Assembly: GCF_000010665.1 (NCBI RefSeq)
Contig: NC_012796.1
Location: 4,121,501-4,185,500, forward strand
Reading direction: 5' to 3'
DNA from: Solidesulfovibrio magneticus RS-1
Lineage (GTDB): Bacteria > Desulfobacterota > Desulfovibrionia > Desulfovibrionales > Desulfovibrionaceae
Length of the DNA: 64,000 nucleotides
Shown: piece by piece, positions 1-64,000 of the stretch
Layout of the letters: the number at the start of each line of letters is the position of its first letter
Numbering within the stretch: the first letter of the stretch is position 1
The notes under the pieces: model-generated
What the model saw: the letters and a program-made list of their open reading frames with translations, nothing else
What the model was told of the DNA's origin: nothing
The model's database searches: none
Position numbers and translations under genes: made by a program

Positions 1-141
1 CGCAGCAATTGTTGTCTTGATATATTTATGCTTGTGATTGGCGATTTTCTGTGCGAATTGCTTTTAAAGCATTTTAAAAAAAACTCGACAAGTCAAATAC
101 TTTTTTATGCAAATTTATAAATCATTATTCAACAAAGCGTA

Positions 142-169
142 TTGATGTTTTCATAAAATAGTTTATATT
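142..169 (+). promoter_or_regulatory. Candidate sigma-70 promoter of the first RGW-family gene
   Basis: A TTGATG hexamer at 142-147 and TATATT at 164-169 are separated by 16 bases, which is close to a housekeeping promoter. Transcription would begin near 176, inside the dyad at 171-192. Found by eye only, in AT-rich DNA where chance matches are common. Confidence 0.35.
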
Positions 170-170
170 G

Positions 171-192
171 CTCCTTGAATAAATTCAAGGAG
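171..192. promoter_or_regulatory. Perfect 10-bp dyad over the start region and ribosome-binding site
   Basis: CTCCTTGAAT at 171-180 and ATTCAAGGAG at 183-192 are exact inverted repeats with two bases between them. The right arm contains the AAGGAGG ribosome-binding site for the ATG at 199. With a start of transcription near 176 it would act as a DNA operator rather than an RNA hairpin; with an upstream start it could hide the ribosome-binding site. The two paralogous genes downstream lack an equally good dyad. Confidence 0.4.
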
Positions 193-198
193 GCTTTT

Positions 199-891
199 AT
201 GGACTATGACACAGTTTATTTAACATGGGATGATTTGAAAGAACGGGGATGGTCAAGGCTTTTGATGTTGGCGTATTTTGGCGGACCTGATATTGTTTTG
301 CAGCGATCCGAAGGGCAACAACCGCTTGAGCTTTTTGAAGAAGAAAGCGTTGTCTCTTGTGAAATTGGCCAAGACTCAAGAGATTTTTTTGACAAATATT
401 CTGAATTAGTTTCAATGGCAATGGAAAGAAAATTATTTTATAATGAAAAAAGAAGTAATAATTTTTGCGAATCTTTTGATTTGCTAATTGACATGCCCGA
501 CCTTGATACATTGCTCGACAGAGCAAGGACTGAGTACGATCGCAGAATGTTCTTAGAAACTGGTGATGAATTTCACCCCGACGGAGAGACTTGGTCTGAT
601 TCAATTTCAGAAGACGCGCTGAAAAGGGTTGCCGTTCTGATGCTCAAAAATAGTTCAAATATCAACACTGCTCTTTCACATTTAAAAAACATAAAACATG
701 GCCTTGCTGAACTGGGGATGCCAAGCGAAACATACATGTCTTGCGTCGATAAGTTGTACGATAAGTTTTACACTACTGTGAAAGAAAAATATCCCGATCT
801 TGAAAGTGCGGCTTTGGAACTAAAACAATCAGAAACAATCGATGGATATACAAGTGAAAACATTTATCGAATTAAATCGATTTTCAACTAG
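199..891 (+). CDS. RGW-motif family protein A (unrecognised)
   Basis: Family not recognised. The protein has 230 residues. The start at 199 is preferred to an in-frame upstream one because AAGGAGG lies just before it. Near residues 10-30 it carries DL-x2-RGWS, then a Leu, then G-x-PD, followed by L-F-x4-V-x2-C-E. The same signature and overall layout recur in the genes at 1834-2532 and 2787-3488, including a C-terminal KYP segment. The N-terminal part looks like a small nucleic-acid-binding module (inference from motif shape and size only). There is no signal peptide or membrane segment. It is followed by a long hairpin at 1002-1049 and has its own candidate promoter and dyad, so it is probably a single transcription unit. 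Confidence 0.75.
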   Translation: MDYDTVYLTWDDLKERGWSRLLMLAYFGGPDIVLQRSEGQQPLELFEEESVVSCEIGQDSRDFFDKYSELVSMAMERKLFYNEKRSNNFCESFDLLIDMPDLDTLLDRARTEYDRRMFLETGDEFHPDGETWSDSISEDALKRVAVLMLKNSSNINTALSHLKNIKHGLAELGMPSETYMSCVDKLYDKFYTTVKEKYPDLESAALELKQSETIDGYTSENIYRIKSIFN

Positions 892-1001
892 TATTATCTG
901 CTGCGGGTGCCATCAAGCACAAACTCAAGCCAATGTGGTGCAAATAAAGACCGTCGTTGCCAAATAGCAATTAGATGGATTTCTTGAACAGCTACTGAAC
1001 A

Positions 1002-1049
1002 ATGCAATCGACGCCTGGAGGCGGCAAGATCTCTGGGCGTTGACTGCAT
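1002..1049 (+). terminator. 19-bp-stem hairpin downstream of RGW gene A
   Basis: Arms 1002-1020 and 1031-1049 pair over 19 positions with three G-U wobbles and one mismatch, around a 10-base loop. No clear T-run follows, so it may be an RNA processing or stability element rather than a classic terminator. The core (GACGCCTGG against GGGCGTTGAC) is shared with the hairpin at 2546-2584 after the second paralogue. Confidence 0.5.
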
Positions 1050-1118
1050 ATCGAAATACAAATATGGTCATCCAAAAAACTAGGAATATATCTTAAACAC
1101 TGTTTCCAGGGGATTCTA

Positions 1119-1174
1119 GTGATCTTCGCCATTCACCAAAGCAAGGGCAATCCTAAAGTCTAATTATTCACCTT
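1119..1174 (+). pseudogene. Broken 5' copy of the YcgL-like gene
   Basis: Starting at GTG 1119 the sequence reads IFAIHQSKGNPKV and then a stop, matching the first 15 residues of the intact YcgL-like gene at 3605 with the next Tyr codon TAC changed to TAA. Base similarity continues to about 1174, where the sequence changes abruptly to the serine-recombinase relic. It is therefore a truncated and interrupted duplicate, left at a recombination junction. Confidence 0.7.
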
Positions 1175-1180
1175 GGGTTC

Positions 1181-1713
1181 GCCAACCAAGCTGGTCTCCG
1201 TGTTGACGAGTTCCTGGAAATTGAGATCTCCAGCCGGAAGTCGACAAAGGAACGCCGAATCGACGACCTGTTGGAGCGCTTGGCACCTGGGGACACTATA
1301 GTCGTTAGCGAGTTGTCGCGGCTAGGGCGCTCGCTCGGGGAGATGGTTCGAATCGTGGAGCAACTGAAGGAAAAGGACGTGGCGCTGATTGCCATCAAAC
1401 AGGGGATCAACACTCGAAGCGATTCCGACATGGCGTCCAAGTGCATAATCTACCTGTCAGGGATGTTCGCTGAGTTGGAACGGGACTTCTTGAGCCAACG
1501 AACAAAAATGGTTTGGAGAGAGCCAAGGCGCAGGGCAAGGTCCTTGGTCGTAAGAAAGGAAGTCTTGGCAAATCGAAAATGGATAATAGAATCGATGAGA
1601 TTAAACAACTTATTGAATTGAATGTTCCAAAAGCATCTATTGCAAAGATTCTTGGGGTTAGTCGCCAATCGTTGTACAAATTTATTGAAAGTAGGAGCAT
1701 TAATATTCAATGA
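1181..1713 (+). pseudogene. Decayed Pin-type serine recombinase
   Basis: The reading from 1181 shows serine-recombinase signatures: VDEFLEIEISSRKS, PGDTIVVSELSRLGRSLGE, the AELERDFLSQRTK helix and, after a frame change, ERAKAQGKVLGRKKGSLGKS and a C-terminal helix-turn-helix (KASIAKILGVSRQSLYKFI). Family members invert or resolve DNA through an N-terminal catalytic Ser. Here that N-terminal third is absent, replaced by the YcgL relic. The frame changes within the A-run near 1503-1507 and a single missing A would explain it. Both defects make it non-functional. Its GC-rich 5' part contrasts with its flanks, which supports transfer. Confidence 0.85.
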
Positions 1714-1778
1714 CCACGCAGGTACTAGTCAAGATATTTTTTAAAAAGGGAAAAGATATTACTTGACCAAAATAGATA

Positions 1779-1806
1779 TTGCATTATTCAAGAATTTATG
1801 TATAGT
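1779..1806 (+). promoter_or_regulatory. Candidate promoter of RGW gene B
   Basis: TTGCAT at 1779-1784 and TATAGT at 1801-1806 are 16 bases apart, 27 bases before the start codon at 1834. Position and spacing resemble the candidate promoter of gene A. Evidence is by eye only. Confidence 0.3.
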
Positions 1807-1833
1807 CTTCCTAGTAAAAATCAAGGAGGCATC

Positions 1834-2532
1834 ATGAATATTAAACGTGCATATTTTTCGATGGAGGATCTGGCAAAAAGAGGATGGTCACTTCGCTTGA
1901 CACAATCGTTATATGGCGAACCTGATATAACAGTAAGCGCAGGGATACATCAAAAGCAATGGAGATTTTTTGACAAAACAAAGATATATTCTATCGAAAA
2001 AATGAGAGAATTTAATTTGGCAAGAGATGTTCGTGTAAAAAAATCTAACCAGAGGATAGTGCGCAACTTAAGCCATCAGGCAAAATTTGCATATAACTTC
2101 TGTAAACATTTTCAATTAAAAGTGAATGAGTCTGGTTCAGCGACGTTAATCTCTCGCGCACTTGATTTGTACGATAAAGTAATGATGCAAAAGACGGGCC
2201 TCCGGAAGCCCTCTGGGGATAGATGCTGGCACCATGAAATCCCGTCAGGTGAGATCTTAGAGGTCATCTTGGAGTACATTAAGATTCGCGAATCAAACTA
2301 TTTGTATGGTCGTAATTACATCGACATGCTTCGCATCGAGTTGACGAAAAGAGGAGCCGAATTTAGTGATTATCAAAAGTGCGTATGCATTTTAGACAAG
2401 GTGTCGAATCAGGCAATACTAAATAAACATCCTGACATATTGATGTATTGCGACGATATCGAGTTCGAAAAAGAATTTGAAAGAAATTCCGGCCACGGAG
2501 ATCAAGACGTTGGCACTTTGATTTATCATTAA
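1834..2532 (+). CDS. RGW-motif family protein B (unrecognised)
   Basis: 232 residues, paralogous to the proteins at 199 and 2787. The start at ATG 1834 has AAGGAGG at suitable spacing; the in-frame ATG at 1798 does not. Near the N-terminus it has EDL-x2-RGWS, a Leu and GEPD, then WRFFDKTKIYSIEKM, corresponding to the LY-x3-RI-x2-IE part of paralogue C. The middle carries a conserved YDKVMMQKTG stretch (YDRRMFLETG in A) and the C-terminus a KHP element (KYP in A and C). No enzyme motif, signal peptide or membrane segment is visible. Divergence between the copies is high, so the duplication is old or the copies arrived separately. Function unknown; DNA binding is only a guess from the compact N-terminal module. 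Confidence 0.75.
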   Translation: MNIKRAYFSMEDLAKRGWSLRLTQSLYGEPDITVSAGIHQKQWRFFDKTKIYSIEKMREFNLARDVRVKKSNQRIVRNLSHQAKFAYNFCKHFQLKVNESGSATLISRALDLYDKVMMQKTGLRKPSGDRCWHHEIPSGEILEVILEYIKIRESNYLYGRNYIDMLRIELTKRGAEFSDYQKCVCILDKVSNQAILNKHPDILMYCDDIEFEKEFERNSGHGDQDVGTLIYH

Positions 2533-2545
2533 CGGCATAATAGAT

Positions 2546-2584
2546 GTTGACGCCTGGGAGGTCGCGATATTTCCGGGCGTTAAC
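2546..2584 (+). terminator. 14-bp-stem hairpin downstream of RGW gene B
   Basis: Arms 2546-2559 and 2571-2584 pair over 14 positions (three G-U) around an 11-base loop, followed by a pyrimidine-rich stretch (AGTTTCTCTCTTTG). It begins 13 bases after the stop codon, so it can serve as a terminator. The arm sequences match those of the hairpin at 1002-1049. Confidence 0.6.
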
Positions 2585-2786
2585 AGTTTCTCTCTTTGTC
2601 GGAATTGACTGTATTTTAATACTTGGCATGTACGAGTTGTATCTTATCATAGACATCTAACTTGAGTTGCCAGTGCGAGCAACGAGGCCATGCAAACGTT
2701 TTGGCGGATGATCCCGTTTCCTAAAATAATAATACTTTTAATTTTTTGTTTGCAAAACAAATTTCAATTTAAATAAGGAGATTGTT

Positions 2787-3488
2787 ATGGAAAGTTTTGA
2801 TTATATTTTAAAGCAAGATTTACTCGAGAGAGGTTGGACAAGGTCTCTCATTGATAAATTTGCCGGCAATCCTGACAAGTTTAGACATCACGTCGGACAC
2901 AAAAACCAGCTGTGCTTATACAACAGCAAAAGAATTAGTTCCATAGAAGTGTCTAGAGAATTTCGCGAGGCCCTTGAATCATCTGTAGCTAGGCGGGAAA
3001 AAATTCAAAAAACTAAAAAAACTAATGAAGAGAAAACGTTGACTGCTAAAAAGATATTTCTTGAATCAAAAATCAAGACTATTGTCAGCGACTATTCAAA
3101 AATTGACATAGATGTTCGCTTGGTTCCTGTTGAAGGTATTGAAGTTGCTGCTCTTCAGAATTGGAATGACTGGGTTAATGACAGGATAGATTGTTTTTTG
3201 AGAAGACACGACTCGAGGTGGGAGGACTTCTTTGAAGAAACAGTGTGTACAAACAGGATGGCTGTTAATTATATTCGTCACAGATTGACAAATTACGAGG
3301 AAAAACTTGGCTTCTTAAACGGACTGTCTAGCTCGTTTCAGGAATTCGGTATAGTCTTTTCAGGGCATCACCTGTGCTATAAATTGCTAAAAACTGCAAC
3401 GAATAGAGCAATAGCTGATAAATATCCTAAATTTTCAAATGAATGTTATCGTCAAATCTCGATAATGGAAGAAGAACAATCATGCTAG
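2787..3488 (+). CDS. RGW-motif family protein C (unrecognised)
   Basis: 233 residues, start at ATG 2787 with AAGGAG nearby. It has QDLLERGWT, a Leu, then GNPD, followed by LYNSKRISSIEVSREF, the best-preserved version of the L-Y/F-x3-RV/I-x2-IE part of the family signature. A lysine-rich stretch (about residues 72-90) follows. The C-terminus contains IADKYPKF, matching the KYP element of A. No catalytic motif or membrane segment is seen. Three related but divergent genes lie in the same orientation within 3.4 kb, each with its own upstream AT-rich region and downstream hairpin, so they look like three independent units rather than one operon. Confidence 0.75.
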   Translation: MESFDYILKQDLLERGWTRSLIDKFAGNPDKFRHHVGHKNQLCLYNSKRISSIEVSREFREALESSVARREKIQKTKKTNEEKTLTAKKIFLESKIKTIVSDYSKIDIDVRLVPVEGIEVAALQNWNDWVNDRIDCFLRRHDSRWEDFFEETVCTNRMAVNYIRHRLTNYEEKLGFLNGLSSSFQEFGIVFSGHHLCYKLLKTATNRAIADKYPKFSNECYRQISIMEEEQSC

Positions 3489-3517
3489 GGTGTTATTTTT
3501 ATTATATAGGGCAGAAA

Positions 3518-3540
3518 TGAGTGCTTGCGCTTAGCGCTCA
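3518..3540 (+). terminator. Hairpin downstream of RGW gene C
   Basis: TGAGTGCT (3518-3525) pairs with AGCGCTCA (3533-3540) around a 7-base loop, with one G-U. CAACCTTT follows; a good T-run is lacking. Its sequence is not clearly related to the hairpins behind genes A and B. Confidence 0.4.
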
Positions 3541-3604
3541 ACCTTTAAGTGCATAAATAACCCTGACCATACTTTAACGATCATCGCACAACAAGTAGGT
3601 AATT

Positions 3605-3832
3605 ATGATTTTCGCTATTCACCAAAGTAAGGGCAATCCTAAAGTATACTTATTCACCAGGGAGCGAGACGATCTTTCAATGGTACCAGAAGGTATTCTT
3701 GAACAATTGGGGAAAATACAATTTCTCAGAAATTCGCGCGATCCGGCACATGAAACGGACATCATTTCTTTGAGACACAAAGAAATAGTGGCAAGAATTG
3801 CGGCTGATGGGTACTGTGTAATGAAACTGTGA
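3605..3832 (+). CDS. YcgL-domain protein
   Basis: A complete small protein of 75 residues matching the YcgL family (about 90 residues, common in gammaproteobacteria): MIFAIHQS near the start, then VYLFTRERDDLSMVPEGIL, LGK, and a C-terminal DGYCVMKL where the family has GYYLQLP. Family function is not established; members are small soluble proteins. It stands alone between RGW gene C and the helicase gene. A broken second copy of its 5' end lies at 1119-1174, so this locus has been duplicated and damaged by recombination. The family call rests on recognised motif order, not on a search. Confidence 0.75.
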   Translation: MIFAIHQSKGNPKVYLFTRERDDLSMVPEGILEQLGKIQFLRNSRDPAHETDIISLRHKEIVARIAADGYCVMKL

Positions 3833-3953
3833 GAATTCGCCTTCGTGTTCTGTTGGACAGCGTCAGGCTATGTCAATGAATGGAATGAAGTAGCAGGAAT
3901 TTTTCAACAAGGACAACGACAGGGGTAGCCCGTCCATCTGTATGTAGTTTGCT

Positions 3954-6125
3954 ATGGAACTAGTAGATCTCCAGGGCCAGATTGAACGTGTAACGTACAC
4001 CAACGAAGAGAATGGTTATACTATTGCCAAAGTGAAGGTCTATGGACGACGTGACCTTGTAACTGTTTGTGGTAACATCCTTTGCCCAACCCCTGGCGAG
4101 ATCATAAAAATGAAGGGGGAGTGGGCGAACCACCCAAAGTTCGGCGAGCAGTTCAAACTCGCCTACTACAAAACGACTACCCCCGCCTCTGTCCACGGAA
4201 TCGAAAAATACCTTGGGTCGGGTCTGATCAAGGGCATCGGCCCAGTCATGGCCAGGCGCATCGTTAAGTTGTTCGGGGAGGCCACGCTGGACGTCATTGA
4301 GGCGGATATCCAGAAGCTTGTTGAGGTGCCGGGCATCGGCTCCAAACGGGTCGGCATGATCGGTCAGGCGTGGGAAGAGCAGAAAGAAATTCGCTCCGTC
4401 ATGCTGTTTCTTCAGACCCATGGGGTCAGCTCCGGATACGCTACGAAAATCTACAAGCAGTATAAAAACGAATCCATTGCCGTGGTTCAGGAGAATCCTT
4501 ACCGGCTGGCCCACGATATTTTCGGCATAGGCTTCGTCACTGCAGACAAAATCGCGCAGAAGCTTGGCTTCGATAAAAACTCGCCGCTCCGGGCCGAGGC
4601 CGGCATCCTCTACGTCCTTCACCAATTGTCCGACGAGGGACACGTCTTTTACCCCCGGGAACCATTAATCGAGAAAGCCAACGAGATCCTGGAGGTTGAG
4701 ACGGCCGTCCTTGCTGATGCGATTGCCAGGTTGGCCTCGGACAAGAAGGTCGTCTGCGAGACCTTGAATGCCGACAGTGGTCCCATCGACGCCGTTTATC
4801 TCGCTAAATACCATCTTTCGGAGAACCAGGTCGCCGCTCGCCTGAAGGCCCTCATGGTAGCCCCAAAGGGTGTCCGCACCATTGATGCCCCAAAGGCCGT
4901 GGAATGGGTTCAGGAAAAGCTGTCGATGGCACTGGCGAAGAAGCAAGTCGAAGCGGTCAAGGCCGCAGCCACGAGCAAGGTCCTGGTCATTACCGGAGGG
5001 CCGGGGACGGGCAAAACGACAATTATCCGTGCCATCCTGAAAATCTTCTCCGCGATCACCAAGCACATCCTACTGGCAGCACCGACAGGCCGTGCGGCGA
5101 AGCGCATGTCCGAAGCCACCGGCCATGAAGCCAAGACCCTGCACCGGTTAATGGAATATTCCATTCAAAAATGCGGGTTCCAAAAGAACGAGGACCACCC
5201 CCTCGACTGCGAGCTGATTGTTGTGGATGAGGCGTCCATGATCGATCTCATCCTGATGCACCACCTGCTCAAGGCCATACCGAAGCCGGCCACACTGATT
5301 TTGGTGGGTGACGTTGACCAGTTGCCCTCGGTTGGAGCCGGCAACGTGCTCAAGGACGTGATCGCCTCTGGAACCATTCCTGTCGTGGAACTGAACGAGA
5401 TCTTCCGGCAGGCCCAAAAATCCTCCATTATCGTCAATGCCCACAAGATCAACAGGGGTGTCATGCCCGACCTCCGGCCGAAAATGGAGGGCGACGATTT
5501 TTACTTTGTCGAGGAGGACGAACCCGAACGAGCGCTGCAGCGAATAATCCAGCTGGTCAAGGAACGGATTCCGATAAAGTTTGGTCTGGACCCGATCGAC
5601 GACATCCAGGTATTAACTCCCATGAACCGTGGCCTTGTCGGGACGTCAAACCTGAATAGCGCACTTCAGGAATCCCTTAATCCCCGGGGGGAGGAAATCG
5701 CTCGTGGAGGACGGACGTTCCGGGTGGGCGACAAGGTCATGCAAATAAAAAATGATTACGACCGTGAAGTATTTAATGGTGACATCGGGCGAATCGTAAA
5801 AATTGATTCAGAAGAACAAGAGGTAATTGTCGTCGTTGATGGGCGAGACGTGAAATATGAGTACACAGACCTTGACGAACTAGTTCTTGCCTATGGCGTG
5901 TCGATTCACAAATCGCAGGGATCTGAGTATCCAGCAATTGTTATCCCGATAATGATGCAACACTATATAATGCTACAAAGAAATTTGACATATACTGGAA
6001 TTACTCGAGGAAGGAAACTTGTTGTCCTCGTTGGCCAAAAGAAAGCACTTGGCATAGCCGTCAGGAACAATAAGACGCTATTCAGAAACACTCATCTGAA
6101 CAAAAGAATAGCACTGGCGAAATAG
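3954..6125 (+). CDS. recD2: RecD2-like ATP-dependent DNA helicase
   Basis: 723 residues, the usual size for RecD2, a 5'-3' superfamily 1B DNA helicase acting outside RecBCD. An N-terminal OB-like segment is followed by helix-hairpin-helix motifs (about residues 87-150: SGLIKGIGPVMARRIV and LVEVPGIGSKRV). Walker A GGPGTGKTT lies near residue 347, Walker B VVDEASM near 421, and the C-terminal motifs AYGVSIHKSQGSEYP and YTGITRGRK near 645-690. All expected motifs are present. The last ~380 bases are markedly more AT-rich, with different codon use, than the GC-rich rest of the gene, suggesting a recombinant 3' end. No ribosome-binding site stands out. The GIY-YIG gene starts 10 bases downstream, so the two are probably co-transcribed. 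Confidence 0.93.
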   Translation: MELVDLQGQIERVTYTNEENGYTIAKVKVYGRRDLVTVCGNILCPTPGEIIKMKGEWANHPKFGEQFKLAYYKTTTPASVHGIEKYLGSGLIKGIGPVMARRIVKLFGEATLDVIEADIQKLVEVPGIGSKRVGMIGQAWEEQKEIRSVMLFLQTHGVSSGYATKIYKQYKNESIAVVQENPYRLAHDIFGIGFVTADKIAQKLGFDKNSPLRAEAGILYVLHQLSDEGHVFYPREPLIEKANEILEVETAVLADAIARLASDKKVVCETLNADSGPIDAVYLAKYHLSENQVAARLKALMVAPKGVRTIDAPKAVEWVQEKLSMALAKKQVEAVKAAATSKVLVITGGPGTGKTTIIRAILKIFSAITKHILLAAPTGRAAKRMSEATGHEAKTLHRLMEYSIQKCGFQKNEDHPLDCELIVVDEASMIDLILMHHLLKAIPKPATLILVGDVDQLPSVGAGNVLKDVIASGTIPVVELNEIFRQAQKSSIIVNAHKINRGVMPDLRPKMEGDDFYFVEEDEPERALQRIIQLVKERIPIKFGLDPIDDIQVLTPMNRGLVGTSNLNSALQESLNPRGEEIARGGRTFRVGDKVMQIKNDYDREVFNGDIGRIVKIDSEEQEVIVVVDGRDVKYEYTDLDELVLAYGVSIHKSQGSEYPAIVIPIMMQHYIMLQRNLTYTGITRGRKLVVLVGQKKALGIAVRNNKTLFRNTHLNKRIALAK

Positions 6126-6135
6126 AAGGCAATCC

Positions 6136-6414
6136 GTGTCGTGGTTTGTTTATATAGTCGAATGTTCGGACGACACTCTATATTGCGGAATAACTTGTGA
6201 TATGGATCGTAGAATTAATGAGCATAATGGGCTGCAGCCAGGTGGAGCAAGATACACAAGAAATCGCAGGCCTGTCCGGCTTGTTTTGAGTGCAATTTTT
6301 GAAAATAGATCAGAAGCTTCAAGGGCAGAATATAAAATCAAAATGACACGCAAAGGCAAGAAAGTGCAAACATTGCATGCACTATCAGAGCTTGGCCATG
6401 AAAAAGCTCAGTAG
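6136..6414 (+). CDS. GIY-YIG nuclease-domain protein (YhbQ-like)
   Basis: 92 residues starting at GTG 6136. It is a single GIY-YIG domain: FVYIVECSDDTLYCGIT (the GIY..YIG pair as VYI...YCGI), Arg in DMDRRINEHN, and RPVRLV followed by the Glu-containing helix SEASRAEYKIKM. Small stand-alone members are predicted endonucleases related to SLX1; their role in bacteria is not firmly known. It follows the recD2-like gene by 10 bases and shares the AT-rich composition of that gene's 3' end, so the two ends may have been acquired together. Its proximity to a DNA helicase supports a DNA-processing role (inference). Confidence 0.88.
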   Translation: MSWFVYIVECSDDTLYCGITCDMDRRINEHNGLQPGGARYTRNRRPVRLVLSAIFENRSEASRAEYKIKMTRKGKKVQTLHALSELGHEKAQ

Positions 6415-6434
6415 GTTCTTATCTTTTTCAACCC

Positions 6435-8603
6435 GTGGCATTGGCGACCAGATACGATCTCATTGCAAGAATAATCAACGGTGGTTGCGACGTGGCAAAT
6501 GATATGAATTCACTGGAAAGCATTTTTAGCGAAAAAATTATTTTTGATGCTGTCAAAGCGATTGTTCGCACAAAAGATAAAGACGCTTATTTAAAATGGC
6601 TAAGCGAAAACATTAAGCATTACCTCCCAGAGGATTTTGATTTTACTGATGACGAGCGACAATCGCTGAATGAAGTTGCAACAGTCCTTGGACGAATTAT
6701 TTGGAACGCCACCCCTCTCCCCTGGAACAAATTTCGACCGCAGCCCTTGCCCACACCAGGAAGAAATGAAAAATGCTTTTGCGGGTCAGGGAAAAAATAC
6801 AAACAATGTTGCGGTGACAGCATAAACAAACTACCCCAGATTGACCCTCAAATCATTTGGCCGATCCTGGTTTCGGTTATTCCTTCAAAAGAACTGAAAG
6901 AAGCTCTTCTAAATTCACCGATACCCATAAATGCCATTCTCGTAGTCGCTGACAGATATGTTAAAGACGGTCTCCCACAAAAGACCATTTCCTTATTGCA
7001 ACCATTTTTTAAAGACGAAATCAAAGGACACGGAGAAGAATTTGACTACGCCCTCCATTTGCTTTGCAACGCGTATGACGATTTAGATAAATACAGATCA
7101 AAACATAACTTGCTCAAAAAGATAGTAGAAACAGCACCACGCTCTCCACTTAGATCTTCGGCCTGGCAACGACTGGCAGCCATTCGAATCGACAAAGGAG
7201 ACACTGCAGGGGCTTGGGAAGCATTTAAAAATGCGATGAAGGATAGCCCGGACTCAGTTGATTTGAGCCACTTAGAGCTACAACTCCTTGCCGTTGAAGG
7301 AAAATGGAGTCAGGTCCAGGAAAGGGCCAACTTTTGGCTCAAGAAATTCAAAAATCTGCCCAAGGAAGCACAGGTTGACTATGCTGAACTTGTCGATTTG
7401 ATCAAACATGCCGCAACGAACCCAAAAGAAGCCCTTGCAACTCTTTCTATAGAGTCAGGCAACGATCCTTCTCATGTCTTGCATGACTGGATAGCAGACG
7501 TGACTGGAAGGCCAGTGCCGGAATATCAATTAGACAAAGATATTGCATCAAATATACACGATGACGACGAAGAGCATTTAATCCAAAAATTTTCAAGCAA
7601 ATTGCAAATGATGGGCCTTAGCAAAGACGAACTTGAAAAAACAGCTAAGAGGCTTATCGGAGAATTGAAAGCGTCATCAAACCCTGACGTGGAATCATCT
7701 GACGGTGACAACCATGCTGAAAACAACTACGAATATTCCATCAAAACTCCTGAGATCATATTAAACTTAGAAAAGAAATGGGAGAATGTTTTTTCACTCG
7801 ACAAGCCTTTTGGAACAAACAATAAATCGTTCTCGTCAGAGGACCCTTGGGAGCCAAGTATAGCAAAAGAATGGCTGCTGTTTCTCGGAAAAAACCCAGC
7901 GGCCTTTGACAGCTTGGCAATACTGGATGACATTGCAACAGCACTGTTTTCAAACGACTATTTCAATGACGAGTCTTTTTTAAAGAAAATGATTTTGCCA
8001 ATCCTAGATCGTTCGTTCGCAATTGTAAACAATATCAAACTTGAAGACAAAGAAACACTGCCATGGGGATTCATGGGAAACCGTCCAGCCCTACGTTCAC
8101 TCGCGAGGCTGGTCACAGTATCCTCTATGCTCGACAAGGATAAACGACTTGAGAAAGTTGTAGATATTTATCTCAGGCTTAATCCAAATGACAATCACGG
8201 AATGAGAATGTTCAAAATCAATGGATTATTAATTAGAAACAATAATGAAGAAGCTTTTATTTTTTCAAGAAATTATCCTGAAGATTTTGATTTAAATATT
8301 TTACTTGGAAGAGCTTTGGCGTTGTTTAGATTGGGAAATATTGAAAACGCCAGCGAAGCGGTCAAAGCCTCCATCGAAGTTTGCCCAAAATGCATCCATT
8401 ACCTTGCAGCGAAGAACATAAAACAGCCAAAGTTATCTCCTGGCCTGATCTCAATAAGGGGTGCGGACGCCGCTTGGTTTTATCGTTTTGCAATGCGTGA
8501 TGCATGGCTCGAAACAAATGGAGCCATGGAATGGCTACAAAAGAATTTTGGAAATCCTAAGAAAGAGAAAGCGCGACAACCCGAGCAACTCAAGCTGGTA
8601 TAA
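6435..8603 (+). CDS. SEC-C motif protein with repeat-like helical body
   Basis: 722 residues, start at GTG 6435, 20 bases after the GIY-YIG gene. Around residues 108-128 is a SEC-C zinc-binding motif (GRNEKCFCGSGKKYKQCC) like the one ending SecA. The remainder is a long predominantly helical protein with TPR-like stretches (for example AWQRLAAIRIDKGDTAGAWEAFKNA). Proteins of this layout are generally annotated only as SEC-C domain proteins; no function is established. There is no signal peptide or membrane segment. Close spacing puts it in a probable operon with the helicase and nuclease genes. The SEC-C call is firm, the role unknown. Confidence 0.85.
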   Translation: MALATRYDLIARIINGGCDVANDMNSLESIFSEKIIFDAVKAIVRTKDKDAYLKWLSENIKHYLPEDFDFTDDERQSLNEVATVLGRIIWNATPLPWNKFRPQPLPTPGRNEKCFCGSGKKYKQCCGDSINKLPQIDPQIIWPILVSVIPSKELKEALLNSPIPINAILVVADRYVKDGLPQKTISLLQPFFKDEIKGHGEEFDYALHLLCNAYDDLDKYRSKHNLLKKIVETAPRSPLRSSAWQRLAAIRIDKGDTAGAWEAFKNAMKDSPDSVDLSHLELQLLAVEGKWSQVQERANFWLKKFKNLPKEAQVDYAELVDLIKHAATNPKEALATLSIESGNDPSHVLHDWIADVTGRPVPEYQLDKDIASNIHDDDEEHLIQKFSSKLQMMGLSKDELEKTAKRLIGELKASSNPDVESSDGDNHAENNYEYSIKTPEIILNLEKKWENVFSLDKPFGTNNKSFSSEDPWEPSIAKEWLLFLGKNPAAFDSLAILDDIATALFSNDYFNDESFLKKMILPILDRSFAIVNNIKLEDKETLPWGFMGNRPALRSLARLVTVSSMLDKDKRLEKVVDIYLRLNPNDNHGMRMFKINGLLIRNNNEEAFIFSRNYPEDFDLNILLGRALALFRLGNIENASEAVKASIEVCPKCIHYLAAKNIKQPKLSPGLISIRGADAAWFYRFAMRDAWLETNGAMEWLQKNFGNPKKEKARQPEQLKLV

Positions 8604-8687
8604 AGCTAAACGGCTAAATCAACAGAAAACGAGCCTTGGGGATATGGATGTTTTTCAATACCTCCATCTAGGCTATCGGAGTCTGAC

Positions 8688-10985
8688 ATGCTCAGCCTCA
8701 AGCCGTCGAGGATTGTTGCTATCTATGCAGTAGTCAGTGCTCTATGGATTCTATTTTCGGACAGGGCTGTCGGAATATTGTTTTCAAATTCCATCTCAAC
8801 AATAACACTATTAAGTACTTTCAAAGGATGGCTCTACATTGGCATTGTATCAATAATTCTTTATGCATTTTTAAAAAAATACGAACGTGAAAATATAGAA
8901 CAGCAGAAAATTCTTTTCGAAAGCGAAAAACGCTTTCGAACTATATTTGATTCAGCAAGTGACTGTATTTTTATTCATGACGCAAAAACCGGCAAGATTG
9001 TTGATGTAAACAGTAGAACTTGCAAAGTATTCAGATATGCTCGTGAAGAAATACTTGCGCTTGACGTTGGCAAAATTAGCTCTGGGATCTATCCTTATAC
9101 CCAAGAAGAAGCTGTAAATAAAATCCACCAAACGCTCAACGGGGACATGCTTTCATTTGAGTGGCAGTGCAAAACTAAAGACGGACAAGTTTTCTGGGGA
9201 CAAGTTTGCACCAGCGTGGCCACTATTAATGGAGACGTGCAAGTCATAGTGAATTTGCAAGATATAAGCGAACATAAGCGAGCAGAGCACATCTTAATAG
9301 AGGAACGAAAATTTACAAATGCTGTATTAGAAAGCGTCCCAGGGTTACTATATTTATACAACGATGAGGGCTTGCTGATCCGTTGGAATAAGCAACATGA
9401 AACAATTACCGGATACTCAGGCCAAGAACTAGCTCAAATGCATCTGCTTGATTGGTACAAGGGAGATGAGCTAACCCAGAAAAAGATTACCAGCGCCATT
9501 AATCGCGTAGTAAAAGATGGAAGCGCCACCGAGGAGGCAGACCTCCAGACAAAGACAGGAGCAAGAATACCATTTTATTTTACAGCAGTGAGTTTAGAGA
9601 TTGAGGGTAAATTGTACTTTGTTGGAACAGGGATCGATATAACAGAACAAAAGAAACTAGAGCAGCAGCTTTTATTCCGTGCGCTACACGATCCTTTGAC
9701 AGGACTAGCAAATCGTGTCCTTTGTATGGACCGTATTTCGCAAGCGAGTGAGCGTCTTAGTCGCAACCCAAACCATGAGTTTGCTGTAGTATTTATTGAT
9801 CTTAACAACTTCAAATCTATTAACGACAGCTTTGGTCATGAGGCTGGTGATCAAGTTTTATGCGAAGTCGCCAACAGGATTCATGGTTGTGCTCGAAAAA
9901 CCGATACAGTGTGTAGATATGGCGGAGATGAATTTATAATTCTTTTAACGGAAATAAATAAGCCCGACACAATTGAAGCAATACATAGGATTCAATGTGT
10001 TCTAAAAACTTATTTTGTTGTCAACACGCATATCTTACAAATTTCAGCAAGCTATGGCATTGCATACGGTGAAAACGAAAAGCAAAGCCCAGAAGATCTG
10101 CTCCGCAACGCAAACATCGCACTACATAATGCAAAGAATTCACCGAGCGAAAAAATAATAGTTTTTGAAAATGGAATGCATGAACTGGCAATGCGCAACC
10201 TTAGTCTGCAAAACGATATGCGACGTGGCCTTGAAGCTCATGAATTTTTCATTGTTTACCAACCAATATTTTTTTTGAGCACAGGAGAATTGTATGGATT
10301 TGAAGCGCTACTCCGCTGGAGCCATCCACAACGTGGAATTGTAAGTCCTGGAGAATTTATACCTGCAGCAGAAGAATCTGGATTTATATACGAATTGGGT
10401 AATTTTGCATTGACAAAGGCTTGCAACGATTTCGCCAAATTATTAAAGACTTCCCCAAAAGACAATGAAATAACTTTATCGGTAAATATTTCTACCAAGC
10501 AACTCGCAAAAGATAATTTAATTGATATCATTGAATACGCCATTGGCAAAAGCGGACTCCCTCCTGGCTTGTTAATTCTTGAGATTACGGAGTCTTCTAT
10601 CATGGAATATCCAGACAAATCGGCGAAGATCATCGATGCAATTAAATCAAAAGGGATTGGAATTGCGGTTGACGATTTTGGAACAGGCTATTCATCAATG
10701 AGCGTTTTGCAAAAATTGAAACTCGACAAGCTTAAGATCGACATGAGCTTCGTAAACAGATTGACCGAAAGCTCGGAGGATTGTGAAATTGTCCGAGCAA
10801 TAATCACGTTGTCAAACAGTCTTCACCTACAAACTGTCGCAGAGGGGATAGAAACTTCTGAGCAACTCCAGATTCTTCGCAGTCTCGGCTGCGAGCTAGG
10901 ACAGGGATATCTTTGCTCTAAACCCCTGGACGTCAAAGACCTGCCTTTGCTGATTACTCAAAATGCATGTCCTTCACTTCTTTGA
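8688..10985 (+). CDS. PAS-GGDEF-EAL membrane protein (cyclic-di-GMP metabolism)
   Basis: 765 residues. Two membrane segments (about 8-30 and 47-65) are followed by two PAS domains (about 85-320), a GGDEF domain and an EAL domain. The synthase motif RYGGDEF is intact near residue 410, with an RxxD inhibitory-site motif (RKTD) five residues upstream. The EAL domain has EALLRW near 537, and DDFGTGYSS near 661, so both synthesis and hydrolysis of cyclic-di-GMP are possible; which dominates cannot be told from sequence. The short periplasmic loop argues for sensing inside the cell through the PAS domains. A separate GGDEF gene follows about 70 bases downstream on the same strand. Confidence 0.93.
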   Translation: MLSLKPSRIVAIYAVVSALWILFSDRAVGILFSNSISTITLLSTFKGWLYIGIVSIILYAFLKKYERENIEQQKILFESEKRFRTIFDSASDCIFIHDAKTGKIVDVNSRTCKVFRYAREEILALDVGKISSGIYPYTQEEAVNKIHQTLNGDMLSFEWQCKTKDGQVFWGQVCTSVATINGDVQVIVNLQDISEHKRAEHILIEERKFTNAVLESVPGLLYLYNDEGLLIRWNKQHETITGYSGQELAQMHLLDWYKGDELTQKKITSAINRVVKDGSATEEADLQTKTGARIPFYFTAVSLEIEGKLYFVGTGIDITEQKKLEQQLLFRALHDPLTGLANRVLCMDRISQASERLSRNPNHEFAVVFIDLNNFKSINDSFGHEAGDQVLCEVANRIHGCARKTDTVCRYGGDEFIILLTEINKPDTIEAIHRIQCVLKTYFVVNTHILQISASYGIAYGENEKQSPEDLLRNANIALHNAKNSPSEKIIVFENGMHELAMRNLSLQNDMRRGLEAHEFFIVYQPIFFLSTGELYGFEALLRWSHPQRGIVSPGEFIPAAEESGFIYELGNFALTKACNDFAKLLKTSPKDNEITLSVNISTKQLAKDNLIDIIEYAIGKSGLPPGLLILEITESSIMEYPDKSAKIIDAIKSKGIGIAVDDFGTGYSSMSVLQKLKLDKLKIDMSFVNRLTESSEDCEIVRAIITLSNSLHLQTVAEGIETSEQLQILRSLGCELGQGYLCSKPLDVKDLPLLITQNACPSLL

Positions 10986-11161
10986 TCATGCACGAGAGCA
11001 GTTTGTTTGTGGTGTTAATCATTATACACACTATAGACAAAGGACTTCGCCGTGCCTGAAAACAATTCTCCAAATACACAAACAACAATTGAAAGTATTC
11101 AAGCAGCAATAGTTGAGTCCACAGAACACAGGCAAGCCTTGGGGCCTTTTCGACAGGCCTT

Positions 11162-12193
11162 TTGGCATTATTGATTTATTATAATGTCGTCAATGACGCC
11201 AACAGCACATTGGTCGCAAGCTGGGTATCTATTGTCCTTCTTGTCAGTATATTTAAGCTGGTTTTGTCACAATGCCATCGCCTAAAGAAATGCAGAGCCG
11301 CCAGCATTGGGACCAGGCAAAAATTTATTTTAATAAGCGCGGCATCCACTGGAATTCTGTGGAGCGTTCCAATTGTATTTGTAAATTTTAATTCTCCTAT
11401 GGAATTATTCACTGTAATACTTATTGTAAGTGGCATTATATCTGGCTCAGTCAATGCCTACCTTGGCCAAAAAACATGTATGCTGTGGATAGCGACAAGC
11501 CCTTGCTTGCTTATTATAGTTTATCTCAGTTTAAAAATTACTCCTATTCCAGTGCCTGCAATAACAAGTGTCTGTGTGTTCTATATTTTTATACTTTTTA
11601 CTAGCGTTCACACAAAGAAAAGTATCTATGAAATGCTTTTTGTAAAACATGAAAAAACCAAGTTGGTAGAGCAGCTTCAAGAAAATCAAAAAATATTATC
11701 AGAACTTGTCGGCAAAGACGACTTGACTGGGCTGCCAAACAGACGGCTTCTTGTAGAAATTTTCGACATGCTTGTTAAAGACTGTCAGCGCAATGGCTCA
11801 AAATTTGCCATTGCTTTTATTGATATGAACGACTTTAAAATGGTCAACGATACATACGGACATGAGATTGGAGATAAAGTTTTAATAAATGCTGCTAATA
11901 TTATGAAAGAAGCTCTCCGGAAAAGTGATGTCGTTGCAAGACTTGGAGGAGATGAGTTTTTAGCTATTGTAAAAAATATAAATGACAAAAATGATGCAGC
12001 TACAGCTGCAGCTAAAATTTCATCATCACTTTCGAGAACACTTTTGGTTGATGGCCATAGCATCAATATAAGCGCCAGCGTAGGTGTCTCTGTTTACCCG
12101 GACAATGCTAATTCCCTGGATGCATTAATGAACATCGCTGACAGTTCAATGTACAGAGACAAACGTTTTTGCCAGATGGAATCTGTCTCTTAA
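11162..12193 (+). CDS. Membrane-anchored GGDEF diguanylate cyclase, probably frameshifted at its 5' end
   Basis: The frame from TTG 11162 gives 343 residues: several hydrophobic segments (about residues 1-165) form a membrane sensor, and a GGDEF domain follows from KDDLTGLPNRR. The active motif RLGGDEF lies near residue 261 with RKSD five residues before it (product-inhibition site). There is no EAL domain, so it should make cyclic-di-GMP. A short reading frame starting at GTG 11052 (MPENNSPNTQTTIES...GPFRQAFW) runs into the beginning of this one and stops at 11174; a one-base shift near 11160-11172 would join them. The true gene therefore probably starts at 11052 and is either frameshifted here or starts at a weak TTG. 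Confidence 0.85.
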   Translation: MALLIYYNVVNDANSTLVASWVSIVLLVSIFKLVLSQCHRLKKCRAASIGTRQKFILISAASTGILWSVPIVFVNFNSPMELFTVILIVSGIISGSVNAYLGQKTCMLWIATSPCLLIIVYLSLKITPIPVPAITSVCVFYIFILFTSVHTKKSIYEMLFVKHEKTKLVEQLQENQKILSELVGKDDLTGLPNRRLLVEIFDMLVKDCQRNGSKFAIAFIDMNDFKMVNDTYGHEIGDKVLINAANIMKEALRKSDVVARLGGDEFLAIVKNINDKNDAATAAAKISSSLSRTLLVDGHSINISASVGVSVYPDNANSLDALMNIADSSMYRDKRFCQMESVS

Positions 12194-12257
12194 TAAAAAT
12201 TAAACTCCTCATTGAAAAAATGGCCAATGAGGGGCTTTCTTCAATGGCCTTTGAAAG

Positions 12258-12371
12258 CTATTTCTCTCTTCCTTCCTTAGCGCGAGCAACAGGGGCACTG
12301 CCACCGAGCATCTCGATGGTGCCGACGCCCTTCTCTTGGGCGGCGGCAGTCAATCCCCTTGAGACCGCCAA
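12258..12371 (-). pseudogene. Relic of a mucR 3' end
   Basis: Read on the minus strand it ends GLTAAAQEKGVGTIEMLGG followed by a lysine/alanine tail and stop, matching the end of the intact mucR-type gene at 14235 (GLAAAAKEKGVGIIEMLGG). Base similarity extends from about 12226 to 12375, including a degenerate version of the mucR terminator. Upstream of that the match stops, so only the tail remains. The HigB/HigA genes lie exactly between this relic and the intact gene. Confidence 0.8.
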
Positions 12372-12634
12372 AGCCGAAAGCATAATTATCAATAATATCG
12401 GGATGTTCTGCCAAGAACTAGAGAGGGCATGACGCTGGTTCGCAATCCATCTGGGAGACCGGGTGGATTTATGCCCCGGATAAGCTCCAGAATTCAGCTG
12501 TATTTCCAGTTGGTTAGTTTCTCGACGCTTGACTTGAAACCGGAGACAGAAAATAGTTCTCAAAAAGAGAACAATCATCTTGACTCGGCTTGGCCTAGTG
12601 GTAATATCAAGTCATGGATGGGGCTGGAAAGAAA

Positions 12635-12931
12635 ATGCGAGTTGTTTCGAAGCGGACCTTAGCAACCTTCTGGACTACACATCCTCAGGCGGCTGGCCCT
12701 CTGGCCGCTTGGCATGACGCAATTAGCTCCCGAGAATGGAAAAATCTCGCTGAATTAAGGCAACTTTCCCGAACAGTTGATTATGTTGGCGGCGACAGAT
12801 TTGTGTTTAATATCGCGGGGAACAAATTCCGTCTCATTGTAAAAATAGACTTTAGAAGCCAGTTGGCCTTTGTGCGGTTTATTGGAACCCATAAAGAGTA
12901 CGACGGCATTGACAATGTTTCCAGTGTTTAG
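12635..12931 (+). CDS. higB: HigB-type toxin (mRNA interferase)
   Basis: 98 residues from ATG 12635, with GGAAAG shortly upstream. It matches the HigB toxin family (RelE-like fold, cleaves mRNA on the ribosome) along its whole length: MRVVSKRTLATFW, PLAAW, a central DYVGGDRFVFNIAGNKFRL, and the C-terminal RFIGTHKEYDGID. An in-frame ATG at 12614 would add seven unmatched residues. Toxin precedes antitoxin, the typical higBA order, with 32 bases between. Regulation is likely through antitoxin binding upstream, but no clear operator was seen by eye. Confidence 0.9.
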   Translation: MRVVSKRTLATFWTTHPQAAGPLAAWHDAISSREWKNLAELRQLSRTVDYVGGDRFVFNIAGNKFRLIVKIDFRSQLAFVRFIGTHKEYDGIDNVSSV

Positions 12932-12963
12932 CTGGGGAACACCTCAAACCAGAGGTGAGGAAC

Positions 12964-14139
12964 ATGGAACGCCTGATTAAGACTGAAGCCGATTACAACG
13001 ATGCTCTGGCTGTGATTGACAGCCTCATGGGGGCCGAGCCTGGAACCGAAGACGACGAGCGTCTTGAGTATTGGGCCAAGCTTGTCGAGGTTTACGAAGA
13101 AGAGCACTACCCCATTCCCAAGCCGACTCCGCTTGAGGCCATCAAATTTGCCATGGACCAGCAGGGCTTGACCCGGCGCGACCTTGAGCCGTTCATGGGG
13201 AGCAAGGGGGTCGTGTCCGAGGTGTTGGCCGGCAAACGTCGGCTGTCTCTGGACATGATCCATGCCCTTCATGCAGGTCTGGGCATCCCCCTTGACACCC
13301 TGGCCCAGGAAATGCCTTTGCAAGCCCAGCCGTTGGACGTCTCCGCATTCCCGATTAAAGAGATGAAGGCCCGGGGCTGGATTAACCCTGCGAGCAAGGC
13401 CGAGGTTGAAGCGGCGGTGCGTCAATGGCTCAATGAATGCGGCATTGGCGACGCTCCGCTTGCCTACGCCGCCCGCAGTTCCATGCGCCTGGGAGCCAGA
13501 GGCGACGAAAGCGCCATGCTGGCATGGGTGTGTGGTTTGAAATCCATCGCGGCCAAGGAGACGTTACCGGTCAAGTTTGATCGGGCGGCCCTGTGCTCCG
13601 ATTTTCTTCGCGGCCTAGTTGTCCTGAGCCGTGACCCACGTGGCCCGGTCCTAGCCCGGGAATATTTGGCAATGGCCGGCATCCATTTTGTCGTTGAGCG
13701 CCACTTTCCCAAGACGTACATGGATGGGGCCGCGCTGCTTGAGCCGGACGGCACGGCCGTGATTGGCATGTCCCTGCGCCACGACCGAATCGACAATTTC
13801 TGGTTCACACTGCTTCATGAGGTGGCTCACCTCACCCTAGGGCATATTGAGCCGGGGAGCTTTGTGGTTGACGACCTGGAAGCTCGGAGCCAGGACGCAC
13901 GGGAACGCGATGCCGACGCACTGGCCATGGAGTCGCTCATCCCGTCCGAAGGGTGGAAAGCGATCCCGCCTTCGGTCAACACGACCCAGGAGTTCGTTGA
14001 CGGCATGGCCGAGAAGCTCGGCATTCACCCCGCCATTGTGGCTGGGAGGGTGCGGCACGAGACGCGGAACTACAGGCTGTTTGCAAAGCTGGTGGGAAGC
14101 GGAGAAGTGAGAGCCTTATTTCCTCAATGGAGCATGTAA
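12964..14139 (+). CDS. higA: HigA antitoxin fused to an ImmA/IrrE metalloprotease
   Basis: 391 residues from ATG 12964, placed by AGGTGAGG upstream. The first ~115 residues are a HigA antitoxin: LIKTEADYNDAL, EEEHYPIPKPTPLEAIKF, then an XRE helix-turn-helix with DLEPFMGSKGVVSEVLAGKR. The remainder is an ImmA/IrrE-type zinc peptidase with HEVAH near residue 284, a following H in LTLGH and an ERDADALAMESLIP helix supplying the third ligand. Ordinary HigA lacks the protease part. The fusion suggests that antitoxin control may be linked to a peptidase activity (inference). The gene is GC-rich, like higB, unlike the AT-rich surroundings. An 83-base near-identical copy of its 5' end survives at 26554. 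Confidence 0.9.
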   Translation: MERLIKTEADYNDALAVIDSLMGAEPGTEDDERLEYWAKLVEVYEEEHYPIPKPTPLEAIKFAMDQQGLTRRDLEPFMGSKGVVSEVLAGKRRLSLDMIHALHAGLGIPLDTLAQEMPLQAQPLDVSAFPIKEMKARGWINPASKAEVEAAVRQWLNECGIGDAPLAYAARSSMRLGARGDESAMLAWVCGLKSIAAKETLPVKFDRAALCSDFLRGLVVLSRDPRGPVLAREYLAMAGIHFVVERHFPKTYMDGAALLEPDGTAVIGMSLRHDRIDNFWFTLLHEVAHLTLGHIEPGSFVVDDLEARSQDARERDADALAMESLIPSEGWKAIPPSVNTTQEFVDGMAEKLGIHPAIVAGRVRHETRNYRLFAKLVGSGEVRALFPQWSM

Positions 14140-14179
14140 AAAATCCCGCAGCGACCAAGCTGTTATAATTGAAAGTAAA

Positions 14180-14213
14180 AGCCCCCCATTGGCCAAGTGG
14201 CCAATGGGGGGCT
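14180..14213 (-). terminator. Terminator of the mucR-type gene
   Basis: A perfect 16-bp inverted repeat (14180-14195 and 14198-14213) surrounds a two-base centre; on the minus strand it is followed by TTTTACTTT. It lies 22 bases beyond the mucR stop codon. A degenerate copy sits at about 12212-12238 next to the mucR relic. It may also stop higBA transcripts from the plus strand. Confidence 0.85.
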
Positions 14214-14234
14214 TACTTCATTGGTCTTTGAAAA

Positions 14235-14792
14235 CTATTTCTTCTTCTCTTCCTTAGCGGGAGCAGCAGGGGCACCGCCGAGCATCTCGATGATGCCGAC
14301 TCCCTTCTCTTTGGCGGCAGCAGCCAATCCCTTGAGACCGTCAAAGCCTTTGTCCATGACGAACTTCTTCACTTCGCCCCGGGCAATGCCGAAATCCTTC
14401 ATAATCATCTGCATCTGCTTGAGGGGGTTGTCTTCGCCAGAGGTGGTCTTGCGAGCAACCTTGACCGACATGTCCTTTTTGGACACATCAAACTTCTTCA
14501 TATACTCTTCGCGGGTAAGTCCGTGAGTGGCAAGGTGCTTTTTCGTCAAAGTTTTGAATTCGGCACCGCAGAGAGCGCACTTAACGCACTTGCGAGTCTT
14601 CTCATGGCGAGGAGCCTCAATCTGTTTCATCGGCTCGGCGGTTATATCGATAACGGGGCCACTGCGGAGCGAATCAAGTTTTTCGTAGATGCTCTTGGCA
14701 ACGGTTTCGAGGTCGCTAAAATGGATTTTGCCGTGGCGAAGCTGGTCCTTGGCGAGATTGACAGCTTCCGACCACATCTCTTTATCGACCAT
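14235..14792 (-). CDS. MucR/Ros-family zinc-finger regulator
   Basis: 185 residues from ATG at 14792 on the minus strand, chosen because AAGGAG precedes it; longer starts lack one. A C72-x2-C75-x10-H86-x3-H90 zinc finger is followed by GLTREEYMKKF, the signature of the MucR/Ros family of DNA-binding regulators. The C-terminal part (KGFDGLKGLAAAAKEKGVG and a lysine-rich tail) is longer than in alphaproteobacterial Ros and fits the Desulfovibrio type. The gene has a strong terminator at 14180-14213. A relic of its tail lies on the far side of higBA. Target genes cannot be deduced. Confidence 0.85.
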   Translation of the reverse strand: MVDKEMWSEAVNLAKDQLRHGKIHFSDLETVAKSIYEKLDSLRSGPVIDITAEPMKQIEAPRHEKTRKCVKCALCGAEFKTLTKKHLATHGLTREEYMKKFDVSKKDMSVKVARKTTSGEDNPLKQMQMIMKDFGIARGEVKKFVMDKGFDGLKGLAAAAKEKGVGIIEMLGGAPAAPAKEEKKK

Positions 14793-14939
14793 AGTGAACT
14801 CCTTGTTTGTATACGTGTCAGATGTGAACGGTCTAACATCGATAAATAATATGTCAACTCTATTTTTCAATTGTAAGTCAAAATTTTAAAATTAGATCTG
14901 GCCAGATGCTGAAACAATTTCAGGAGAAAAGGAGAAGCT

Positions 14940-15848
14940 ATGCGATTTGGGCTTTGCTGCTTATTTGTTGAAGAAAAAATATCGTTTAGAACGACCACAG
15001 CTAAAGCCTTGTTGAACTTGACGGTCAAAAAGCGCTTGGAAAAAGTATCCGGGATTTGCCTTCACAACGCAAAAAGTCTGCTGGAATCTGTCAAGACGGT
15101 TCATCGTCTGGGCATTGGCGCTTTCAGAATCTCGTCCCAGTTCTTTCCCCGGATGACACACCCTGTTACGGGCTACCGGCTTGAAGAATTGCCTGAGGTT
15201 GAGGAAATCAATGACCTGCTGGCAGCGACAAAGAACTTTTCGAAGAATAATGGTATCCGACTCAGCTTCCATCCGGACCAGTTTATCATGCTGTCCTCGC
15301 CAAGAGAGGAAGTGACGGAAAATTCCATTCGTGAACTATGCTGCCAGGCCGACTGGGCAGAGGCAGTTAGAGCAGATGTGATCAACATCCATGCCGGTGG
15401 TGTTTACGGCAACAAGACGCAAGCGCTGGAACGTTTGAGCGGAGTGTTCAAGGATCTACCCGAGAAAGTAAGCAGCCGACTCACGTTGGAAAACGACGAC
15501 ATCAGCTACACTGTGCGCGATTTGCTCCCTGTGTGCCACGCGCTCTCCATTCCATTGGTTTATGACGTCCATCACCATAGGTGCAATCCGGATGGCCTCA
15601 CTGAGCTTGAGGCCACGGATCTGGCTGCTGGCACCTGGGCAGCTTTAAAACGCGAACAGTACTGTCATATTTCCTCGCCCAAAAATGGTTGGAGCAAAGG
15701 GAATCCCAAGCCGCATGCCGATTTCGTCGATCCCAAGGATTTTCCAACGTGCTGGCTGGAACGTGAGATGACCGTGGACGTCGAAGCCAAGGCCAAAGAA
15801 CTGGCTGTTGCCCGCTTAATGGGAGAACTGGGGCTAGTGAGGGAATGA
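14940..15848 (+). CDS. uvsE: UV damage endonuclease UvsE/UvdE
   Basis: 302 residues, the normal length for UVDE. This TIM-barrel metal-dependent endonuclease nicks DNA 5' to UV photoproducts in an excision pathway independent of UvrABC. Visible signatures: RFGLCCLF at the start, FRISSQFFP, LSFHPDQFIMLSSP, INIHAGGVYGNK, LTLENDD, and VYDVHHHRCNP near residue 210, providing the expected His, Glu and Asp metal ligands. AGGAGAAAAGGAG lies upstream of ATG 14940. It is transcribed divergently from the mucR gene across 147 bases. Two short fragments resembling its interior and its 3' end occur at 26484 and 21246, so uvsE-like DNA was present more than once. Confidence 0.93.
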   Translation: MRFGLCCLFVEEKISFRTTTAKALLNLTVKKRLEKVSGICLHNAKSLLESVKTVHRLGIGAFRISSQFFPRMTHPVTGYRLEELPEVEEINDLLAATKNFSKNNGIRLSFHPDQFIMLSSPREEVTENSIRELCCQADWAEAVRADVINIHAGGVYGNKTQALERLSGVFKDLPEKVSSRLTLENDDISYTVRDLLPVCHALSIPLVYDVHHHRCNPDGLTELEATDLAAGTWAALKREQYCHISSPKNGWSKGNPKPHADFVDPKDFPTCWLEREMTVDVEAKAKELAVARLMGELGLVRE

Positions 15849-16052
15849 GCACGTAGGCAAAACCATTTCAAATAAACTTATCAACTTCTCCGACAAGTTA
15901 ACAATTACCAGGGCCATGGGCGGCATGCCTGAACGCACTGATAAACAATCCAATTCCACTGCGATTCCAAAAAGTTCAACTTAACTATGTGATACTAGAT
16001 TTATTTTACAAATAAATACAATATACATAGGTGTGACGCAAAATAGCAATGA

Positions 16053-17195
16053 CTAAACCGCTTTGTTAATCTTAACCCAAAACTTGGTCCCGTCAGGTTC
16101 TTCCGAGGTGAAGCCAACTTCTCCTTTAAGATAGTTTTCTGTCAGCAGTTTTATGGAATAGGTTCCAAGCCCACGATCCACTCCCTTTGTCGAGAATGAC
16201 CGTTTAAAAATCTGCATTTTTACTGATTCAGGCATAATCCTACTGTTAGCAACCCAAAATTTTGCACAATCTCCGTCATCGTCTAGTCCGATAGTGATAC
16301 TTCCATTTTCGGAAGTAGCTTCTAAAGCATTAATGACCATGTTTATGATAACACGCATGAGTAGTGTATAGTCAGATAAGATTTGGACGTTTTTACTATT
16401 TTGCGAAATGGCTATTTGTTTACCGTAAGCCTTTGGATGTGTCCGATATTCTTTTGCCACGAGATTGACCAACTCGATGCCCTGAAGTGTGATCATGGAA
16501 AGCTTATATTCTTTGTTTTCCAAGGCAAGCAACTGTTTTTGTTTCTTAATTTCTTCTACTAGACCAAACAGTGACGCTTGAACAAGACTCATCAGTTCCT
16601 TACTTTCTTCAGGAACTTCGTCAAACAAAGTGTCAAGTAAGGCTTTTGCCCCTCCTGCCGCATTAAGAATGTCGTGAAAAAAAATTCGTTCTAATATTTT
16701 CCTGCGCTTTTCGTCCTCTATGTCCACGATTGAAACGACGTAGTATTTTTCGTTTTCTACACTCCACGGAGAAACAAAAACTCTTAGGTCTTTCGCTGAG
16801 CTTTCATCATTGTGTCTTACTAGAAGCTGGCAGTCGTGCTGAGCTTTTGAATCGTTAATCATACATTCTAATACTGCGCGGAGAGCGCCACATTCACGGC
16901 AAAATGTAGAGGTGCCACATCCTGCTTCTTCAACGTGGGCGTAGGTGCATCCCATTGCTTCACCGGGGCGAAGCCCGAGAAAGTTATCAAGGTCGTTGAT
17001 TCCAAGGATGTCTAGAAAAGATTTATTGCTGAAAACTATTTGTCGGTAACTGTTTAGAACGATGAGCGGAAGAGGAAAGAAGTCAAAATAGCTAGAGCAA
17101 ATGTGCCCAGAAAGCTTTTCTCTTTCGTCTTGAACTTCATTGAGGCTTAGACGTTCTGGGGCGGCACTCTTTGTTTTTAGATTGTCCGTAGCCAT
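16053..17195 (-). CDS. PAS-domain histidine kinase
   Basis: 380 residues using ATG 17195 (an upstream in-frame ATG adds nine residues). No membrane segment, so cytoplasmic. An N-terminal PAS-like domain includes a Cys cluster (CTYAHVEEAGCGTSTFCRECG, about residues 100-120) that could bind a metal or report redox state (inference). The phospho-acceptor region FFHDILNAAGG carries the His; the ATPase part shows an N box (NMVINALEA), a short D-box region and GLGTYSIKLL. No receiver domain is attached. The single-receiver gene at 17641, on the same strand and upstream in transcription order, is a plausible partner, although an IS66 relic lies between them. Confidence 0.85.
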   Translation of the reverse strand: MATDNLKTKSAAPERLSLNEVQDEREKLSGHICSSYFDFFPLPLIVLNSYRQIVFSNKSFLDILGINDLDNFLGLRPGEAMGCTYAHVEEAGCGTSTFCRECGALRAVLECMINDSKAQHDCQLLVRHNDESSAKDLRVFVSPWSVENEKYYVVSIVDIEDEKRRKILERIFFHDILNAAGGAKALLDTLFDEVPEESKELMSLVQASLFGLVEEIKKQKQLLALENKEYKLSMITLQGIELVNLVAKEYRTHPKAYGKQIAISQNSKNVQILSDYTLLMRVIINMVINALEATSENGSITIGLDDDGDCAKFWVANSRIMPESVKMQIFKRSFSTKGVDRGLGTYSIKLLTENYLKGEVGFTSEEPDGTKFWVKINKAV

Positions 17196-17350
17196 GTCCT
17201 TAGTCCTTGTTGTAATTAGCAAGGTTCAAAGGGTAGAATTTCATAAATTTCTGTGTCGCTTGAATAATCTTACGTATTTATACTCAATGTAGTTCATTTC
17301 AGTATAGGGATCGTTCGGTCATCCGCACAAACTCTGGTTGAGCTGAGGCA

Positions 17351-17521
17351 GTGACTGCCCCCATTCACTCCCTTTTTGAGACCGCCAAGGCCAACGGCCT
17401 GGAGCAATGTCGCTATCTGCTCCACTTTTCCGAGCAATGGCTAACGACAACCGCCGATGCCCAACGCAAGCCCATCCCGCCGTCGCACATTTATACTCAG
17501 GGAATGACTATCCCTGCCTGA
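17351..17521 (+). pseudogene. IS66-family transposase C-terminal relic
   Basis: The plus strand reads IHSLFETAKANGLEQCRYLLH, resembling the conserved end of IS66 TnpC transposases (SLIETAKANGLEPYxYL), and runs to a stop at 17519-17521. Only about 57 codons remain, and the local GC content is higher than in the flanks. It is an old fragment of an insertion sequence. Confidence 0.75.
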
Positions 17522-17640
17522 GCCTCTGCCGCTTAATACTCGTCCTGACATGACTCGCCTTATTGAGCGTATAATCACAAACGGATAATCACAGGACGGA
17601 AGCCCCTTCTCACAACTCTCAGCCAGACAGAGCTTGTCGT

Positions 17641-18042
17641 TTATTGGTGATGTTTACTTTGTGACAAAAGTTCATCAATGCATTTCAGGAGTTGAGCATG
17701 GTCAATTGGTTTCTGCACTACTCTGTCAACGCCCGCCCTAAATATCTTTTCTAAATTTTGTGCGCGATGGTCAACGGCAGTGATTATAATAATTGGCGGG
17801 TAATCGCTGCTCGTACTGTTGAAGATAAACCGCATTCTCTTTGCAGTTTCAGCGCCATCTATCCCTGGCATAACAAGATCCATTATTATCAAGTCGAATA
17901 CTTTTTTATTATAATTCTCCAGGGCTTCGTCGCCGTCCTTTGCGGGATGAACCGCATACCCTTGCTTGCTGAGGAAGCGACAAAGTGCAACCCTGTTAAT
18001 CACGTCGTCTTCGACAAGAAGAATGGTTTGATTTTTCTCCAC
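17641..18042 (-). CDS. Single-domain response regulator (receiver only)
   Basis: 133 residues using GTG at 18042 with AGGA upstream; an in-frame TTG nine codons earlier is less likely. It has all receiver landmarks: the acidic pair in LLVEDD, the phospho-acceptor Asp in LIIMDLVMPGIDG, the Thr in IIITA and the Lys in VQKP. There is no output domain, so it probably works through protein contact or in a phosphorelay, as CheY-type proteins do. It sits directly downstream of the hemerythrin chemoreceptor gene on the same strand (52 bases), suggesting co-expression. Confidence 0.88.
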   Translation of the reverse strand: MEKNQTILLVEDDVINRVALCRFLSKQGYAVHPAKDGDEALENYNKKVFDLIIMDLVMPGIDGAETAKRMRFIFNSTSSDYPPIIIITAVDHRAQNLEKIFRAGVDRVVQKPIDHAQLLKCIDELLSQSKHHQ

Positions 18043-18094
18043 AGGTTTTTCCTGAAAATTTAAAAACAATTTCGCTCAATATGATGGAGAAGTC

Positions 18095-19792
18095 TTACAT
18101 GGAGGTTGGTTCAATCCCAGCACCCAAGAATGTTTTTACATAGCGTTTGTCCGTTTTGCAAATATGATTTTCAAGCCAGTTCTTTAAAAAGTTCATTAAA
18201 TCCATTGAAATGTTTTTAGATCCAGATTTGTATTCATTGATGAACGACATGACTTTTGACTTGAGTTCTTCGTGAATTTTGATGTGACCTGCTGTCTCTG
18301 AATAGTGAAGTTTGTGGAATATTTTTTCCTCTGCATCGAAATGGTAGACCGTGTAGTTGGCAAGATCGTCTAGAAGTTTCTCGACGACTGCTTTCCCTTG
18401 GCCTGTTTGCATTGCTTTATAAAGATTGTTGATCATATCAACGAGTTTACGATGCTGCTCATCGACAAATTTGACCCCTGTTGCCAACTGGCTTGTCCAG
18501 GGCATTAGGATGTTCATTTCCATGCCACTTTTTAAGTCGGCAATAAGAACAGAAAGTTCTTTGGCTAAATCTGAAAGGACTAAAACTGCTTGAGTAGATT
18601 CGTTTATCCCGTCTGATATTAGTACAGCAACCTGACCAACTTCTGAAATGGCGTCGTTGATATGGGAAGAGGTCGCAGATTGTTCTTCTGAGGCAGTGGC
18701 GATAGAATGGATTTTCATTGTGTTTTCTTCGGCGTAGTGTTTGATTGCTTCTGCAGAGTTTCCTGCCTTTTGAGCCATCTGAGTGGCTTCTTCGGCACAT
18801 TTAACAGCATTGACCATTTGATCAATATTCATTTGAACAGAATTTTGAATCGAAGATATGGTTGCGCCAACTTCCTTGGTTGCTTGCATCGTCTTCTCTG
18901 CAAGTTTTCGCACCTCGTCAGCTACGACTGCAAACCCTCTTCCTGCATCACCGGCGCGGGCAGCTTCGATAGCGGCATTTAGTGCCAAGAGATTTGTCTG
19001 GTCCGCTATGTCACTAATGACATTCATTATGTTGTCAATATTCTGCGCTTGGGTGCTTAAGTCGCCCATGTTCTCCTTTAAAGTAGTGGTCGACTCATTG
19101 ACTTTTGCTATAGCGATGACAGCACCTGAAGAAATTTGAGCGCTCTCTATAGCATTTTCCTTGGTACGGTCAATGCTGACAGAGGCATCTGACGTGCTGT
19201 GCGAAATGTCGCGAATAGCCACATTCATTTCATCCATTGCAGTCATAGTTTCTGACATTCGATTTTTTTGAGTTTCCGCTCCAGATGAAATGGATTCCAT
19301 TTGGTTTGAAATTTGCCCGGCTGAACTTAAAATGTCTTGCACAACTGTTTCGAGCTTGGATGAAGCAGATAGCAAATTTTTAATCCTAGATTCTTCTGCT
19401 AGGCGGGAAGCTTCTTGAGCTTGGCCTATAGATTCATTGCATGAAGATTCAATTGTATTTATTTCTGATTTTAACGCATCGATATTTTTCAGCAAAGCTG
19501 CTTTTTCAGCGTAAAATCGTAATATTGTTCCTTGAATCAAGTCTAGATCTTCGAGCTGCATGTCATTGACCTGATTTGTTTTCGCTAAATTATTACCAAT
19601 GATTTGATTTTGTATTTTGTAAATTTTAGCATGAGTAAACACAATGTAAATGCAAGCTGTTAACACAGTGGCAATCGCTGCTATCGCGTCAACAACAAAT
19701 AAGTTGATATCAAAATAAGACAAAAGAAAGGAGGCCGCAGTTGTTGATGCAGAAATTAGCACTAGTACTAAGCTAGCTAGGCGGATGTTCAT
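18095..19792 (-). CDS. Chemoreceptor with C-terminal bacteriohemerythrin domain (DcrH-like)
   Basis: 565 residues. Two closely spaced membrane segments (about 5-27 and 32-54) leave almost no periplasmic loop. A coiled linker leads to the MCP signalling hairpin (about 150-420) with the tip [21 protein letters not shown]. Residues ~430-555 form a hemerythrin domain: [28 protein letters not shown] and NHICKTDK supply the expected diiron ligands. Desulfovibrio DcrH has the same order of domains and senses oxygen or redox state. The likely role is therefore aerotactic or redox signalling, with the iron centre inside the cell. Confidence 0.93.
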
Positions 19793-19959
19793 GGCTGACT
19801 CCTCTATTTATGAGAACTTTACCACGTTATATCCAGAGAGAGCAACAGTCGAAGAGCTTTTTGCAAAATATTTATGGTGACATCACCTCCGCCAGATACA
19901 ACCTCCTAGAGGGAACTCGGTAGAGAACGGGAGGGTTTCTTGGACAGTTTCACCCTGAA

Positions 19960-20830
19960 GTTATGCCCCCTGGCGACCTCGGCTTTCTGCTTTTCCCTGA
20001 CCTGAGCCGGCTATCTGTAGCCGTGCCGACCGATCCGCCACTTGCGGTTGTAGGTTTCCTTGAAGACCAAAAGCGCCAATCGGAGTTCCTCAACGTTTCG
20101 GAAACTGCGTACCCAAAGAAGATTTTCCTTGAGGATGCGGACAAAGCGTTCGGCAATGCAGTTGCCCTGAGGCTCGCGCACGTAGGACGCCGAGTCCTTG
20201 ATGCCGAGAAAGGCGATCTCCTGCTGGAAGTCCTCGGCGATAAAGTGGCTGCCGTGGTCGTGCCGCAATGTCAGCCACTCGGGCCACATCCTGACCAAAA
20301 GCGCCGAAACTGTGGCGCACACCCTGCCGGATCGGCTCCAAGGCCTCAAACCGTGTACCGCGCTTGGCGGCATGGATGCCGACCACTTCCAGTGAGCAAT
20401 GATCGATAGCGGAGAAAATGGCGGCGTTACCTTCCTCGAAGGTCAGCTTTGAGGCCATGTCTGTGCCCCACATCTCGTCCACACGCTGGGTCTTGATCGT
20501 CCCGTCATGGGCCTTGGGGCCATGGGGTCGGCCAGGTCGCTTGTAGGCCAAGAGCGCGTTTTCGCGCATGAGGCGCAACGTCCGCGCCGGGGAAGTCCTG
20601 ATTCCTTTCTCACGACACCAGCCCAGACCTTCCGAGACCCCTCGCCGTGAAAAGGACTTTCCCGAATCTCGTCCTTGATGTGCTCAACCAGGACCGCATC
20701 GCTATGCCCGCCTTGAGGGCCACGTCGTTTGGCAGGAACAGCCTCGAGCGCGCGCCAACGTCGCCAGTATACCGTGGAACGAGGGAGCGCCCAGACACGG
20801 CAGACCAGCGCTAGCCCGTAGTTCTTCCCC
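19960..20830 (-). pseudogene. IS3 OrfB transposase, several frameshifts
   Basis: Fragments of an IS3 OrfB integrase-type transposase are spread over different minus-strand frames: an upstream helical part around 20600-20800, then MRENALLAYKRPGRPHGPKA, VDEMWGTDMASKL and IFSAIDHCSLEVVG (first catalytic Asp), and in another frame RHDHGSHF (second Asp) and GNCIAERFVRILKEN (catalytic Glu). The DDE residues remain recognisable but no frame covers the whole protein, so it is inactive. Confidence 0.8.
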
Positions 20831-20852
20831 TAGGAGGCCGAGGCGGCTTGGC

Positions 20853-21173
20853 TCATTTCCTCGACCTCCTCCGGGCCAAAGGGCGGTTTTGCTCCAGCCG
20901 GGCTATCCTCTCGCGAAGCAACTCGTTTTCCATGGCCTGCTCGCCGATTTTCTCACGGAGCCGGCCGACTTCAACGGATTCCCTTGCCGGTTGTGGCTTG
21001 AAACCCGATTCCCCGGCCTCCAGAAAGGTTTCGCGCCACTGGGACAGCGTCGCGGCCGTCACCCCCAACTCCCGGCTCACCAAGTCAATGTCCTCGCCTC
21101 GAAGCAGCCGGAGTACGGCCTGAGTCTTGTGACGCGCCCAAAATCACTTGGGCGCTCCTTCCTCTCTCTGCAT
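20853..21173 (-). pseudogene. IS3 OrfA with an in-frame stop
   Basis: From ATG 21173 the frame reads MQREEGAPK, a stop, then FWARHKTQAVLRLLRGEDIDLVSRELGVTAATLSQWRE, a transposase-type helix-turn-helix, followed by a leucine-rich coiled segment (MENELLRERIARLE). The TGA in codon 10 probably replaced an Arg codon. The part after 21083 could still be translated from an internal start but lacks the full first helices. Confidence 0.75.
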
Positions 21174-21245
21174 ACGACACCTCCCGAGCGGCAGATTCAT
21201 ACCGCCAAGTTGGTGTCCAAGAAAAAACTAGTCCAAATCCAAAAA

Positions 21246-21275
21246 ACTGGCTATTGCCCGCTTAATGGGGGAACT
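21246..21275 (+). repeat. Fragment resembling the uvsE 3' end
   Basis: Thirty bases matching the 3' part of uvsE near 15795-15830 with two differences (core TTGCCCGCTTAATGGG). No reading frame continues. The rest of 21276-21508 shows no gene; around 21376-21450 the minus strand can be read as a short KDKLFAAGIHKDEQIQAMV stretch that I do not recognise. Confidence 0.6.
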
Positions 21276-21508
21276 TATCTGGCGAAAATATGAATTGCTT
21301 ACTACTTATACGCCGGATTTAGGAACACCAAACCACACAAATAAGAAAATATAGATATAAATAGTCCGACTTAATCAAATGACCATGGCTTGGATTTGTT
21401 CGTCTTTGTGGATGCCTGCGGCGAAGAGTTTGTCCTTGACTTGAGCCTTGATCAGTTGCACCAATAGTAAGAATGCTAGTTTAGATTTAACGCCAACAGG
21501 ATCAATTT

Positions 21509-24500
21509 ATGCCAACTCCTTCAAAAGATTCCACACTAAACGATAACAATGCAACTAACACGATAAATCATCCTGGCGGACCCCCTGAGCGTAAGCAAAA
21601 AAATGAAATAACTGACAATTTACATATTGTTGGAGTTGGAGCTTCTGCAGGTGGGCTAGAAGCACTTGAGTTTTTTTTCAATCAAATGCCGCCTAAGAAT
21701 GGTCTTGCATTCGTTGTTATTCAGCATCTTTCTCCTGATTTTAAAAGTCTAATGGATGAAATATTATCGAGGCAGACGTCGATGGCGATACATCGTGTCG
21801 AAGATGGAATGGAACTTCTTCCTGACAGTATATACTTAATTCCGCCTAAAAAAGAAATGACAGTCAGAAAAGGTAAACTCTTTCTCTTCGACAAGGAGCC
21901 TTCACGCCCTTTAGAAATGCCTATCGATATTTTTTTTCGCTCTATGGCGAAAGAATCTGGAGAGAGAGCAATTGGAGTAATTTTATCAGGCACAGGATCT
22001 GATGGTTCTCGTGGCATAGGAGCTATTCACGAAGCTGGAGGTCTTGTTTTGGTTCAGTCTCCTGATACTGCTCAATTCGATGGAATGCCACGAAGTGCAA
22101 TAGACACAGGAATGGTTAATTTTATTTTGTCGCCTAAAGAAATGCCTGAAGTAATTTTACAGTATTTAAATGATCCACAAGCATTTAGGCGGTCTGAGCA
22201 GCAGACTTTACTTGATGGCCAAGCAATTGATGATGAAAGTTCTATGGCGTTAGCTCTGTTGAAAAGGCATTATGGGATAGATTTTGCGTATTACAAGCCA
22301 ACCACAGTGGGCCGCCGCCTCTCCCGTCGGATGACTATGCGTCAAATGTCCAGGCTGTCCGATTACTTAGACTTTTTAAGCACTAACGTGGAAGAACTGA
22401 ATGATTTATATAAAGACCTTCTTATTGGAGTGACCAGTTTCTTTAGAGATCCAGAAGCTTTCAGCAAAATGGAACGAGAAATAATTCCTTCCATATTCGA
22501 ATCAGCTAGTGAGAATGAAGAGATTAGAGCATGGATCGCAGGCTGCGCAACAGGTGAAGAAGTCTATTCATTGGGAATCCTGCTTTATGAAGAAGCCCGT
22601 CGTCGGCAGTTTAAAAAGAAAATCACCATTTTTGCAACGGACGTTCACCGTGAATCTTTAGAATTTGCCTCACAAGGTTTGTACGATCTAAATAGGTTTA
22701 GTGGAATGTCGCCAGAACGTAAGTCTCGTTTTTTTCGAGAAGAAAACGGTTTGCGCTATCGTGTCTGTCCTGAATTACGATCAATGGTTGTGTTTGCTCC
22801 TCACAACGTAATAAGCGATCCGCCTTTCACGAAAATGGATTTAGTATCTTGTCGAAATATGCTGATTTACCTTCTCCCAGTTGCACAAGAAAAAGCAATT
22901 TCCTTGTTTCATTTTGCTCTTAAGGTGGGTGGCATTTTATTCATGGGATCAAGCGAAAGTCCTGGTGCGCTTGCACCAGAATTTGATGTTATCGACTCCA
23001 AAAATAAAATTTTTAAAAAGATGAGAGATGTTAAGCTCAATCTAGATTTGCGGCTTTCTTCACCAGGAGAAAAATTTAAAAGAGGGAATGTCCCTGTAAC
23101 GTCAACAGCTGGTATGGATCGAAACTTACTCCGTGACTATGACCTGTTACTCAAAAAATATATGCCAACGGGATTGATCGTTGGCGAGCGCCGCGAGGTT
23201 CTACATTTTTTTGGTGATGTCTCTCGGTATTTGACAAATATTGCTGGGCGGGCTGAACGAGACGTTATTGACATGGTTGAGGGCGATTTGAAACTAGCTC
23301 TTGGTGCAGCTTTACACCGAGCTGCATCAGAAAATACGCGCATCGTATTCAAACATGTCAAGATTGCGATGCAGGGTGGGCATGAGCTTGTTGACCTAGC
23401 TGTAGAGTGCTTGACTGATGATAAATTGACTCAGAGACATTACCATGTAACTTTTTTGCCTCCCAGTTCTATCACAGTGTCAGCGATTGAAAATGAAAAA
23501 TGTGGCACTGAAACAGCCTTCCTTCCAACCGATGAAGTTTGGAGACGTATTGCTGAACTAGAAGGAGATCTTCAGACCACTAGAGAAAATCTTCAGGCAA
23601 CCATTGAAGAGCTTCAAACAACAAATGAAGAGCTTCAAGCTACAAACGAAGAAATGCTAGCTGCCAATGAAGAACTTCAGAGCACGAACGAGGAGCTTCA
23701 TTCCGTCAACGAAGAATTATACACAGTAAATGCTGAGTTTGAAAAAAAGAATAAAGAGCTTAGAGAACTAAACGAGGATCATGACAATTTATTGCGAAGT
23801 ACTGAGGTCGGCACACTTTTCCTTGATGACAAGCTATGCATTAGAAAATTTAATCCAGCAATAACAAAGTCATTTAAATTATTGCCCCATGACGTCGGTA
23901 GGCCTGTCGACCACATTGCATACCAATTTTCCGGTCAGGCAGAAATGCTACAAGATCTTCGAGACGTATTGTCAACTGGCAATATGATTGAGCGTGAAAT
24001 TCAAGCAAATGACGAAGAGTGGCTGCTTCAACGCGTTCTTCCGTTTAAAAGCGACTCCGGGATTAAAGGGGTGGTTTTGACATTTACAGACATTTCAAAA
24101 ATAAAAGCTTTTGAATTAGAAAGAAATAAGGCTAAATTGTTAAAAGAACTTGCTTCTAGTGTTCCGGGGATGGTTTTTCAATATGCCTCATCTCCTGTTG
24201 GAACTTCGGGGTTTACTTTTATAAGTGATGGTGCATCAAGCCTGCTTGGATCCGAGTTGGCGTCGGAATTGATAACCGCCAGTAGGATGTCATGTATGGT
24301 TTACGAGGCAGATTTAGTCAATTTTGACCAAGCCTTGATTGAAGCAACTAATAGTAATAGTATTCTTGACTGTGAGCACCGAGTTAAATCTGAAGGTGAT
24401 AACGAAAAATGGCTTCATACCCGCTGCACCCCAAAAACTCTGCATGATGGTACAGTTTTTTGGAACGGTGTTTCAGTGGATATCACTGAAAGAAAAATTG

Positions 24501-26059
24501 CTGCTGCCCAAGTTTCAAAAGCTGCTGAATTTTATTTAACTATTTTAAATAGAGCGCCTGCGCTCATCTGGCGTGCGGGGCTTGATGCCAAATGCGATTG
24601 GTTTAATGCTACATGGCTTTCATTTACTGGTCGAGATATTAGTCAAGAATTGGGTGACGGTTGGGCTGACGGTGTTCATCCTGAAGATCTTCAGCATTGC
24701 TTAGATACGTATAAAAAATCATTTATTGCCAGACAATTTTTTGAAATGGAATATAGAATGCGTCGTCACGACGGTGAATACCGTTGGATTGTAGATTTTG
24801 GATGCCCATTTAAAAATATTAATGGTGAATTTGGTGGATACATCGGTTTTTGTTATGACATAACAGATCGACGTCAAGCAACATTAGACTTAGAACTGGC
24901 GAGATTTAATGCCGAAGAGGCGAATAGGACAAAAAGTGAATTTTTGGCCAATATGAGCCATGAAATAAGGACACCGTTAAACGGTGTCCTTGGCATGCTC
25001 CAACTGTTGCAAAGCACTTCTCTTGATGTTGAGCAAAAAGAATACTCGATTGCAGCTGTTGATTCATGCATTAGATTGACTCGCTTGCTGTCCGATATTT
25101 TAGACCTTTCAAGGGTCGAAGCAGGAAAGCTTGGCATCCAGGCCGTCCCTTTTGATCTAAGTGAAACCGTTAATGTCGTTAATGAATTATTTAAAACCCA
25201 AGCAATCGAGTCTGGCATCACATTGGATTTCCATATTGACCAAGACATCCCCAAAAGGCTTATTGGCGACGCTCCTCGCTTGCAGCAAGTGCTTTGTAAT
25301 TTAGTAGGCAATGCTCTTAAATTTACTCACGCAGGAAAGATAGCTGTCAGTAGTCATTTGTTGCCGTCATCAGATCCTAAACGTATAAGTCTAATGTTTT
25401 CTATTTCGGACACAGGCATCGGGATACCACATGACAAGATTGACTTGCTGTTTACCCCTTTTACGCAAGTCAGTGAAGGATATACTCGGCGTCATCAGGG
25501 TGCAGGACTTGGGCTTTCGATATGTAAGCATCTTGTAACATTAATGGGGGGGAACATCTCAATATCCAGTGTCTTGGGGCAAGGCACAACGGTAAATTTT
25601 TCTGCAAATTTTGATTTTAATGAGTATTGCCCTATAGATAATTCGCCTGATCTGACGCGCTCTCAAAATTTAAAAATGACTTTTAACATCCTTTTGGCAG
25701 AAGATGATAATGTGAATAGATTAGTCGCGCAACGGATGCTAGAAAAAGCTGGATGTACAATTACTTTGGTGGAAAATGGAAGACAAGCAATTGAAGCTTT
25801 GCGCGTTGGGAGCTTTGACGCAATTCTTATGGATGTACAGATGCCAGTGATGGATGGGGTTGCTGCAACCACAGCTATTCGCAACGGAGAAGCAGGCAAA
25901 GAACATACTAGAATACCAATTATAGCCATGACAGCCTATACTATGTCTGGTGATAGGGAAAAGTTTTTAGCTTCAGGAATGGATGGCTATATTTCAAAGC
26001 CGTTAGAGATTTCTAACCTGCTTGAGGTACTTAAGCGAGCTTTGGATCCTGTTTCTTGA
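21509..26059 (+). CDS. CheB-CheR-PAS-histidine kinase-receiver fusion
   Basis: 1516 residues from ATG 21509 with AGGAT upstream. Domain order: CheB methylesterase (about 39-215; Ser in GVGASAGG, His in QHLSPD, Asp in GTGSDG), CheR methyltransferase (about 245-500; FFRDPEAF and WIAGCATGEEVYS), a heptad coiled coil of repeated EELQ/TNEEL units (about 685-760), three PAS domains (765-1125), HisKA with MSHEIRTPLNG near 1148, an ATPase domain, and a C-terminal receiver with LMDVQMPVMDG near 1440. All key residues are present. CheBR-kinase fusions couple chemotaxis-like methylation chemistry to two-component signalling; the physiological input is unknown. No CheA or CheW gene is nearby. Confidence 0.93.
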   Translation: MPTPSKDSTLNDNNATNTINHPGGPPERKQKNEITDNLHIVGVGASAGGLEALEFFFNQMPPKNGLAFVVIQHLSPDFKSLMDEILSRQTSMAIHRVEDGMELLPDSIYLIPPKKEMTVRKGKLFLFDKEPSRPLEMPIDIFFRSMAKESGERAIGVILSGTGSDGSRGIGAIHEAGGLVLVQSPDTAQFDGMPRSAIDTGMVNFILSPKEMPEVILQYLNDPQAFRRSEQQTLLDGQAIDDESSMALALLKRHYGIDFAYYKPTTVGRRLSRRMTMRQMSRLSDYLDFLSTNVEELNDLYKDLLIGVTSFFRDPEAFSKMEREIIPSIFESASENEEIRAWIAGCATGEEVYSLGILLYEEARRRQFKKKITIFATDVHRESLEFASQGLYDLNRFSGMSPERKSRFFREENGLRYRVCPELRSMVVFAPHNVISDPPFTKMDLVSCRNMLIYLLPVAQEKAISLFHFALKVGGILFMGSSESPGALAPEFDVIDSKNKIFKKMRDVKLNLDLRLSSPGEKFKRGNVPVTSTAGMDRNLLRDYDLLLKKYMPTGLIVGERREVLHFFGDVSRYLTNIAGRAERDVIDMVEGDLKLALGAALHRAASENTRIVFKHVKIAMQGGHELVDLAVECLTDDKLTQRHYHVTFLPPSSITVSAIENEKCGTETAFLPTDEVWRRIAELEGDLQTTRENLQATIEELQTTNEELQATNEEMLAANEELQSTNEELHSVNEELYTVNAEFEKKNKELRELNEDHDNLLRSTEVGTLFLDDKLCIRKFNPAITKSFKLLPHDVGRPVDHIAYQFSGQAEMLQDLRDVLSTGNMIEREIQANDEEWLLQRVLPFKSDSGIKGVVLTFTDISKIKAFELERNKAKLLKELASSVPGMVFQYASSPVGTSGFTFISDGASSLLGSELASELITASRMSCMVYEADLVNFDQALIEATNSNSILDCEHRVKSEGDNEKWLHTRCTPKTLHDGTVFWNGVSVDITERKIAAAQVSKAAEFYLTILNRAPALIWRAGLDAKCDWFNATWLSFTGRDISQELGDGWADGVHPEDLQHCLDTYKKSFIARQFFEMEYRMRRHDGEYRWIVDFGCPFKNINGEFGGYIGFCYDITDRRQATLDLELARFNAEEANRTKSEFLANMSHEIRTPLNGVLGMLQLLQSTSLDVEQKEYSIAAVDSCIRLTRLLSDILDLSRVEAGKLGIQAVPFDLSETVNVVNELFKTQAIESGITLDFHIDQDIPKRLIGDAPRLQQVLCNLVGNALKFTHAGKIAVSSHLLPSSDPKRISLMFSISDTGIGIPHDKIDLLFTPFTQVSEGYTRRHQGAGLGLSICKHLVTLMGGNISISSVLGQGTTVNFSANFDFNEYCPIDNSPDLTRSQNLKMTFNILLAEDDNVNRLVAQRMLEKAGCTITLVENGRQAIEALRVGSFDAILMDVQMPVMDGVAATTAIRNGEAGKEHTRIPIIAMTAYTMSGDREKFLASGMDGYISKPLEISNLLEVLKRALDPVS

Positions 26060-26073
26060 ACAAGTGGCAGGGG

Positions 26074-26465
26074 TCCGGGGCAAAATCCAGCATTACCGTG
26101 GCCCCAGGAGTGACCTCTTTGATCATCTTGGCGATGAATCGCCTGACACTTGAATACGCGCCGGTAGAGCCATGCTTGCGAATCAGGACTTGGTGGATTG
26201 TACAGCCGGCAACACCCTGCTTGCCCCAGTCCCGAACATCGTCTTGGAAAGTGATGACACTGGAGGTTGAGGCCCTGTCAGAAACAAACGAAGAAAGGAC
26301 CGCGTCAGCGGACACGGACGCCGCAACTGGATTGAGCCATCAGTGCGACTCGACTGTCTCACGGACGTGGGCTAGTTTTATGCGCCCCCTCAGGCCGGTC
26401 TTTGCGATCTGCTTGTCGGACTCGCAAAGGCGCATCCGGACAAGGGTTTGACGATACGCGTACAT
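26074..26465 (-). pseudogene. IS21-family IstA N-terminal relic
   Basis: From ATG 26465 on the minus strand the frame reads MYAYRQTLVRMRLCESDKQI and AKTGLRGRIKLAHVRETVES, the typical IS21 IstA start, then a TGA at 26340-26342, then IRKHGSTGAYSSVRRF and PGATVMLDFAP. IstA is normally about 500 residues; only the first ~130 remain and the catalytic core is missing. It abuts the end of the CheBR fusion gene. Confidence 0.8.
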
Positions 26466-26483
26466 CTCGAACCTCCGATTAGA

Positions 26484-26516
26484 CAAGCTCTGGAGCGTTT
26501 GAGCGGGGTGTTGAAA
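26484..26516 (+). repeat. Fragment resembling the middle of uvsE
   Basis: Thirty-three bases matching uvsE near 15417-15449 with about five differences (core CGTTTGAGCGG). It is not part of a longer frame. It lies next to the higA fragment below, so both appear to be debris of a copy of the 12.9-15.9 kb region. Confidence 0.5.
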
Positions 26517-26553
26517 ATGGGAGTATTATGCCATTTGCTCCCGCAAGAGGAAA

Positions 26554-26636
26554 ATGGAACGCCTGATTAAGACTGAAGCCAATTACGACGATGCCCTGGC
26601 TGTGATTGACAGCCTCATGGGGGCCGAGCCTGGAAC
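26554..26636 (+). repeat. Near-identical copy of the first 83 bases of higA
   Basis: From its ATG at 26554 the sequence matches the intact antitoxin gene at 12964 over 83 bases with three substitutions, coding for MERLIKTEANYDDALAVID and a few further residues. After 26636 the match ends abruptly. The remainder of 26637-26851 holds no recognisable gene. Confidence 0.85.
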
Positions 26637-26851
26637 AATGGTGTCCCTTGCCCAGGTCATCTGCAGCGGCTGGAAACCGATGCTCTTATTGTGGATTGGC
26701 TTGACGCCATGGAGTTTGGGCGCGTAATATTATTGTTTAGTTCTACTACTTTAATTCGAACTTATGCTTCTATCAGGCAATTCAAGAGCGCTATTGACGT
26801 CGCAATCTTTCGCGCTATCTTAATGCCTGGTGAATGCAAATGAGCTGACAC

Positions 26852-29413
26852 ATGCAAGACTTAAGCTTGGAATATACTCAAATAGCAAAAGAATTGGATA
26901 GCGCTCGAAAACGTGTAGCAGAACTTGAATCCAAGCTTGCTTCTTTAAGCGATGTTGAGTTTGATTTTTTAGGAGCACAACGCCATTTAGTTAACAGCAT
27001 TTCTTGGAAGGACGGCATCTTTAATGTGCCTGCATTTGGCATTCTTGTTGTCACAAAAAAACGTGTCATAACTGATGTTAATTCTGGTTTACTCGAAATG
27101 CTCGGATATGACAAAAGTGATCTAATTGGAAATTCAGTGGAAATGCTACATATAAATAGGGAGTCGTTTCTGAAGTTTGGAGAGCGCTACTGGAGTGCTA
27201 CTGCAAAAAAACGTATTGTTTCAACAGAGTGGCGGCTAAAAAGAAAATGCGGCAAAGATGTTTGGGTTATAATTTCGGGCAGTGCCATTGATGCTATGGA
27301 TATAGAACGAGGGGTTGTTTGGGTTGTGTTTGATATAACGAACCAAAAAAATACAGAAATTGCTCTTGGAGAGAGCGAAGACAGTTTTAGAAGTTTTTTT
27401 GAATCAATCAACGACATAGCCTGGGTCGTTAGTAGTGACGGCAAAATAGTCCAGGTAAACAACTCTGTGCAAGAAATTTTAGGATTTACACCGCAAGATA
27501 TATTAAATAAGAACGTTATCGATATTCACCCAGAAAACGTCAGACATGAAGCAGTGACTATTTTTGGAGATATGCTTAAGGGAAAAAGAGCAACATGCCC
27601 TCTCCCTTTGTTAAAAAAGAATGGTTCTTCATTACCCGCAGAAACAAGAATATGGAAAGGAAGATGGAAAGGACAAGATTGTGTTTTTGGAATATCACGA
27701 GACTTAACGGTTGAACAAGAAGCTTTGCAAAAATTCGAACGATTATTCAATTGCAATCCGGCTCCCATGGCTTTATCAACTATGCCAGACATGAGACTGA
27801 TAGATATAAACAATTCATTCGTCGAGATAACTAGATACCAAAGAGACGAAGTTATTGGAAAGACCTCTGACGAATTAAATTTATTCACAAGTCATGACAA
27901 GTATTGCGATTTATTAAAAATACTTTCAAGAGATGGACAAATCAAAAACAGCGAAGCACAAATATATGACAAGGACGGCAATGTTCATGAAGGAATTTTC
28001 TACGGAGAAATAATAGAGTCACAAGGCCAGAAGTTCTACTTGTCAGTAATGGTTGACATTACAGAAAGAAAACAAATCGAAACAAGTCTCCAGAAGCTTA
28101 AAAATAAATACAAAAATTTGATCGAAAATTCTCCCATAGGCATTTTTGAGTCAACACCAAATGGAAAGTATCTCGCTGCAAACCCGAGCTTGGCAAGAAT
28201 ATACGGATATGATTCCGCAGAGGACTTAATAAACAGCGTTAGCTCTATTGAATCTGATATTTATGTTAATGAATCTGAAAGAACGCAAACGACAGATCAA
28301 CTTAAAAACTGTTGCCTGTATGGGCTAGAGCAACGAAGAAAAAGGAAAGACGGAACTATTTCATGGATATCTTTGTTTATGCGCTCAGTGAGAGATCAAT
28401 TCGGAAATATCAACAGCTACGAAGGTTTCGTTTCAGATATTACTGACAGAAAGCGTGCAGAAAATGAACTAAAGGAAAGTGAAGAAAAGTTTCGACTCAT
28501 AGTCGAAACATCAAACCAGGGCATCATTGCTATTAATCAGCATTTTGATATTACTTATTCGAATAAAATAATTCAGGAGTTAGCAGGCTATAGCGAAAAT
28601 GAGCTTCGCGAGTTGCATATTGATAGCATTTTTTTGCCTTGTGGCGAAGAATTTTTTTCAAGAACAATTATCAATGCAACTGAACGGTCCATACCCAGGC
28701 TAGAGTGTAGGATTAGAAATAAAGATGGCGAATGTTTGTGGGTTTTGTTTTCAAGCTCTCCAATATCTCGATTAGATAATTCTTCTGGGGGTGCATTCAT
28801 TATGATTACTGATATATCTGAACAAAAAAACTTAGAATTTAATCTTTTAATGCTTGCAACAAAGGATGGCTTGACGGGAGTTAGCAATCGGCACCATTTT
28901 ATGGAGATTTCTGGAGCGTTATTATCTTCAGCAACTCGCTACAATACTGAATTTTCTGTGGCAATTTTTGACATTGATAATTTTAAGACTGTAAATGATA
29001 CATGGGGACATTCTGCAGGGGATATGGTTTTGAAAAAAATTTGCACATTAGCAACAACAGAATTCCGATCTTCAGATATAATTGGACGCTTAGGCGGCGA
29101 AGAGTTCGCCATATCAATGCCTGAAACATCTCTTGAAAATGCAGCAGCAGCAGTGGAAAGATTTAGAACAATTGTTGAATCAACTATCTTTGAATACGAC
29201 GAAATTCCAATCAATATTACAATTAGCAGTGGCGTTGCAGCTTGCTCAAAACATATAAAAACAATCGACAGCCTATTAAAATCAGCAGATAACTTTTTAT
29301 ATAAAGCGAAAAGGCATGGAAGGAATCAAACTGTAACGTCAATCAATGCAAAACAGGAGACAGATTATCCAGACAGATGGCCGTTGAATTCCTTGAAAAG
29401 ACGCAGTTCATAA
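26852..29413 (+). CDS. Five-PAS diguanylate cyclase
   Basis: 853 residues without membrane segments, so cytoplasmic. After an N-terminal coiled coil (about 5-35) come five PAS domains (about 50-165, 178-290, 295-410, 425-540, 548-665), each ending in a DIT-x-RK/QK-type PAC motif, then a GGDEF domain. The active motif is RLGGEEF near residue 747 with RSSD five residues upstream, the product-inhibition site. There is no EAL domain. It should synthesise cyclic-di-GMP in response to signals perceived by the PAS array, such as redox or small ligands (family knowledge; ligand not determinable). It stands alone, with more than 500 bases of gene-free DNA downstream. Confidence 0.93.
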   Translation: MQDLSLEYTQIAKELDSARKRVAELESKLASLSDVEFDFLGAQRHLVNSISWKDGIFNVPAFGILVVTKKRVITDVNSGLLEMLGYDKSDLIGNSVEMLHINRESFLKFGERYWSATAKKRIVSTEWRLKRKCGKDVWVIISGSAIDAMDIERGVVWVVFDITNQKNTEIALGESEDSFRSFFESINDIAWVVSSDGKIVQVNNSVQEILGFTPQDILNKNVIDIHPENVRHEAVTIFGDMLKGKRATCPLPLLKKNGSSLPAETRIWKGRWKGQDCVFGISRDLTVEQEALQKFERLFNCNPAPMALSTMPDMRLIDINNSFVEITRYQRDEVIGKTSDELNLFTSHDKYCDLLKILSRDGQIKNSEAQIYDKDGNVHEGIFYGEIIESQGQKFYLSVMVDITERKQIETSLQKLKNKYKNLIENSPIGIFESTPNGKYLAANPSLARIYGYDSAEDLINSVSSIESDIYVNESERTQTTDQLKNCCLYGLEQRRKRKDGTISWISLFMRSVRDQFGNINSYEGFVSDITDRKRAENELKESEEKFRLIVETSNQGIIAINQHFDITYSNKIIQELAGYSENELRELHIDSIFLPCGEEFFSRTIINATERSIPRLECRIRNKDGECLWVLFSSSPISRLDNSSGGAFIMITDISEQKNLEFNLLMLATKDGLTGVSNRHHFMEISGALLSSATRYNTEFSVAIFDIDNFKTVNDTWGHSAGDMVLKKICTLATTEFRSSDIIGRLGGEEFAISMPETSLENAAAAVERFRTIVESTIFEYDEIPINITISSGVAACSKHIKTIDSLLKSADNFLYKAKRHGRNQTVTSINAKQETDYPDRWPLNSLKRRSS

Positions 29414-29936
29414 GTAGTATGTGCTGAACTACGATTTTTGCTAGCAAGTTATTTTGCTCGGCAAGCTACTGATTATAGCTTTATTCCAAATATTTCTCTA
29501 GCGTATTTTTTTGTCGATTTACATACTATCAACCAAATAATCGCAAAAATATTTTAAAATGCTCCTGCACATCAACAATATCCGTTAACAAAGTCTTTGG
29601 CTCATCGACGGTTACTCTGGCTAATTTTCGGTTTACACACAAAACATCAAACGTATTTAGTTAGATTTGTTTCGATTTAGCAAAAAATGCATACAAAAAC
29701 AAGCAATCATTTGGCAAAATTTCGATGATTCTCAGAAAACAGTGCGAGTTGAAAACATGAAAGTCAATCCTATTTGAATTTGTACTTTTAAGACGGAACT
29801 GCTCTGGCTAAGAAAAACCCTAGGAGAGACGAACTATCAGCGTTGATCCCTAAATAATTTCAGGAACGTTGTTTTCTTGTCAATGTGGTTACAAGCAAAA
29901 AGTCAAGTTGTTTAAAAGCAATACACAGGAAAATTC
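29414..29936. other. Gene-free stretch between the PAS-GGDEF and HD-GYP genes
   Basis: AT-rich DNA with no supportable reading frame, no IS relic and no clear repeat seen by eye. It probably contains the promoter of the three-gene unit starting at 29937, but I could not choose a convincing one. Confidence 0.5.
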
Positions 29937-30971
29937 ATGCGCATACTAACCGCCGATGATGACCCCATAATGCGAGCAAGGTTATGCAGGTATTTACAAA
30001 AGAATGGGCATACAGTTGAAACGTGTTGCGATGGACTTTCTGCAATTGATAAATTCTTCTCATACGAAGACCCTCCAGAATTGCTGATTACTGACTGGAT
30101 GATGCCAAATCTTGATGGCATTGAGCTAGCAAAGAGGGTTCGTCAAGCCAAAAACAATAATTATACATACATAATATTGTTGACAAGCAAATCAGAGACT
30201 GAGGATCTAGTAGACGGCTTTACTGACGGAGGCGTGGACGACTACATTGTCAAGCCTTTTTCTTTTGAAGAACTTCAAGTAAGAATAAATGTTGGTGAAC
30301 GAATTGTCCGATTCGAACGAGAGCATCAGGAATATAGCAGGTCCCTAGAGGGTGTTGTTCAGCGCCAAACGCAACTCCTAAGGAAGACCAAAGACGAACT
30401 TATTGAACGTCTACTTTCTGCCCTGGAATTTCGCGACCAGGAAACTGGCTCTCATGTACGTCGCATTGGGTTGACGAGTGCCCTGTTAGGAAATCATTTA
30501 GGATGGGACTCCACCAGCCTTGATGATCTTCGAGTCGCAGCATCAATGCATGACATCGGCAAGGTAGGAATCCCAGACGATATTCTCAAAAAACCCGGCC
30601 GACTCACGTCTGAAGAATACGAGATCATTAAGGAACATACTGTTATAGGAGCAAGTATCCTTGCTGGCTCGCAGTTTGAGGTTATCAGTATGGCCCATGA
30701 TATCGCCTTGCGACATCATGAGAAGTGGGATGGTAGTGGCTATCCTGGCGGATTGATTGGAACGGCCATTCCTGTAAGCGCGCGGATTGTAAGCATCGTG
30801 GACGTTTTCGATGCCCTGGCCAACGACCGTATCTATCGCCCAGCCTTGTCTCGCGAACAAGTCTTAGACATTATGCTGGAGGGCCGGGAGCGACATTTCG
30901 ACCCAAATATCTTGGATTTATTTTTTTCACTTCTGCCTGATATCTTTCGTATTCAAGCAGAAAACCAATAG
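29937..30971 (+). CDS. RpfG-like response regulator with HD-GYP phosphodiesterase domain
   Basis: 344 residues. An N-terminal receiver (about 1-120) has the acidic pair TADDD, the phospho-acceptor Asp in LLITDWMMPNLDG and the Lys in VKPFSFEE. A short coiled linker leads to an HD-GYP domain with MHDIGKVGIP near residue 204 and RHHEKWDGSGYPGG near 259, the intact catalytic signature for cyclic-di-GMP hydrolysis. The solute-binding gene follows after 36 bases and the hybrid kinase 11 bases later, so this is probably the output of that sensor system. Confidence 0.93.
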   Translation: MRILTADDDPIMRARLCRYLQKNGHTVETCCDGLSAIDKFFSYEDPPELLITDWMMPNLDGIELAKRVRQAKNNNYTYIILLTSKSETEDLVDGFTDGGVDDYIVKPFSFEELQVRINVGERIVRFEREHQEYSRSLEGVVQRQTQLLRKTKDELIERLLSALEFRDQETGSHVRRIGLTSALLGNHLGWDSTSLDDLRVAASMHDIGKVGIPDDILKKPGRLTSEEYEIIKEHTVIGASILAGSQFEVISMAHDIALRHHEKWDGSGYPGGLIGTAIPVSARIVSIVDVFDALANDRIYRPALSREQVLDIMLEGRERHFDPNILDLFFSLLPDIFRIQAENQ

Positions 30972-31007
30972 TGAAGCACCCAACCCAAACCCTAGAAGGA
31001 AAAACTC

Positions 31008-31892
31008 ATGAGGGCAACTTTCTTTAGTGCGTTAATCCTAGCCGTTGCGATCGGTTTTGTTGCTCCTTCGACCTACTCCTGGGCGAATGACCTCCCAGAG
31101 ATAAAAGCCAGCGGAGTTCTGCGCCACCTGGGAATCCCGTACGCAAACTTCATCACTGGTCAAGGCGACGGTTTTGACGTCGAGATTATCAAAGCCTTCT
31201 GTGAGCATCTTGGGGTTAAATACGAGTTTGTCCAGGAGGACTGGCCCACCGCCCTGCCAAGTCTTATCGGCAAAAAATTTAAGTTGCAGGACGGTGATGT
31301 CAACTTCATCGCAGACGCGCCCGTCAAGGGTGATCTGTTGGCCAATGGTCTTACAGTTCTTTCGTGGCGGGAGAAGATTCTCAACTACTCAAGTCCAACG
31401 TTTCCCACCCAGGTATGGTTGGTGGTGCGTACCGACTCTCCCCTCACACCGATCACACCTACTGGTGACATTAACAAGGATATCGAACTCACCAGGGCCA
31501 AACTGAAGGACTTGACCATTCTTTGCAAGAGTGGAACATGTCTAGATCCATCGCTTTTTAACTTAACTCCCACAGGCGTTACGGCTAAGGATTTTGCTGG
31601 TTCCCTCAACGACCTCGCTCCGGCTGTGATCGTGGGAGACGCCCCAGCCACACTGCTCGACGTCCCTGACGCCATAATTGCCCTTCAAAAGTACCCCGGG
31701 AAAATCAAGATTATTGGCCCATTGACGGGAAAGCAGGAAATGGCCGTAGGTTTCCGCAAGGATCAACCACTTCTCCGCGATGAATTTAATAAGTTCTATG
31801 CGCAGTTCAAAGCTTCAGGAAAATATGAAGCTCTTGTGTACAAGTATTATCCTCTCGTCTTTACTTACTTCCCGGAGTTCTTCAAAAAGTAG
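31008..31892 (+). CDS. Periplasmic family 3 solute-binding protein
   Basis: 294 residues with a cleavable signal peptide (hydrophobic stretch followed by a site near ANDLPEI). The mature part resembles family 3 amino-acid-type binding proteins: an early [38 protein letters not shown], and a later [17 protein letters not shown]. No ABC permease or ATPase gene accompanies it. It lies between an HD-GYP regulator and a membrane hybrid kinase, so it more likely delivers a ligand signal to the periplasmic domain of the kinase than takes part in uptake (inference). The ligand is unknown. Confidence 0.85.
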
Positions 31893-31903
31893 CAACTTTT
31901 GGA

Positions 31904-34900
31904 ATGACCATGACAGATCAGAAAAACTCTCAATTCCACGACAGCATTGCTCTACCCTCCTCCAGAGAAGTTCCCTCTGGAGGGGGGCAAAGTAGTAGTC
32001 TTGTTTGGGGTGGAGCACTTCTACTTGTACTCGTATTCGGCGCGTTAATAGCATTTAATTATTCATCTCTCTCAAAAAGGGAGAAATCTGCTCTTGATGA
32101 CTTTGAAAACGCTACACTCAACATGTCGTCTACGCTGGATTATTTTTTTTATGAACGTAACAATGATATTCTTGACATAGCCGACAGTAGGCAAGTGCTC
32201 ACATATTTCGAGAACAAGGCACTGGGGATGTCGGTAGAGTACGGGTTGCTTGCCAGCCGTCTAGCAATTTCAGAACTCTTCGAAAAGATTATTAACGATC
32301 GCTCCCTTGGAGGAGAACAGATTTATGATGCCGTGGCACTTGTCGACAACGAAGGCGAACAGATAGCGAGCGCCCAGCATCTTGCCGAGGGGGCAACACA
32401 ACCTAACCAAGATTACTGGAAGAAATTTGTCTCCATTGATGCAGATACCAAACTGATAGTGGATACGTCGGCTTACCCGGGAAGTGTAATTTTATTACAA
32501 AATGTAGTGGTTAAGGATCAGCCACACGGTCATATTTTGGCCCGCATCCCTTTAAAAAATCTTCTATCACATTTGTTCAAGCCTTTTGCGCGACCTGGCC
32601 GCATCACTTTAGGGGTGGTGTGGAAGGGGGCTTCAGTTGCATCCCTCGGAGGAGATTTTGCCCCCGGACAACTAGCCGCCGTTCTAGCAATTCTAGCCCA
32701 GCCCAGCTTTAAACAAGTCACGCTCAACAACGATATTGCGAAGAAGTTGAAAGCGAAGTCTTGCCTAGCAATGTGGGCCACCGTGGGTGATTTTCCGCTG
32801 GGCCTTGTGAGCGTGGCCAGAACCTCTGATGTGCTGGGAAGCGTCTCGCCGTGGATGATGACCTTTGTGGCGGGAGGCTTTTCGTTGGCCCTGCTTGCTG
32901 GGCTATGGCAATTGGTGCGGGCCAACTCGGATCGCATGAAACTGGCTGGCAGGCTCGATGAACAGTCGCGAATGAATGACGTCTTGCAGAAGGCAAAGGA
33001 AGCCGCTGAATCTGGCAGTCGCGCGAAAAGTGCCTTCCTAGCCAATACCAGCCACGAGATTCGCACTCCAATGAATGGAATTATAGGAATGTGTAATCTT
33101 TTGCTCGGCACACGACTGAGTGACAAACAGCTTGAGTTCGTTAGGACGGTCCATTACTCGGCAAACACTCTCATGGCCGTTATTAACGATATTCTTGACT
33201 TTTCTAAGATTGATGCTGGAAAGTTCTCTTTAGAAATTATTGAGTTTGATTTGCGCCGAGTTCTAAACATGACATTAAGGCCTTTGACAATTGCCTGCCA
33301 GCAGAAGGGCGTTGAGTTAATTCTGGTTGTTTCGCCTCACATGCCAGTGTTCTTACGAGGAGACCCTGCGCGCTTACAACAGGTCATTAACAACTTGGTT
33401 GGCAACGCCATCAAGTTTACAGAACGTGGTGAAGTTGCGGTTTGTGTTGATTTTTTATCGGAAAGCGATGGCGTGGCATATATACGTTTTAGCGTCAAAG
33501 ACACAGGTATCGGCATGTCTCCGCAGCAACAGGAAATTATTTTCAAACCATTTGAACAAGTTGATAGTTCACTTACTCGTCGATTTGGCGGGACTGGCCT
33601 TGGCCTAGCGATCTCGTCACATTTGATTGAACTCATGGGCGGACAGCTGTCCGTGGAGAGCAATCTGGGCAAGGGCAGTGAGTTTTTTTTCGAGATTGGT
33701 TTGGCCGTGGCTGAGCAAGCTCCAAGAGCCTACTGGGTTCCTGACAGCAGTGTACTCGACGGTTTAAACGTGCTGGTAGTAGACGATCACGCAACAAATC
33801 GTGCGATTCTTCGCGAGCTGCTCGCAGGATGGAAAGCTTTAGTTGAAGAGGCTAAGGATGGATTTGAGGCCTTAACCATACTCAAAGAACACGAAGCCCA
33901 AGGAAACCCTATCCGTCTTTTGCTAAGTGATCTGCAAATGCCGGGAATAGACGGATTGGCCTTGGCTCAACGAGTCGAGAAACTTTGCGGCAGTCATCCC
34001 CCCGCTTTTATCCTTATATCGTCCAGCCAAATCGAACTCGAAGGTGGAATCGCTCCCTCGATTGTGAAGGATTTCCTGCTTAAGCCGTTCGATCCATCTC
34101 ACGTCCTAGATTGCGTGCTAATCTCTCTCGGGCATGCTGTTAAGATGACACAATTTCAAGTGGAGTCTAATATAGAAACAGTGCCGCTTGGCGAGGGCCT
34201 TGATATCATGGTGGCAGAAGATTCGCCCGTAAACCAGAGGGTCATCAGCCATGTACTCCACAAAATGGGGCACTCGTTTACCATAGTCGAAAATGGTCAA
34301 GAGGCAGTTACACTTTGGGAGAAACGTAACTTTAATGCTATTCTCATGGACGTTCAAATGCCCATCATGGATGGCATTGAGGCTACCCGTCGCATTCGAG
34401 CACTTGATACTCATCGCGAGAACCCCGTACCAATAATTGCGCTAACAGCCCATGCCATGCAGTCGGATCGGGAACGATGCCTTGATGCTGGTATGAATGA
34501 TTATCTATCTAAGCCGCTTGACCCCGGCATGCTTGCAGAGAAACTTGCAAAATGGGCTTCGCCCACCCGAAAAAATCAAGAAGAAGCGGCTAAAACGTCT
34601 TCAGATTTTAAGTTAACTATCAATCCAGCAAGTGTACTGGCTCGCTTTGACAATGACCGTGAATTCTTGACAGAGTTAGTAGAGAGTTTTGCAAGAATTG
34701 CAGAGGTGCGATTTTTGGATTTACAAGATGCGTTACTTGCGAATTGCCCGCAAGCTATTCACGAAAATGCACACGGATTAAAGAGTGAAATTGGGAATTT
34801 CGACACTGGCCAAGCGTTTCAGGCTGCAATGAAACTCGATGCTATTGGCCGGAGTGGTTCTATTCAAGGTGCCGCAGAGGCACTGGCCGTTTTACGTAGA

Positions 34901-34939
34901 GAAGTTGACGATCTCCTACGTGAATTACGGACTATCTAA
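31904..34939 (+). CDS. Membrane hybrid histidine kinase with two receivers and an Hpt domain
   Basis: 1011 residues. Membrane segments near 32-50 and 315-335 enclose a ~260-residue periplasmic sensor domain of Cache type (inference). HisKA follows with [11 protein letters not shown] near 380, an ATPase domain (N box [11 protein letters not shown] box GGTGLGLAI), receiver 1 (about 620-735, Asp in [12 protein letters not shown]), receiver 2 (about 765-885, [11 protein letters not shown]) and a C-terminal Hpt domain with [10 protein letters not shown] near 955. This is a full phosphorelay chain in one protein, as in BarA/ArcB-type kinases. The gene starts 11 bases after the solute-binding protein gene, in one operon with the HD-GYP regulator. 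Confidence 0.93.
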
Positions 34940-35154
34940 GGTCTTTTGGACGAACCAAGCACCACCTGTTCATCGACCGGCGTTGGGAAGGTCCGGACGT
35001 CAAGGGCCAGTAACGAAATCTCAGTAGGACTCCACCGAAGGGCGAATAGCGGACACAGCGAGTAGGTAAACCTAGTCGGAATCGGTCGAATTCACCCGGA
35101 TCTAACTGGACTTAACCTACTGAAAATATGGGTGAAGTACGCACAACGAAGGTC

Positions 35155-35198
35155 CTCTCACGCCGCTAACAGGGGTTCAAATCCCCTTGGGGACGCCA
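35155..35198 (+). pseudogene. 3' half of tRNA-Glu(CUC): probable attachment-site scar
   Basis: The stretch reads anticodon loop CTCTCAC (anticodon CUC), 3' anticodon arm GCCGC, variable TAAC, a complete T arm AGGGGTTCAAATCCCCT, acceptor strand TGGGGAC, discriminator G and encoded CCA. It corresponds closely to the 3' half of known tRNA-Glu genes. The 5' half is missing: the bases before the loop cannot form the anticodon stem and no acceptor 5' strand is found. The original terminator remains directly behind. Such scars arise when an integrase inserts an element into a tRNA 3' half; the element would then lie to the left, with the rebuilt tRNA at its far end, outside this window. Confidence 0.75.
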
Positions 35199-35207
35199 AA
35201 GAAATCA

Positions 35208-35243
35208 AAGGGTTATCCGAAAGGATAACCCTTTTTTCTTTTT
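35208..35243 (+). terminator. Strong intrinsic terminator behind the tRNA-Glu remnant
   Basis: A perfect 11-bp stem (35208-35218 and 35223-35233) with a GAAA loop followed by TTTTCTTTTT. It would originally have terminated the tRNA gene. The next 300 bases, up to 35553, show no supportable gene. Confidence 0.92.
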
Positions 35244-35553
35244 GGACTCACGACTGGACACAATTTTCAAAATCCCGCCGGTGTCCTTCATAATCTTCGT
35301 GTGAATCCAGAGGGCTGGATGCGCTATTAATAACGGCAGCGTGAGTCCGCGTTCAATTTTCCGTCGCGGGCCGCTGTCTCGTGAGAAATCATTCTTGATT
35401 TTGGATAGTTGAGTCTGCCTGAGCACAGGATGCGGTGGGTCAGGTGTGCTTGATTGACCGACCCGTGAACCGCCCTCCTCCACGGCATTGACTGTGGTCA
35501 TAATTTTAACCATATTTGGGTCAGATAGTTATAGCACCGTGGGAGTGGTCGAG

Positions 35554-35760
35554 ATGAAAAAAGCCCACCTGAAGAAACTGGAGAAGGCCGCAAACTTCCT
35601 GCGGGAAGTGTATGATGACCTTGAAAACGAAGGCAGTGAAGATCTTGACAACTTCGGAACACGACTTGACGAAGCGGCCGCTGCGATCGAAGCGATCCTT
35701 GAAGACGTTGAAGCCGCGTCCAAGGAAGATGACGAAGATGAAGGGTTCGAGGTCGAGTGA
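35554..35760 (+). CDS. Small acidic helical protein (unrecognised)
   Basis: 68 residues from ATG 35554, starting MKKAHLKKLEKAANFLREVY and ending in a run of Asp and Glu. Almost entirely helical in appearance and very acidic at the C-terminus, with no Cys and no membrane segment. GC content is high and codon use consistent with coding. A terminator follows within 25 bases. A damaged copy of its first codons occurs at 37713-37745. I do not recognise the family. Confidence 0.65.
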   Translation: MKKAHLKKLEKAANFLREVYDDLENEGSEDLDNFGTRLDEAAAAIEAILEDVEAASKEDDEDEGFEVE

Positions 35761-35782
35761 AAGACCTCAACTCTTAAATGCC

Positions 35783-35818
35783 AAGGGGTTATCCTTCCGG
35801 ATGCCCCTTTTCTTTTTT
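35783..35818 (+). terminator. Terminator of the small acidic protein gene
   Basis: AAGGGGTTATCC (35783-35794) pairs with GGATGCCCCTT (to 35809) with a small internal imperfection around a TTCC loop, followed by TTCTTTTTT. The stem resembles that of the terminator at 35208. Confidence 0.85.
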
Positions 35819-35919
35819 ATTTAGCAGTAATGGGTGAGCTGCTCCTTATGGGAGTGTACTATACTGGCGCAGTATGTTAACAAGAAATTTAATTTGAAAG
35901 TTATTTTTGGTTATTATAA

Positions 35920-36070
35920 GAGCCTGTCCCGTGAACATTTTTTTGAGAAAAAAATTTCCACCATCCATCCCATGGTCGCGGTCAAAAGTGGCTCAGAGGC
36001 CCGGATATCGACGTAGTTTCTTCAGTTGATAGATATTTTGCTTGCGGCTAGCCATTCACGGGACAGGCTC
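35920..36070 (+). mobile_element. 151-bp inverted-repeat element (MITE-like), copy A
   Basis: The ends GAGCCTGTCCCGTGAA (35920-35935) and TTCACGGGACAGGCTC (36055-36070) are exact inverted repeats of 16 bases. The element is flanked on both sides by TATAA (35915-35919 and 36071-36075), a 5-bp target duplication. It contains no gene. A second copy about 152 bp long lies inverted at 54845-54996, with similarity along its full length. Such short non-coding elements are moved by the transposase of a related full-length IS, not seen here. Confidence 0.88.
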
Positions 36071-36188
36071 TATAAGTGTGTATTATCTTGGACGATCTTC
36101 AGTAAATATTAAAGACCGTCATTTCCGGCACTTGCAGGTAGCCTTGAGTTATGGGCCTGAACTTTTCTAAAGTTGAGGTTGTCTTTTA

Positions 36189-36599
36189 ATGTCCTTTGTC
36201 GAAATTAAATTAGAGGGGCTGTTGAGCCACTCTGTAATAGATTCCCAGCACGTCAATTTGATTTCGCTTCTGGACAATCTAGTCTTGGTGGCAAAGAACA
36301 GCGCAGGTAATGAAGATATTCTCCAGCTTTATGAAAGAGTTTATAGCTATGCGCGTCATCATTTTCAGACAGAAGAGAAGATGATGCGAGAGTCAAATTA
36401 CTTTATGGCGAAGGACCATATCGAGCAGCATAATAATATTTTATGGATAATAAGCCGCTCCTCTCAAGAGATTGGCAATGGAAAAGGCGACACAGCCATT
36501 GAGCAGCTTTCTTATTGCTACGAATATCTCCTTAGGCACATACACAGTGAGGACGTTGAATTTTTTAGATATCATTCTATAGCATCTTTGGATGCATAG
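36189..36599 (+). CDS. Bacteriohemerythrin, divergent
   Basis: 136 residues with diiron ligands in hemerythrin order: IDSQHVNL, HHFQTEEKMM, HIEQHNNIL and HIHSEDVEF. Bacteriohemerythrins bind oxygen reversibly at a diiron centre and serve in storage, delivery or sensing. The N-terminus lacks the common W-x-P start (it reads VEIKLEGLLSHSVIDSQH), so it is more divergent than its neighbour at 36723. The two genes are on the same strand 123 bases apart. Confidence 0.88.
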   Translation: MSFVEIKLEGLLSHSVIDSQHVNLISLLDNLVLVAKNSAGNEDILQLYERVYSYARHHFQTEEKMMRESNYFMAKDHIEQHNNILWIISRSSQEIGNGKGDTAIEQLSYCYEYLLRHIHSEDVEFFRYHSIASLDA

Positions 36600-36722
36600 G
36601 ATGTGTTCTTTGTTAAAATAAAACCTGCTAATTGGCTATGGATAAGAAGATTATTTAGAATGAAATTTCAAGAATCATTCTATAGCCTCTGGGTGGCTAG
36701 CTAATCTTTTCGAGGCAACTAT

Positions 36723-37124
36723 ATGGGTAAGATCGAATGGACGCCGGCATTGAGTGTTGGCGTAGAAATAATAGACCAAGAGCATCAAAAGTTAATTTCA
36801 CTCTGCAATAAACTTATCTCAAATGTTAAGGGCGACAAAGACGCCAGCATGATTACTGAATCATTTAAGGAACTTCGTGCTTATACTGTTTATCATTTTG
36901 ACAATGAAGAAAGTTATCAGAAAAAGATTTCTTTTCCTGAGGCAAATGCCCATGCCCAAGAACATGCCAAGCTAAAACAAGACGTTAAGGCATTTCAGCA
37001 ATCTCTGTATAGAGAAGGATTCATTTCTGAGGAATCGGTGATTGCTTTTTTAAAAAAATGGCTAATTAATCATGTATTGTATCAAGACATGAAAATGAAG
37101 ACCTTTTTGAAATTGCAAGAGTAA
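36723..37124 (+). CDS. Bacteriohemerythrin, canonical
   Basis: 133 residues, starting with the typical IEWTPALSVGVEIIDQEHQKLI, then YHFDNEESYQ, HAQEHAKLK and NHVLYQDMKM. All seven expected metal ligands appear to be present, together with the usual four-helix length. No signal peptide, so cytoplasmic. With the copy at 36189 and the hemerythrin chemoreceptor at 18095, the window encodes three hemerythrin domains, as expected for an anaerobe that meets oxygen. Confidence 0.92.
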   Translation: MGKIEWTPALSVGVEIIDQEHQKLISLCNKLISNVKGDKDASMITESFKELRAYTVYHFDNEESYQKKISFPEANAHAQEHAKLKQDVKAFQQSLYREGFISEESVIAFLKKWLINHVLYQDMKMKTFLKLQE

Positions 37125-37290
37125 TTTGGGTATTTTATGGAAGTTTAATGTCAAACTTAGATGGTCACAGTATTTTTTTAGCCGTAGGCCTTGTTGTTTA
37201 TTGAATGTCACAGATGGCATATCCTCAATTGTTGTAGATGCTGTTGGAATATTTGAATAGATTTTATTTTTGCACACAGGGGAATGGATT

Positions 37291-37713
37291 ATGCTAAAGT
37301 GTTTTACTAACGAAACGGCAAAACCTCCTCGTGGGATCAAAAGGAAGAAGTCTGGTTCACGGCAACTTTCGCTTTGGAATACGACTTTCCGTAGTATTTC
37401 AAAGGTAAATTGCTCTCTAGATGAACATTCTCTTCGAGAGATAGCGCCTCTTTGGACAAATGCAGTGATAGATTTAGATTTGCCTGATGTTAAAGCGTTG
37501 GAAATCAAGTGTCAGGATGTGTCAGAATCCATTTGTTCTAGTGCCTCGCGTATTTGTAGAACATTGAAAGAAAAGGGGCTACACCACCCGTCTGACGTGG
37601 CTGCTTATCTAGTTCTTCGTGAACTAGACGACAAGGGGCAACGTGATGTCCCTGAGTTTCGGCTTAAAGTCATCGATTTTGGAATTACTTCACTCGTAAA
37701 GCAAGGAAAATAG
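37291..37713 (+). CDS. Hypothetical protein, unrecognised
   Basis: 140 residues from ATG 37291, preceded by GGGGAATGG; an in-frame TTG 21 bases earlier is less likely. The N-terminus is basic (PPRGIKRKKSG); the middle has SICSSASRICRTLKEKG, and the C-terminus contains VAAYLVLRELDDKG. No membrane segment or recognised motif is present. Its stop codon overlaps the edge of the damaged copy of the small acidic gene. Composition is compatible with coding. Confidence 0.5.
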   Translation: MLKCFTNETAKPPRGIKRKKSGSRQLSLWNTTFRSISKVNCSLDEHSLREIAPLWTNAVIDLDLPDVKALEIKCQDVSESICSSASRICRTLKEKGLHHPSDVAAYLVLRELDDKGQRDVPEFRLKVIDFGITSLVKQGK

Positions 37714-37745
37714 TCGATAAAAAAGCCCATCTGAAGAAGCTAGGC
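37713..37745 (+). pseudogene. Damaged copy of the start of the small acidic protein gene
   Basis: The sequence AAAAAAGCCCATCTGAAGAA resembles codons 2-8 of the gene at 35554 (KKAHLKK), but the start codon is ATA and a stop follows soon. Similarity fades after about 37745. It is a small duplication relic. Confidence 0.55.
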
Positions 37746-37820
37746 AGCATATAAACTTCTAAGGCCAAGCATGATTTTCCTGCAGATTCAATCAACTCAA
37801 AATTTTTAAATAAGATATGG

Positions 37821-38804
37821 ATGGTTATGTCTACATTTGGAAAGCTTGAAAAAGTTGATCTTCGGTCTGGCTGGCTAAATGAAGCTGGTGATTTTACGCC
37901 CTGGCTTGCTCAGGAAGAAAATTTATCATTATTGGGCGACTCTATAAACTTGCAACTTGAATTGGAAGCTGAAGAGAAAAATGTTGGTCCATTCCGTGCG
38001 GATATCCTTTGTAAAGACATTGCAACAAATGAATGGGTTCTGGTTGAAAATCAACTAGAAAAAACTGATCACACCCATCTCGGTCAGCTTCTAACATATG
38101 CGGCTGGTCTTGATGCAGCGACAATTATCTGGGTTGCTGCTAGCTTTACAGATGAGCATCGTGCCGCACTTGATTGGTTAAATCAAATAACAGATGATAA
38201 ATTCAAATTCTTTGGACTGGAGATAGAGCTTTGGAAAATCAATGACTCTTTGCCTGCTCCAAAATTCAATATCATATCAATGCCAAACGATTGGCTTAAG
38301 TCAGTGACAAAAGCAAAAACAGTTGTTTCGTCAGAGTTGACATCGACCCAATCTTTTTATGTAGAATTTTGGTCTGGGTTATTTAGCCAGATGAAACATC
38401 ACTGCAAAATTTTAAAGCCTACTAAACCATTGCCTCAAAACTGGATGAACATATCTATAGGCCGAAGTTACGCCCGCCTGACTGCTGCAGTAAGTCTCAA
38501 AGAAGGGTGGATTGGAGTTACACTTTGCCTTACTGGTGATATTTCTAGGCAATTATATAGCATGCTAGAAGACCAAAAGGATCAAATTGAGCAGGAATAT
38601 GGTCACAGCTTGTGGTGGCTTGGAACTCCCAAAAAAGTAGAAAGCTACATTAGCTTTCGGTTGAACAATGTTGGCTTGCAAGATCGGGAGCGATGGGCAA
38701 GTTATTTTCTTTGGTATGTTGAAAACTTGGAGCTATTTTACAAGGTGCTTGGCAAAAGAGTGTTGAATGTAGACGTAAAGAATTTTCCCAACGACAACGC
38801 TTAA
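37821..38804 (+). CDS. DUF4268 protein with PD-(D/E)XK-like nuclease core
   Basis: 327 residues (the start could also be ATG 37827). The N-terminal half carries a PD-(D/E)XK-type pattern: GPFRADILCKD, then WVLVENQLEKTDHTHLGQLLTYAAG, where the Asp, Glu and following residues match the usual metal-binding arrangement. The C-terminal half (from about residue 180) resembles DUF4268, with FYVEFWSGL, WMNISIGRSYARL and WWLGTPKKVESYI. Members often lie beside restriction systems and are suspected nucleases. Here it precedes an HNH endonuclease gene by about 35 bases on the same strand, and no methyltransferase is seen. Confidence 0.78.
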   Translation: MVMSTFGKLEKVDLRSGWLNEAGDFTPWLAQEENLSLLGDSINLQLELEAEEKNVGPFRADILCKDIATNEWVLVENQLEKTDHTHLGQLLTYAAGLDAATIIWVAASFTDEHRAALDWLNQITDDKFKFFGLEIELWKINDSLPAPKFNIISMPNDWLKSVTKAKTVVSSELTSTQSFYVEFWSGLFSQMKHHCKILKPTKPLPQNWMNISIGRSYARLTAAVSLKEGWIGVTLCLTGDISRQLYSMLEDQKDQIEQEYGHSLWWLGTPKKVESYISFRLNNVGLQDRERWASYFLWYVENLELFYKVLGKRVLNVDVKNFPNDNA

Positions 38805-38838
38805 CACCTTGTTTTTGTTTATAGACCTTGCAGAGGAT

Positions 38839-39564
38839 ATGGTTATGCAAAATCCGCCATGGACACGTGATGAGTTGATACTGGCCTTAGATCTGTATAT
38901 TAAACACAGAGGCTCTCCTCCTGGTAAAAATAGTGCTGCGGTCTTACAGTTGTCAAATCAACTCAATGAAATGGGCAGAAATGTTGAATGCCGGGATGAA
39001 GATTACCGCAACACCAGCGGTGTCTACATGAAGATGATGAATTTTCGTAGTCTTGATCCTTTGTACACATCTACTGGCAAAAAGGGACTCACCGGCATTG
39101 GTTCTGGCGATAAAAAAGTTTGGGATGAATATAATGGCAATGTTATGGAGTTGCGAGAAGCTGCAAATGTAATTATAAAAAACATTGGAGTAGACAGAAG
39201 TATAGGTCAGAAGAACCTTCAAAAGTATATTGCAGAGGCAAGAGAGGGGAAAGTTTTGACAAAGATCCATGTCCAGAGAGAACGAAGTAAGTCTTTGATA
39301 GAAAGTAAGAAAAAATACGTCATGAATACTTGTGGAGTACTTGAGTGTGAAGTTTGTGGTTTTAGCTTTCATAAATTCTACGGAGAAAGAGGGAAAAACT
39401 TCGCTGAGGTTCATCACATCAAGCCTTTGTCATATTTAGATGCTGAAGCTAGTACAAAAATAGAAGACCTTGCTATAGTTTGTTCAAATTGCCACAGAAT
39501 GATTCACTCCCAACTTCCTTGGCTTGCCATACAGGAACTTAAAGACCTCATCGCTTCAACGTAA
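38839..39564 (+). CDS. HNH endonuclease
   Basis: 241 residues from ATG 38839, preceded by AGAGGA. The N-terminal half contains PPWTRDELILALDLY and EMGRNVECRDEDYRNTSGVYMKM, as found in HNH proteins annotated as restriction-type. The HNH domain is C-terminal: CEVCGFSF, FAEVHHIKPLS, and IVCSNCHRMIH, with two zinc-binding Cys pairs and catalytic His. There is no methyltransferase beside it. Together with the preceding DUF4268 gene it forms a probable two-gene nuclease unit that might act on foreign or modified DNA (inference). Confidence 0.85.
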   Translation: MVMQNPPWTRDELILALDLYIKHRGSPPGKNSAAVLQLSNQLNEMGRNVECRDEDYRNTSGVYMKMMNFRSLDPLYTSTGKKGLTGIGSGDKKVWDEYNGNVMELREAANVIIKNIGVDRSIGQKNLQKYIAEAREGKVLTKIHVQRERSKSLIESKKKYVMNTCGVLECEVCGFSFHKFYGERGKNFAEVHHIKPLSYLDAEASTKIEDLAIVCSNCHRMIHSQLPWLAIQELKDLIAST

Positions 39565-39630
39565 CAATGATCCAATTTTTTTTAGTTGAACTAAATCGAA
39601 TCCGTACTGCTTATTGAGAATAAGGCCATT

Positions 39631-39834
39631 ATGAAAAGCAAACTCACCGCGCTCTTTGCCTGGCTAGTCGGCGGAGCTGTCCTGGCCTACCTGTTCGTGT
39701 TCGGGGTAGGAACGGGCTCCTGTACCCCCTGAATGGCCCTAGGAGCCTCAGGAGTCGCGGGATACGGCTCCTTCATCTTGGGCAAGTGGTTTGGCAGGGG
39801 AAAGTCCAAGGACCGGGACCAGGGCGACAATTAG
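39631..39834 (+). pseudogene. Small membrane protein gene with an in-frame TGA
   Basis: From ATG 39631 the frame reads MKSKLTALFAWLVGGAVLAY and further hydrophobic residues to GTGSCTP, then TGA (39730-39732), then continues in frame MALGASGVAGYGSFILGKWF and a charged tail to TAG. Both halves look like parts of one two-segment membrane protein, and TGG (Trp) to TGA is the simplest explanation. The piece is much more GC-rich than its neighbours. Selenocysteine at this codon cannot be excluded but I see no convincing element for it. Confidence 0.55.
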
Positions 39835-39884
39835 CAAAAAAACTGGTGAGGCCAAATGATGACCCCACCAGTACATATACTTAA

Positions 39885-40331
39885 CTAAGACTTCGCTTCT
39901 TTCCCGTCGCGAGGATCAACGGGCAAGACAATCATCTCTTCAAAAGACAAAGGTCTAGTTCTATTCTTGAACTTCCGAGGCGAGTAAGCCAACTCCAACA
40001 GTTGTGGTATTTCAAAAGCTTCCTGTTGAAACGACTTGTTGCTCTCGTATGTTCGAATGAATTTCGATATCATTTTTTCAACGCATTCGACATCACAATC
40101 CTCGATCGTGAATTTGATTGTTTTCACCGTGCCGATCTTCTTGACAACAGGACTGCCGCTGGCGTCATCAATGCAAACAATCGTCAACATATTGATAGGC
40201 AATCCTTCGCCGGAGAAAGTATCGAGAATCGGTTCTTCGGCGATAAGCTTGAATTTTCCAGAGCTTTTATTGGTGACAGTGAAACGTTTGCGGATAGCTC
40301 CGCTTTCAGATATGGCGTAGTAATTTTTCAT
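39885..40331 (-). CDS. Hypothetical protein, unrecognised
   Basis: 148 residues on the minus strand, with AAGGGA before the ATG at 40331. Mixed strand-rich composition: KFKLIAEEPILDTFSG, MLTIVCIDD, GTVKTIKFTIEDCDVECVEKM. Not recognised; no membrane segment or signal peptide. It is the last gene of a minus-strand series that ends upstream in the integrase at 42499, so it is probably cargo of that cassette. Confidence 0.55.
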   Translation of the reverse strand: MKNYYAISESGAIRKRFTVTNKSSGKFKLIAEEPILDTFSGEGLPINMLTIVCIDDASGSPVVKKIGTVKTIKFTIEDCDVECVEKMISKFIRTYESNKSFQQEAFEIPQLLELAYSPRKFKNRTRPLSFEEMIVLPVDPRDGKEAKS

Positions 40332-40444
40332 GCTAATCCCTTTTTGTTTCTTAGGGTGTTATTTGTATTTTTTTGTATTTTTCGACTAAAATAAACAACT
40401 CATTGTTTAGATTGCATTGTTGGATTTGTTTCGTTTTTGTAGTT

Positions 40445-40471
40445 GAGGGCATCCTTTTCAGAATGCCCTTT
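40445..40471. terminator. Dyad between two minus-strand genes
   Basis: GAGGGCATCC and GAATGCCC form an imperfect hairpin followed by TTTTCT on the plus strand. The T-run is on the plus side, so it would stop plus-strand transcripts; its effect on the minus-strand genes is unclear. Confidence 0.4.
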
Positions 40472-40498
40472 TCTCCTATGACGAATAGAATTTACCTG

Positions 40499-41212
40499 CT
40501 ACTTACCTAACGGATATTCCATCCACTCTCGACCATCGAGAAGGTTGCCGTTCTTCTGCTTCCGTACGCCACCCCACTGCTTGAACAAGAAAGGAACCTT
40601 CTTGGATAAGCATTGATTACGGATATCAGTTGCCCAAGCTGGTTCCATTGGCCGGGCGCCGGGGCCGGATTCGCCGCCGACAATCACCCATCCGATCCCG
40701 TCCAGGTTGATCTCGTGCAGTGGCCCAAGGAGCGGTTCAAAGCTGGTGAACCGTACAGCCGCAGGGACAGTGCGAAGACAATCCAGGCGGTAAAGGTATT
40801 CCTGGCGCTCTACCGTGACCCCCATCCAGATATTCGGCCACCAAGTCAGTGTTGGAGCAAGTTCAGCCAACCGTTCAGCACGCTTTGTCAAAACCTGGAA
40901 GGTATGCTGTCCAGCTTGGCCCATGACGGCGAAGACATCCTTGATGAACTCGAGCGGAACATCCTTGTGGAACAAGTCCGACATGGAATTGACAAAGATC
41001 ATCGTTGGCTTCTTGGTCTTCAGTGGTTCATCGAGCTTGTCCGGGTGGATTGCCAACTTAAACCCATCTTTATATTTTGCGAGTCCCATACAGTGGCAAC
41101 GATGAGCCATGCGCTCCGCATAGCAATTTAAGCAACCAGGACTGATCTTGGTACACCCTGTTACGGGATTCCATGTCTTTTCAGTCCAATTAATTTTTGT
41201 GTTTGTAAGCAT
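40499..41212 (-). CDS. DUF5131 / phage Gp37-Gp68 family protein
   Basis: 237 residues from ATG 41212; a longer start exists but lacks family similarity. Characteristic features: KINWTEKTWNPVTGCTKISP, the Cys set C20-x6-C27-x2-C30, MIFVNSMSDLFH, FQVLTKRAERL, WMGVTVE and VIVGGESGPGARPM. Members are widespread in phages and mobile elements and are related to radical SAM-type barrels; no activity is firmly known. They are often encoded beside a three-Cys-motif partner protein (TcmP), which is not seen here. It belongs to the minus-strand cassette of the integrase. Confidence 0.88.
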   Translation of the reverse strand: MLTNTKINWTEKTWNPVTGCTKISPGCLNCYAERMAHRCHCMGLAKYKDGFKLAIHPDKLDEPLKTKKPTMIFVNSMSDLFHKDVPLEFIKDVFAVMGQAGQHTFQVLTKRAERLAELAPTLTWWPNIWMGVTVERQEYLYRLDCLRTVPAAVRFTSFEPLLGPLHEINLDGIGWVIVGGESGPGARPMEPAWATDIRNQCLSKKVPFLFKQWGGVRKQKNGNLLDGREWMEYPLGK

Positions 41213-41625
41213 TTTTTTTCTCGCTTTGTTTAGTGTTGTAATTTTTAAAACTTGTAACAACCTTTTGTATCCATCAAGGCTTTCTTAATTCAGTTGTTTG
41301 TTGACTACAACCAAGCTTTTAACGAAAGACAAAACCTATTGTGTTTCCAATTAGCGTTTATTATACTCGCAATTGCGCCGCGCCACTCACTCTCTACGGA
41401 AGCCATAAACACGGTTTTTGGGCCTGTCAATTAAATTTGAAAAAATTTTTATGAGTAATTTCGAATTTAACACAGATTTAACTCCAAAGGTACAGAAAAA
41501 TATAATAGCTACTTCAGTAGTGCTCCATTGGTTTTGATTGCGAAGGTGTAATGAAACAAGACAGTAATTGCTATTGATATGTTTTTGTTACAAAGAAGCA
41601 TCGTTTTGGTCAGTAAAAGTAAATT

Positions 41626-41664
41626 TAAAAAGGGTGAAGCTGCCAAGTGGCAACCTCACCCTTC
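41626..41664 (-). terminator. Terminator behind the 41686 gene
   Basis: Stem arms 41631-41645 and 41648-41662 pair over AGGGTGA and GCCA segments with small mismatches; on the minus strand TTTTTAAATTT follows. It lies directly beyond the stop codon of the gene at 41686-42063. The surrounding gap 41213-41630 shows no supportable gene. Confidence 0.8.
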
Positions 41665-41685
41665 CTCTAGAACTTATGTGATTTT

Positions 41686-42063
41686 CTAACGTTGTTTTTT
41701 AAAGACAGTTGGATAAATTGTATTATTAAAACATTCAAGAGAATGAACCGGATAAGGGTCATGGTGTCCATGTTCATACAGAGTAATCAGAGCAGAAAAC
41801 ATTTTTCTTACAAGAGAACGCTTCAAATTGCTGAAGTTATAATTCTTAAGAAAAGTTTTTCTACATTCTTCTATATGAGTTTGATGCTTCCCCTTTGTGC
41901 GTTTAGAAAGGACTATATTAATACTTTCTTCCGAATGAATATCTTGACTTTCGCTACTCGATATTGTTTGAATAACTTTAAACGCACCAGTCGCTGGATT
42001 AGTAACTTTACACGTAAAGAACTTTCCACAAGAGGCGACTTCAAAGTAATAACAGCATCCCAT
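41686..42063 (-). CDS. Hypothetical protein, unrecognised
   Basis: 125 residues on the minus strand. A Cys-containing N-terminus (MGCCYYFEVASCGKFFTCKV) leads into a basic C-terminal half. There is a GGAGAAAA-like ribosome-binding site before the ATG. It lies between the integrase cassette and its own terminator. No family recognised. Confidence 0.5.
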   Translation of the reverse strand: MGCCYYFEVASCGKFFTCKVTNPATGAFKVIQTISSSESQDIHSEESINIVLSKRTKGKHQTHIEECRKTFLKNYNFSNLKRSLVRKMFSALITLYEHGHHDPYPVHSLECFNNTIYPTVFKKQR

Positions 42064-42131
42064 ACATTTTCTCCTAAGTTTTTATACTTAAACAGTCTAA
42101 TTAGATAAAATAGTCATTGCTGCTGACTTAA

Positions 42132-42482
42132 TTACCATCTACGAGAAATCAATTTACAAACTTCAGCATGAAAAATATCATCAAGATAGCGTACGAAATA
42201 ATACGTGCGGCTGTCTAAAGGGAGGCTCTTGATGTCAGGTGAGTTTGCTTCTTTAAAAACTTTCAACACTACATCCATTGGAATGTCTTCTTTAATAATT
42301 TTCGAAGCCATATTCTCGTTAACTTCATAACGAGTCATATTTACAGGAAACGACAATCCAATTGCTATATGATTATTCTTGCGAAAAATATTAAACTTTG
42401 GCCACGCGCCAAGTGACTTGGCGATGTTTGAAATGTAGTCATGTAATGCGCTATAGACAAAAAAACTGAAGTCTTGATTCAT
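42132..42482 (-). CDS. Hypothetical protein, unrecognised
   Basis: 116 residues on the minus strand, starting 16 bases after the integrase stop codon, with AAAAAAAGGAAG before the ATG. It is a mixed alpha/beta-looking protein (FRKNNHIAIGLSFPVN, SRTYYFVRYLDDIF). Not recognised. Tight spacing makes it a co-transcribed gene of the integrase. Confidence 0.55.
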   Translation of the reverse strand: MNQDFSFFVYSALHDYISNIAKSLGAWPKFNIFRKNNHIAIGLSFPVNMTRYEVNENMASKIIKEDIPMDVVLKVFKEANSPDIKSLPLDSRTYYFVRYLDDIFHAEVCKLISRRW

Positions 42483-42498
42483 GACATGCTTCCTTTTT

Positions 42499-43584
42499 TT
42501 AAATAGTTAACTGAAAATTTCTACCTTCCATAACATTAGACAATGCTTCTCTTGTTTGACCTAATCCTAACCCATGTAAGTACCTCGCCGTTGTTGTTGG
42601 AGACTTATGTCTCAAAATTGCCTGGATAACTGACAAAGGTTGTCCAGCGCGAAAAAGGATTGTTGCTGTCAAGTGACGTATCGCATGGAATCCGAAAGGT
42701 TTAACTTTCGCCCGCTTGCATAATTTTTCCATGAAATGTTGTCGATACTTAAAAGGTTCACCCCAGTATTTAAGAGCAAACTCAGCATCAGAAGTATTTA
42801 CAAAAACAAAAGGTGACTTTGCTCGTCGAGACTCCAGCCATGCTTTTATGGCCAGCCTCAATTCATTTGTTAACGGCAAAACATCACATTCTTTATTCCC
42901 ATTTTCTCTTTTATTAGTCCAAATATTCACAGAACCAGTTACTAAGTCGAGATCGTCGACTTTCATGCGAAACACTTCTCCCTTTCTAGCTCCAAGATGG
43001 AGAAAAGTAAGAAGCATTACCTTATCCTGACCCTCGGCCAAATTGAAAACTTTCCAGAAGTCCTCCTCAGGGGGTACGTAACGTGGAGAACGAACTTCTG
43101 GGAAACGGTCAATGTCTTGGAATGGGTTTTCGTTTCTTGGAAAACCTGGAACATATTTACGACCCCAACCCCATGCAGCAGATAAGTTCTTTCGATCCCG
43201 GTTGGTAGCGTATCCAGTCCGTTTCTTGAATTGACCCCGAAGGAATTCCATTCCCTTGGAAGTATCGATGTCACTTGCCAAGGTTTCTTTGCCAATAAAC
43301 TTTGCAAAACGTTTACATGTTGCTAGTTTTTCGTCATATGTTTTCGAAGATTGTGATTCTTTTGAATAATCGAGATAGTTGTTGAGCCATGTTGCAACAC
43401 TACAGACCGTGTCGACCTTGGTCTGCTTCTCCATCATTTCCTTCCGTTTTTCTTCCTCCCATTGAACGGCGGCGCGGTAACTTTTCTGGCTGTCGTCCGG
43501 AAATCGACGTTCTTTCCGATTCCTGTGAACGGTTACTACTCCCTTCCATCGTGGATTCTTCGAACGCTTGTCTAAGGTTGGCAT
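42499..43584 (-). CDS. int: Tyrosine recombinase (phage-type integrase)
   Basis: 361 residues from ATG 43584 (an alternative start nine codons earlier). The N-terminal arm-binding part has KNPRWKGVVTVHRNRKERRF, then a SAM-like core-binding region (WLNNYLDYSKE to FAKFIGKE), and the catalytic domain: Arg in GARKGE, the HAIRH box, a further His in RHKSPTTTARYLHGLG with the nucleophilic Tyr. All catalytic residues appear intact. Its start overlaps the excisionase-like gene upstream by about 185 bases. It should mobilise the cassette around 39.8-43.8 kb; no matching att pair was found by eye. Confidence 0.92.
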   Translation of the reverse strand: MPTLDKRSKNPRWKGVVTVHRNRKERRFPDDSQKSYRAAVQWEEEKRKEMMEKQTKVDTVCSVATWLNNYLDYSKESQSSKTYDEKLATCKRFAKFIGKETLASDIDTSKGMEFLRGQFKKRTGYATNRDRKNLSAAWGWGRKYVPGFPRNENPFQDIDRFPEVRSPRYVPPEEDFWKVFNLAEGQDKVMLLTFLHLGARKGEVFRMKVDDLDLVTGSVNIWTNKRENGNKECDVLPLTNELRLAIKAWLESRRAKSPFVFVNTSDAEFALKYWGEPFKYRQHFMEKLCKRAKVKPFGFHAIRHLTATILFRAGQPLSVIQAILRHKSPTTTARYLHGLGLGQTREALSNVMEGRNFQLTI

Positions 43585-43756
43585 CAATCTTCTCCATGAC
43601 GATGTTTTCAAAGAAACGATAAGTCCCTGACGCTACTTCTACCCCACCGAACCGCCGATAGTGTCGGCGAACCGTACTTGCAGAGATGCCGAGTAACTTT
43701 CCTAACTCTGCAGGCGTAAGTGGTTTACCTAGATTTTCTTTGATTGAAATATTCAT
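43400..43756 (-). CDS. Excisionase-like helix-turn-helix protein
   Basis: 118 residues from ATG 43756. The N-terminal half is a helix-turn-helix of MerR/excisionase type: PLTPAELGKLLGISASTVRRHYRRFGGVEVASGTYRFFEN. The C-terminal part is basic and low in structure. Its 3' end overlaps the integrase gene in another frame by about 185 bases, unusually long, so the last ~60 residues may be a by-product and the true protein shorter, or the integrase may start later. Position just before int fits a directionality factor. Confidence 0.7.
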   Translation of the reverse strand: MNISIKENLGKPLTPAELGKLLGISASTVRRHYRRFGGVEVASGTYRFFENIVMEKIDANLRQAFEESTMEGSSNRSQESERTSISGRQPEKLPRRRSMGGRKTEGNDGEADQGRHGL

Positions 43757-44020
43757 ATGCTTTGCTCTGTTTGATTTGTTGTTTTCCAATGTCACTAGAT
43801 TCTATGCTTATTTCACTTTACTCTAAACCTCTTTAGTCGTTTTCAGTCGTGACCACAGTCGGCCGTTTTGTTCGTCAACACTATATCCATAAATATTTGT
43901 TTAAAATAAAATTGATTGAGCAAATATGACTATCAGAGATTACGGGGCAAATATTCTCAGGCAGCAACACAGATTTATGACCAGAATTAAGAAAAGGGCC
44001 GGCGTGCGGCCCTGTTTATG

Positions 44021-44578
44021 TTAAATGTTGTGATTAAGGATATCATTTATTTCTTCAGGCATGATTCCTAAGTATGCCCTAGTTATAGAGGGAGACGAAT
44101 GGTTACACCGTAACGCGATAAGTTCCCAAGAAACTCCAAATGTCTTCCGTTGATGGTAGCACCAGGTTTTCCGCAAGGTGTGAGCACCATACGAACCTTT
44201 GAGATTAATTGACTCTGCCCATTGTTTGACATATTTTGTGACGGCAAATGTTGTCAGAGGATAATTCGAACCTTTTCTGCTTTTGAAAAGGTAATGATTA
44301 TCCATGTGGTTTTCGCTTTTTAGGTACGCATCCAATGCTTCCTTGATCTCCTTGTTTAACAGCAAGATATTTGTCTTCCCGGTTTTCTTTTCTGTGACGG
44401 TAACACTTTGCCCTATTTTCAAGTCCTTTACGTCTTTAATTTTCAAAGACAGCAGATCTTGTGTTCTAAGGCCAGAGTTCACGCCAACCACAAAGAGTAA
44501 CAAGTTACGAGGGTTGTTTGAAAGTATCCGTTTGATACTTTTAACATCCTTAAGCTCTCTGATTGGCTCGACCTTCAT
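44021..44578 (-). CDS. Minimal tyrosine recombinase (catalytic domain only)
   Basis: 185 residues from ATG 44578, set by GGAGGG upstream. It has only the catalytic domain: Arg in SGLRTQDLLSLK, a beta-strand Lys region (VTVTEKKTGKT), HTLRKT, a CNHSSPSIT segment with the second His, and RAYLGI with the nucleophilic Tyr. No N-terminal DNA-binding part is present. Proteins of this size occur in phages and plasmids and may resolve multimers or promote integration. It lies just upstream (plus coordinates) of a plasmid-like region with duplicated ATPases. Confidence 0.85.
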   Translation of the reverse strand: MKVEPIRELKDVKSIKRILSNNPRNLLLFVVGVNSGLRTQDLLSLKIKDVKDLKIGQSVTVTEKKTGKTNILLLNKEIKEALDAYLKSENHMDNHYLFKSRKGSNYPLTTFAVTKYVKQWAESINLKGSYGAHTLRKTWCYHQRKTFGVSWELIALRCNHSSPSITRAYLGIMPEEINDILNHNI

Positions 44579-44845
44579 AATTCCCTCCAATGCCTGTTTT
44601 TAATCCCAAGATATTGTTTTGTGACTTTTAAAATGGTCTGCCAAAGCTCAAGGCCAAGCAACAGCAATGTTTGGCCTTGAAAACCAACGGTTTACCCTTA
44701 ATGTTGCTTTGAATGTACGTTATTATGTAAAAACGTACTTTGGATATCTTGTATATTTCTGTACGAAGTTAATGAAAATGACTGAAAGATAGCTACAATA
44801 AGAAATGCCATGCAAATTGCTTCACATGGCACTCCGGTTAGAGTG

Positions 44846-45226
44846 TTATGGGGTGATCTTTGTCAAAACGATCTTGCCTTCGATGATTTCCACCGAAAAC
44901 TCATCGCCTTCATTGACCTGAACATCGCCGAGGTCATGGACCTTCAGGTTTATCTTCAGGATGCCCTGCTGATTCACCTTCGGTCTCTTTGAATCCTTCA
45001 AATACAGATCCTTAACTTCGTAGAGAACACGGTCCGTCGAAATGAGTTTGAGGATGTACTGCTTCAACGTTTGTCGATGCTTAATGCCCATCCTGTCCAT
45101 GATTTGGGAGGCATCAAGACCATCCTTAACCAATTGTCGCAGAACGCGAGGATCGTACTTGGATTCCATCTTCCGCTTTGCTTCAGGGTTCTTCTCTTCC
45201 GGATTGTTTTCCTTCTTAGTCCCCAT
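44846..45226 (-). CDS. Helix-turn-helix protein with AbrB-like C-terminus
   Basis: 126 residues from ATG 45226, placed by AAAGGAGC. The N-terminus is very charged (KKENNPEEKNPEAKRK). A helix-turn-helix-like part follows (LVKDGLDASQIMDRMGIKHR), then a C-terminal segment ILKINLKVHDLGDVQVNEGD ending IVLTKI, which resembles an AbrB/MazE-type swapped hairpin (GD-x3-V-x-I, IxLxK). A longer protein with the same kind of tail is encoded at 50384. Each lies downstream of one of the two related ATPase genes. It is probably a small DNA-binding protein of the mobile region (inference). Confidence 0.6.
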   Translation of the reverse strand: MGTKKENNPEEKNPEAKRKMESKYDPRVLRQLVKDGLDASQIMDRMGIKHRQTLKQYILKLISTDRVLYEVKDLYLKDSKRPKVNQQGILKINLKVHDLGDVQVNEGDEFSVEIIEGKIVLTKITP

Positions 45227-45363
45227 AACAGCTCCTTTCCTAAAAAATGGTATTTGTAAAGAATATCTATATGAAGCGCGTAATAATGCATGAAAATGAC
45301 AGTAATTTTCTGTTTTTACTGAGAAAAGTGGTGATCTGAACGGGCGGAAAACAGTCTTTGGGC

Positions 45364-45435
45364 CTAGGAGCCCGTTTCCGGGGCTTTTGCCCTGGACGGG
45401 GCCCAAACCCTACCCCAAGCCCCAAACGGCCCTAG
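45364..45435. other. Large GC-rich hairpin in AT-rich DNA
   Basis: Interrupted arms pair: CTAGG (45364) with CCTAG (45431), CCGTTT (45372) with AAACGG (45424) and GGGGCTT (45380) with AAGCCCC (45417), around a 30-base C-rich loop. The region 45345-45480 is far more GC-rich than its surroundings. It could be a transcript-end structure or a single-strand initiation or transfer site. The rest of 45481-46410 shows no supportable gene. Confidence 0.5.
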
Positions 45436-46419
45436 AACGGGAGCCTAGAGAGCCGGCCCGGGGAAGTATGGGGAATCGGACAAGGGGAAAGCTTGTGGAA
45501 ACCGGGAAAGTTTGCCGTTAGAAGAAAAAGTCTCCCAAATTGAAGACTTTTTCATGGATCGAATTATTTGTAGATGTTGTAAGCCAATTGTCACCATGAT
45601 TACTCATGATATAATCGGCATCCTTCCGAGTAGAATAGGATGTTTCCAGCCTAAGCCCTCGTTCCTCACTGTGCAGGCCGATTTCCGGCACACAGCGATA
45701 CCAGGAGATGAAGTGTTTGTTAAATATGTATGTGGACATTTCAGATTTAGCAACTTTCGTTGATGAAAATTATTTTTGAAATTTTAAATGATATAGATTA
45801 CCTTGCTTCTCCTGGTGTATCTCTTACAGATACGCAGCCATCCATGAAGTCAATAGCTCCTCCAAAAGCTTTTACCTTTCAGCAAACTTCATGGACTTCC
45901 CTTGGTTTCAAAACCAGCTATCATGAGCTGTCCCATTTCTAATCGCTTACACATGAGCTAAAGCAATTATACCCAAGTATCACTTTAAAATAAGCTTCTG
46001 TTTGCCACGAACATCGCTCAGCATGTGCGCCACCTTGACAATGGGCCAGTTCAAAGGTCTCATCCCTTCTCTCGACTTGATTGCTCAATATCGAGTTAGA
46101 ACATCTTAGGCATATCAATTCGATGGAGTCGATGGATACGAACTTCCTAAGTATGGTTTATTTTTTGACTTTGACGCCAATTTGGGATTAAGCGTCAGTC
46201 CTACGACAAGGACACTGGACTGGATTTAATGCAAGGCACCCATGACATTTTATTCTACAAATAATTCGATTGTAATCTATATCTAAAACTTCTATCAAAT
46301 TTTCAATGAAAGTTGTTTTCTGTTTGTCCAGATTAATATATCTTTACCATGATCTTGAATCCAAAAACATTCTGTTAAAGATATTATTGCTCAAGAATGA
46401 CTCGTCCTTCACATGTTTT

Positions 46420-46963
46420 GGTGGAGATAGGGGAGATATGGTGGCGATCTCAAAAGCGATATCTCCACCTCTAAATGCCCAAAATTATTTGAAATTCTTA
46501 AGAGGTGGAGATAGGGGAGATATTTTTGTAATCTTCCTATTTTAGGAGTTTTTAAAAAATATTTCTAGACAATAGCTATGGTCCAGATGGATTAAAAAGT
46601 AGCAGTAGACCCAACTAAGAAGAATATAAAGCAACTATGATTTAGATTTTATTTATATTAACTATTTTTAACAATATTATTTCAATTGAATTGTTCTAAA
46701 TAATATTTAATTCTATCATTCTATTGATAGTTGAATTTAATTCATCTTGCTTCCTTCAACTTGAAGTTCACTTTTCTTGAGTTCATACCCTTAAGAAGTT
46801 TCACATTTCTATTATAATTTTTTCTAAAAATTAATTAAAGAAAAGGGACAAAGCAGAAAATATCTCCCCTATCTCCACCAAATTATTTTCTTCAAATTTT
46901 TTAAAGGGTTAGCGGTGGAGATACCCCCGAAGATATCTCCACCACATCTCCCCTATCTCCACC
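46420..46963. repeat. Cluster of 20-bp repeats in two opposed blocks
   Basis: GGTGGAGATAGGGGAGATAT occurs on the plus strand at 46420-46439 and 46504-46523, and on the minus strand at 46860-46879 and, with one change, at 46944-46963. Half-sites (GGTGGAGATA or similar) occur at 46440-46450 and 46914-46923 (plus) and at 46460-46470 and 46933-46943 (minus). The two blocks face each other across 340 bases of very AT-rich DNA. This layout is typical of iteron or initiator binding sites around an AT-rich unwinding region, but could also be regulatory. It lies beyond the 3' end of the ATPase gene at 47036. Confidence 0.85.
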
Positions 46964-47035
46964 GCCTCCCTTTTGGAATATTTGCTAGTGGAGATAATAA
47001 AAACAGCATACGAACCTTCCTATACTTTGAATATA

Positions 47036-48658
47036 TTAGTTCATTTCAATCTTCTTGAATGTAATTAACCGCGCTGTTCTTGCACTTTCAGAGAATTGCA
47101 TATTCCAGCTAACAAGAGTTAATTGCTCGTCATATTCTTTAAGCTTGCGAGACAACGCATTAGCTCTTTTTGGTATAATGTCGACATCATCTTTATGATT
47201 TAATTCAACGAATTGATTCAGTTTGCCAAGAAGTTCAGTCACAGTGCCTTCGAATCCACCGACACTTTCCAAGAACTTGATAAGCAACAGCAAAAGGCGA
47301 TCATCTTCATACTCTGAGGAATAAAAAACGAACTTATTTCTATTATAGCAATGAAGAATGTCGCTACTGGACACTCCCATCGATTCTCCAGCTGCGCATG
47401 CCATTCTAGCAAAGTCAGCCATTCGAGGTTTTGCTTCAAGTGCGATGCTCGGCTTGATCTTCAGGGCCTGAACAATAACTCCAAGAAGACCTCCGAGATA
47501 ACTTGCATGGTTATTTGCAAACTCAGCGAATATTTCTTCTTCATCTTTTCTATCTTCTGGATTAATCTTCTCAAGTTCGACGATGATTGATCTATCTACC
47601 AAATCTTTTGCAACGATTGGAACATTGATACTGGTCGATATAAACGGCTTCTTGTAATGCGTATAGAATGTTTCCCCGTTTGTGTGAAGCTTGCGTTCTT
47701 CCATTCCTCCACCTGTAATAGCCATGCAAAGAAAGTTACACTGACGTTCATCATAACTCTGAACATTGTCAAAGACCGGGAGCGGATGCTGCTGAAAGAT
47801 CAAGTTCATATCGCGTTCATTATTCTTGGGAAACAGAACTTCATTAATGACAGGATCAATTAAACGGCGAATGAGTCTTGCCGTTGTTGACTTCGAACTT
47901 CCCTTCATCCCGACAAGAAACAAAGCTGGGCGAGGAATTTCAGTATTAGGAATGCACGGAATATATGCCTTAGTCAAAATCAAATCAGATTCACGCTTGA
48001 AATTTAAAAGCTTGAAGAAATCATCATAGCTTCCATTTTGAATAGGGATCGGCAATGATTGCATGTTCCCTGTACGGATAAATTCAATAGGAGGGTTTAC
48101 TAAAACTTCCCAACCATTCTTATCTGCCTTGACAACACTCCCTTTACCGTCGTTAAGATCTAAATAAATGGAACCTTCGTGATAGGCGAAACGCTTATAT
48201 GTCTTTCTTGGATCAGGATTCTCGTTTGCATAATACTTCATCAGCTTTATTGCTTTTTTAATCATCGAATCAGCCGCTGGTTCATTGAAGTTGTAGATAA
48301 AATCTGCATGAAGCACGTTCTCAAACGAATCTTCAATATAATATGTTTTCTTTACATTATTTACAATACGTGTTGCACAAGGCGAACTATAATAGTCACG
48401 AAAAAGTTCATATTGGTTCATTATTTGATTGATTTGCTCAAAAGGCTCTGACTTCTTTGTCTTGCTGTTGTTTTTATTCGACTCCAGCATGCTATCAATG
48501 AACTCTGCCATGGGATACGTAGAGATTGCCGGTTTTTCTTGGCTGACCATCTCTTTGGATTGTTCTGACGGTCCATTTTGAATGTTTCTATTCAAAATAT
48601 CGAATATATTCTGTGTTTGACTTTGATTTTCATCACCCGAGTTAGAATCAATGCTCAT
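47036..48658 (-). CDS. Mobile-element P-loop ATPase (helicase-like), copy 1
   Basis: 540 residues from ATG 48658. After a polar N-terminal ~60 residues and a middle part with TYKRFAYHEGSIYLDLNDGKG comes an ATPase domain: Walker A GMKGSSKSTTARL, Walker B LPVFDNV, a sensor-like AITGGGMEERKLHTNGE and a later LVDRSIIVEL. This matches ATPases of phages and integrative elements related to primase-helicases but without the primase domain. The protein at 52324 has the same length and order of motifs. It is probably a replicative or transfer ATPase. The repeat cluster at 46420-46963 lies just downstream. Confidence 0.82.
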   Translation of the reverse strand: MSIDSNSGDENQSQTQNIFDILNRNIQNGPSEQSKEMVSQEKPAISTYPMAEFIDSMLESNKNNSKTKKSEPFEQINQIMNQYELFRDYYSSPCATRIVNNVKKTYYIEDSFENVLHADFIYNFNEPAADSMIKKAIKLMKYYANENPDPRKTYKRFAYHEGSIYLDLNDGKGSVVKADKNGWEVLVNPPIEFIRTGNMQSLPIPIQNGSYDDFFKLLNFKRESDLILTKAYIPCIPNTEIPRPALFLVGMKGSSKSTTARLIRRLIDPVINEVLFPKNNERDMNLIFQQHPLPVFDNVQSYDERQCNFLCMAITGGGMEERKLHTNGETFYTHYKKPFISTSINVPIVAKDLVDRSIIVELEKINPEDRKDEEEIFAEFANNHASYLGGLLGVIVQALKIKPSIALEAKPRMADFARMACAAGESMGVSSSDILHCYNRNKFVFYSSEYEDDRLLLLLIKFLESVGGFEGTVTELLGKLNQFVELNHKDDVDIIPKRANALSRKLKEYDEQLTLVSWNMQFSESARTARLITFKKIEMN

Positions 48659-49548
48659 ATCATTACCTGCTTTTAAATTTTTTCAAAACTTGACTTTCAT
48701 CTCTTGCATCCAACTATTTAGAAAAATATTATTTTTGAAGAACCTCCTTTGGATTCGAAGTTGGTTTAAATCTCTGGCCCGACAGTCCTCCTTCTGACAA
48801 GATTATATCCATACGAGCCGGGCGAAAATGAAATCGGCATATTTTTTACACTTAAATTTGGTCCGTTTGCCTGGGATGGCAGCTAGGCCGGTTTTTTCAC
48901 TCAGTTACTCGGTCTGTGACCCGACGTGATGACCAATGCCGACCGTTGCCGACCTCGGAGTCTCGTTTGCAATCCTGGTCCCAGCCGGTGCTGACCGTGG
49001 CCAATCCGAGGCGGCTGGTGCGAAAAAAGGGCAATTTGGACGCGTGCTGATGCATGGAAACGACAGGGGGCGGGTTTATACCCCCCAAGCCGTGCAATCT
49101 AGGCCACTTTCTATGTAATATGCTGATATGTTCACATTATTTTTGATTTTGGAGACAAATCCCAATCTCGGCCCATGCACGTCAAGCTAGCTGTTCCCAC
49201 TTTGCGTCTGGATTCTGAGGCATGGTGCTCAAAAACCCGAGTTTTGACTTTTAGAATTACCACTTTGCTCTTCGATTTCATTCAAAACAATCGAATACTA
49301 TCCACTTATGGCTTGGGATGAATCGCAGCTATTTCATCGTAAATTCGTATAGAATTCGTGCGATTCGCATCGAACCATTCATACTTATCTTTCAAATATT
49401 ATAGAGGTTTCATGGTCAAGAGGTTGATCCTGTTAACCGAAAAGTCGAGATTCCTCCTATGGTGTCGAGTACGATGGCCTGGGAGCTTTCCCGGCGGCAA
49501 ATACGGACCCGGGACGCTGATCTCGGTAAATGATTGGCTCCGAAGACA
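48659..49548. other. Gene-poor stretch between the ATPase and DUF6573 genes
   Basis: No supportable gene. A GC-rich dyad near 49063-49083 (GGGGGCGGG...CCCCCC) could form a small hairpin. Composition shifts from AT-rich (48660-48760) to mixed. It may contain the promoter of the minus-strand ATPase gene near 48660-48760. Confidence 0.4.
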
Positions 49549-49941
49549 TCAGTAATCTTCGGGCAGCATCAGCGTGAGCACGGCTTCACCCTGGTCGCCG
49601 GGACCGATATGCAAGATCACTTTGACCGTTTCTAGCTGTCCAGGGCGCATGAGGAAACCAACCTTGAATGATACTCGGTCGCCATCTGGTTCTCCTCCGG
49701 CAGCAATCCGAGCCAGCACGAGCAAATCATGAAGCCGCCCAGTCGTAGACTGGCCAAAGCTCGCGTCCAATCCGGCGGGTGGGGCCACATATCCGTTAAA
49801 GAGGTTGCTGGTAACGACGGTATGCAACGAGAAGCCGACTTGTTTGGCATCCTCGGTCACGTCAATTAACACGCCGTCTTCGAGGGCCATTTCCCGCGTG
49901 TAGCTGAAAATCAGGTGAGGTTCAAAATCCTCTTTACTCAT
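49549..49941 (-). CDS. DUF6573 family protein
   Basis: 130 residues from ATG 49941, with AGGGA upstream. The signature FSYTREMALEDGVLIDVTEDAKQVGF near the start, followed by FNGYVAPP and a C-terminal KVILHIGPGDQGEAVLTLML, matches the DUF6573 family common on plasmids and integrative elements. Function unknown. The start overlaps the end of the small gene at 49934-50152 by eight bases, so they are translationally coupled. GC-rich. Confidence 0.8.
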   Translation of the reverse strand: MSKEDFEPHLIFSYTREMALEDGVLIDVTEDAKQVGFSLHTVVTSNLFNGYVAPPAGLDASFGQSTTGRLHDLLVLARIAAGGEPDGDRVSFKVGFLMRPGQLETVKVILHIGPGDQGEAVLTLMLPEDY

Positions 49942-50152
49942 GAGATTTCCCTGTGTTTGTGGTGGCAATGGACAGGACCTTGGCGCGAAGATTTCTCGTA
50001 AGGGCTAGGCCTATCTCAGCAAAGAGCCGTGGTAGCTCCCCGTGCGTTTCCGTTGAGACGGCATCCATTGCCTGAAAGAGCCCCTCTAATGGCCTTAGCT
50101 CTTGATAAATCTCGTCCTGAAATGCGAGGGCGTCGAACTTTTCCGTGTCCAT
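49934..50152 (-). CDS. Small hypothetical protein coupled to the DUF6573 gene
   Basis: 72 residues, MDTEKFDALAFQDEIYQELRPLEG..., helical and without Cys. Its stop overlaps the DUF6573 start by eight bases, which supports both frames. Not recognised; GC-rich like its neighbour. The 230 bases upstream (50153-50383) show no supportable gene. Confidence 0.6.
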   Translation of the reverse strand: MDTEKFDALAFQDEIYQELRPLEGLFQAMDAVSTETHGELPRLFAEIGLALTRNLRAKVLSIATTNTGKSHE

Positions 50153-50383
50153 GGGCTCGCTCCTTCATCAGGGCCAGGGTGGAATGGCCCCTAGGATATC
50201 CGGGCCGGGGCCGGTGGTCACGGCGGCAGAATATTTTCCCCAGAGAAGCAAACCGGCGTATTGGATGGAAGATGGATGGACAAATTCTTGGACGCGCTCT
50301 AGGGCGGTGTAGGTGGTCAAGCTGACAGGAAAACGGGCACAACCCCGAATGAGGTCATGCCCTTTGGATGTGTCGGGGCTCGA

Positions 50384-51073
50384 TTAAGCAGCGCGGGTGA
50401 TGCGGGTCAGGATAATCTGTTCACCCTGGGCAGCGATTTGAAACCCATCACCGATCTTGAAGCGCTCCGACTCTTTGCGAGTCTTGTTCAGCTCCTCAAT
50501 GTCCTCGATCTTGAGCATCAGGTTTGATTTTTTGCTGATGACGAGTCCCTTCGGCTCCGGCTTGTCCTTGTACTTCACGAGCTTGTCGAAGTCCTCTTGG
50601 GCGTCCACGAAGATATCTTTGACAAGGGACAAGACCAAGTTGTGGGTCTTGGCGAAGCTCTGTGCGTCAAAGCTTCCGCGTTCGGGAAGCTCTGCGGCGA
50701 TTGCGAGGATCAGAAGGATCAGTTCCTCCCGGCGCTCTTTAGAAACCGTACGGGCTGCACGTTCCTTTCCATCCTTTTTGACGCCAGTGGTCGGAGTTCC
50801 GTCGGTGCTTTCGGTCGCAACAGCATCTTGCGGCTCGGTTGAGGAGTTGGTATCGTCGTTAATTATGCTCCCTTCTTGGGGGGCAGTCCCCGTGGTTTTG
50901 GTACCGCTGTTGGTGTCCGACTCCTGATTCTCAACAGCAGAAGTTTGCGAGTGCTCGCCGCCGGTTTCGTCGATTTCAGTCTGGGTGTGGCCTGGTTGAT
51001 CGAGCTTCCCGGGGAGAATGGAGTCCGCATTGGTGAAAACGGGGACTTGGGCCGAATGTTTGTTCTTGTGCAT
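50384..51073 (-). CDS. Acidic protein with AbrB-like C-terminus
   Basis: 229 residues from ATG 51073, preceded by GGAGG. The first ~105 residues are low-complexity, rich in Thr, Glu, Gly and Ser, and likely disordered. A helical middle (RREELILLILAIAAELPERG) and a C-terminal segment follow, with FKIGDGFQIAAQGEQIILTRI resembling an AbrB/MazE-type hairpin and the tail of the protein at 44846. Its gene lies about 1.25 kb downstream of the ATPase gene at 52324, paralleling the other pair. A role as DNA-binding accessory protein of a mobile element is an inference. Confidence 0.6.
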   Translation of the reverse strand: MHKNKHSAQVPVFTNADSILPGKLDQPGHTQTEIDETGGEHSQTSAVENQESDTNSGTKTTGTAPQEGSIINDDTNSSTEPQDAVATESTDGTPTTGVKKDGKERAARTVSKERREELILLILAIAAELPERGSFDAQSFAKTHNLVLSLVKDIFVDAQEDFDKLVKYKDKPEPKGLVISKKSNLMLKIEDIEELNKTRKESERFKIGDGFQIAAQGEQIILTRITRAA

Positions 51074-51262
51074 GTTCTGTCCTCCTGGACAATTTTCTTG
51101 GTGGGAATGATATAAAACAGCCCAGAATTATTGGGAATTCCGATGTAATGTAGGTGTGTGGGTCTTAAGCTAACTAGTGGGGTGGTTAGGCTAAAAGAGG
51201 GGGGGCTGGACTGCACAAACTGCGCCCCCTAGGTTTATTTTCAAGTATTTCAATGAGGTATT

Positions 51263-52138
51263 ATGAACAAGAAATATGAGAGGCGGTTGCCATTCCTTTT
51301 TTTTGATCGTAATCCAGAAGAGATAGCGGAAGATCTTTCTTGGGCGAAAGATTTTAGTGCAAATGCGCTTGCTGATGAACTTAGGTATGCCGGTAGTGTT
51401 CTTAATAAAGTTCTTGACATAGCAAAAGAGCATTTTTCTGATGATCAAGACATGATTAATAAGGTGGTTGATCAGTTCTTCGAGGATGAAGAGCCAGATG
51501 GAGTCATAACCATGATTATTCATTTTATGAAAAAGAAAATAAGCAAAGAGGGGTGCAGCTATTTTAGAGAATTTGCTGCAAAGCGCCTCCTTGACGAAGC
51601 AAGCAAATCCACGAATGAGAGAGAAAAGTTAATAAATGAAATTTATATTAATAGTTTTTTCGCACATCTGGCCATATGTGAAATTACTGACGAATTTGAC
51701 TCGGCAGACTTAAATGGCATGCCTTATTTAAATATATTTTGTATGGGTTTGGTCTGTGGTCGTGGCCTAGAGTTTCTCCAAGGAAGAAATGATATTTTTC
51801 ACAAGGGATATCTTGATAAATATAATAGACTTGCTCAATCATGGAGTAAGACAAAAGATCATGCAAAAAAAATTCCTTTATATAAAGAAGCATGCGATGT
51901 CGCAGACAAGTTATGGATTGCAGGAAGTCATAAAAATCATATAGAAATGACTGCATTTGTAATCGAAGGTTGCAAACAGTTTAAAAAGCTACCGAAAGGA
52001 ACACTGCAGAAAGAAATATGTATGGTTGCAAGGAATCACAAAATGGCGAAGGGGGAAAAGGGCTTTAAGAAATTGGAGAACAACGACAAAGAGATAAGAG
52101 TTGACTCGCTTTTAAGAGAACTATGCACCAAGATATGA
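51263..52138 (+). CDS. Hypothetical protein, unrecognised
   Basis: 291 residues starting MNKKYERRLPFLFFDRNPEE, all-helical in appearance with an acidic middle part (FEDEEPDGV). A possible GAGGTATT ribosome-binding site precedes the ATG. No membrane segment or motif is recognised. It is the only plus-strand gene between the two ATPase genes and is AT-rich, unlike the adjacent GC-rich minus-strand genes, so it may be cargo. The 185 bases downstream contain nothing recognisable. Confidence 0.6.
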   Translation: MNKKYERRLPFLFFDRNPEEIAEDLSWAKDFSANALADELRYAGSVLNKVLDIAKEHFSDDQDMINKVVDQFFEDEEPDGVITMIIHFMKKKISKEGCSYFREFAAKRLLDEASKSTNEREKLINEIYINSFFAHLAICEITDEFDSADLNGMPYLNIFCMGLVCGRGLEFLQGRNDIFHKGYLDKYNRLAQSWSKTKDHAKKIPLYKEACDVADKLWIAGSHKNHIEMTAFVIEGCKQFKKLPKGTLQKEICMVARNHKMAKGEKGFKKLENNDKEIRVDSLLRELCTKI

Positions 52139-52323
52139 TTTGCTGCTCTGGGTGCAGATGGTTTGGATTATCGAGAAAGACGGTTTCCATAAGGCTTCAA
52201 TGCCAGAGGAAGACAAGACTAAAGTACACTCCCCCAAATGTAGCCGTGGTCATTTTATGGACTTAGCCTTGAATTCTTATCTAGGAAAAATATAATGTCG
52301 TGCCTGCCCCTCTCTTGCTACAC

Positions 52324-53946
52324 TTATATCTTGTTAACACAAACCATGTTGGCATCGCGACCTTTTCTCACGGCCACAGACCATCCGAAAGGTTGCAATG
52401 CAAACGACATATGGCGAATCTTCTTAGAAAAGGCATTGGCTGCCTTAGGAAGATGATCCATAGAGACGCCCTGCTTCTTGGCAAACTCAAGAAATTTGGT
52501 GTGGAACAAAGTGGATGACATCTCTTGAGGACCGATGGAATCTAAGAACCTCACGAATATTCGACCAAAACCATCCTGATCTAAGGAATGCAACTGCCCT
52601 TTGAGTCGACTTTGACGATAAGCTTCGACAAAATCGTTTTCATCAAAGCCAAGGGCAAGGGTCGCAGCATATGCCCATTTATAATAATCAGCCATACGAG
52701 GCAGATTGTCTAGAGGCATGGTTCTATAGCACTGGAGCGTCTTTGCCAAAACCTTGAGATAGCCATCGAGATAAAGACCTTGTTTATCGTTGTATTCAGT
52801 AAGGATCGATGTTCTGTCTCTCCGCGACGCCTTACCTACTGGGGCAAGTTCCACAAAAAGACAACGATCAAGAAGATCGGCGGCATTTGTCCAGATGTCG
52901 AGTGAAGTCGTTATCATAGGCTTCTGGAGGTTGAATATAACCTCGTCGCTGTCAGTAAAAAGCTTTCGCTTTATAAAATTTCCCCCAGTGACTGCCATGC
53001 AAAATAAATCAGCGATCGTTTGTGGCACCGAAGTAACGTTGTCAAAAAACGGCATGTCGTGCTTATCAATGATCTGTGCCATTTCAGCGTCATTGTTTTT
53101 GATCTTCAGTCCTTCCTGAGCATCGGGAGCAATGAGGTTCTTCAGCATCAACGCCATGGTTGATTTGGTGCTGCCAGCTGGACCATAAAGCATCAAGGGA
53201 GGCTTAGGAATCCCTTGAATAGCCGCGACAATGGGCCATGTGGCTACCAAGATGAGATCATGCTTGTGCTTAAGATTCATCGCATCAAACATGGAGAGGT
53301 AGTCGCCGCCGGTGATAGGCGTTGGCAATGGGCAGCTATTCTCGTTCCGAGAGAAGTACACACCCATCTCACAGGCCTGCCTGATCGAGTATCCATCTCC
53401 GGTCACTACAATAACTGAGCCATGCCCATCGCATGTGTCAATGCAAATTTCGCCATTGTAATGAGCAAACCGCTTCCAGACGGTTCGCTTAGTCATTTCC
53501 CTTGAAGACAGAAGCTCACATAACCGAACCCCATCGGACAGCACCGCTTTTGTGGGAAGCTTTCCGTATTCGTCATAGAACAGGCCTTCGAGAAGTTGCT
53601 TAAATGGCTTTGTTCCGATGTAAAACACATCGAGCTTTGGATCGTTTTTCAGAACCGCGCAGGGTTGATTTTGCTGGTCTCGGAATAACTCCAGCGCCTG
53701 GATGAGTTTCGGGAAGCCCGAGGGTTCAGGTTTATCGGCAACCTCGGCGATCGGCCTGAGGTTAGTGGCAGCTTGCATTCCTGTGCGGCCTACGCCAGCA
53801 TAGGATGTGGCATTGCTTCCTTTGGGAGCGACCGGAGAATGTTGAGTGGCTCTCAAGTCTACACCATCTCGCGAAGGCACGACAGTCAAGGAAGGTTTTG
53901 CTGAAAGGGTTTTGTTCTTCTTGTGCTTTTCCTTTTTACGACTCAC
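52324..53946 (-). CDS. Mobile-element P-loop ATPase (helicase-like), copy 2
   Basis: 540 residues from GTG 53946, preceded by AAAGGAGAA. The same layout as the protein at 47036: a basic polar N-terminus, VWKRFAHYNGEICIDTCDGHG, Walker A YGPAGSTKSTMAL, Walker B MPFFDNV, MAVTGGNFIKRKLFTDSDE, LLDRCLFVEL, and a C-terminal RMADYYKWAYA matching RMADFARMACA in the other copy. It is clearly homologous but divergent, and more GC-rich. Two paralogues with conserved order of genes suggest two related elements placed side by side. A short piece resembling its 5' region (53765-53800) occurs at 54481-54516. Confidence 0.82.
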   Translation of the reverse strand: MSRKKEKHKKNKTLSAKPSLTVVPSRDGVDLRATQHSPVAPKGSNATSYAGVGRTGMQAATNLRPIAEVADKPEPSGFPKLIQALELFRDQQNQPCAVLKNDPKLDVFYIGTKPFKQLLEGLFYDEYGKLPTKAVLSDGVRLCELLSSREMTKRTVWKRFAHYNGEICIDTCDGHGSVIVVTGDGYSIRQACEMGVYFSRNENSCPLPTPITGGDYLSMFDAMNLKHKHDLILVATWPIVAAIQGIPKPPLMLYGPAGSTKSTMALMLKNLIAPDAQEGLKIKNNDAEMAQIIDKHDMPFFDNVTSVPQTIADLFCMAVTGGNFIKRKLFTDSDEVIFNLQKPMITTSLDIWTNAADLLDRCLFVELAPVGKASRRDRTSILTEYNDKQGLYLDGYLKVLAKTLQCYRTMPLDNLPRMADYYKWAYAATLALGFDENDFVEAYRQSRLKGQLHSLDQDGFGRIFVRFLDSIGPQEMSSTLFHTKFLEFAKKQGVSMDHLPKAANAFSKKIRHMSFALQPFGWSVAVRKGRDANMVCVNKI

Positions 53947-54844
53947 TTCTCTTCTCCTTTGGTAAGCTCTCTGGGCAAAGTATGCAGTCTTTCACGTTAC
54001 ACTGTAAATCAGTAGTTGAAAGTTTTCGTTAAACCATGAGCTACTGAATAAAATTTACGCATAATTGGCTGGCTGCTGATAGCTACGACAGGCCATATCT
54101 GCTGTCAATAGGCGACCGCGTGTAATTTTTATTGCAGTAAAAAATTTTTATCTTCAAGTTGCTGAAAAAGGACGAAGCAAAATTAGAAATGAGCAGTATT
54201 TTTATTTGTCGAAGATGTAATTGAACAAATGTTTAGCGAAGAATGATTATTTTTATATGTTCAAAGTAAAGATTTTTTTGACCAGCTAGTTATCGTTGCA
54301 TGACGAAGATTGAGTAAATTCAAAATCTGGAGATAATGGATAGGCTTGCAACGAGCGGAAGGTGTCGGTGGAAGTTCGAAGGCAAAACATCCATCCGTAT
54401 TTAGCCGGATTAACAGGGGAAATTCGGATATGGAAGTGAGGCGGGTCGGGAAAGATTCGTTCCGAAAAATAAGTCTAGTCGTGGCTGCTTGCATTGCTGA
54501 ACGGCCTACGCCAACATGTAGTTGCCGTGTACATTTAGTCGGCGTTTAAAATGAACTGATTTTGTCTGAAAACCACTTTTTTAATTCTCTATAAATTATG
54601 TCGATTATGCACCTTAGATCCTAGATGTCTGTCATTCAAGAAAAACTTAGTTGGTTTATAGCCCGTGCTGACGGGCCCTCTGGCGAAAATTTTATGTAAT
54701 GGACGACGACAAATACAATTGACTTGGAGGTATCGTTTATGTATTTACAATTGAATTAGTGCGAGCGAAACCCTGGTTAAGCAACCCACGCTACGCGTGC
54801 TTAATCCAATTATTCCGGGCATTACGGCAATAGTGTGGATAAGG

Positions 54845-54996
54845 GAGCCTGCCCCGCGAATGGCTAGGCGCAAGCGAAATATCTACACTCTGGATAAACT
54901 ACGTCGATATCCGGGCTTCTGAGCCACTTTTCCCCTCGACAATGGGATGGATGGTGGAAAAAATTTTCTCTGAAAAATGTTCACGGGACAGGCTCA
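54845..54996 (-). mobile_element. Inverted-repeat element (MITE-like), copy B
   Basis: The ends GAGCCTGCCCCGCGAA (54845-54860) and TTCACGGGACAGGCTC (54981-54996) are inverted repeats with two differences. Read on the minus strand the whole 152 bp aligns with copy A at 35920, including GGCTCAGA-GCCCGGATATCG in the middle. AAGG flanks both sides (54841-54844 and 54997-55000), possibly the remains of a target duplication. No gene inside. The surrounding 53947-55776 otherwise holds only a short relic near 54481 and AT-rich sequence. Confidence 0.85.
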
Positions 54997-55776
54997 AGGG
55001 GTGATTTCTGTTTTTTCGGTTTAGGGCAATGTGCTTTTAGAAGTGTAGTTTTGTAATGGTGGCTGATTAAAACAAGTATTTGTTCTGTGTTTTAACTTGG
55101 ATTAGAATATATTCAATTTTTAGCTACGAATTTATTGAATATTGTTTGATGTATGCGCTTATTTCGTGGGCTATTAAGATAGCTAGGAATGGGTTGGTGT
55201 CGTTTTTGCTTGTATTTATTTTGTTTCAAAATAGCTATTCTTGGCTAATATTTTTTACAGATTTATTGTTGCTGTTGAAAAAAATGAAATCTGACGCCAG
55301 TAAATCTGGTGTTATGATTACTGACGACCAGCTTATCTGTTGACTATTTCTTTGCCAAAAATTCAGGAATGATAAAAATTTAGATTTTTCTGCTGGATGG
55401 TTGTTTTGGGTTTGGTGTAAATATATTGACTAAGGCATTTTTTTTGTTGTGAAATCCCTGATTTTTGATTGAAAAATAAGTCTTAAACATGAGGAAATAC
55501 AATTGGGTATTGTTATATGGTAGTGTATTTGGCCATCTTGTGGGTTAAAATCCCTAGCTTTAGCTTGGTAGCTTTCACCGAGCATTTTTTTTGGGACACA
55601 TAGCACCAAAGCAAAGACGGCCTTTTATGGCCTACTGGCAAATAGATTGTTTGATTTTTCCTGATAAAGTTTGACTTTCAGTCAGGCCTTTGAGCCTACC
55701 AACTTCAACGGGTAGGTGCTTAATTTGGTCTTTTCGGTCTGAACTAGGACCTTCCATGTAGCTGAGGAGTGTCGCT

Positions 55777-56034
55777 TTGAATTATTACGATATTTTGGGT
55801 TTAGATAAAAAGGCCACACAGGCAGAAATTAAAAAAGCATATTATTCTCTTGCGTTAAAGTTTCATCCGGATGTTAACCCGAACGGGCGGATCCTTTTTG
55901 AAAAAATAGCAAAAGCTCATAAGACTCTTTCAGATCCATCGCTTCGAGCGAAGTATGATTCACAAGGACGTTTGGAATTGGTAGCTGATGCGGATTCCTT
56001 TTTGTTTGACTACTTCTTGACTCTGTTTAAATAG
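55777..56034 (+). CDS. DnaJ (J-domain) protein
   Basis: 85 residues from TTG 55777, preceded by GAGGAG. It is a single J domain: NYYDILGLDKKATQAEIKKAYYSLALKFHPDVN with the HPD motif, then the last helices and SDPSLRAKYD. J domains stimulate the ATPase of DnaK-type chaperones. There is no Gly/Phe or zinc region, so it is a J-domain-only protein with a short hydrophobic tail (SFLFDYFLTLF). The next gene starts 25 bases downstream and the operon continues with coupled genes, so it probably works with those proteins. Confidence 0.9.
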   Translation: MNYYDILGLDKKATQAEIKKAYYSLALKFHPDVNPNGRILFEKIAKAHKTLSDPSLRAKYDSQGRLELVADADSFLFDYFLTLFK

Positions 56035-56059
56035 CATTTTGTATACAAGGGGGGTTGCG

Positions 56060-56521
56060 ATGGCCGAGTTTGATAGATTTGTTGAAGAGCAATATCGCGC
56101 TGCTGGGGAAACCGTTCAGTTGTTGAAGGATATTAAAAATCCTTCTAGACTCAATAGCCTTACAAAAACATTGAGAAAACAATGTCTTGATGATCATCAA
56201 GTGCTTGAAATTGGCGATGTTGCCGTTGCAATTCATGATCAAATTCAGTTTTTAGTACCTTCACCTTTTGATATGTGGATAAAAAAACAATATTTACCTA
56301 CATTAGATGAAGTTAAGCCTTTCGTGAAGGTAAAAAAAGAAGGTGGCGAAGTTATCCGCAAGTTGTTTTCGATTGATGGAGAGAAATGTTTTTATGCGAT
56401 TGCAATTGTGTATTGTCTGGAGATGCATGATAAGAATTTTGTAGTTGAGGTAGACTATCAAGACCAGTCAGATCGTGATGAAAATATTTCAGAAGAGGTA
56501 GAACAAGATGAAGTCTATTGA
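56060..56521 (+). CDS. Hypothetical protein of the DnaJ operon
   Basis: 153 residues from ATG 56060, set by AAGGGGGG; an in-frame ATG at 56039 lacks a site. Starts MAEFDRFVEEQYRAAGETVQ; a central part VGDVAVAIHDQIQFLV-like (IGDVAVAIHDQIQF) and an acidic tail (DENISEEVEQDE) follow. Not recognised, no membrane segment. Its 3' end overlaps the start of the next gene by 14 bases, showing translational coupling. Confidence 0.65.
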   Translation: MAEFDRFVEEQYRAAGETVQLLKDIKNPSRLNSLTKTLRKQCLDDHQVLEIGDVAVAIHDQIQFLVPSPFDMWIKKQYLPTLDEVKPFVKVKKEGGEVIRKLFSIDGEKCFYAIAIVYCLEMHDKNFVVEVDYQDQSDRDENISEEVEQDEVY

Positions 56522-57281
56522 TTTGCCGAAGCTCATAGATGATCCGGTTGGATTTATTACAGAGGTTTGCAACGAATCCCCACTGGCCGCTGAATCTGCA
56601 TTGAGTGTTTACGTCGACGAAAAAGGTGACGTAGCTGCTTCGTCAGTTATAGAGGAGATGCACCCTTTGTCTCTCGCGAGAATTCTTGAAGTGCACGATT
56701 ATACTAAGCCAACCTTGATTTATAGTTTTTTGTCATGCGATAAAGCCGTAGATATTTTTAATCAACTTCCACTCCTTTGGCATAATGTCTTGCCGACCTC
56801 TGGTCAAGAATATGATGAAGAGATTTTTTCACAAAACATTATGTTGATACAAGAAAAGGCGACAAACACGCTAATGTCTATTCTTCTTTCGATGGACAAA
56901 ATTGAAGATAGGCAACTTTTTTTGGAGAAGATAGGTAGTTCCAGCGGTAGTTTTGATTATCTTCTTTTGCCATTTATAGGAGACTTTTTAGGATCTGTTT
57001 ACGGAAAATATTTAACCTCGGATTTTGATTCTATATACATAAACAATACTTATCAGGAGGATTCTCTGCCCAGCATCCCATATGAAGGGACTCCAGAACA
57101 CTTATTTTCTTTAATTGCTCATTCAAATTTAGAGATCGCTCGACGCTTACACAAAGAGTTGTTTTCTGAATCATCGCTAGTCTACAAAATGCATTCAATG
57201 TATAGGCAGGCAGTTTCACGCTCTTTAGATAATTCACTCTCAACAGGTGAGGCGGAAGATGACCTTTTTGAAGACCTCTAG
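56508..57281 (+). CDS. Hypothetical protein of the DnaJ operon
   Basis: 257 residues from ATG 56508. Predominantly helical, moderately hydrophobic in places (FDYLLLPFIGDFLGSVYGKYL) but without a clear membrane span. The acidic C-terminus (EAEDDLFEDL) resembles that of the preceding protein. Family not recognised. It overlaps both neighbours (14 bases upstream, 23 downstream), so the three proteins are probably made together and may form a complex (inference). Confidence 0.65.
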   Translation: MKSIDLPKLIDDPVGFITEVCNESPLAAESALSVYVDEKGDVAASSVIEEMHPLSLARILEVHDYTKPTLIYSFLSCDKAVDIFNQLPLLWHNVLPTSGQEYDEEIFSQNIMLIQEKATNTLMSILLSMDKIEDRQLFLEKIGSSSGSFDYLLLPFIGDFLGSVYGKYLTSDFDSIYINNTYQEDSLPSIPYEGTPEHLFSLIAHSNLEIARRLHKELFSESSLVYKMHSMYRQAVSRSLDNSLSTGEAEDDLFEDL

Positions 57282-58485
57282 CCAACCGAAGGTTGCGAAT
57301 TCAACTCCATTGTTGGATTTATTCAATGAATTAAAAAATAAAAAAAATTTGGACTTGCAAGAACGGGTTGCAAAGGAACTCTCTAAAATTGCCAAGTCGG
57401 TTGCTTTGAAATATTTTAATGCAGTTGAAGCGCCGTGCTTGTTGGAGGCTGCTTATATCACTATGGGGGTGGTCAATTTTTATTTGTATACGCAAATGGA
57501 GAGTAGTTTTTTGAAAAATGAGGATTTAAAAAAAAATCTGGAAATCTTAAATAAAGGCGTAGCTACTTCTGTCGATTGTACCCCTGGCAATCCTTCCAGT
57601 TTTTCTGAATTTGTAAATGATATTGGTGCAGATCCAGGTGTTCTTAGGCAATACTTCAAACAGGGTATAGTTAGATTGCGTAATTATATGCTTGTTTGTC
57701 ATGCTGATGTGGTTAAACCAAATTTAAAAAATTATTTAGTTGATAATCAACTTGTGCCTGGCAGGCCATGGCTTGGTTTCATCAATCTGGCAGAAAAGTA
57801 TAGCAAAAGAAAAAAAGAGAATATCGAATATTTTCAATACTTAAACAAGTTGGCTCGTAAGTACTTTAAAAGCAATGGTGAAGATTCACTCTTTTTTAAG
57901 TATGATTTGTCTATACAAGTCCAGGATTTAACCGACTTGGGTATATATTTGGTTTTTTCTTTTGTTACTCAGAAGTCAAATTTCTATGCTTCTGAATGTG
58001 GCCAATTCCATCAGTTCTTGCCAATGTCAAGAGCTGATGTTCTTAAGTCCTATGGAGTTTATAAGAAAAAAGGTCTGGATCTCGACATGGTGCGCAGTGT
58101 ATTGCGCAAGTTCGCAGACGAATTAGATGTCAAGCATGTGGATTATCTTCTAGAGTGTTTTAAGAATTCATCTCTGCTACAGATCAAAGAATCAATTGTC
58201 AAGATCAGTCCTTCTGATATTAGCATTCTTGATTTTAAAGAGAATTTATCTAAAGAGGAATTGGCATTGCTTCGATCGCAACCCGAGAGTGCTATTGGGT
58301 TTGATTGTGTGGCATGTTTGGAATGTGGAAAGATATTTTCAGAAATAACAAACTCACACCTTAGAAAGCATGAACTTACTAGGGAAACTTATTTAGAGAA
58401 GTACAAGTGTGGATCGAGAAAAATACTTTTTGCTGAAAAAAAAAGAGCATTGTCAAAGTCTAGATTTCATAAGAATTGTAGGTAA
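57259..58485 (+). CDS. Large protein with C-terminal MucR/Ros-type zinc finger
   Basis: 408 residues from ATG 57259, with AGGCGGAAG upstream. About 340 residues are unrecognised and helical (LLDLFNELKNKKNLDLQER, ADPGVLRQYFKQGIVRLRNY). The last ~60 contain CLECGKIFSEITNSHLRKHE followed by LTRETYLEKY and a basic tail. The Cys/His spacing (C-x2-C-x10-H-x3-H) and the LTRE-Y-x-KY/F continuation are the same as in the MucR-type regulator at 14235. A DNA-binding finger at the end of a large unknown protein, in an operon with a J-domain protein, is unusual. It could recruit the operon proteins to DNA or regulate the operon (inference). Confidence 0.7.
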   Translation: MTFLKTSSQPKVANSTPLLDLFNELKNKKNLDLQERVAKELSKIAKSVALKYFNAVEAPCLLEAAYITMGVVNFYLYTQMESSFLKNEDLKKNLEILNKGVATSVDCTPGNPSSFSEFVNDIGADPGVLRQYFKQGIVRLRNYMLVCHADVVKPNLKNYLVDNQLVPGRPWLGFINLAEKYSKRKKENIEYFQYLNKLARKYFKSNGEDSLFFKYDLSIQVQDLTDLGIYLVFSFVTQKSNFYASECGQFHQFLPMSRADVLKSYGVYKKKGLDLDMVRSVLRKFADELDVKHVDYLLECFKNSSLLQIKESIVKISPSDISILDFKENLSKEELALLRSQPESAIGFDCVACLECGKIFSEITNSHLRKHELTRETYLEKYKCGSRKILFAEKKRALSKSRFHKNCR

Positions 58486-58780
58486 CAAACCAACTGGTTC
58501 GTTCTAGATTGTCAATGAGAACAGCCGGTATTTGTCTCTGCCGAGGCAATTGATGCTCGTCAATCTATGTTGTCCATGGAGTCTATTTGAAGGTTTAGGC
58601 TTCTTGGTATGGTATTTAAAATAATATTCAGTTTTGTATCTCAACGTGCCGAAAGTGTTTTTGTGAAACTTACTGTATGTGTATGTGTTCAGTGTTTTAT
58701 GAGAATTGGCTTTTAGAATGACAGTAGAGTAGTCGAAAGTTGGTTGTCTCCATTTCAACCTAACAAATGAGGAAAATTTT

Positions 58781-59383
58781 GTGTTTGGAGATAAAGATGT
58801 CCCTCTTTTTCCTGATGAGATCGATGATTTTCGAAGTTATCTTTTGAATTCTCCAGGCGCTATGAGATTGGAAGAAGTCGAAGGGTTTTTTGCAGCTATA
58901 ATATGTTCTCCGGAAGTGGAGAATCCAGTAACTATTTTTGCTCCAGTTCTTGGGTTTCAATCTGGCGAAAGTGTAGAAGATTTTAAAAAGTATTTACCTT
59001 ATGCGGTTCGACATTTAAGATTCAATCGGTTGTGTATCGGCGACTGTAGGTATAGCCCGATGGTTTTTTCTCATGAAGAATATTATAATAATAGCCAGCT
59101 ATATGGTTACGACTGGGCCTTGGGATTTATTGAGGGCATACGTTTACATAAAGATGCGTGGCTCCCTTTTTGGGAAAGTCATAGGTTTAATAAATTTCAG
59201 AACCTGCTATATCGTCTTGCTGCTCCACTTGACCAGTATCCTCCTGTGGTGTTAAAGTCAATGACTTTGAATGTAAGAAAAAAATGGTTTTCTGAAGTGA
59301 AGCAAACTATTCCAATTGTATTTCGCCTTTTTGCTGATGTACGTACTCAGAATGTCGAAGAATACAAAAGAAAATCTTGGTGA
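58781..59383 (+). CDS. YecA/UPF0149 family protein
   Basis: 200 residues from GTG 58781 with GAGGAAAA upstream. It has the UPF0149 pattern: FRSYLLNSPGAMRLEEVEGFFAAIICSPEV, a central acidic/helical part and YGYDWALGFIEGIRLHKDAWLPFWES. The C-terminal SEC-C motif found in many YecA proteins is absent. Function unknown. It lies 295 bases after the DnaJ operon and 210 before the RecQ fusion gene on the same strand, so it could belong to either. The preceding gap has only a weak dyad at 58484-58503. Confidence 0.8.
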   Translation: MFGDKDVPLFPDEIDDFRSYLLNSPGAMRLEEVEGFFAAIICSPEVENPVTIFAPVLGFQSGESVEDFKKYLPYAVRHLRFNRLCIGDCRYSPMVFSHEEYYNNSQLYGYDWALGFIEGIRLHKDAWLPFWESHRFNKFQNLLYRLAAPLDQYPPVVLKSMTLNVRKKWFSEVKQTIPIVFRLFADVRTQNVEEYKRKSW

Positions 59384-59592
59384 CAGATATCTGCCGAATG
59401 TACTCTGTATTTGTGACATAGTCTTCTATCCGTCCTCTTTTAGGGTTACTTTTCCCCTGCTTTTAGCTGAATACTTTTCGCTACCAGAAATCGACGCGAT
59501 ACCATTGGATCTTCAGTCCGCAGGTCTTAAATCTATCAGCTGCAGCTGTTGGGTTTTGGGTAAAATCTTAATTTTGACTTTGGAAGAAATTT

Positions 59593-62500
59593 ATGACTAG
59601 TCCTGTTTTCACAATATCGACTATGTCCTCTATGCCAATGTTTCTCCACGATGACTTGCATTGGAATGGCGTGTTTTGTCCTGCTACACGCTACTGTAGC
59701 GATAACAACTATGAAGATTTAATAAGGATGTCTGGAAGCCACAAGTGGGCAATTATTGACAAATGTGGACGAAAGTATGAAATCAATGATAAACACCAAA
59801 AGATAATATCTATTGCGAAAGGCATTTTAGAACGAGGCAATTGGACGCTGCCCTCATGGAATTTAGAGAAAAAAATTTCCGCTTTTTTTCATAAGAAAAT
59901 GGGTTGGACTATAAAATATGACAAAAATGAACCTGGAAGATTGAAGCTAATAGCAAACGCAGGCACTGCTAGTAGAGACATAAGAAGCGCTTTGGTTTCA
60001 GCTAGTTTTCCAATTGAATTATCTGACCGAGAAATTAAAACTAAATCTAAACGATTGGTTGAGTATGTCGACAGCCCGGCAGAAGCTTCATTTTATTTGA
60101 AAGTTTTACAACCTGTTCTTGGATATCCTCTTCTTGATTATCTTCAATTTCAATTGCCAATGGAAATGCTGAATCAAGGCGATGATTTTTCTGGCCAACG
60201 AGTTGACTTTGTATTGTTTACAGGCCGAGGGTTGCGTCTGGTGATTGAGATCGATGGAATACAACATCAAGATGAATCTCAATCAATTCTTGACAATAAA
60301 AGAGACTTGGCGCTCGAAAAAGCTGGATGGAATGTCTGGCGAGTCAAAACTCACGAGCTTTCCGAGATCGAGAGACTAAAGTCAACATTAAAGCGGCATC
60401 TTGTCAAAGACAAGAATACTTACCACTGGGGTGTTGATGAAAAATTAGAAAAGCCTCGCTCGAAAGATGTCATGAGTTGTGTTTGGGGTGCAACTGTAAG
60501 TGCAAGGATTCAGTTTTTACTTTTAGAGGCTCTTGGGCTGGGATTGTTGCCTTGGGAAGAACCGTGGAATGTCTGTGTGATTGAAAAAGAAACATCGGTT
60601 GCTACTATTGCAATCGACGATTTTAGAAATTGGTTCAGCAGGATAAGATTTTTATTTGGTGAAACGCCAGTCTCGCAAATAAAAATTCACCAAAAAAATA
60701 GAATCAAAGCGTGTGATTACGTTATCGATGTTTCTGTTGCCGACCCTTATTCTAAAATTGTTCAAAGCAATGTCAACATCGGGTGGTCACGCGCATCAAA
60801 TTACCCTGCAAACAACCAATCAAGGGTGTTTTTAGGTCGTGTTTTAGCCCCTACAGAGCCTAGTGATGGATTAATAAAGTCATTTGTCCAAGATTTTTTT
60901 AGAATTAAAAGGCCAAGAACAGAGCAATGTAAAATAATTGCTCGCATCTTGTTAGGCCATGATGTCATTGGGTTGCTCCCAACAGGTGGAGGCAAAAGTT
61001 TAACATATCAACTTTGCGGCCTTTTGATGGGCGGGTTGACAATTTACGTTTCACCCCTGAAGTCTTTGCTGCAAGATCAGAGAGAGCGCTTGTGTGATTT
61101 TGGAATTGATCTGGTCGCTGAAATTTCGAGTTCTTTGAATTATATTCAAAAAGAAAAAGCGAGTTTACTGTTAAAGCTTGGGTGTGTGCGTTTTCTACTC
61201 ATAGCTCCTGAACGATTTTTAAAAGAAGACTTCAGAAATGACCTAAGCATTTACCGAACAATGTACGGGGAAGTCAACCAGATAGTTGTTGACGAATGTC
61301 ACTGTGTAAGTGAATGGGGGCATGAATTTCGACCTGCATATCTATGTTTAAGTCGAATTGCAAAAGAACGAACTACGAGATTCGGCATATCATCACCCCT
61401 GGTTGCATTAACCGGAACAGCCTCTCCAGTGGTATTGTCTGACATACAGCGAGAGTTAGGCATTTTGGGGGCCGATGCCGTCATAAAACCTGTCAAAATG
61501 GACAGGCCTGAAATTGCTCTTGAATGCATTCAAGTTGCTCAAGACCATAAGACAGGGGTCTTGAAACGAATAATACATGAATGTGTGAGGAATAAAGATC
61601 ATGGCAACAGGGATGGTGTTTTGATTTTTTGCAGGTATATCACTAGTCGCGATGGCGTATTGGCAGTGTCTTCTGAACTATTGAGTATTTTGCTCGAAGA
61701 CGATGTGCGATTTTATTGTGGTGAAAGTCCTAGCTGGAAACATTTAGCGGCTTTTAAATTGAAGAAAAAAGCAGCAGCATTGAAAGACAAAGAAATAGTC
61801 GCCGCGATACCCTCTTGGGCGAGTGAAAATTCGTGCGAAACACCCAGTTCAAATTATGACTGGGATAAAGTGAAAATAAAAAGCCAACGCGATTTCATAA
61901 GCGGAAAAAAAAATAATTACCGATTTTTAGTAGCGACCAAAGCCTTTGGAATGGGAATTGACAAACCTTCTATCCGAAAAGTTATTCATTATACAACGCC
62001 AGAATCACCAGAGGCGTATTATCAAGAAGTAGGAAGAGCCGGACGAGACGGAAGACAGTCAGAGGCAATCCTCTTGTTCTCTGACGAAGACGGAGAAATT
62101 GCCAATAAAATTCTTGACCCAACCACGAGCTTAAAAGACGCAAAAAATTTATATGATAATTACAAAAAAAACAACCCATTTGGAGGCGGTGATTTTGTAA
62201 AAACTTTTTATTTTCACAACAATTCTTTTGCTGGGATAGAGGACGATATTGATTGCACAGAGTCTGTTCTCAGTGAAGTAAGAAGAATGCTCGAAAGCAA
62301 TAGGCCAGTAATATTGACTTATGACACCAGTATTGATTCCAACTCGCTAAGCGAAGCTAAACAATACTGCTCAAGACAGGAACACTCGATTGAATACTCG
62401 CTGATCCGATTGATTAATCTTGGGATTGTATGCGACTACACAAAAGACTACAAATGTAACACTTTCAAAATCATTGTCAATTCACAATGGAATGAAATCA

Positions 62501-63282
62501 GAAACGACTTTTTTTTACTGTCGGAATACATGCAATCTCAATGCATTGCATATCGAAAAAAATACAAATCTTACTCCAGCGAAGAGGAAAAAAATAGATT
62601 TGTCTCTTGTGATAACGTCCATGGAATTGAAAGACAAAGCATAATTTATTTAATCAACTTTATATATGATCATATTGAAAAGAAAAGAAGACAAGCATCG
62701 CGTCAAATGCTCGAATGCGCCAGAGAAGGTGTTGACAATCCTAGAAGATTTCGCGATAAAATTATAGAATATCTACAAGCGTCCGCAAAATACGATAACA
62801 AATTGCTTGAACTTGTAAGAAACAATGATATATTTTCATGGGCGAATCTTTTAGAAACAACAGACGGAGATTTTGACGAACTCAAGGAGTTAAGTGGTGC
62901 ATGTCTCAGATTTCTTGAAGATTATTCTGATCATCCCGGAGTGTTGACACTATCCTCATTGACAAGAATGTCGCCATCGGATAATGAGTTAAGCCGAAGC
63001 AAAGAAGAATTTGCTGCAGCCTTGCATTATTTATCTAACCTCATAGGTACAGATCAAGCCAAAAAAAATGGTTACATGGCCTTGAGTTTTTCTAAGAAAT
63101 ATAATGATTCAACTTATGGCACATTTGAAAAAATATTTTCTCAATGGCTAATCAAGAACTCTTTTGAAGAAGAGGCCGTCCAATATTTTTTTCATTTGGA
63201 CACTGTGCGCAAGTTGTTTATGGCTCACGTTTTAAAACGCGTTAACAACCTTATTCCAAATTTGGACTGGCCAGACCAATGA
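59593..63282 (+). CDS. Nuclease-RecQ helicase fusion
   Basis: 1229 residues. The first ~200 are unrecognised. Around 203-260 lies a PD-(D/E)XK/DUF559-type nuclease part: VDFVLFTGRGLRLVIEIDG (Asp and Glu of the active site), HQDESQSILDNKRDLALEKA and WNVWRVKTHEL. A RecQ-type superfamily 2 helicase follows: LLPTGGGKSLTYQL (Walker A, near 458), VVDECHCVSEWGHEFRP (near 565), ALTGTASPVVLSDI, AFGMGIDKPSIRKVIHY and YYQEVGRAGRDGR (near 800). The last ~400 residues are unrecognised and helical; the usual RecQ zinc and HRDC domains were not seen. The stop overlaps the start of the coiled-coil gene by four bases. The combination suggests DNA unwinding coupled to cleavage, as in several phage-defence systems (inference). 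Confidence 0.88.
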   Translation: MTSPVFTISTMSSMPMFLHDDLHWNGVFCPATRYCSDNNYEDLIRMSGSHKWAIIDKCGRKYEINDKHQKIISIAKGILERGNWTLPSWNLEKKISAFFHKKMGWTIKYDKNEPGRLKLIANAGTASRDIRSALVSASFPIELSDREIKTKSKRLVEYVDSPAEASFYLKVLQPVLGYPLLDYLQFQLPMEMLNQGDDFSGQRVDFVLFTGRGLRLVIEIDGIQHQDESQSILDNKRDLALEKAGWNVWRVKTHELSEIERLKSTLKRHLVKDKNTYHWGVDEKLEKPRSKDVMSCVWGATVSARIQFLLLEALGLGLLPWEEPWNVCVIEKETSVATIAIDDFRNWFSRIRFLFGETPVSQIKIHQKNRIKACDYVIDVSVADPYSKIVQSNVNIGWSRASNYPANNQSRVFLGRVLAPTEPSDGLIKSFVQDFFRIKRPRTEQCKIIARILLGHDVIGLLPTGGGKSLTYQLCGLLMGGLTIYVSPLKSLLQDQRERLCDFGIDLVAEISSSLNYIQKEKASLLLKLGCVRFLLIAPERFLKEDFRNDLSIYRTMYGEVNQIVVDECHCVSEWGHEFRPAYLCLSRIAKERTTRFGISSPLVALTGTASPVVLSDIQRELGILGADAVIKPVKMDRPEIALECIQVAQDHKTGVLKRIIHECVRNKDHGNRDGVLIFCRYITSRDGVLAVSSELLSILLEDDVRFYCGESPSWKHLAAFKLKKKAAALKDKEIVAAIPSWASENSCETPSSNYDWDKVKIKSQRDFISGKKNNYRFLVATKAFGMGIDKPSIRKVIHYTTPESPEAYYQEVGRAGRDGRQSEAILLFSDEDGEIANKILDPTTSLKDAKNLYDNYKKNNPFGGGDFVKTFYFHNNSFAGIEDDIDCTESVLSEVRRMLESNRPVILTYDTSIDSNSLSEAKQYCSRQEHSIEYSLIRLINLGIVCDYTKDYKCNTFKIIVNSQWNEIRNDFFLLSEYMQSQCIAYRKKYKSYSSEEEKNRFVSCDNVHGIERQSIIYLINFIYDHIEKKRRQASRQMLECAREGVDNPRRFRDKIIEYLQASAKYDNKLLELVRNNDIFSWANLLETTDGDFDELKELSGACLRFLEDYSDHPGVLTLSSLTRMSPSDNELSRSKEEFAAALHYLSNLIGTDQAKKNGYMALSFSKKYNDSTYGTFEKIFSQWLIKNSFEEEAVQYFFHLDTVRKLFMAHVLKRVNNLIPNLDWPDQ

Positions 63283-63962
63283 ACACAAATACAAGTACAA
63301 TGTCGGCCTTGGTCGACGAATTCGAGCCTCTGTTTGCGCAATTAGAACTGTTAAAAAATAAAATTTCTCAATACGCCAATGCTGGCGACCGGCTAAATTA
63401 TGCTTCTGAGTCGATAGAAGCTCTGTCGACCGAATTTCGCAACGCTAAAATCGGAACAGATATCATTCTAAACGGAATTAACGACAACAAAGAACGACTT
63501 TGCACGGCAATAGATAGCATTAATGCTTTTAATAACACTATGGAAAACGCAATCAGAAGCATCGAAAATACGGACATTTCTAATGCCCTAAAGAAGTTCC
63601 AAGACTTATTAAGCTTTGAAATGGAAAAATTTTTATATCAAAACAAACTACTAGTAGAAGAAAACAAAAAGCAACTTGAAAATCTCCAAAAACTGGTTTT
63701 GGGCTTGTTACAACTAAAAGACGATATGCTGGATTCACTGTCAAATGCCAGCGATTGTATTTTTCAGAAAATAGATTCAATCGATCAGTTGGTAAGAAGC
63801 AATATTGAAACTACTGCGTCTTTGTCAAATCGTCAAAGCGAGATCGACATACGCATGACTACCTTCGTGTCTTCAATTGACAAGCAGCTTAATTTGATAA
63901 CAGAAAATATCGCCAGCCAGGGGAAACGCCTTGATTCTATAAAAAAAATAAAATGGTTTTGA
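63279..63962 (+). CDS. Coiled-coil protein coupled to the nuclease-RecQ gene
   Basis: 227 residues from ATG 63279, which overlaps the stop of the helicase gene (ATGA). Almost wholly helical with heptad patterns (LVDEFEPLFAQLELLKNKIS, FRNAKIGTDIILNGINDNKE, LVEENKKQLENLQKLVLGLL, IDKQLNLITENIASQGKRLD). No Cys and no hydrophobic membrane span were seen, and no family recognised. The tight coupling implies equimolar production with the helicase and probable complex formation. It could be an oligomeric scaffold or sensor. Confidence 0.7.
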   Translation: MNTNTSTMSALVDEFEPLFAQLELLKNKISQYANAGDRLNYASESIEALSTEFRNAKIGTDIILNGINDNKERLCTAIDSINAFNNTMENAIRSIENTDISNALKKFQDLLSFEMEKFLYQNKLLVEENKKQLENLQKLVLGLLQLKDDMLDSLSNASDCIFQKIDSIDQLVRSNIETTASLSNRQSEIDIRMTTFVSSIDKQLNLITENIASQGKRLDSIKKIKWF

Positions 63963-64000
63963 TTTTTATTTCCGAGAGGACCGGTTGTCCAACCTGTCAT

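Follow-up and report, generated by a model that had tools for sequence, protein, structure and literature searches.

The closest described systems are RqlHI, PsyrTA and ShosTA, small operons that combine a RecQ-like helicase and/or a HAD-phosphoribosyltransferase with DprA and for which toxin-antitoxin or defence roles have been published (PMC4670107, available in part, among the sources). According to the available part of that paper, RqlH is a RecQ-like helicase that is genotoxic unless restrained by RqlI, and its toxicity maps to the phosphoribosyltransferase part (PMC4670107). A RecQ-like core is also found in DpdF, a component of the Dpd (7-deazapurine DNA modification) restriction system, and in housekeeping RecQ. 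Gabija, Zorya and other nuclease-helicase defence systems likewise use a nuclease and a helicase acting on invading DNA, with membrane parts in the case of Zorya, but their helicase and nuclease families differ from those of the locus described here, and no model of this kind was among the PADLOC matches listed for it (best 25 of 31). We found no description of a nuclease-RecQ fusion paired with a coiled-coil gene in the literature searched.

We analysed a 64,000-nucleotide stretch of the Solidesulfovibrio magneticus RS-1 genome (hereafter, the window), in which a first-pass annotation had proposed a two-gene candidate defence system. The first gene (59593..63282, plus strand, as are all parts of the pair) is an open frame with an ATG start encoding 1229 amino acids, as supported by Pfam, NCBIfam and PADLOC domain matches and an AlphaFold model (residues 1-1200, pLDDT 72.6, pTM 0.75). 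Beyond residues 1-54, which were modeled at pLDDT < 50, the protein begins with a helical region (residues 55-197; 59755..60183) that is visible in the model and carries an RG motif (81-82) almost invariant across the family in alignment A3. This is followed by a DUF559-type PD-(D/E)XK nuclease core (residues 198-266; 60184..60390), which scored 33.0 bits against Pfam DUF559 (gathering cut-off, 20.6), also exceeded the cut-off for DUF2726 and contains D205, E219 and D221, which we take to be its putative catalytic residues. A family-specific linker domain (residues 270-429; 60400..60879), alignable across the family and with zero Pfam matches, leads to a RecQ-type helicase core (residues 430-845; 60880..62127) with Walker A lysine K468 and a DECH motif at 567-570. 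The helicase belongs to the broad RecQ family TIGR00614 (229.2 bits; cut-off, 219.8); Foldseek matched the model to RecQ catalytic cores (E = 4e-21), and the matches listed (50 of 1111) in a PDB fold search with the full model were RecQ-type helicases. The C-terminal part (residues 846-1229; 62128..63282) is alignable across the family (A3, A4) and was modeled separately (pLDDT 78.4, pTM 0.58), with no PDB fold at E <= 0.001. In the model it resembles a winged-helix-like element followed by a helical-repeat-like solenoid, fold names that are purely a reading of the model. Thus, the single protein read earlier as a PD-(D/E)XK/DUF559-type nuclease joined to a RecQ-type helicase and a long unrecognised C-terminus is borne out.

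Housekeeping RecQ shares the helicase core and fold, but the fusion adds a nuclease, an extra C-terminus and a partner. Family helicases form one monophyletic clade (support 1.0) apart from housekeeping RecQ; the window protein scored 260.6 bits against the equivalog TIGR01389 (cut-off, 640.2), had no Pfam matches to RQC or HRDC domains and was not given the housekeeping name. The RS-1 genome encodes another RecQ-like helicase at C2:1855709. Within the family, the Walker A lysine and D567/E568 are conserved in all 39 proteins and the nuclease motif D205...E219 in 35 of the 38 with an N-terminus present; fusion of a DUF559-type nuclease to the RecQ-clade helicase is usual rather than constant.

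A second candidate name was DpdF. Several PADLOC DpdF models match the fusion protein and are its best matches, and one of them, PDLC02868, covers nuclease, helicase and C-terminus of a Klebsiella relative (residues 469-1471, 371.6 bits), indicating that such proteins are already in a database under a name that is probably loose. Among the genes flanking the first set of loci, one also matched DpdE (E = 6.9e-138). However, the best DpdF-matching stretches of the window protein fall in its helicase region, its score against NCBIfam DpdF (NF041063) was 138.8 bits for a cut-off of 550, and no Dpd model was found among the 20 PADLOC models matched by 39 other window ORFs or at the pair's seven other scanned neighbours. 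We therefore rejected the name and consider it very improbable that the protein is DpdF. The PsyrTA name fared no better: the PsyrT model matched best at the helicase core (434-661), the helicase had no Pfam match to a phosphoribosyltransferase domain, and DprA gave no match in L005, the locus stretching from 1.1 kb upstream to 13.5 kb downstream of the pair, the upstream neighbours not being DprA. Conversely, the DUF559 nuclease and coiled-coil partner set the window module apart from RqlHI ('coiled' occurs 0 times in PMC4670107). The pair accordingly fits no named system, as originally suspected.

The partner gene (63279..63962) encodes 227 amino acids and overlaps the 3' end of the fusion gene by four bases, an arrangement read directly from the sequence and in agreement with the first-pass annotation. 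Matches of this protein to BLOC1, CdaS and similar Pfam families were weak and under cut-off, and were taken as coiled-coil noise. Against an HMM built from nine partners, it scored 15.5 bits, compared to 13.9 for the best of 1000 shuffles and 19.3 for a reversed decoy, a score that falls short of demonstrating homology to those partners.

We then turned to relatives, sampled as the best 80 of 591 matches from a helicase-fragment alignment search; a scan of genome contigs with the fusion protein alone yielded zero relatives. The helicase fusion occurred at at least 42 further loci across many phyla. A coiled-coil-type gene lay downstream in all 39 relatives with a readable downstream side (37 after removing two near-duplicates; L180, L217 and L225, cut by contig ends, are excluded), compared to 0 of 38 ordinary RecQ loci. 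No partnerless relative of the fusion occurred among the 39; partnerless homologues in housekeeping contexts would have spoken against a dedicated module. An apparent exception in Thermus (L015) was dismissed: a transposase ORF follows the helicase, with an ORF encoding a coiled coil plus tail beyond it. At another locus, L214, the helicase frame is broken and the partner is still present. Partner length ranged from 139 to 391 amino acids, and 36 of the 39 partners end in a transmembrane tail. The window partner has none (maximal 19-residue hydropathy, 0.72), nor do those at L009, L019 and L020.

The distribution of the fusion is patchy: rare in most sampled groups, yet spread across many phyla. 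Only 1 of 395 genomes from its own phylum carries it, namely RS-1, compared to 15 of 291 from the order of the Runella (seed not counted). Several copies also reside on plasmids, where tblastn with the C-terminus and N-terminus returned one and six records, respectively; phage records matched the helicase core only, among the matches listed (20 of 22). The nuclease-RecQ and coiled-coil pair is a widespread, mobile module.

Defence genes were abundant around the family. At a PADLOC threshold of 1e-10, 174 models were matched by the 127 proteins neighbouring 14 family loci, compared to 4 models by 117 proteins neighbouring 11 ordinary RecQ loci; type I, IIG and IV restriction, PglX, ZacC and SspE were among the 25 of 174 matches listed. 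Type I restriction genes adjoin two of three opened copies in E. coli genomes and lie alongside a truncated Klebsiella copy. The window itself is a low-GC island with further defence candidates (PD-Lambda-2_B, PDC-S11, PDC-M41B and PDC-M30B in PADLOC), consistent with its earlier description as accessory DNA beside other modules. Because the same pair recurs in distant bacteria, often near antivirus genes, it is probably an undescribed anti-phage or anti-plasmid defence system, judged from genomic context, and the initial defence reading gains support. RecQ helicases are repair enzymes, and the module might instead serve repair, recombination or replication of mobile elements, that is, plasmid or island upkeep and not immunity. 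Some enterobacterial copies are indeed surrounded by plasmid replication-type genes or IS elements and not by defence genes, and on two E. coli plasmids the fusion adjoins genes for a DnaB-like helicase, a primase (or hypothetical protein) and a DNA ligase. Nonetheless, the distinct helicase clade, the patchy and rare distribution, the variable N-terminal domains and the contrast in nearby defence models make this explanation quite unlikely.

The N-terminal domains differ between family members. The extension at L020 matched a kinase in a PDB sequence search (5.4e-10), while those at L154 and L218 gave no match and no convincing match, respectively; from a glycine motif, we presume a possible SAM-like domain in both. 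In E. coli and Klebsiella, the fusion also has HAD and ShosT-like parts and is preceded by a ShosA-like DprA gene, which links the family to ShosTA, PsyrTA and RqlHI; Deinococcus has a HAD-DprA fusion plus a helicase with a PsyrT-like end. Such architectures, the published restraint of RqlH toxicity by RqlI and the prevalence of transmembrane tails would suit a toxin-antitoxin-like abortive system, with the tail-anchored protein as membrane effector or antitoxin and the nuclease-helicase as sensor or toxin. The phosphoribosyltransferase part to which RqlH toxicity maps (PMC4670107, available part) was not found in the window protein, though, the window partner lacks a transmembrane segment and partner length varies widely, so we regard this alternative as rather unlikely.

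On balance, we lean towards a two-gene, horizontally moving immune module. In such a module, the helicase would load at gaps, forks or ends of DNA that is foreign or replicates abnormally, and translocate, passing this DNA to the nuclease for cutting. The helical-repeat C-terminus may bind the coiled-coil partner, which would multimerise the complex, while the single C-terminal helix of most partners could anchor it at the inner membrane, the site of phage DNA entry. Sensing or a brake might be provided by the additional N-terminal domains of some members: a zinc ribbon, a kinase, possibly a SAM domain, or a HAD-phosphoribosyltransferase with DprA. More tentatively, the family as a whole may represent a broadly distributed and so far undescribed type of immunity, with a tail-anchored partner that keeps a RecQ-type nuclease-helicase with interchangeable N-terminal sensors at the inner membrane, ShosTA/PsyrTA-type components being add-ons in some lineages. 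If true, this would add a new defence family, rare in most sampled groups but present in many phyla, and provide a nuclease-helicase relative for DprA-linked toxin-antitoxin systems. The constant, usually tail-anchored partner raises the question of whether a DNA-degrading machine is placed at the membrane, for which anchored members and anchor-less ones such as the window pair offer a natural comparison. The complex of the window pair would either be soluble or have a peripheral attachment via the short basic-aromatic tail of its partner.

As a separate observation, promoter-like sites numbered 17 (shuffle mean, 13.2) and terminator-like sites 6 (shuffle mean, 3.5); neither count enters the interpretation above.

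The nuclease–RecQ fusion gene (59593-63282, 1,229 aa) and its coiled-coil partner gene (63279-63962, 227 aa) overlap by four bases, as the first-pass annotation had described. Its reading of a DUF559-type nuclease and a RecQ-type helicase in one protein agrees with the domain matches, which place a DUF559/DUF2726 nuclease segment at residues 198-266 and a RecQ-type DEAD/Helicase_C core at about 430-845; a domain search found no RQC or HRDC domain in the fusion. An AlphaFold model of residues 1-1200, built with 15 sequences (pLDDT 72.6, pTM 0.75), matched RecQ catalytic cores in the PDB (E 4e-21). Modeled alone (pLDDT 78.4, pTM 0.58), the C-terminal part shows a winged-helix-like element with two strands and, after it, helices resembling a repeat solenoid, a naming that is our own reading because this model had no PDB match at E ≤ 0.001. 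The fusion passes a broad RecQ-family model, and the earlier claim that the pair matches no named system held up: the curated models for housekeeping RecQ and for DpdF, both considered as identities, were not passed. Another RecQ-like helicase is encoded elsewhere in the same genome, at C2:1855709.

To this pair we compared 22 helicase fusions taken from plasmid records and from helicase-fragment scans of genome and viral contigs, selected by helicase similarity and length (similarity only for the contig-cut locus L019) and including two near-duplicates, L016 (of L010) and L008 (of L006). A coiled-coil-type ORF came next on the same strand in 21 of the 22 loci, mostly overlapping the helicase gene. 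At L007 this ORF lies 102 bases beyond the helicase, where there is also a short, unannotated overlapping ORF; at the 22nd locus, Thermus L015, a transposase ORF directly follows the helicase and the coiled-coil/tail ORF lies past it. Among 38 ordinary RecQ loci treated in the same way, 18 had a same-strand ORF in range and none was of coiled-coil type.

A second set of 20 loci came from a census using a profile of A3, our alignment of helicase-fusion family proteins. Within the window's own phylum only its own genome was recovered (1 of 395), as in a BLAST-type search of 99 genomes at 1e-60. Besides the seeds, the census found 3 members among 395 genomes of Flavobacterium's order, 15 among 291 of Runella's order, none among 388 of the casp15 MAG's phylum and, with two seeds, 2 among 398 of Clostridium's phylum, where five further matches (405-421 bits) were left out of the member count. 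The partner was present in 17 of 17 readable census loci (16 plus L214), with L180, L217 and L225 excluded because their sequence ends too early. Together with the 22 first-set loci, the joint homologue search proposed earlier therefore places the partner downstream of the fusion in 39 of 39 readable relatives (37 of 37 without near-duplicates), compared to 0 of 38 ordinary RecQ loci.

Conservation was scored in 39 proteins: the window's own, 20 from the first set (two duplicates out) and 18 from the second (broken L214 and L225 out). Walker A K468 and D567/E568, in window numbering, are kept in all 39, and the D205...E219 nuclease motif in 35 of the 38 having an N-terminus (L019 is cut); the motif is lost in L009, L218 and L224, and L015 has E in place of D221. 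Helicase and coiled coil are thus the constant core and the nuclease a usual, not invariable, part. N-terminal extras include a kinase in L020 (by sequence match) and a HAD plus ShosT-like stretch in L006, while cysteine pairs in the N-termini of L017, L018, L020, L025 and L046 are, in our reading, like a zinc ribbon. The L154 and L218 helicases have an N-terminal extension bearing a glycine motif that resembles that of class I SAM-dependent methyltransferases; a PDB sequence search with these extensions gave nothing convincing. In a FastTree phylogeny built on helicase cores from 34 family members and 34 ordinary sequences (leaving out five family members missed by the motif pattern and the reference RqlH and DpdF proteins), the family formed one clade with support 1.0, within which the window helicase branches early.

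The pair lies close to the border of a low-GC region: its own GC is about 0.37-0.41, compared to 0.63-0.71 starting at a cysE-like gene about 3.6 kb downstream (downstream gene names are our reading of translations). Of the 13 other members of the genus, the four with the longest flank matches were compared on the cysE side. They matched neither the pair nor any window ORF from 36 kb onward; their partial matches (35-46% identity) to window ORFs 17644, 21509, 26852 and 31904 are read as shared domains. Excluding the 55.7-63.9 kb block, the window has 39 other ORFs of at least 110 aa, and these matched 20 PADLOC models at 1e-8, including PD-Lambda-2_B (5e-134), PDC-M41B (3e-113) and PDC-M30B (1.5e-110). 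We read these surroundings as a defense-type island.

The five genes immediately 5' of the pair had a single PADLOC match, to candidate PDC-S12 (2e-8), in the adjoining YecA/UPF0149-type gene (58781-59383); a YecA-family gene also lies inside the type I restriction cluster beside one E. coli chromosomal module copy. Elsewhere in the window, 37821-38801 strongly matches the PADLOC candidate defense family PDC-S11 (1e-120, 400.6 bits) and 3954-6122 encodes a RecD-like helicase (type IV RecD model, 278 bits). A mini-operon inside the island (55777-58485) resembles cold-adaptation AtcJ-AtcA-AtcB (a DnaJ domain, then two weak matches) and is followed by a 412-aa protein having a ROS/MucR end; its Atc matches fall far under curated cut-offs, and it is possibly another undescribed module.

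On enrichment near defense genes, another check suggested at first pass, the scanned surroundings of the relatives are rich in matches to defense models. Of the 17 readable census loci, 14 had their neighbors within about 7 kb compared with PADLOC; these 127 proteins of at least 130 aa matched 174 models at 1e-10, compared to 4 models for 117 proteins at 11 ordinary RecQ loci. This contrast is strong but is not a rate, because the counts are of models, which are redundant, rather than of proteins, and because the two sets were not matched by taxon (controls are mostly flavobacteria with similar surroundings). The 25 models listed of the 174 include type I, IIG and IV restriction enzymes, PglX, ZacC, SspE and HEC-06. 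The 11 controls comprise L026 and L074, from the 38, and nine others with RecQ ORFs of 631-705 aa. In the first set, 93 neighbors at 19 loci matched 131 models.

With the module's composition, constant pairing, motif conservation and island context observed directly, genomic context and conservation support the earlier reading of the pair as a candidate undescribed defense system. The nuclease–helicase would have DNA as its target, which the nuclease would cut; the fusion and coiled-coil partner would form a complex, which would be placed at the membrane, and the module's role would be immunity. No description of the pair appeared in titles or abstracts among the matches listed, which cover subscription papers and preprints thinly, and it may be described elsewhere; RecQ is absent from the main texts of PMC13092281, PMC10853773 and PMC9519451.

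The enterobacterial and Deinococcus arrangements link the module with the DprA group, whose published roles are in toxin–antitoxin function and phage defense (PMC4670107, PMC9122126, PMC5512222). A DprA gene was found at only 3 of 22 first-set loci, two being near-duplicates. In Deinococcus, helicase and coiled coil are flanked by a helicase with a PsyrT-matching end and a HAD-DprA fusion; the plasmid operon at L009 (761-11122) encodes the PsyrT-ended helicase, a RecQ-clade helicase without nuclease motif, a 391-aa coiled coil and the HAD-DprA fusion. The E. coli/Klebsiella order is DprA, a HAD/ShosT-like/nuclease/RecQ fusion, then the coiled coil. Against ShosA, the DprA of Klebsiella reaches 219.2 bits; its fusion reaches 28.9 bits against ShosT, in the stretch 254-349. 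This form is present in 7 of 5,426 complete E. coli genomes (3 chromosomal, 4 plasmid). Of three of these seven copies inspected, two lie beside type I restriction genes, and the third is surrounded by DnaB-like helicase and DNA ligase genes, a kind of setting shared by an additional E. coli plasmid copy; a copy on a Klebsiella plasmid has IS elements around it. At L228 (7056-9688), on a Klebsiella plasmid, DprA is accompanied by the HAD-containing front of the fusion alone, with type I restriction genes nearby.
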